From Saccoglossus kowalevskii (Eukaryota; Hemichordata; Enteropneusta; Harrimaniidae): DNA of 21,298 nt. The stretch spans positions 94,499 to 115,796 of the forward strand of contig NW_003148782.1 in NCBI RefSeq assembly GCF_000003605.2, written 5' to 3'. The position numbers and the translations under genes are program-made. Below the pieces are notes generated by a model that was not told where the DNA came from, did no database searches, and saw only the letters and a program-made list of their open reading frames with translations. The number at the start of each line of letters is the position of its first letter. Within the stretch, counting starts at the first letter, position 1. Shown in pieces: positions 1 to 21,298 of this stretch.

Positions 1-881
1 ACTACTGGATGCATAGTGGAAACCACTGGGGCAATGCCACGCTGACCGGCGTCTCCTGCCTGGTAAAAAAAAAAACATGCGGGCTGCAGGGTTTTAAGCC
101 ATCGTAGATGTTTTCGAAACGAAAATTAGCGAATAGGTTTTGTTTTGAGCCACTTAAAATGTCCTGTGTGTATTTTTGGTTGATACTCATCGCGTGCGAC
201 GTGCCCCAGATAGTGTCAATTTATACGCAGTATCAAATGAGACGCGTTGGGGATTACTTTGAATTTTATGTACCGAGAAGTACGTTTGCCGTAAATTATT
301 ATATTTGTTATGGTACTGAGCTGTACGATGGTTGTAATTTTACCATGTCGATTTTTGGGATATACGAACCAATCCAAAAGATTGTGATGCCTTCCTTATT
401 AATATACGTAACTGAAAATAAATAAATATAATATTTATTGAAACACATATTGATATTAAGATAGTGGTTTGAATTTTAGATGTTTAGAATGTTTGTCAGA
501 AATTTACATAGTTGTTTTTGCTACTTTACGTTTTCTGTGTTAACTAAATTTCTAAAATATGTTTAAATGCCCTATAAGTTATTTTGGGCATTTATTTGTT
601 TACTATTTTCATTGCATTTCATTTTCCCCAATGTTTTATGAATTATTTCAGTTTTCTTTTTAATGTTTCAATTTTGTGTAGACTTTTTATGCATATTTTT
701 AAGTAGGCTTATTGTTAGGTATACAAGGTCTATGTGTGCAGATGACTACTGGTGCCTCCTTATTTAATAGATTATTCATAATTTGTTTATCATTTTCAAA
801 TATTCCTGAATATTACGTCATGATCCCTATTCCCTCAGCACACGGGAGTTCTTTCTAAGCTTTCTTTGATTTTGATGATTA
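1..881. other. Upstream intron or flank, no supported gene
   Basis: A 105-residue plus-strand open frame (108-425) overlaps an AATAAA-like stop region, but the product is not recognised and there is no second line of evidence. Another plus-strand frame runs from the left edge to a stop near 107 (YWMHSGNHWGNATL and onward) with a possible donor after it; it could be the edge of something outside the window. Bases 426-881 are AT-rich with nothing recognised. The stretch presumably belongs to the CPEB intron that ends at 1857. Confidence 0.4.
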
Positions 882-1041
882 TTTTTGGTGAAAAGTGATA
901 TTTTTGAATTCTTGTTGAAACAGCAAGTCCTGTTGCTTTGATACTATACATATTGTTCATTTTCTAATGATATCTTCTGTTCTTTAATTGCAATGTGCAT
1001 TGCTAACAGCGGAGCTATCTCAGCCGACAGGCTGCTTGTTT
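882..1041 (+). mobile_element. 3' end fragment of a pearl/DINE-like tandem-core element
   Basis: This stretch matches 7115-7279 closely. The shared blocks include GTGATATTTTnGA, TTGCTTTGATACTATACATA, AATGTGCATTGCTAACAGCG and GAGCTATCTCAGCCGA, and both copies end GGCTGCTTGTTT. It carries one core unit plus the element's right end, with the ACAGCGGAGCTA terminal motif and a small AGCC...GGCT hairpin. The left end and the remaining core units are missing. The shared end point defines the right boundary of the family. Confidence 0.8.
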
Positions 1042-1169
1042 AAATATTTTTTGTGCTGGGCGACAGTTCTGGACATTGAATGTCACTGTTGTCTCTCCTG
1101 ACAGTTTTTTATTTTGTATGTGCAAATTGCAAGTGCTGACACATAGAGCATTTTGCCACAGAAGTCATA

Positions 1170-1360
1170 CTGTGGAATACTTTATTTTCGCTGGAATTAA
1201 TTTTCGCTGAAAAGGCTTTTGGGGCGTTTTGTGTGAAATTTATTTTCACTGATTTTTGATGAGTTTAATGTGAAATATTGGAAAAAAATTATATTCGCTG
1301 GATTTTATTTTCACGGAAACATCCCTTCAGCAAAAATAGCGAAAATAAAGTATTCTACAG
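1170..1360. mobile_element. 191-bp MITE with about 24-bp terminal inverted repeats and TA flanks
   Basis: The left end CTGTGGAATACTTTATTT and the right end, read on the minus strand (CTGTAGAATACTTTATTT), match over about 24 bases with one difference (G/A). Each end is directly flanked by TA (1168-1169 and 1361-1362), the usual target duplication of Tc1/mariner-type elements. The interior is AT-rich, repeats TTTTCGCTG and TTTTCACTG motifs and has no coding capacity. The superfamily is inferred only from the TA target. Confidence 0.75.
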
Positions 1361-1369
1361 TATTCATGT

Positions 1370-1672
1370 TTGGGACTACAGGGCTGTGTGGCCATCTCTC
1401 TGTCAAATGGCAAGTTTTTTAATGCGCTATCCTGGCGTCAACCAGGCTCAGTCGAACACAAACACCTGCAGACCTTAACCAAGGTTCCCTCAAAGTCGCA
1501 TTCGTTAGTGAATGAATCTCGGCCAGTGGAATTGGTCTTCCTATTGAGGATATGGCACACTCACCCAGGGGAGGGGTCGACCCTTTGATGTTCAGCCTAA
1601 GGTAGGATTTGAACTTGGGTCTACCGATCACAAGTCGCATGCGACAACCGCTATGCTACCAGTGACCGGTAC
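1370..1672 (-). mobile_element. tRNA-derived SINE, minus orientation
   Basis: On the minus strand, an A box (TAGCATAGCGG, 1658-1648) and a B box (GTTCAAATCC, 1614-1605) start 44 bases apart, the spacing of a genuine tRNA gene. The would-be acceptor ends do not pair, so this is a tRNA-derived head and not a functional tRNA. Downstream on the minus strand, about 220 bases rich in G+C (to about 1370) form the body, which may be a conserved central domain of the Deu/V/Nin kind; I could not assign it. Open frames over this stretch on both strands are incidental. The left end almost abuts the MITE at 1170-1360. Confidence 0.65.
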
Positions 1673-1857
1673 TATGTATCTTAAATTTGATAATTGACAG
1701 GGACTGTGCCATGCATGGTTTGTTTCATATGGTGACAATAATTTGTGGAGGATACCAAAACAATCCGTAATGGATTTGAAATCCACTTCATATAACTAAT
1801 ATGGTTTTAAATTTTAAAAGCGCTACCTAAAACATGAAAACTTTTTTTATGTCTCAG

Positions 1858-1976
1858 GATATGCTTTCTTGCTCTTCCAAGATGAGAGATCAGTTCAAGA
1901 GTTGATAGATGCTTGTCTCAAGGATGGTGACAAATTGTACTTGTGTGTATCAAGCCCTACAATCAAAGATAAACCA
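1858..1976 (+). CDS. CPEB2/3/4: CPEB exon: second half of RRM1
   Basis: The exon follows the acceptor TTTTTTTATGTCTCAG and ends at the donor CCA|GTAAGT. Its first two bases (GA) complete a glycine codon begun in the previous exon; 39 full codons follow. The translation starts [13 protein letters not shown], where GYAFLLF is the RNP1 strand of RRM1, and ends SSPTIKDKP, the linker toward the RPWN segment. The preceding exon, which should carry RNP2 (VFVGGLP-type) and a WPHK-like segment, was not found in bases 1-1857, so the upstream intron is probably at least 1.86 kb long. Confidence 0.95.
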
Positions 1977-4900
1977 GTAAGTTTTGCTGCTTTAGTTTCT
2001 AAGATAAAACCACAGTAAAGTTAGCTAAAATAACCAAATATTCTTCTTAATATAAAAGAGAAAGATTACTAATGTGCAAACTACCAAATGTGGAGTTACA
2101 CAAAAATATAAGCGTAAAGCCAGGACAATGGGCAACATGATCAAGAGTGGTATGTAGTCGAGACAAGATTATAATATTAATAAGTGTCATAATGTATTCT
2201 CCCAAACATCTGTGAACATCGGGCAAACTTTAAATCGATCACCTGTCTAAGAGGAAATGGCTTCTTTTCGTGGCCTTTTGTAATTGAAAACATGCCTACT
2301 TGTATTTATTTTGAATAATAATGTTTGGACTGGTCTTCCCAGACCTTTTATTTCTTTATGTTCAACTCAGTCAATTTCCGGTTTCTCTGCTTATATTACA
2401 AGTACTAATCACAACATTTCAATGAAACTTGGCATATAAATGCTCTAGCACCATCTGTGCATATTGAACACCTAATTTGCATAATGATTAGTCAGTTTTT
2501 GGCTTCTCCACTAATATCTCAAGTTCTGATCACATTTCAATGCTCTTGAATAAATTAAACTGAAAACAAAGTAAATATTTTTCATGTTGTAAATTTTGAT
2601 GTCCTTAACCATTTATTAGAAATGCTGTGACTGCTTTTGTTCAAAATTAGTACTAAGACAAGACTTAATGCATGTTCATTTCTATTTTGGTCTCGTTTTG
2701 GAGTTTTTTTTTCTAAAAAACTATTTCATAAACCATTTCTCTGGTATACCCTTGGCAAATTTATTCAAACTTCATAAAGGATAGGTAGTGAAGCTCATTT
2801 TGGTTTTATGTTACATTTTTCATATTCTTGCCAATTTGTTTTTTGTTTCAGTGAAATTTCCATTTTTTTTTTAACAAATATAAATGGGTACTTCATGTAT
2901 GTCATTGATAATTGTTTCTATTACTATGCAAGTATTTAATGCATTCACCCATCTAAACTACATGAAGAATTGACTGATATGTAAATTACAATTGATGCTT
3001 GGTTGTTACTTGGTTCCTCTCTGTGATAAAGGTCACTTGTGATAGTTGATAGAAATCATTCATGGTGTCAGTTCATGCATGCATGCATGCTGCTGCATGA
3101 ATTGTCAGTCTAACATGTCACTGCATGGCGAGTTGTGATAACATTCACAAAATAAATCAATTTTAGATTTAACCACATGAGCCAGTACATGTACATAATT
3201 AGTACTAGATCGTGTACAGTTGATGGCATCATCTACTCCCACACACTGTTCCCTTTTAAATGCAAAGTAAAGGCTAATGCTTCCCTTTAGACCTTTGGAT
3301 ATTCCATGAATCAACTGCTTTTCAAACTCAATAGAAATCCTATAGATTATCATATGCCAGATGTTTTCATATTACCGTTTGTCCATCAAACTTCAATATG
3401 TTCAAAATTGTCTTCAAAACCGCAAACCAAATTGAATTTATTAATCCCACTCAAGCAGATATTTATGTACATTGGGTGTTTTCTTCCTTTGATTTTTTTC
3501 ATTGCATTACAACATGTTTATTTATTTTTAAAAACCATCAAACCAATTTAATTCATATTTGATTGGCAGATCCAGATCTATTAATTTTGTTCATTTGATG
3601 ATAGTATCAATTCTCTATTGCTCGTTAATATTTTTGGTTTTTGATTTTTTTTTCCCAAAAAACACCAGCGGGATTGGTTGTGAAAAAACTGTGAAAGTCC
3701 TATTTTTGTTTTAATATGCTTACAAATGTAGCAGTATATTGAAGACTATTATGGCATAACATTGCTGTATGGCATTATAAAATTGTTAACAAAATTTGTT
3801 TCTTATTGAAGGTACAAATTCGTCCTTGGAATCTTGCTGATAGTGACTATGTGATGGATGGGTCGCAGCCATTAGATCCTAGAAAAACTATCTTTGTTGG
3901 TGGTGTTCCAAGACCATTAAGAGCAGGTAAATATACTACTATCATACATACGACTTCAGTATTTACAAAAAACTTGTAATCTTTGTTAATCAAGCCTGAT
4001 AGAGGTCCAGTTGATATGAGCAGCATGCATGTATGGTGTTTGTATAACAATTTCTGGCAGTGAACGCCAGATTTTAATCAAACTTGGTATGAACATCACA
4101 CTTGGATTGCTGTTGAATTTTTTTCTATTTTTTGCTACGTTTGTTATATGTCAAGGTATATGAGGGTGAAATGTCCGTTCTTTGTATTGTCAGCTTTGTC
4201 AACCTTTATCACACATGTATGTTGATTTGTACTGCTATTATTAGTTTGTTTCAACTGCTTTATTCAACTTCTTCAAAATAGCTAGCCAATTCCCAATTTT
4301 CAAGATCTTGGTTTTCCCTAGAAGGCCGCGCTTGGCGGTTATCAAAGTACTCGGATGACAACCACTGTCACGGCTCTGAGTGGGGTTAAAATAACCACAG
4401 CTTTGGCGTTTACTTGCTGACACAAAGTGAATTTCTTGGCTTACTTACGAGGACGCAATAATCACAATGGTAAATTGGTATTGCAATGCTCCTGGCTGTT
4501 CTTCCAGTGCCATAAAGAAAACAAATCTGACAAAATATCCAGAATATATTTAATATTATAACCCGGTGTATTATTGACTGCAGTGAATTTCATTATTGAT
4601 GCCAAAATCTAGCACTTGCTGATTGCGAGTACTTACTATTTTTTTCACGATGTAGTTGTCTGAATAATTAGTTTCCCACTTATGAATCATGGAGTTAGCT
4701 ATACCTACTGGCTATTACTCGGCCATGTCAATATTTAAACGAATGCGACAAGTTTCGCTGATTTAGTGAAAGTAATGTCATTAGTTCAATGTCGGACACA
4801 GTGAGTTCATTTGCCATGTACTGTATAAAATTGGTTGCACTTGAAGATTTGAATTTATTGCCTAAATCCGGAATTGTTGGTGGTTCTGTTACTGAGTTTA

Positions 4901-7900
4901 ACATTGGATCCAACATGTGGTTGTAGCATGAGTTCACGGGGGGAAAATATCGTGACTACCGGTAGTTTTGATTAAATCTTCGTTGTTTTCATGGCATGAT
5001 TTTCTTCCTGGGTTGTAAGATGACAATGTTGGTTTAGCAGTGGCTGGACGCGTTTTATTTCGTCTTATATCGATATTATCAATTTGCTGGAGGGTGGATT
5101 CCTTTCTCGGCTTGTCCCATATACGTGCAACGTCAGTGCCGACCTGTGTTGCGTGATCTTTGTGGCGCAAGTCAAAATCCTGGATACTGATTAGTAGTGC
5201 CACATAGTGTTTGCATGAATAAGAATTATATTTTCAATGAAAATTATTTTTAGCTACAATCATTAAAGCGATTACATGTATTACCGGTAATAAGATTTAT
5301 TTAAAGTCACTCGACAAGGAGCGGAAGTGTAACTTATGTTCAGTGATGCTTGTAGTTGCATCTATTTCTTAATAAAATAAAAAATTACTTGCGCAACGCA
5401 ATTACAGCCACCGGAAATTATTTCTGAACTTGTTTAACCAGAAACCAGCATTGGTAAGGTTTTTCTTTTTGGGATGTTTCTCGAACACACTCGGCCACGA
5501 TGTAAATAAATTCAGTTTCTTTAACATGGTGAAGGTTGACGGAAACAATATGTCCATCTTTGTACAGAAGAAAACCATTGTCAAGTCGATATTCTTTTAA
5601 CCTGGAAGGTGTCCAGTCACATCAATGTATTAAGTACGCAAATATATCTGCAGTTTCAAATGATGGCATGTAATGGAGGGTTTTCTCCAAGGTTTTGATA
5701 GTATACTGATCTTCTAATGCCAGGGTAGATTCCTTGTCTTGAACTGTACGACGACGCTTGCTTGAGGTTTCGCGATCGTCAGGCTCTAAAGGCGAACTTT
5801 TAACACATTTGCAAGTTTCACGAGTTCAATCAGCTTGGCTTTTCGTGTATTACAACAAGTTATCCCTCATCCTTGTAGAAACTGACGTAATTCAGAAACT
5901 TTTCTCGAAAGCAAATTTTTCATTGTTACGGTTTTGTGAACAGCACAAAACAACCCCACTGGGAGTACGCCCCCGCACGGCAAAACCTTGAAATGTATAT
6001 GTGAATTAGCTGCCATTGAGAACTGGAAAATTGGGAATTTGTTTTGATGTTTTATATTTAGGTACCTTGGGTGGACCTTTATCAGATTTGTTCATTTCAT
6101 TTCCATGTATATAGTTATTTAATTTTTTGACAGATTGCATTTAGTAAATTTGTGTAAATGTTGCTCAAAAAACATTCACTTTTTTTTATTTTTCCCTCAT
6201 AGAGCTTTGTGTATTAACTGTCTACAATATTTAAAACACGACTGTTTCAAAAATTAGTTGGTGACACAGCTTTGTTAGCTCCGCTGTCGACTTTGTCGAG
6301 CGGAGCTTATCATATGAGTGATTGTCCGTCGTCGTCGTCCGTGTCAATGTTTTACTTTTTCGACTTCTTCTTGAAAACTACAAGCCTGAATGCTTTGATA
6401 CTTGGTGTATATGTACCTTGGGTAGACCTCTCTTAGGTTTGTTCATTTCATGTTGATATCTTCAATTCTCTAATTTTGGTGAATATTTTTGTCATTTTTG
6501 GTAAAAAGTGATATTTTCGACTTCTTGTTAAAAACCGCAAGTGCAATTGCTTTGATATTACATATATAGGTACTACATGTGGACCTCTCTCAGATTTGTT
6601 CATTTTGTAATGATATCTTTAATTCTCTAATTTTGGTGAATATTTTTGTAATTTTTGGTAAAAAGTGATATTTTCGACTTGTTAAAAACCACAAGTCCGA
6701 TTGCTTTGATATTACATATATAGGTACTACATGTGGACCTTTCTCAGATTTGTTTATTTCGTGATGGTATCTTCGATTCTATAATTTTGGTGAATATTTT
6801 TGTCATTGTTGGTAAAAAGTGATATTTTCGACTTCTTGTAAAAAACCAATAGTCTGATTGCTTTGATATTACATATATAGGTACTACATGTGGACCTCTC
6901 TCAGATTTGTTCATTTTGTGATGGTATCTTCAATTCTCTAATTTTGGTGAATATTTTTGTAATTTTTGGTAAAAAGTGATATTTTCGACTTGTTAAAAAC
7001 CAAAAGTTCAATTGCTTTGATATTACTATATAGATACTACATGTAGACCTTTCTTAGATTTGTTCATTTCGTGATGATATCTTCAATTCTCTAATTTTGG
7101 TGAATATTTTTGTAATTTTTGGTAAAAAGTGATATTTTCGACTTCTTGTTAAAAACTGTAAGTCCGATTGCTTTGATACTATACATATTGTTCATTTTCT
7201 AATGATGTCTTCATCAGTTCTTTAATTGAAATGTGCATTGCTAACAGCGGAGCTATCTCAGCCGATAGGCTGCTTGTTTTTCTTTTTACAAATATTGAGT
7301 GTGCAAAAACTTAAATAAAGAATCATTAGTTTGACTGTCTATTGTAAGTGCTGTTACTAGAATAAACATCTATGAGGTGATTCACTGTGGTGTTTGTGAA
7401 TTGTAGCAGATATTCAAAATGTGTTATCAGCAGATGTGCACCAGCAATTATTGCCAACTGTGACCGGATGTGAAAACTCAATGTTGTTTGTTGTTTATGC
7501 AGGTTGCATTTAATGCAATGAGGTCACTGAAGCATATTACTGTAATATTCCTGAAATAGAACACAAGTGATGAAGGAAAATGTCCAAATATTTGAAAAAT
7601 TGAAAGCATATTTTGTCATTATTGAAATGTTAAGTGCGAGTCACATGTACATAGATTTCTCAGTTAGTATTCAGTCGTGATGTATGAATACTGCAAAGCC
7701 TGTAAACCATTGTAATTTTGTGAAAAACAGATTTTCACGAGTTTTGCGAATTGTGTTGCAAGGAAATGTTGTATTCACAAATGGCAAATGCTGAAATTGC
7801 AAATATTTCTAGCAGTGAAAATTAAACAGTTTACTAGTACACAATGTAAAATAGCCATAGCTGCTGCTGTTTGATTGAATTTAAAAAAAAAATCAAAACT

Positions 7901-10900
7901 TGTGGGTGATTTACAGTGAATTGAGTCGCAATACACACATGCAGTTGATTTAAAATTTATTTATCTGTATTTCAGTTGAGTTGGCAATGATTATGGATCG
8001 TCTTTATGGTGGTGTTTGTTATGCTGGGATTGATACAGATCCAGAGTTGAAATACCCCAAAGGAGCTGGTCGTGTGGCATTTTCTAACCAACAAAGCTAC
8101 ATTGCTGCTATCAGTGCTCGGTTTGTGCAATTACAACATGGAGACATTGACAAGAGGGTAAATTATTGCATTTATAAATGATAATTTCACACATAATCAT
8201 AACCAAATATTAGTTCCTGCATTATATTTATTATTTGCTTGAAAATAGCCAACTAGTGGCCATGCCCAATCATAAAATTTACATTTTGATCTTTTGATGT
8301 TATTTTTTGACCTGTGGTAACAACGGCACATCAAGTGAAACTCTGAATTCAGAAATAACACCTTTTATCTGCAACCTTGTGAGTGTAGTGTATAACAAAA
8401 CTATTCAGGCTTGTGATATTTTACCCAACACTAAAATGAGGGTCGGTGAGATGACATCAAATGTGGATAGTTCAGATCAAAACTGTTTGCAAATTTTACA
8501 AATTCAAATTTGCTTAGAATTTCATTATAAAATAAAATTATTCGACAATAATTCCTATATCTAATATTTGTGCGTTTCACAACAATAACAAGTGGCGTTC
8601 TAAAGTACCGGTATGTGCCATGTGCATCCTTCACAAGTCTCTGCAACTACTGAAAACTCATCCTTGTTCTAGATGTCAGTTTTGTGATTTTCAGTATTAA
8701 CAGTATTCAGTAGCTTACATATGCACCAATCAGTGTGCCTCCTTCCGTTACAGGGAACCAATGAACCTACATGTAGACTGGTAATGTGCCTTCGTTATGT
8801 TCATGCTGTTGTATCTAAATTGTGACTGTCAGTTGGCGAGGGTGGGGGTAATGTGTCTTGTATAATCTTCAAAATTGAATATCTTGGAAGTCACTATGTA
8901 ATTTGAATCAAGTTCAGTTTTGGTGTGACTGTTTTTAACATATAGTTGAAAATTCAGCTAAATAAACCGATTGGTTGGACACTAGCAAATCACTTCAAAA
9001 AACCTAGCATTATACGAATAATGAATGCAGTATTCATTTATTGCTTTTTATTATTGACATGTATCAACTTACATTCACAATTGCAAAAAGAAAAAAAAAG
9101 CATTAACAGTAACATTGATGGTAGGCTAACATATGGTAATAGAGAAATGGTGATTCTTGATATTGCCATAGTAATCTGATGTGGCAGGAAATAGTAAAAT
9201 GAAGGGAAGTGAAGCAAAATTAATCTGAATGCGCTAAATAATGCATTGTGTTTAGCACACATTCCAAAGCATTTTTACATATTTAAATATGAAAAGAATT
9301 CTTAAAGGTTTCTATTGTTGAGCTAATCATGTAATGGAGAAATATATTTTAATACCGGTAAATCGTTACTGGAGAGGCAAAAACAGTGACTTTTGTTTCA
9401 TTGAATATGGTATTTTTTTTTTAGTAACAGATATTCTCCAACCATATTGTAGTCAGTAAGAGTAAATTGAATTTTACTACTTGTGATTTTTTTACATTTT
9501 GTAAGATTAGAGGGTAATTTAAAAATATCTTCTGATCATATAGAGATATACAAATCCAATATTGAATGATTCTGGTCCAATCACCCAAAATAAATTAAAG
9601 CGTACATTTTTTTCTACTCGTGACCTTTTAAAATATTATATATAGGCAAAATACAAATATATTAAACTAAAAAACGGAGACATGTGTTGTCATTTATCTG
9701 AACATCATTTTCAATTATTGCTTCTAGCTATTAGTTGTGAGGTGGTTGGTTTGTATTGTGTATTGAGTTTAACAGAATTTCCGGTATTAAGCACTTTCAT
9801 CCCTATTATCTTTATTTTAACATAAAAAGTCTGTGTAACAGCTTGCAAGGTGAGCAAATTGTTAGAGCTTTAGATGTATTATATTCTGATGTAGTGATGA
9901 ATTGAAATGGAAAATGACTAAATTATAGAAAGAAATGGTGGTTTTCCATTGAATAATCAGGCAATTAGATAGAAAAAAATATGACAGCAGTCATTAAAAA
10001 AATATTGGAAAAAAAAAAAACTTGGAAGTCAAGAGAGTACACTTGTTTCTGGATGAAATGAAGTGAAAATTGGCTCAAGTGAAATAGAAAGAGAAACAGA
10101 CCAAGGAAATGTCAACTTGTCATTAAGTGTTTTCTTGCAAGAATTGAAAATGTCAACTAATGAAGCTAAATGCTTTTAACTTCAAATCAAGTAGTTGAGC
10201 TGGCAAACATGTTGATATTAGGTCGTGTTCATATTAGAAAATTAGTTTTGTTATTCTGTATGTGTCAGTATATGCTTTGCATAGTCATAAATTTTGAACT
10301 AGAGTACTAAAACTGACATTTTTGTAAATTGAAAAATATCAGTATTGAGATTCTAAAGAGGCAAGTTTACCATTAATACAAAATGATTTTCTTCATTTCT
10401 TGGATTTTTCAAATTCTATTTCAAATTGGATTATTTGCTTTTGATAGTTAAACATTATAAAATAAATATGTTTGGTATTTTAAATGCTGTTATCCAGATA
10501 CCAGTGGCTAGCCTGAAATCCCATAATGGTGCTGTGATATTATTATAGGATCCCACCTATTGAGGCAAATACAGGGTTTTCCCCCAGATGATTATAGAGC
10601 AGGGGCCACTATAGTAGAGTTAAACAAAAAATACAATTTGTTTCCTTGGAAGAACATTAAATTACCATTGAATGTTTTATTACTTTATACTACTAATCAA
10701 GGATTTTTGCCAAATATCTAATCATTAAGGATTTTCAGGAAAGGTTGTAGTACCGGTATTATTAAATTTAGTGCAGTGAAACTTCTTGTATAATTGTGAT
10801 TATCATATCGCCTGCTGAAAACCTCCACATATAGCTGGTATGAAAGGAAAATAACAACCTTCACAGGCGATGTCTAAAGAATATAGGGTTAGGGCTTTTT

Positions 10901-11639
10901 TCATCAATAACTTTTTTAAATATATTAGTTTTCGCCTCAGCTTTGGACACTCATTGCCCACTATAAATGATACTGGTGAAGAATTTATCTTCCTGTCTAT
11001 TCTTGAAATAAAGCAAACCCTGCTATTGAAACAAATCAGGCATAATATGGATTTTATACCCGGCATATGGTTGTGACAACAGCTTGAGGAATATTGATTG
11101 TATGCCTACAAGCTAGGGAATTAAATACAAACAAAAGCTCCAAAGAAAACTTAAGTAATGGCATTCAACACGCACATGACTATATTGTATCTCCAATATG
11201 GTACCACAAAGACAAATGCTTACAAATATGGATTTATTTCTGTAGTTGTATGAATGAATACGTCTGCCATTTTGATTATTAATATTTATTTTGTGCACAT
11301 TTCAATAATCTGTGTTCCTGATGACACGCATATATACTTGTAATTAATATTTACTGATTTGTTGACTGAATGTAGGTTTATGATAATAATTTGTTTGCTT
11401 TCATTTTTAAGGTGGAAGTGAAACCTTATGTTTTGGATGACCAAATGTGTGATGAATGCCAGGGAGCACGATGTGCGGGCAAGTTTGCACCATTCTTCTG
11501 TGCTAATGTTACCTGTCTGCAGTACTACTGTGAGCATTGCTGGGCAACTATTCATTCTCGTGCTGGTCGTGAATTTCACAAGCCACTAGTTAAAGAGGGA
11601 GCAGACCGTCCACGTACTGTTCCCTTTCGCTGGTGTTAA
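1858..11639 (+). CDS. CPEB2/3/4: CPEB2/3/4 (Orb2)-class cytoplasmic polyadenylation element-binding protein, C-terminal part, four exons joined
   Basis: Joining 1858-1976, 3812-3926, 7976-8157 and 11412-11639 gives one open frame of about 214 residues. In order it encodes RNP1 of RRM1 (GYAFLLF), the rest of RRM1, RRM2 (RNP2 TIFVGGV, RNP1 KGAGRVAF) and a ZZ-type zinc-binding domain ending FRWC-stop. The sequence is nearly identical to the C-terminal half of vertebrate CPEB2-4 and fly Orb2 as I know them, and unlike CPEB1/Orb. Members bind U-rich or CPE-containing mRNA 3' UTRs in the cytoplasm and control poly(A) tail length and translation; the ZZ domain binds zinc and probably protein partners. 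All splice sites are GT-AG, with intron phases 1 (entering the first exon seen), 0, 1 and 0. The N-terminal low-complexity region and first half of RRM1 (RNP2 exon) are not in the window, so the gene is partial only because of the window edge. I see no frameshift or premature stop. Confidence 0.96.
2369..2575. repeat. Degenerate tandem pair, about 121-bp period
   Basis: Two diverged copies start with GTCAATTTCCGGTTTCT and GTCAGTTTTTGGCTTCT, and continue with ATATTACAAGTACTAATCAC versus ATATCTCAAGTTCTGATCAC and then ATTTCAATG. The offset is 121 bases. The general style resembles the degenerate array at 17-19 kb, but I could not show that they are homologous. Confidence 0.5.
3072..3101. repeat. 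CATG microsatellite inside a palindrome
   Basis: A short run of GCAT/CATG units is bounded by TTCATGCA on the left and TGCATGAA on the right. The whole forms an imperfect foldback of 30 bases. No function is evident. Confidence 0.6.
3812..3926 (+). CDS. CPEB2/3/4: CPEB exon: inter-RRM linker and start of RRM2
   Basis: The acceptor is TTTCTTATTGAAG and the donor is GCAG|GTAAAT. The exon encodes 38 codons plus the first base of a valine codon. It starts VQIRPWN, continues with [15 protein letters not shown], and contains RNP2 of RRM2 (TIFVGGVP) before ending PRPLRA. This linker and RNP2 are hallmarks of the CPEB2/3/4 branch. A minus-strand open frame over the same bases is a shadow of this exon. 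Confidence 0.95.
4467..4553 (+). pseudogene. THAP zinc-finger N-terminus relic (transposase-like)
   Basis: The 28-codon frame from ATG 4467 to TAA 4551-4553 begins [14 protein letters not shown] and ends with TKYPE and a few more residues. The initiator methionine, the C-x4-C pair and a Y/F-P-(E/D) motif about 15 residues later follow the start of a THAP domain (C2CH DNA-binding finger, common in P-element, Kolobok and related transposases). The downstream W, C-x2-H and AVPT-type motifs are missing, so only the first part of a finger remains. It could also be the first exon of a gene whose remainder is lost. Its position about 180 bases inside the left inverted repeat fits a transposase start. 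Confidence 0.45.
4695..5923 (-). pseudogene. SAP - SWIM zinc finger - YqaJ-type gene relic, broken by stops and frameshifts
   Basis: Reading leftward from an ATG at 5923-5921, a SAP-like stretch ([13 protein letters not shown], stop [22 protein letters not shown]) is followed by a charged linker ([13 protein letters not shown]). After a TGA at 5624-5622, a 67-residue frame (5621-5421) contains [14 protein letters not shown] and KDGHIVSV. Then come the two halves of a SWIM finger: GCNCVAQ (about 5409-5389) and [14 protein letters not shown] (5215 leftward), separated by a GTAATT-initiated gap of 173 bases that looks like an intron. The region after it reads [13 protein letters not shown] and SYNPGRKS. 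A frameshift leads to [11 protein letters not shown]...[14 protein letters not shown], and beyond a TGA comes [10 protein letters not shown], which resembles the GRITAS motif at the start of YqaJ nuclease domains. The nuclease core is missing. The order matches the uncharacterised SWIM/YqaJ proteins abundant in marine invertebrates; the assignment rests on recalled family patterns. Confidence 0.6.
6276..7280 (+). mobile_element. Pearl/DINE-like non-autonomous element with a tandem-repeat core
   Basis: Twelve-base inverted motifs TAGCTCCGCTGT (6276-6287) and ACAGCGGAGCTA (7244-7255) lie near the ends. The left end adds a GCTCCGCT...AGCGGAGC foldback and a GTCGTCGTCGTC run. The right end adds a hairpin (CAGCC-GATA-GGCTG) before CTTGTTTT, and this same right boundary recurs at 1041. 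Between them is a tandem core of about 155-bp units and no coding capacity. Short inverted ends, a repeat core and a 3' hairpin fit the pearl and DINE-1 type elements that are regarded as non-autonomous relatives of Helitron/Helentron elements. Placing it there is inference; no autonomous partner is in the window. Confidence 0.7.
6351..7190 (+). repeat. Tandem array, five units of about 155 bp plus one partial
   Basis: The landmark GTGATATTTTCGACTT recurs with its ATATTTTCG starting at 6511, 6668, 6822, 6979 and 7132, spacings of 157, 154, 157 and 153 bases. Units 1, 3 and 5 read CGACTTCTTGT, while units 2 and 4 read CGACTTGTTAAA with three bases fewer. Other shared phrases are TTGCTTTGATATTACATATA, ACCTCTCTCAGATTTGTTCA and AATTTTGGTGAATATTTTTG. 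A diverged partial unit begins the array near 6351. Confidence 0.9.
7976..8157 (+). CDS. CPEB2/3/4: CPEB exon: body of RRM2
   Basis: The acceptor is TTATCTGTATTTCAG and the donor is AAGAGG|GTAAAT. Two bases complete the split valine codon, then 60 codons follow. The peptide begins (V)[17 protein letters not shown] and carries RNP1 of RRM2 (KGAGRVAF), then [18 protein letters not shown], and ends DKR. This is essentially the whole of RRM2 after RNP2 and is among the most conserved stretches of animal CPEB2-4. The ATG at 7987 is internal (Met of ELAMIM) and not a translation start. If the next intron were retained, the frame would stop after seven codons (TGA at 8179-8181). Confidence 0.96.
8158..11411 (+). 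other. CPEB intron before the last coding exon
   Basis: This phase-0 intron of 3,254 bases (GTAAAT to TTTAAG) is AT-rich, with no supported gene or complete transposon. It holds three TACCGGTA octamers (8606, 9353, 10751) and a small inverted repeat ATCGCCTG (10807-10814) with CAGGCGAT (10864-10871) about 65 bases across. A more GC-rich patch near 10495-10620 (AGGGTTTTCCCCC and neighbours) looks repeat-like but could not be assigned. Several 60 to 97 residue open frames have no recognisable product. Confidence 0.8.
11412..11639 (+). CDS. CPEB2/3/4: CPEB terminal coding exon: ZZ zinc-binding domain and C-terminus
   Basis: The acceptor TTTGCTTTCATTTTTAAG precedes 75 codons and the TAA stop at 11637-11639. 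The start [16 protein letters not shown] leads into the ZZ domain. The expected cross-braced ligands are all present: the CDEC pair, the cysteines in ARC, FFC, VTC and YYC, the second cysteine of CEHC, and the two histidines in TIH and EFH. The tail reads [11 protein letters not shown] and finishes PFRWC; vertebrate paralogues end in a very similar FRW-plus-one-residue tail. The in-frame ATG at 11391 lies in intron sequence and is not a start. Confidence 0.96.
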   Translation: MEVKPYVLDDQMCDECQGARCAGKFAPFFCANVTCLQYYCEHCWATIHSRAGREFHKPLVKEGADRPRTVPFRWC

Positions 11640-12629
11640 ATTTACATCTGATGCCGTACCCAGAAGCATAGAGATAACTAAAAAGCTCCATATTTCTAAG
11701 AATACAATTTGTGTCTTCTTTTTTTTCATATTACATTCTACCTATCAGCATTCAGGTAATGCTTATTAGATATCCTAGTATGGTTTTTTTGCATGAGACT
11801 TGATTGTAAGTATTTTGGTCAAACATTTAATATATGTAAAATTCATTATATTTTAGCGCAAGTTCAAAATCTTGCCGAAGACAAAAACAAGATTCAGAAT
11901 ATTTTGAGTATAAAATATTTTTGCTGCATGCAAGCACCATGAATATTTCATTTGAAATACGAGACTTTTTGTAATAAGTTAGATTGTGACTTGTTTTGAA
12001 CTACAGGTACGGTATTTGATATGTTACATAATACATGGCAATAACAGAGAACAGTGGCTGGGTTCTCTGTACAGACATGTATAGTATAGATATTCTCTAA
12101 CCCCTTCTTATCCATTTACCAGAAGACGACCAGTTTTCCCATTATACCTAGACTGGTTTCTGAATTTACATTTTTATTAGTCAATTTTAATGACAGTGTT
12201 GATGAGCTGATTATTATTATTACTATGGTACATCTATTTTGTACTACTATAGAAAATTTACAGACTAATACTGCCTAATTTAAAATGAAATTTGAACAGT
12301 AGCAATGAGTGCCATTTTATAAATGTGATGTGATAGTGTACCAAAGAACATACAAGTACAATGTTGACTTGTATATTGATATATATTACTAACGTGAAGT
12401 TGCAAGAGATGTGTTACAAATTGAAGCCGCAGCATTACACACTTTTGGCTTGTGTGAAGGATTATTTCTTATTGAATGAGCAACTCAAGAATTGATATTT
12501 CAAATTTTGTGTATCAACTGTGTGCTAAACATAATTTATAACATCCTATGAAGTACTTTGTGCTGCAATATTTTGTATTTTTGGATTTCTAGCCATTTTT
12601 GCATGATATCAAAACTAACTATGGTTTGT

Positions 12630-12630
<1 letters not shown>

Positions 12631-12661
<31 letters not shown>
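12631..12661 (+). repeat. Genomic run of 31 A residues
   Basis: GTTTGTC is followed by an uninterrupted A tract and then CAACAACAG. No retroposed body is recognised upstream, and no target duplication is obvious. It may be a retroposon tail remnant or a slippage-prone homopolymer. Its exact length is likely to vary and to be prone to sequencing error. Confidence 0.9.
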
Positions 12662-12662
<1 letters not shown>

Positions 12663-13486
12663 AACAACAGTCTCAAAGTACTTGTTCTATCCTATAGTTC
12701 TATCATCAAAATCTCATTTCGATGTCGTAGTAGTCAAAATGAGAGTTGCATGTTTAATATTTACACTTAAATGTAATTTTTCTACAATCAACATCTGTTG
12801 TACACTACAGACTTTCATGAAACATTTGTTTTGTGCATGCCAATTACCATTTGTGCAATCTATATAAAATTATTTATAAATTATTTTGCCAGGACATAAG
12901 CTTTACTATGATGTATTTAATTATTGTTAATAATCATTTTGCCTGCCATTTTTTAATTAGTTTTTTCTAGTATGTTGTTGTATTTTGGTAGATATTTGCC
13001 TATAGATAGGCATTAGGAATGCCAGCCAATATTAACTGGGATCACCAATTTCTGTGTTTCATAAACAGAAGTGATCATATCACCTCTTCCTCTCTTTTAC
13101 TTTAGTTTGGTCCTATCTTTGTACTGGACTATTCTATTTTGAGAGAGGGGAGGTTATTCAGTCGCAGATTCTTTATTTTGCATTTGTTTTTTTCTGATAC
13201 CTAAGTTATTATTGCAAAATAGTCATTATAAAGAGTCTGTGATTGACGTTTGTTTCTATGATTGACACATCATAGATTGTTTGTGACAGCTGGCATTATA
13301 CCCCAAATTCACTTTATTCTAGGAATTCAACAAATCTACAGCTTCCCTACAATACCAGAATTGAGTCGTGATGCTAAAATGCCTACATTTGCATTGGGGG
13401 TTTTGTCAGACTGTTTACTTTACAGGAAAGCCGAGGATAGAGCTTTGTATAACTGTTAATGCGGGTAACAACTTGAGACAAAAATT

Positions 13487-13582
13487 GAATGCTTGTTTGA
13501 GGAAATGCTACCAAACACGAAGTTCGTGTTGTTAGTTGTAGTTGTAGTAGCAGTAGCAGTACCGGTAGTTGTTTTTAATGTG
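13487..13582 (+). repeat. Interspersed repeat copy 1 with palindromic core
   Basis: This 96-base copy matches 17291-17380 except for an extra GTTGTA and one T/C change near the right end. It contains a near-perfect stem, AACACGAA-G-TTCGTGTT (13514-13530), followed by a TAG/CAG-rich stretch and TACCGGTA. Both copies start GAATGCTTGTTTGAGG and end GTTTTTAAyGTG. No terminal inverted repeats or coding capacity are seen. Confidence 0.9.
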
Positions 13583-14288
13583 TTCCATGTCTGTCTTTAT
13601 TGTTACTGTTAAAACTATAAATACTGTCCAGGCATCTGTATGTTATAAACTGTACTTGTTTTTCTTAAAATTTTTGTGAATGATGTGTATATGAAAAAAA
13701 GTTTTGTGCACAGTAAATATTTAAGATGATTGTACATGTTTGGAAGATGAACTTGACAGAAGACTGTTTTTTAGATTTTTCCTTAATTTTTTTGTACACT
13801 TGTACTTTTCTCTGAATTCAAGTAAAAGAGACAGCACTTTCCTATTTGCACCAACTTCATTGTCAGCTTTCATATAACTGGTCATTCCACAGAATAAGAA
13901 ATGTAAATTACCATATCTTGGTGCCGCATTTATACAAATTTATTGTTCATGGTCTTTTCATGCCAACTTTTTTATAGCTCTATTTTTTTTCCAATACTTT
14001 GTAGATCCTTATTTTTTGCTAAAGTTTACCTCATTCTATTGTTAGTCAGGTTTTAGGACAAAAACAAATCATTTTTGTTGATTTATTCATAATATACCCT
14101 GTGCGCTGAAATTGAATATAAGATTATTAATTTAAAACTTTTGCAATCAGATGATTTAAATTTAAATACATTGGGTATCTGTTTTATTTTTCTCATTTAA
14201 TATTATTAAGCTTTTTGCATATGAAAAAAAAAAAAAACTTGAAAGCTTTTAAACCTTTTTTTATTATAAAGTAGCTAGTTTGGACAAA

Positions 14289-14294
14289 AATAAA
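14289..14294 (+). terminator. Alternative poly(A) signal candidate
   Basis: AATAAA lies in an A-rich context 2.65 kb downstream of the CPEB stop codon. The downstream GU-rich element is weak, so this ranks below the signal at 16077. Confidence 0.25.
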
Positions 14295-15348
14295 AACAAA
14301 AACCAGAGTTAATATATCTTTAAAACTTTGTAATTACAGTTTCACTGTTCTCAGATTTATAATATTCCATTTTTGTATTTTTTCGAGTTTTAGGACCAGT
14401 GACTTTGACTGTATTTGACATATGTACTTGGGGCAAGCAAAGTACAGGGAAGGACATTACAACAGCCTATATGTATGTTTGCATGGTGCTACACAAACAC
14501 GACTGAAAACTAACATAATTTGTAAATCATATTTGGGAGGAGTATTTCTTTTTTTATTTTACATACATCACATCAAATTAAAAACAATCAGGGCAAACTT
14601 CTTAATTATTTTTATGTGCAATATTTGTGGAATATAACAGTGTTTTCTGTGCGTTTTGGGAAAGGTGTTCACCCAAAGTGTGAAAAGGTAAAAACCCTGT
14701 TGCCTCTGCCCTATTCTTGCTTCAATTCTTCAGAGCAAGCATAGTCCTTTTTTGTAAGAGATTTACTAGTCATAATCTGTATAGGATAGATGTTTATAAC
14801 ACTTTTCGTGATACAAATTTCTTTATTTTTGATTTTTACCCTATTTTATTTCGTATATCCATTCCCCTGGTATTGGCATTATATTTTATTGCTTCATGTG
14901 CAAATAAGAGTGTAATTTTTGGAAATTATTGGTAATATATTAATTTTGTTTTTGACAACAGAATTGCTCAAATGTTATTTTTGAAGGAGTTTTATTGTTT
15001 TTTAAAAATTTTATTTTATTCACCTAAAGTTATTATTGAATGTTTAAATTATAAGCCACATTTTTCCCTGTTGAGCTTGGAAATGTGCTTGAAAGCTGTT
15101 CATGATGTGTTATTCTTTATTAACATCCGTATCTCAAACTTATGATTTTTAGTATGTATGAACATCCTCCACTGCAGCTCAGAATCATATCAGAATAGTT
15201 ACACAAACATATATTTTTAAACCTAAATTAAGAAAACATAATTTCTGATCATCTGTAGCTGTTGTCTTAAGTGCTGAGTTCCCTCTATTACCGTAGATCA
15301 TTTTGGTTTTATTAAGCACTGGATCACAAAACCATCTGTTGACATTAA

Positions 15349-15371
15349 TATATATATAAATATACATATAT

Positions 15372-15412
<41 letters not shown>
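15349..15412. repeat. TA-rich microsatellite
   Basis: An imperfect start (ATATATATAAATATACATA and ACATACATA interruptions) runs into an uninterrupted TA repeat of about 34 bases. Minus-strand frames here encode only a YIYIYI tract and are artefacts of the repeat. Confidence 0.95.
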
Positions 15413-15413
<1 letters not shown>

Positions 15414-15978
15414 CAATGCATCTTTTTAATTTGGCTCTGTTGCAGTCTGAGGAGATTACAATAGAATTTTGATTATTGACATAGTGGGGAATGTATTTGA
15501 GTTGCAAACTAACATCCACTGTCAGTTTGCAACATTTGAATACACTGAACAGATAAACTACACATACATTATCTTTGAAGATTTCAAAGCCTCTATCAAT
15601 TCGTTTAGCACTCCTAATAGAGGAAATGCAGTACATATTAAATGTTCATACATATTAATAACATTTGAGTTGTGGTTACAATCACTGGCCAGATGCAGTA
15701 TCCTGTTACATGATCTGTTGTCAGATAAACTCTTTTTAGTCTTAACAACATAGCCAAGCTGTATTAAAAAAGTCTAAGAATTCTTCATCAAAGTACTTGT
15801 CCTGCAATGTACCTCTGGCCCAATTATTGAGATCACTCAAGAGAATATTTTACTGACAATAGTTCATTTTTATGGGTATATTCATCTTTATCTGAAAATT
15901 TACTGTTGATAAAAGTTTGTGATTTGTATGGATGATGTTCAGTTACTTGAGGTGTTTACCATTTGCTGTTTGTGGCGA

Positions 15979-16011
15979 TTTTATTGTCTTTTGTATATGG
16001 GGACATTTTAT
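15979..16011 (+). promoter_or_regulatory. Pair of cytoplasmic polyadenylation elements (UUUUAU) near the poly(A) signal
   Basis: UUUUAU occurs at 15979-15984 and 16006-16011, about 27 bases apart and 66 to 98 bases upstream of the AATAAA at 16077. A near-consensus Pumilio motif (UGUAUAUG) lies between them at about 15992-15999. CPE pairs within roughly 100 bases of the hexamer are the arrangement known to confer CPEB control in animal oocytes and neurons. The 3' UTR is AU-rich, so chance occurrence is quite possible. Confidence 0.35.
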
Positions 16012-16076
16012 TAGTATTTTTGTTGGATTATATAACAAATATGAAACTAAAGTTTCTATGTTTTGTTTAAAAAAAA

Positions 16077-16082
16077 AATAAA
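16077..16082 (+). terminator. Probable main poly(A) signal of the CPEB transcript
   Basis: AATAAA follows an A-rich run and is followed by U/GU-rich sequence: TGTTTTGTATTG at 16091 and GTGTGGTGGTTTC at 16121. This is the strongest hexamer plus downstream-element combination I see after the stop codon. Another AATAAA at 16533-16538 has a weaker GU context (TGTTGTTGTG). Confidence 0.5.
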
Positions 16083-16139
16083 CAAACTTATGTTTTGTAT
16101 TGATAGAATTTGTTTCTCAGGTGTGGTGGTTTCTTTCTA

Positions 16140-17080
16140 TTTGTTTATTTTTCTATTCCCCAATTGACAAGCAGAGAAGTGTCATGACTGGTCATTTTTT
16201 TTATAAACAAGACAACCAATCAATTTTCCAATACAATTTACAAATGTGATCATCCAGACTGCTTGCTACAAGCGCTGCAATTGATTACCAACAAAAACAT
16301 GAATATTCATGATACAGCTTCTCTGCTCAGGTTAAACAAGTCCCACATTTTTTTAGAATTCAAAAATTTGGTCTATATATTGTTCAGATAATTTTGAAAA
16401 AAATTAAAAAAGGTACTTTGTAATTCAACTTTTTTGCTGCTAAGTATTTATATATTACAATTTGACATTAATTTTTTGGAGATGTTTCTAACTTTTCTGG
16501 ACCCATTTGTGTAATAACTTTTAGCAATTAAGAATAAAACTATAAAATAGAAAATGTTGTTGTGATTACTAACCCTACTAACAATGTTAGATTTCTAATA
16601 TATCTATTCTATACTATTTGGATTATTATTGATTGAGTTAGTGCTTCCAGGTTTCTCTCTTCATACTAACAGTAATTACTAATATTGTACTACTACTATG
16701 CTTTGCTGTTAATGAGTAAACTTCTTTGTAACATGCTTATGTCTCTTTCTCTTCTGTCTAACCACATTTCCCTAACTATTTTTCTGACTGCTTTAGTTGG
16801 AAAACTTACAAAATTAGTTATCATTGGCAATCTTTAATATACAAAAGTACCATACAGTTTAGATATTGACTGAATTTGAATAGCCAATAAGCAAAGGAGG
16901 TCTTTTTCTGATTGGCTATGGCAGCAAGGTGCTATTGAGATGTTGGTATACTCATAGACACTAATTAGTCCCGTCCGACGCAGTCCGAAAACAGGGACTT
17001 GTGTTTTGACGTGCATGTGTGCTTCCGGATCTGTATCTTAGAAATGCCTGGACCAATCACAAGCAAACTTCTCACATCAT
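16140..17080. other. Downstream flank without a supported gene
   Basis: AT-rich sequence. The only structure noted is a perfect 9-base inverted repeat, ATAGCCAAT (16880-16888) and ATTGGCTAT (16911-16919), with a 22-base spacer; it holds two opposed CCAAT motifs. No open frame here has a recognisable product. Confidence 0.6.
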
Positions 17081-17290
17081 ACATGATATACATATACACG
17101 TCAATTTGTTTCACGATCTGATTCAAGATGGCCGAATGGCTGCCATTTTTGTGTTAAAAATCATCAAAATCAAGCCGTTTTAGGCTGTTTACAGATGGAT
17201 TTTGTTCAAACCTTGTATATACATTGGACATTATAGGACCTTGATGCACATCATTTTGTTTTATGATCTGATACAAGATTGCCAAGTGGC

Positions 17291-17380
17291 GAATGCTTGT
17301 TTGAGGAAATGCTACCAAACACGAAGTTCGTGTTGTTAGTTGTAGTAGCAGTAGCAGTACCGGTAGTTGTTTTTAACGTG
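17291..17380 (+). repeat. Interspersed repeat copy 2, inserted in the palindromic array
   Basis: This 90-base copy is nearly identical to 13487-13582. It begins directly after GCCAAGTGGC, where the array unit would otherwise complete its palindrome, so it interrupts that unit. It carries the same AACACGAA-G-TTCGTGTT stem (17318-17334) and TACCGGTA (17358-17365). Confidence 0.9.
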
Positions 17381-17952
17381 GTAATGAATGTGGTTCTCAT
17401 GCCATATCTCTGACCTGCTTTCACTGATTATGTTAAAATTTTAAATATTCATTATACATCATGTCATAGATATATTGGTTTGGCGATCCTATTAAAAATG
17501 GTCGAATGGTGGTCATTTTCGTGCAAAAAATAATCAAATATCAAGCATTTATGGATGGTTTTCGTTCAAACTTTGTACATGCACTGGACATTACGGGTTC
17601 CTGATGCACGTCATTTTATTTTTTAGATCTGGTTCAAAATGGCTGTCTGGTGGCCATTTTGTTTTAATGATTGGGCTTCTAGAGCCATATCTCTTAAATG
17701 CTTTGACTGATTATATTCAAATTTTATATATATTATACATCATGTTATATATGTATACCGGTACATGTATTCAATATGGACAAATACTTGTTTGACTATC
17801 AGATACAAATGTCAATCATTTTAATGTTAAAAAAAAATCATATTCCTGACATGGTTATATTACAGCTATATTACTATAAACAAAACTATATATCTTAAAT
17901 TTGATGTAGGAAGTTGCAAATGAAATGTGTTATTCAGTCTCTGTTTGGAAGA

Positions 17953-17980
17953 GGGTTGGGGGGGTGGGTGTGTGTGTGTG
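17953..17980 (+). repeat. G-rich tract and GT microsatellite
   Basis: GGG, a run of seven G and another GGG are separated by one or two bases and followed by a TG repeat. The G runs could supply four triplets for a G-quadruplex on the plus strand. Confidence 0.6.
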
Positions 17981-18161
17981 GCGGCCATTTTGTTTTAATG
18001 AATGTGTTTTTACAGCCACAGCGACATGCGTTGACTGATGTTCAAATTTTAAATATTCATTATATATCATGTCATAGATACAGATTTATTGGTTTGACGA
18101 TTAATGCTGTTTCAGAGCAATCTCTCAATATGAACTGCAAGTACTGTAAATGCATTAACTA

Positions 18162-18272
18162 TTCACTGGGTTTTAATTTCGCTGATTAGTAAAATTCGCT
18201 AAATTAAATCTACAAGAACATGTACAATAACATTGTTTTCTTGACAAATTTGGGAAATTAAAATACAGTGAA
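18162..18272. mobile_element. MITE-like foldback segment
   Basis: TTCACTGGGTTTTAATTTC (18162-18180) and the reverse complement of 18254-18272 agree at 17 of 19 positions. The enclosed sequence is AT-rich and non-coding. The true outer ends are uncertain and may lie near 18141 and 18325. It separates two blocks of the palindromic array, as an insertion would. Confidence 0.45.
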
Positions 18273-19163
18273 GATGCTCAAAACATCAAAATAGTGAAAT
18301 TTAATGTCCATGAAAATAAATGCCATCATAAGCATCAGCTTCTGGTTTCATATCTCTGACATGTTTATGTTCAAACTATATTACTATAAACAAAACTATA
18401 CATTTTAAATTTGATAGCTAACTGGGGTTGTGCCATGTATAGCTTATCAGTCACCGTTTGAACGAAGTCAGAATCCTTTGGACCAATTCCGTTCATTCTT
18501 TGCATGTGCCTAGTACTTTATGTGTGCACATGCAGTAGTTTATATTAGCGATTTGATTCAAAATGGCTGACTGGCAGCCATTTTTTTTTTGAGAATGTAT
18601 TTCATTCAAACTTGGTACATAGATTATACATGTTAGGATACATGTCCATGACAATTTCTTTCGCAATTGGATCAAAAATGGCAGACTGGCAGGCATCTTG
18701 TTTGTTTTTTTAAATGTGGTATCTTGAACATGCTTTGTCAGTTTTCATTAAAATTTGGCACATACTCTATACATGTTAGAATATATGTCCATGACAATTT
18801 GTTTCAAAATCGGATCAAGGATGGCCGATTGACAGCCATCTGACTTGTTTGCCTTACTACTGTATTTCTAAGATTTATGTACCATTTTCATTCATATTTG
18901 CCACATACATGTCAGTTTGTTTCATAATCAGATCAACGATGGCCGAATAACGGCTGTTTTTATTTTTGGCCATATTACTATATCTCTGTCACCCATGTAT
19001 CATTTTCATTGATATTTAGCATGTCATAAATGGATGAATGTACATGTCAATTCAATTTGCAATTTGATAAAATATGGTCGACTGGTGGCTATCTTGTTTG
19101 TTTAAAATTTGATAACTTGGACATGCTTTCACTTGTGATCTGTTTTTCTTTGATATGTCTTAA

Positions 19164-19264
19164 ACTGGAGGGGTCGTGTTCAAACTAGATGTAAATAAAC
19201 AATCTGCTGTATACACCACTTGGGACTAACGTTTCAAGGACGCACTCGCAACAACCCCTCCACT
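19164..19264. mobile_element. 101-bp MITE with TTAA target duplication
   Basis: The left end ACTGGAGGGGTCGTG and the right end read on the minus strand (AGTGGAGGGGTTGTTG) form inverted repeats with few differences. Each is flanked by TTAA (19160-19163 and 19265-19268). TTAA is the target duplication of piggyBac and Kolobok-type elements. The interior has no coding capacity. Confidence 0.75.
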
Positions 19265-19268
19265 TTAA

Positions 19269-20137
19269 TATGACAAGCACAAAGAGAAATTTAACGAAGA
19301 CTGTGTCATTTTCAATGACTTGTTTTATCTAAATTATAAAAGAATATACATGCTCATATTTTGTTCTTGCCTTTAATATATTTGTACAAAAGATATGTTA
19401 CAATTAAGTTGGATTCAAGCAAATGCTTGCTGATTCCATTAGAAATGATGAACTTCAATTCATAAACCATATGCTACTTTACAGTTTTGATGCATGTCAG
19501 ATGAAGCTCCAAGAGGTCATTAATCATGTCCATATGCCTATTTGTGTATTGGAACCATGACTTATAGAGGGCAGTATTTACACATGGGCAAGATGATTGC
19601 AGACTACTTTTAGTAAATGGTAATACTTCTATCAATTGTGTACAAGATTTTTTTTAGGCCAGACCCCAACAGATCTTCAGACCTTGTATTTCTATATCTC
19701 ACAATACCACCACTAATGATGGCTATGAGCTGAATAACCCACAAACTTTGTAGTCCAAGTTAAATATGAACATCTCTGACATGTACATTTCTTATAGATT
19801 CTGTGTCAAATTGAAAAGTGTCCGCTTTTATATGTTTCAATATGAAGATGCAATTATGGATTGTTTTTACCTCACCGTTGAAGGGAGAAGTATATTAATA
19901 ATAATTATAATTTCTGTTCGGCATTGTCCTTGTCGTCCTCATCAATAATTGTTATTGTGTGCACAATAACTTTACTAATTCTATTCCTGACTTCATCAAA
20001 CTTGGTCAATTTATTCATCAGTATGAAGTCTTCCCTGAGTATGAACAACAAACTCCTGTATGGAAATATTGGCTGTGTCTATGAATAGCTACCATGTTGC
20101 AAGCTCTGCTTTGTGTGCAAATCAACTTAAATAGTTA
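19269..20137. other. Spacer between the MITE and the minisatellite
   Basis: No gene is supported. A perfect foldback TTATTGTG-TG-CACAATAA lies near 19951-19968. The stretch from about 19900 to 20090 (CATTGTCCTTGTCGTCCTC, then GACTTCATCAAACTTGGTC) resembles the ends of dispersed marine-invertebrate repeats, including the GTCCGTCGTCGTC run at 6321, but is too diverged to assign. Confidence 0.5.
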
Positions 20138-21298
20138 GTTAGTGCCACCATATAAACAATTCCAACCTGGCTGGTGCCACTATAAAAATATTTACAACCT
20201 GACTCTTGTCACCGTATAAATAATTACAACCTGGCTGGTTCCACCATATAAACAATTACAACCTGGCTGGTGCCACCATACAAACAATTACAACCTGGCT
20301 GGTGCCACCATACAAACAATTACAACCTGGCTGGTGCCTCCATATAAACAATTACAACCTGACTGGTGCCACTATATAAACATTTACAACCTGACTCTTG
20401 TCACCGTATAAATAATTACAACCTGGCTGGTTCCACCGTATAAATAATTACAACCTGGCTGGTGCCACCATACAAACAATTACAACCTGGCTGGTGCCTC
20501 CATATAAACAATTACAACCTGACTGGTGCCACTATATAAACATTTACAACCTGACTGTTGTCACCGTATAAATAATTACAACCTGGCTGGTTCCACCATA
20601 TAAACATTTACAACCTGGCTATTGCCACCTCACAAACAATTACAACCTGGCTGGTGACACCATATAAACAATTACAACCTGACTGGTGCCACTATATAAA
20701 CATTTACAACCTGACTCTTGTCACCGTATAAATAATTACAACCTGGCTGGTGACACCACACAAACAATTACAACCTGGCTGTTGCTACCATAAAAACGAT
20801 TACAATTTGACTGCTGCCTCCATATAAACAATTACAACCTGGCTGGTGCCACCACACAAACAATTCCAACCTGGCTGGTTCCACCATATAAATAATTACA
20901 ACCTGACTCTTGTCACCGTATAAATAATTACAACCTGGCTGGTGCCACCGTACAAACAATAACAACCTGGCTGGGGACACCATATAAACAATTACAACCT
21001 GGCTGGTGCCACCATACAAACAATTACAACCTGGCTGGGGACACCATACAAACAATTCCAACCTGGCTGTTGCCACCATACAAACAATTCCAACCTGGCT
21101 GTTGCCACCATACAAACAATTCCAACCTGGCTGTTGCCACCATACAAACAATTCCAACCTGGCTGTTGCCACCATACAAACAATTACAACCTGGCTGGTG
21201 CCACCACACAAACAATTCCAACCTGGCTGGTTCCACCATATAAACAATTACAACCTGACTCTTGTCACCGTACAAACAATTACAACCTGGCTGGTGCT
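20138..21298. repeat. 32-bp minisatellite, about 36 copies, running off the window
   Basis: The monomer is of the type ACCTGGCTGGTGCCACCATA plus CAAACAATTACA. Landmark ACC positions (20147, 20211, 20403, 20435, 20563, 20723, 20915, 21267) all differ by exact multiples of 32, so no net insertion or deletion is visible over 1.1 kb. Variants (TGCC, TTCC, TGAC, TGTC before ACC; CTGGCTGG or CTGACTCTTG) recur in blocks. Open frames of up to 159 residues on the minus strand arise because three 32-bp units make a stop-free 96-base, 32-residue cycle; they are not genes. Confidence 0.97.

Follow-up and report, generated by a model that had tools for sequence, protein, structure and literature searches.

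ISL2EU, a PHIS or Harbinger-like transposon group, combines a THAP-HTH-DDE transposase with a YqaJ gene and targets A|AT|T with duplication of AT; its account gives inverted ends of 6-259 bp and treats a GG start as usual, not as a group criterion (PMC4482050, passages cited). Among the PHIS groups described in the passages cited, only for ISL2EU is a YqaJ second gene mentioned (PMC4482050, PMC9179366). PIF/Harbinger, Pangu, and Nuwa also have a related DDE transposase and a second gene, but the latter is described there as Myb/SANT, with targets TWA, ANT, CWG, or C|TNA|G (PMC4482050). The Spy group shares a related transposase type and an AT-rich palindromic target, whereas the same passages describe it mostly with one gene, no YqaJ, and insertion in AAATTT without duplication (PMC4482050, PMC9179366).

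We analyzed a 21,298-nt stretch of Saccoglossus kowalevskii DNA (contig NW_003148782.1, 94,499-115,796, forward strand), referred to as the window; all positions are those of the window. Judged from sequence, positions 4288-6039 very probably represent a non-autonomous, internally deleted cut-and-paste transposon of the ISL2EU type (PHIS/Harbinger-like), ISL2EU having been compared by description. As in the cited descriptions of ISL2EU, this is an animal DNA transposon with inverted ends, and AATT at its ends is consistent with A|AT|T (PMC4482050, PMC9179366). The pairing of a THAP-HTH-DDE transposase with a YqaJ-domain protein would also be shared, as suggested for the window element by its relatives. 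The end lengths lie within 6-259 bp, at 21 nt in the window and 70-76 nt in a sister family. The locus differs from ISL2EU in three respects: the window copy is internally deleted; its ends lack the usual GG start and, according to where AATT is split, begin with TTCCC, TCCC, or CCC; and its family's second gene combines a SAP/HeH-like start with a SWIM-like motif, neither of which the cited passages on ISL2EU mention. The sister-family ends mostly begin with CCT.

Inverted ends and their target site

The left terminal inverted repeat (4288-4308, plus strand) includes target bases AATT at 4288-4291, and was delimited by the same end in other copies and by joined-flank alignments. The right repeat (6019-6039, minus strand) includes AATT at 6036-6039, and was delimited by inverted-repeat comparison and other copies. 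The 21-nt arms are 90% complementary and contain the exact 14-base inverted match reported in the first-pass annotation. When the two 300-nt ends were subjected to 500 mononucleotide shuffles, no match of this length arose; the best reached 13 bases. Across the whole window, we found five exact inverted 14-mers with starts 300-5000 nt apart; the four besides the element's own are A/T-rich, and two of them overlap. A second inverted block was confirmed, with 14-nt arms matching at 86% (4374-4387, plus strand; 5952-5965, minus strand); by eye, they contain the exact nine-base match noted earlier. An Rfam search of the window gave nothing at the gathering score. The host site is probably an intron of an animal CPEB gene.

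Copies were sought in the window's own genome (572 Mb). The element gave 51 matches, including the window, with one other full-length match at 84%, and the family comprises at least 15 loci, window included. Both ends with AATT were present in the window, L009, L011, L013, and L014, and the sister family contributed ten further elements with inverted repeats; copies sharing both ends, which the earlier annotation had proposed to look for, thus exist. Of the ends examined in the window's family, 17/24 carried AATT (left, 8/12; right, 9/12), as did 19/20 in the sister family (left, 10/10; right, 9/10).

For the window and L045, gap-free paralogues of the empty site agree with flanks joined across a single AATT. 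The window flanks align with five units of an adjoining 157-bp array at 65-72%; one of these matches is gap-free over 98 bases. At the junction, the window's match reads CGAT, not AATT. For L045, two paralogous empty sites align without gaps (84-85% over 140 bases). A joined-flank match spanned the junction in only 4 of 14 elements, and those of L030 and L046 were gapped around it. The empty sites proposed at first pass for defining the target duplication leave its length unreadable, as the palindromic AATT gives the same empty site for 0, 2, and 4 bp. This ambiguity, the Spy precedent of insertion in AAATTT without duplication (PMC4482050, passages cited), and the lack of the usual GG at the ends are compatible with an element of the same superfamily that inserted without target duplication, or with a 4-bp duplication, instead of a 2-bp AT. 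We consider such an insertion mode unlikely, because Spy is described as a single-gene element and those passages mention YqaJ solely for ISL2EU.

Relics of two genes

The transposase gene enters from the left. Its start, the onset of a THAP-like zinc finger (4467-4544, plus strand), is 62% identical over 26 aa to the relative L030, and a Pfam search of this fragment returned no THAP match. A longer relative of the window's own family scored 15.7 bits for THAP, below the 23.9 cut-off, while another family of this genome passed it (L044, 25.8 bits). The THAP-like start proposed in the first-pass annotation thus stands by homology but not in Pfam, and the THAP profile match on whose absence that annotation would have given up its reading was indeed lacking in the window and below cut-off in the longer relative. 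Between the two gene starts, 12 aa remain of the transposase core (about 4561-4596, plus strand), which the earlier annotation did not report. This remnant aligns with the final part of the HTH_Tnp_4 frame of L029, and the L029 frame that follows is DDE_Tnp_4. By eye, we take the remnant as the putative region of the first catalytic Asp.

The second gene enters from the right, and its start matches relatives piecewise on the minus strand from 5941 down to about 4597. The SAP/HeH-like start (5795-5941) is 57% identical to L030 and below the Pfam cut-offs (SAP 13.8 bits vs 23.9; HeH/LEM 16.6 vs 28.9), as is L030 itself for SAP (16.8 bits vs 23.9). It is followed by a conserved middle part (5433-5792; 64% over 121 aa to L029) and by the first half of a SWIM-like motif, GGCNCVA (5392-5433; 79% over 14 aa). 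A probable intron read by eye (5219-5391) splits the motif, whose second half and linker occupy 4997-5218 (62.5% over 72 aa for 4997-5212), with SCKHY in the window versus SCKHC in relatives. The intron signals, also read by eye, are a GTAAGT donor in L013 and an in-frame acceptor in L009; the donor bases of the window differ. Joining this donor and acceptor gives by eye the spacing C-x-C-x6-C-x-H, which we compared with the SWIM consensus. Farther downstream lie a part preceding the YqaJ domain (4698-4847; 50% to L029) and the onset of the YqaJ nuclease domain (4597-4690; 60% over 45 positions to L013), which runs to a junction with the core remnant placed by eye. All these pieces are on the minus strand.

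The zf-SWIM profile gave no hit to two exon-joined peptides, and two longer window pieces returned nothing from Pfam. Profile-level calls of THAP, SAP, and SWIM on window pieces and peptides, the check suggested at first pass, were dropped, since the searches failed the cut-offs. Because no window piece attains a Pfam cut-off, the assignment of pieces rests on homology to relatives; by this measure the relic of SAP, SWIM, and YqaJ onset described earlier is upheld, whereas by Pfam profiles it is not. The window keeps only the onset of the YqaJ domain that characterizes the ISL2EU second gene; in its family, L013, with both ends present, scores 25.2 bits for YqaJ against a cut-off of 22. A SAP/SWIM-like front on this gene did not appear in the literature searched and adds a little to the published picture. 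Both catalytic cores are missing from 4288-6039 except for the 12-aa transposase remnant, which bears out the earlier description of an internally deleted, non-autonomous copy.

Less deleted relatives and convergent genes

No intact autonomous copy of the window's family was found in its own genome. L013, at 2.9 kb, comes nearest, and no DDE piece was found in it. L029 has HTH_Tnp_4 (45.1 bits) and DDE_Tnp_4 (125.1 bits) by Pfam and, by eye, a left end of the window type; no THAP match and no right end were seen there. Its YqaJ-side pieces were assigned through similarity to L013 (54% over 80 aa), with no YqaJ Pfam hit. L044 contains THAP (25.8 bits), DDE_Tnp_4 (91.8 bits), and YqaJ (32.8 bits), with HTH below its cut-off, and L050 contains HTH (47.1 bits), DDE (152.6 bits), and YqaJ (40.6 bits). 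THAP, HTH, and DDE were not seen above cut-off together in one copy among L029, L044, L050, and the window family. As to full-length genes within these flanks, L029 offers a left end of the window type; a complete copy uniting both ends and both cores was not encountered in this genome. The frames of the DNA flanking the L044 element (L049) showed no end of that element.

In the less deleted relatives, the DDE_Tnp_4 and YqaJ-side genes lie tail to tail. Genome-wide, 10 pairs of DDE_Tnp_4 and YqaJ- or SAP-side neighbors were observed within 6 kb, against a chance expectation of 0.07, and 8 of the 10 are convergent. The exceptions are C4613, which is divergent, and C2726, a tandem pair whose SAP-side match falls in a separate small THAP/SAP relic. 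A SAP-side match occurs at 19 of 20 loci; at 12 of those 19 THAP is matched as well, convergently in every case. The predicted convergence was accordingly found in relatives. There are 12 YqaJ matches in the genome: four inside loci of the window's transposon family, four tail to tail with a DDE_Tnp_4 match, one near such a match but divergent, and three for which no DDE_Tnp_4 match is listed within 6 kb. The strongest YqaJ match in the genome, C809, may be a host gene or a lone relic; none of the SAP-side matches listed falls on it.

THAP occurs in P elements and in Kolobok as well, and no complete element combining both ends with a DDE core turned up, so a relic of one of these superfamilies that acquired a YqaJ gene might be envisaged. 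We regard this origin as very improbable. The core remnant matches L029, with its HTH_Tnp_4 and DDE_Tnp_4 frames and its left end of the same type, and YqaJ is paired with DDE_Tnp_4 at several loci of this genome. The ends carry AATT and neither TTAA nor an 8-bp duplication, the marks of these alternatives. P elements and Kolobok were therefore set aside on the DDE_Tnp_4 type of the relatives' cores (L029, L044, L050) and the AATT ends. A chance juxtaposition of unrelated THAP and SAP/YqaJ relics between a 14-base inverted match has a negligible likelihood even with each piece weak by profile, because many loci repeat this arrangement, sharing the ends but differing in their flanks.

The ISL2EU-type assignment suggests how the copy may have formed. 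A full element would carry, convergently between inverted ends, a THAP-HTH-DDE transposase gene reading from the left and a SAP-like/SWIM-like/YqaJ nuclease gene reading from the right. Deletions would remove the tail-to-tail middle and spare both gene starts and the ends. The shortened copies could be mobilized in trans by a transposase produced elsewhere, which would recognize the inverted ends and insert into AATT. As for the YqaJ nuclease, processing of DNA ends after excision is our guess. Tentatively, and with rather less than even confidence, we suggest that in this animal the ISL2EU second gene encodes a DNA-handling nuclease of modular build, whose front is SAP/SWIM-like in one family set and which in another (L050) may end in a PHD finger, and that this gene, kept convergent with the transposase across several families, is a true transposition partner rather than a passenger.

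The convergent relatives support the earlier link between SAP-SWIM-YqaJ proteins and a transposon with a transposase, yet that link is not new: a 2015 publication on ISL2EU already showed that YqaJ can be a transposon's second gene. At least one genome paper, in the passage cited, attributes expansions of such domains to endogenous viral elements (PMC7826175). In the genome studied here, transposons account for most YqaJ matches, a result that aids annotation and opens no new class.

Anatomy and copies of the element

We identified the remains of two converging genes in the element at 4288-6039 by translation and piecewise tblastn, searching with pieces of relatives. On the forward strand, a THAP-like start of the transposase gene (4467-4544) is followed by 12 aa left over from the transposase core (~4561-4596). 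The second gene lies on the reverse strand. Its SAP-like start is at 5795-5941 and its conserved middle part at 5433-5792; next come a SWIM-like motif with a probable intron inside, a linker, and a YqaJ onset reaching down to ~4597. Both catalytic cores are missing and the translations contain in-frame stops; a Pfam search of the fragments gave no hit at or above cut-off.

The inverted ends measure 21 nt (90% identity) and include an exact 14-mer; no match of that length arose when the 300-nt ends were shuffled 500 times. Internal to them is another inverted block (14 nt, 86%). The first-pass annotation, which had described a two-gene transposon relic with a THAP-like start on the left and a SAP/SWIM/YqaJ onset on the right inside inverted ends, was right about the anatomy.

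A search of the S. kowalevskii genome (572 Mb, 4830 contigs) returned 51 DNA matches, the window copy counted. At least 15 loci, including the window, match at 79% or more over at least 94 bases, and one further full-length copy shows 84% identity. In the end regions examined, AATT is present at 8/12 left and 9/12 right ends; the remaining ends are at least one base off, two of them in L026 and L027, relatives at 69-72%. A sister family with longer inverted repeats (70-76 nt) carries AATT at 10/10 left and 9/10 right ends.

Relatives with convergent genes

Other loci of the genome retain parts of the missing middle. L013, a member of the window family with both ends, has a YqaJ segment scoring 25.2 bits vs a Pfam cut-off of 22. 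L029 encodes HTH_Tnp_4 together with DDE_Tnp_4 on one strand and has its YqaJ-side and SAP-side parts on the complementary strand; its YqaJ-side pieces gave no YqaJ Pfam hit, and one of them is 54% identical to L013 over 80 aa. By eye, its left end is of the sister type, and no right end was seen in the stretch inspected. A SAP-side piece faces DDE-like pieces convergently in L048. THAP (25.8), DDE_Tnp_4 (91.8) and YqaJ (32.8), all above cut-off, stand tail to tail in L044, for which no element ends were seen. L050 holds HTH and DDE in a 457-aa open stretch. Convergent with it are YqaJ (40.6 bits) and, just downstream of the YqaJ frame and on the same strand as that frame, a PHD finger (45.4 bits; L050 2082-2291, contig C3086). 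No THAP was found in the L050 stretch examined, which runs into N.

Genome-wide, at least 62 DDE_Tnp_4, 12 YqaJ and 78 SAP-side matches were merged to at least 51, 12 and 55 loci, respectively. Among the matches listed, YqaJ or SAP-side loci have 10 DDE neighbours within 6 kb, eight of them convergent, one divergent (C4613) and one tandem (C2726); 0.07 pairs within that distance would be expected with loci scattered evenly. Furthermore, 19 of the 20 loci fetched for DNA likeness to the element (L029-L048) contain a SAP-side match in their own sequence, 12 of these 19 also contain a THAP match, and all 12 are convergent.

Two DDE_Tnp_4/SAP-side pairs on contig C38 (9804-13345 and 26277-29983), ~16.5 kb apart and alike in spacing, are perhaps a duplicated stretch. 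The genome's best YqaJ match (67.9 bits) is at C809:53671-54144, on a contig with no DDE_Tnp_4 or SAP-side match among the matches listed, and represents either a host gene or a lone relic.

Insertion site and empty sites

The element probably sits in an intron of CPEB, between the ZZ exon at 11391-11636 (Pfam, 76.9 bits) and a possible upstream RNA-binding exon, which was read by eye near 3810-3930 and whose 38-aa peptide gave no Pfam hit. An array of ~36 units of 32 bp occupies 20142-21297, reaching the window end.

We joined the flanks of 14 elements picked for having both ends intact. No junction-spanning match was found for 10 of them in the DNA stretches compared. Joined across a single AATT, the flanks of the window copy match, with 65-72% identity, five units of a neighbouring array (6357-7188; 157-bp unit, ~5.3 copies). 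Of these alignments, one runs over 98 bases without a gap, and the gaps in the other four spare the four target bases. The array units are no more than distant paralogues, and the gap-free match from the 14-element comparison reads CGAT at the target. L045 has five paralogues spanning the junction, two of them gap-free (84-85% over 140 bases), with AATG in 4/5 at the position of AATT in the filled site. The matches for L030 and L046 have gaps around the junction and are little informative. Since AATT is palindromic, 0-, 2- and 4-base duplications look alike.

Internal deletions and probable placement within ISL2EU

The deletion junction of the window copy is particular to it and leaves the core remnant in place. 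In L009, L010, L011, L014, L015 and L017, the YqaJ part almost adjoins the THAP start, and L012 is similar to these copies in DNA. The difference between these junctions suggests that internal deletion occurred more than once in the family. Such copies would move by cut and paste, with transposase supplied in trans. The ends and the stretches beside them are putative transposase binding sites, which would explain why the deletions spare the ends and the adjoining gene starts.

The link between YqaJ proteins and a transposon, also proposed in the first-pass annotation, is correct but already known. Han and co-workers describe ISL2EU in animals as targeting A|AT|T; they report that most autonomous candidates encode a THAP-HTH-DDE transposase and, as second gene, a YqaJ protein, to which they assign no function as yet (PMC4482050). 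PMC9179366 gives largely the same account. In the 15 listed entries of 47 papers, neither ISL2EU nor YqaJ is paired with a 'SWIM zinc finger' or a 'SAP domain'. Unlike the usual ISL2EU ends, those of the element do not start with GG. Because the YqaJ link was known, the finding is that of a new family within a known group, most likely ISL2EU.
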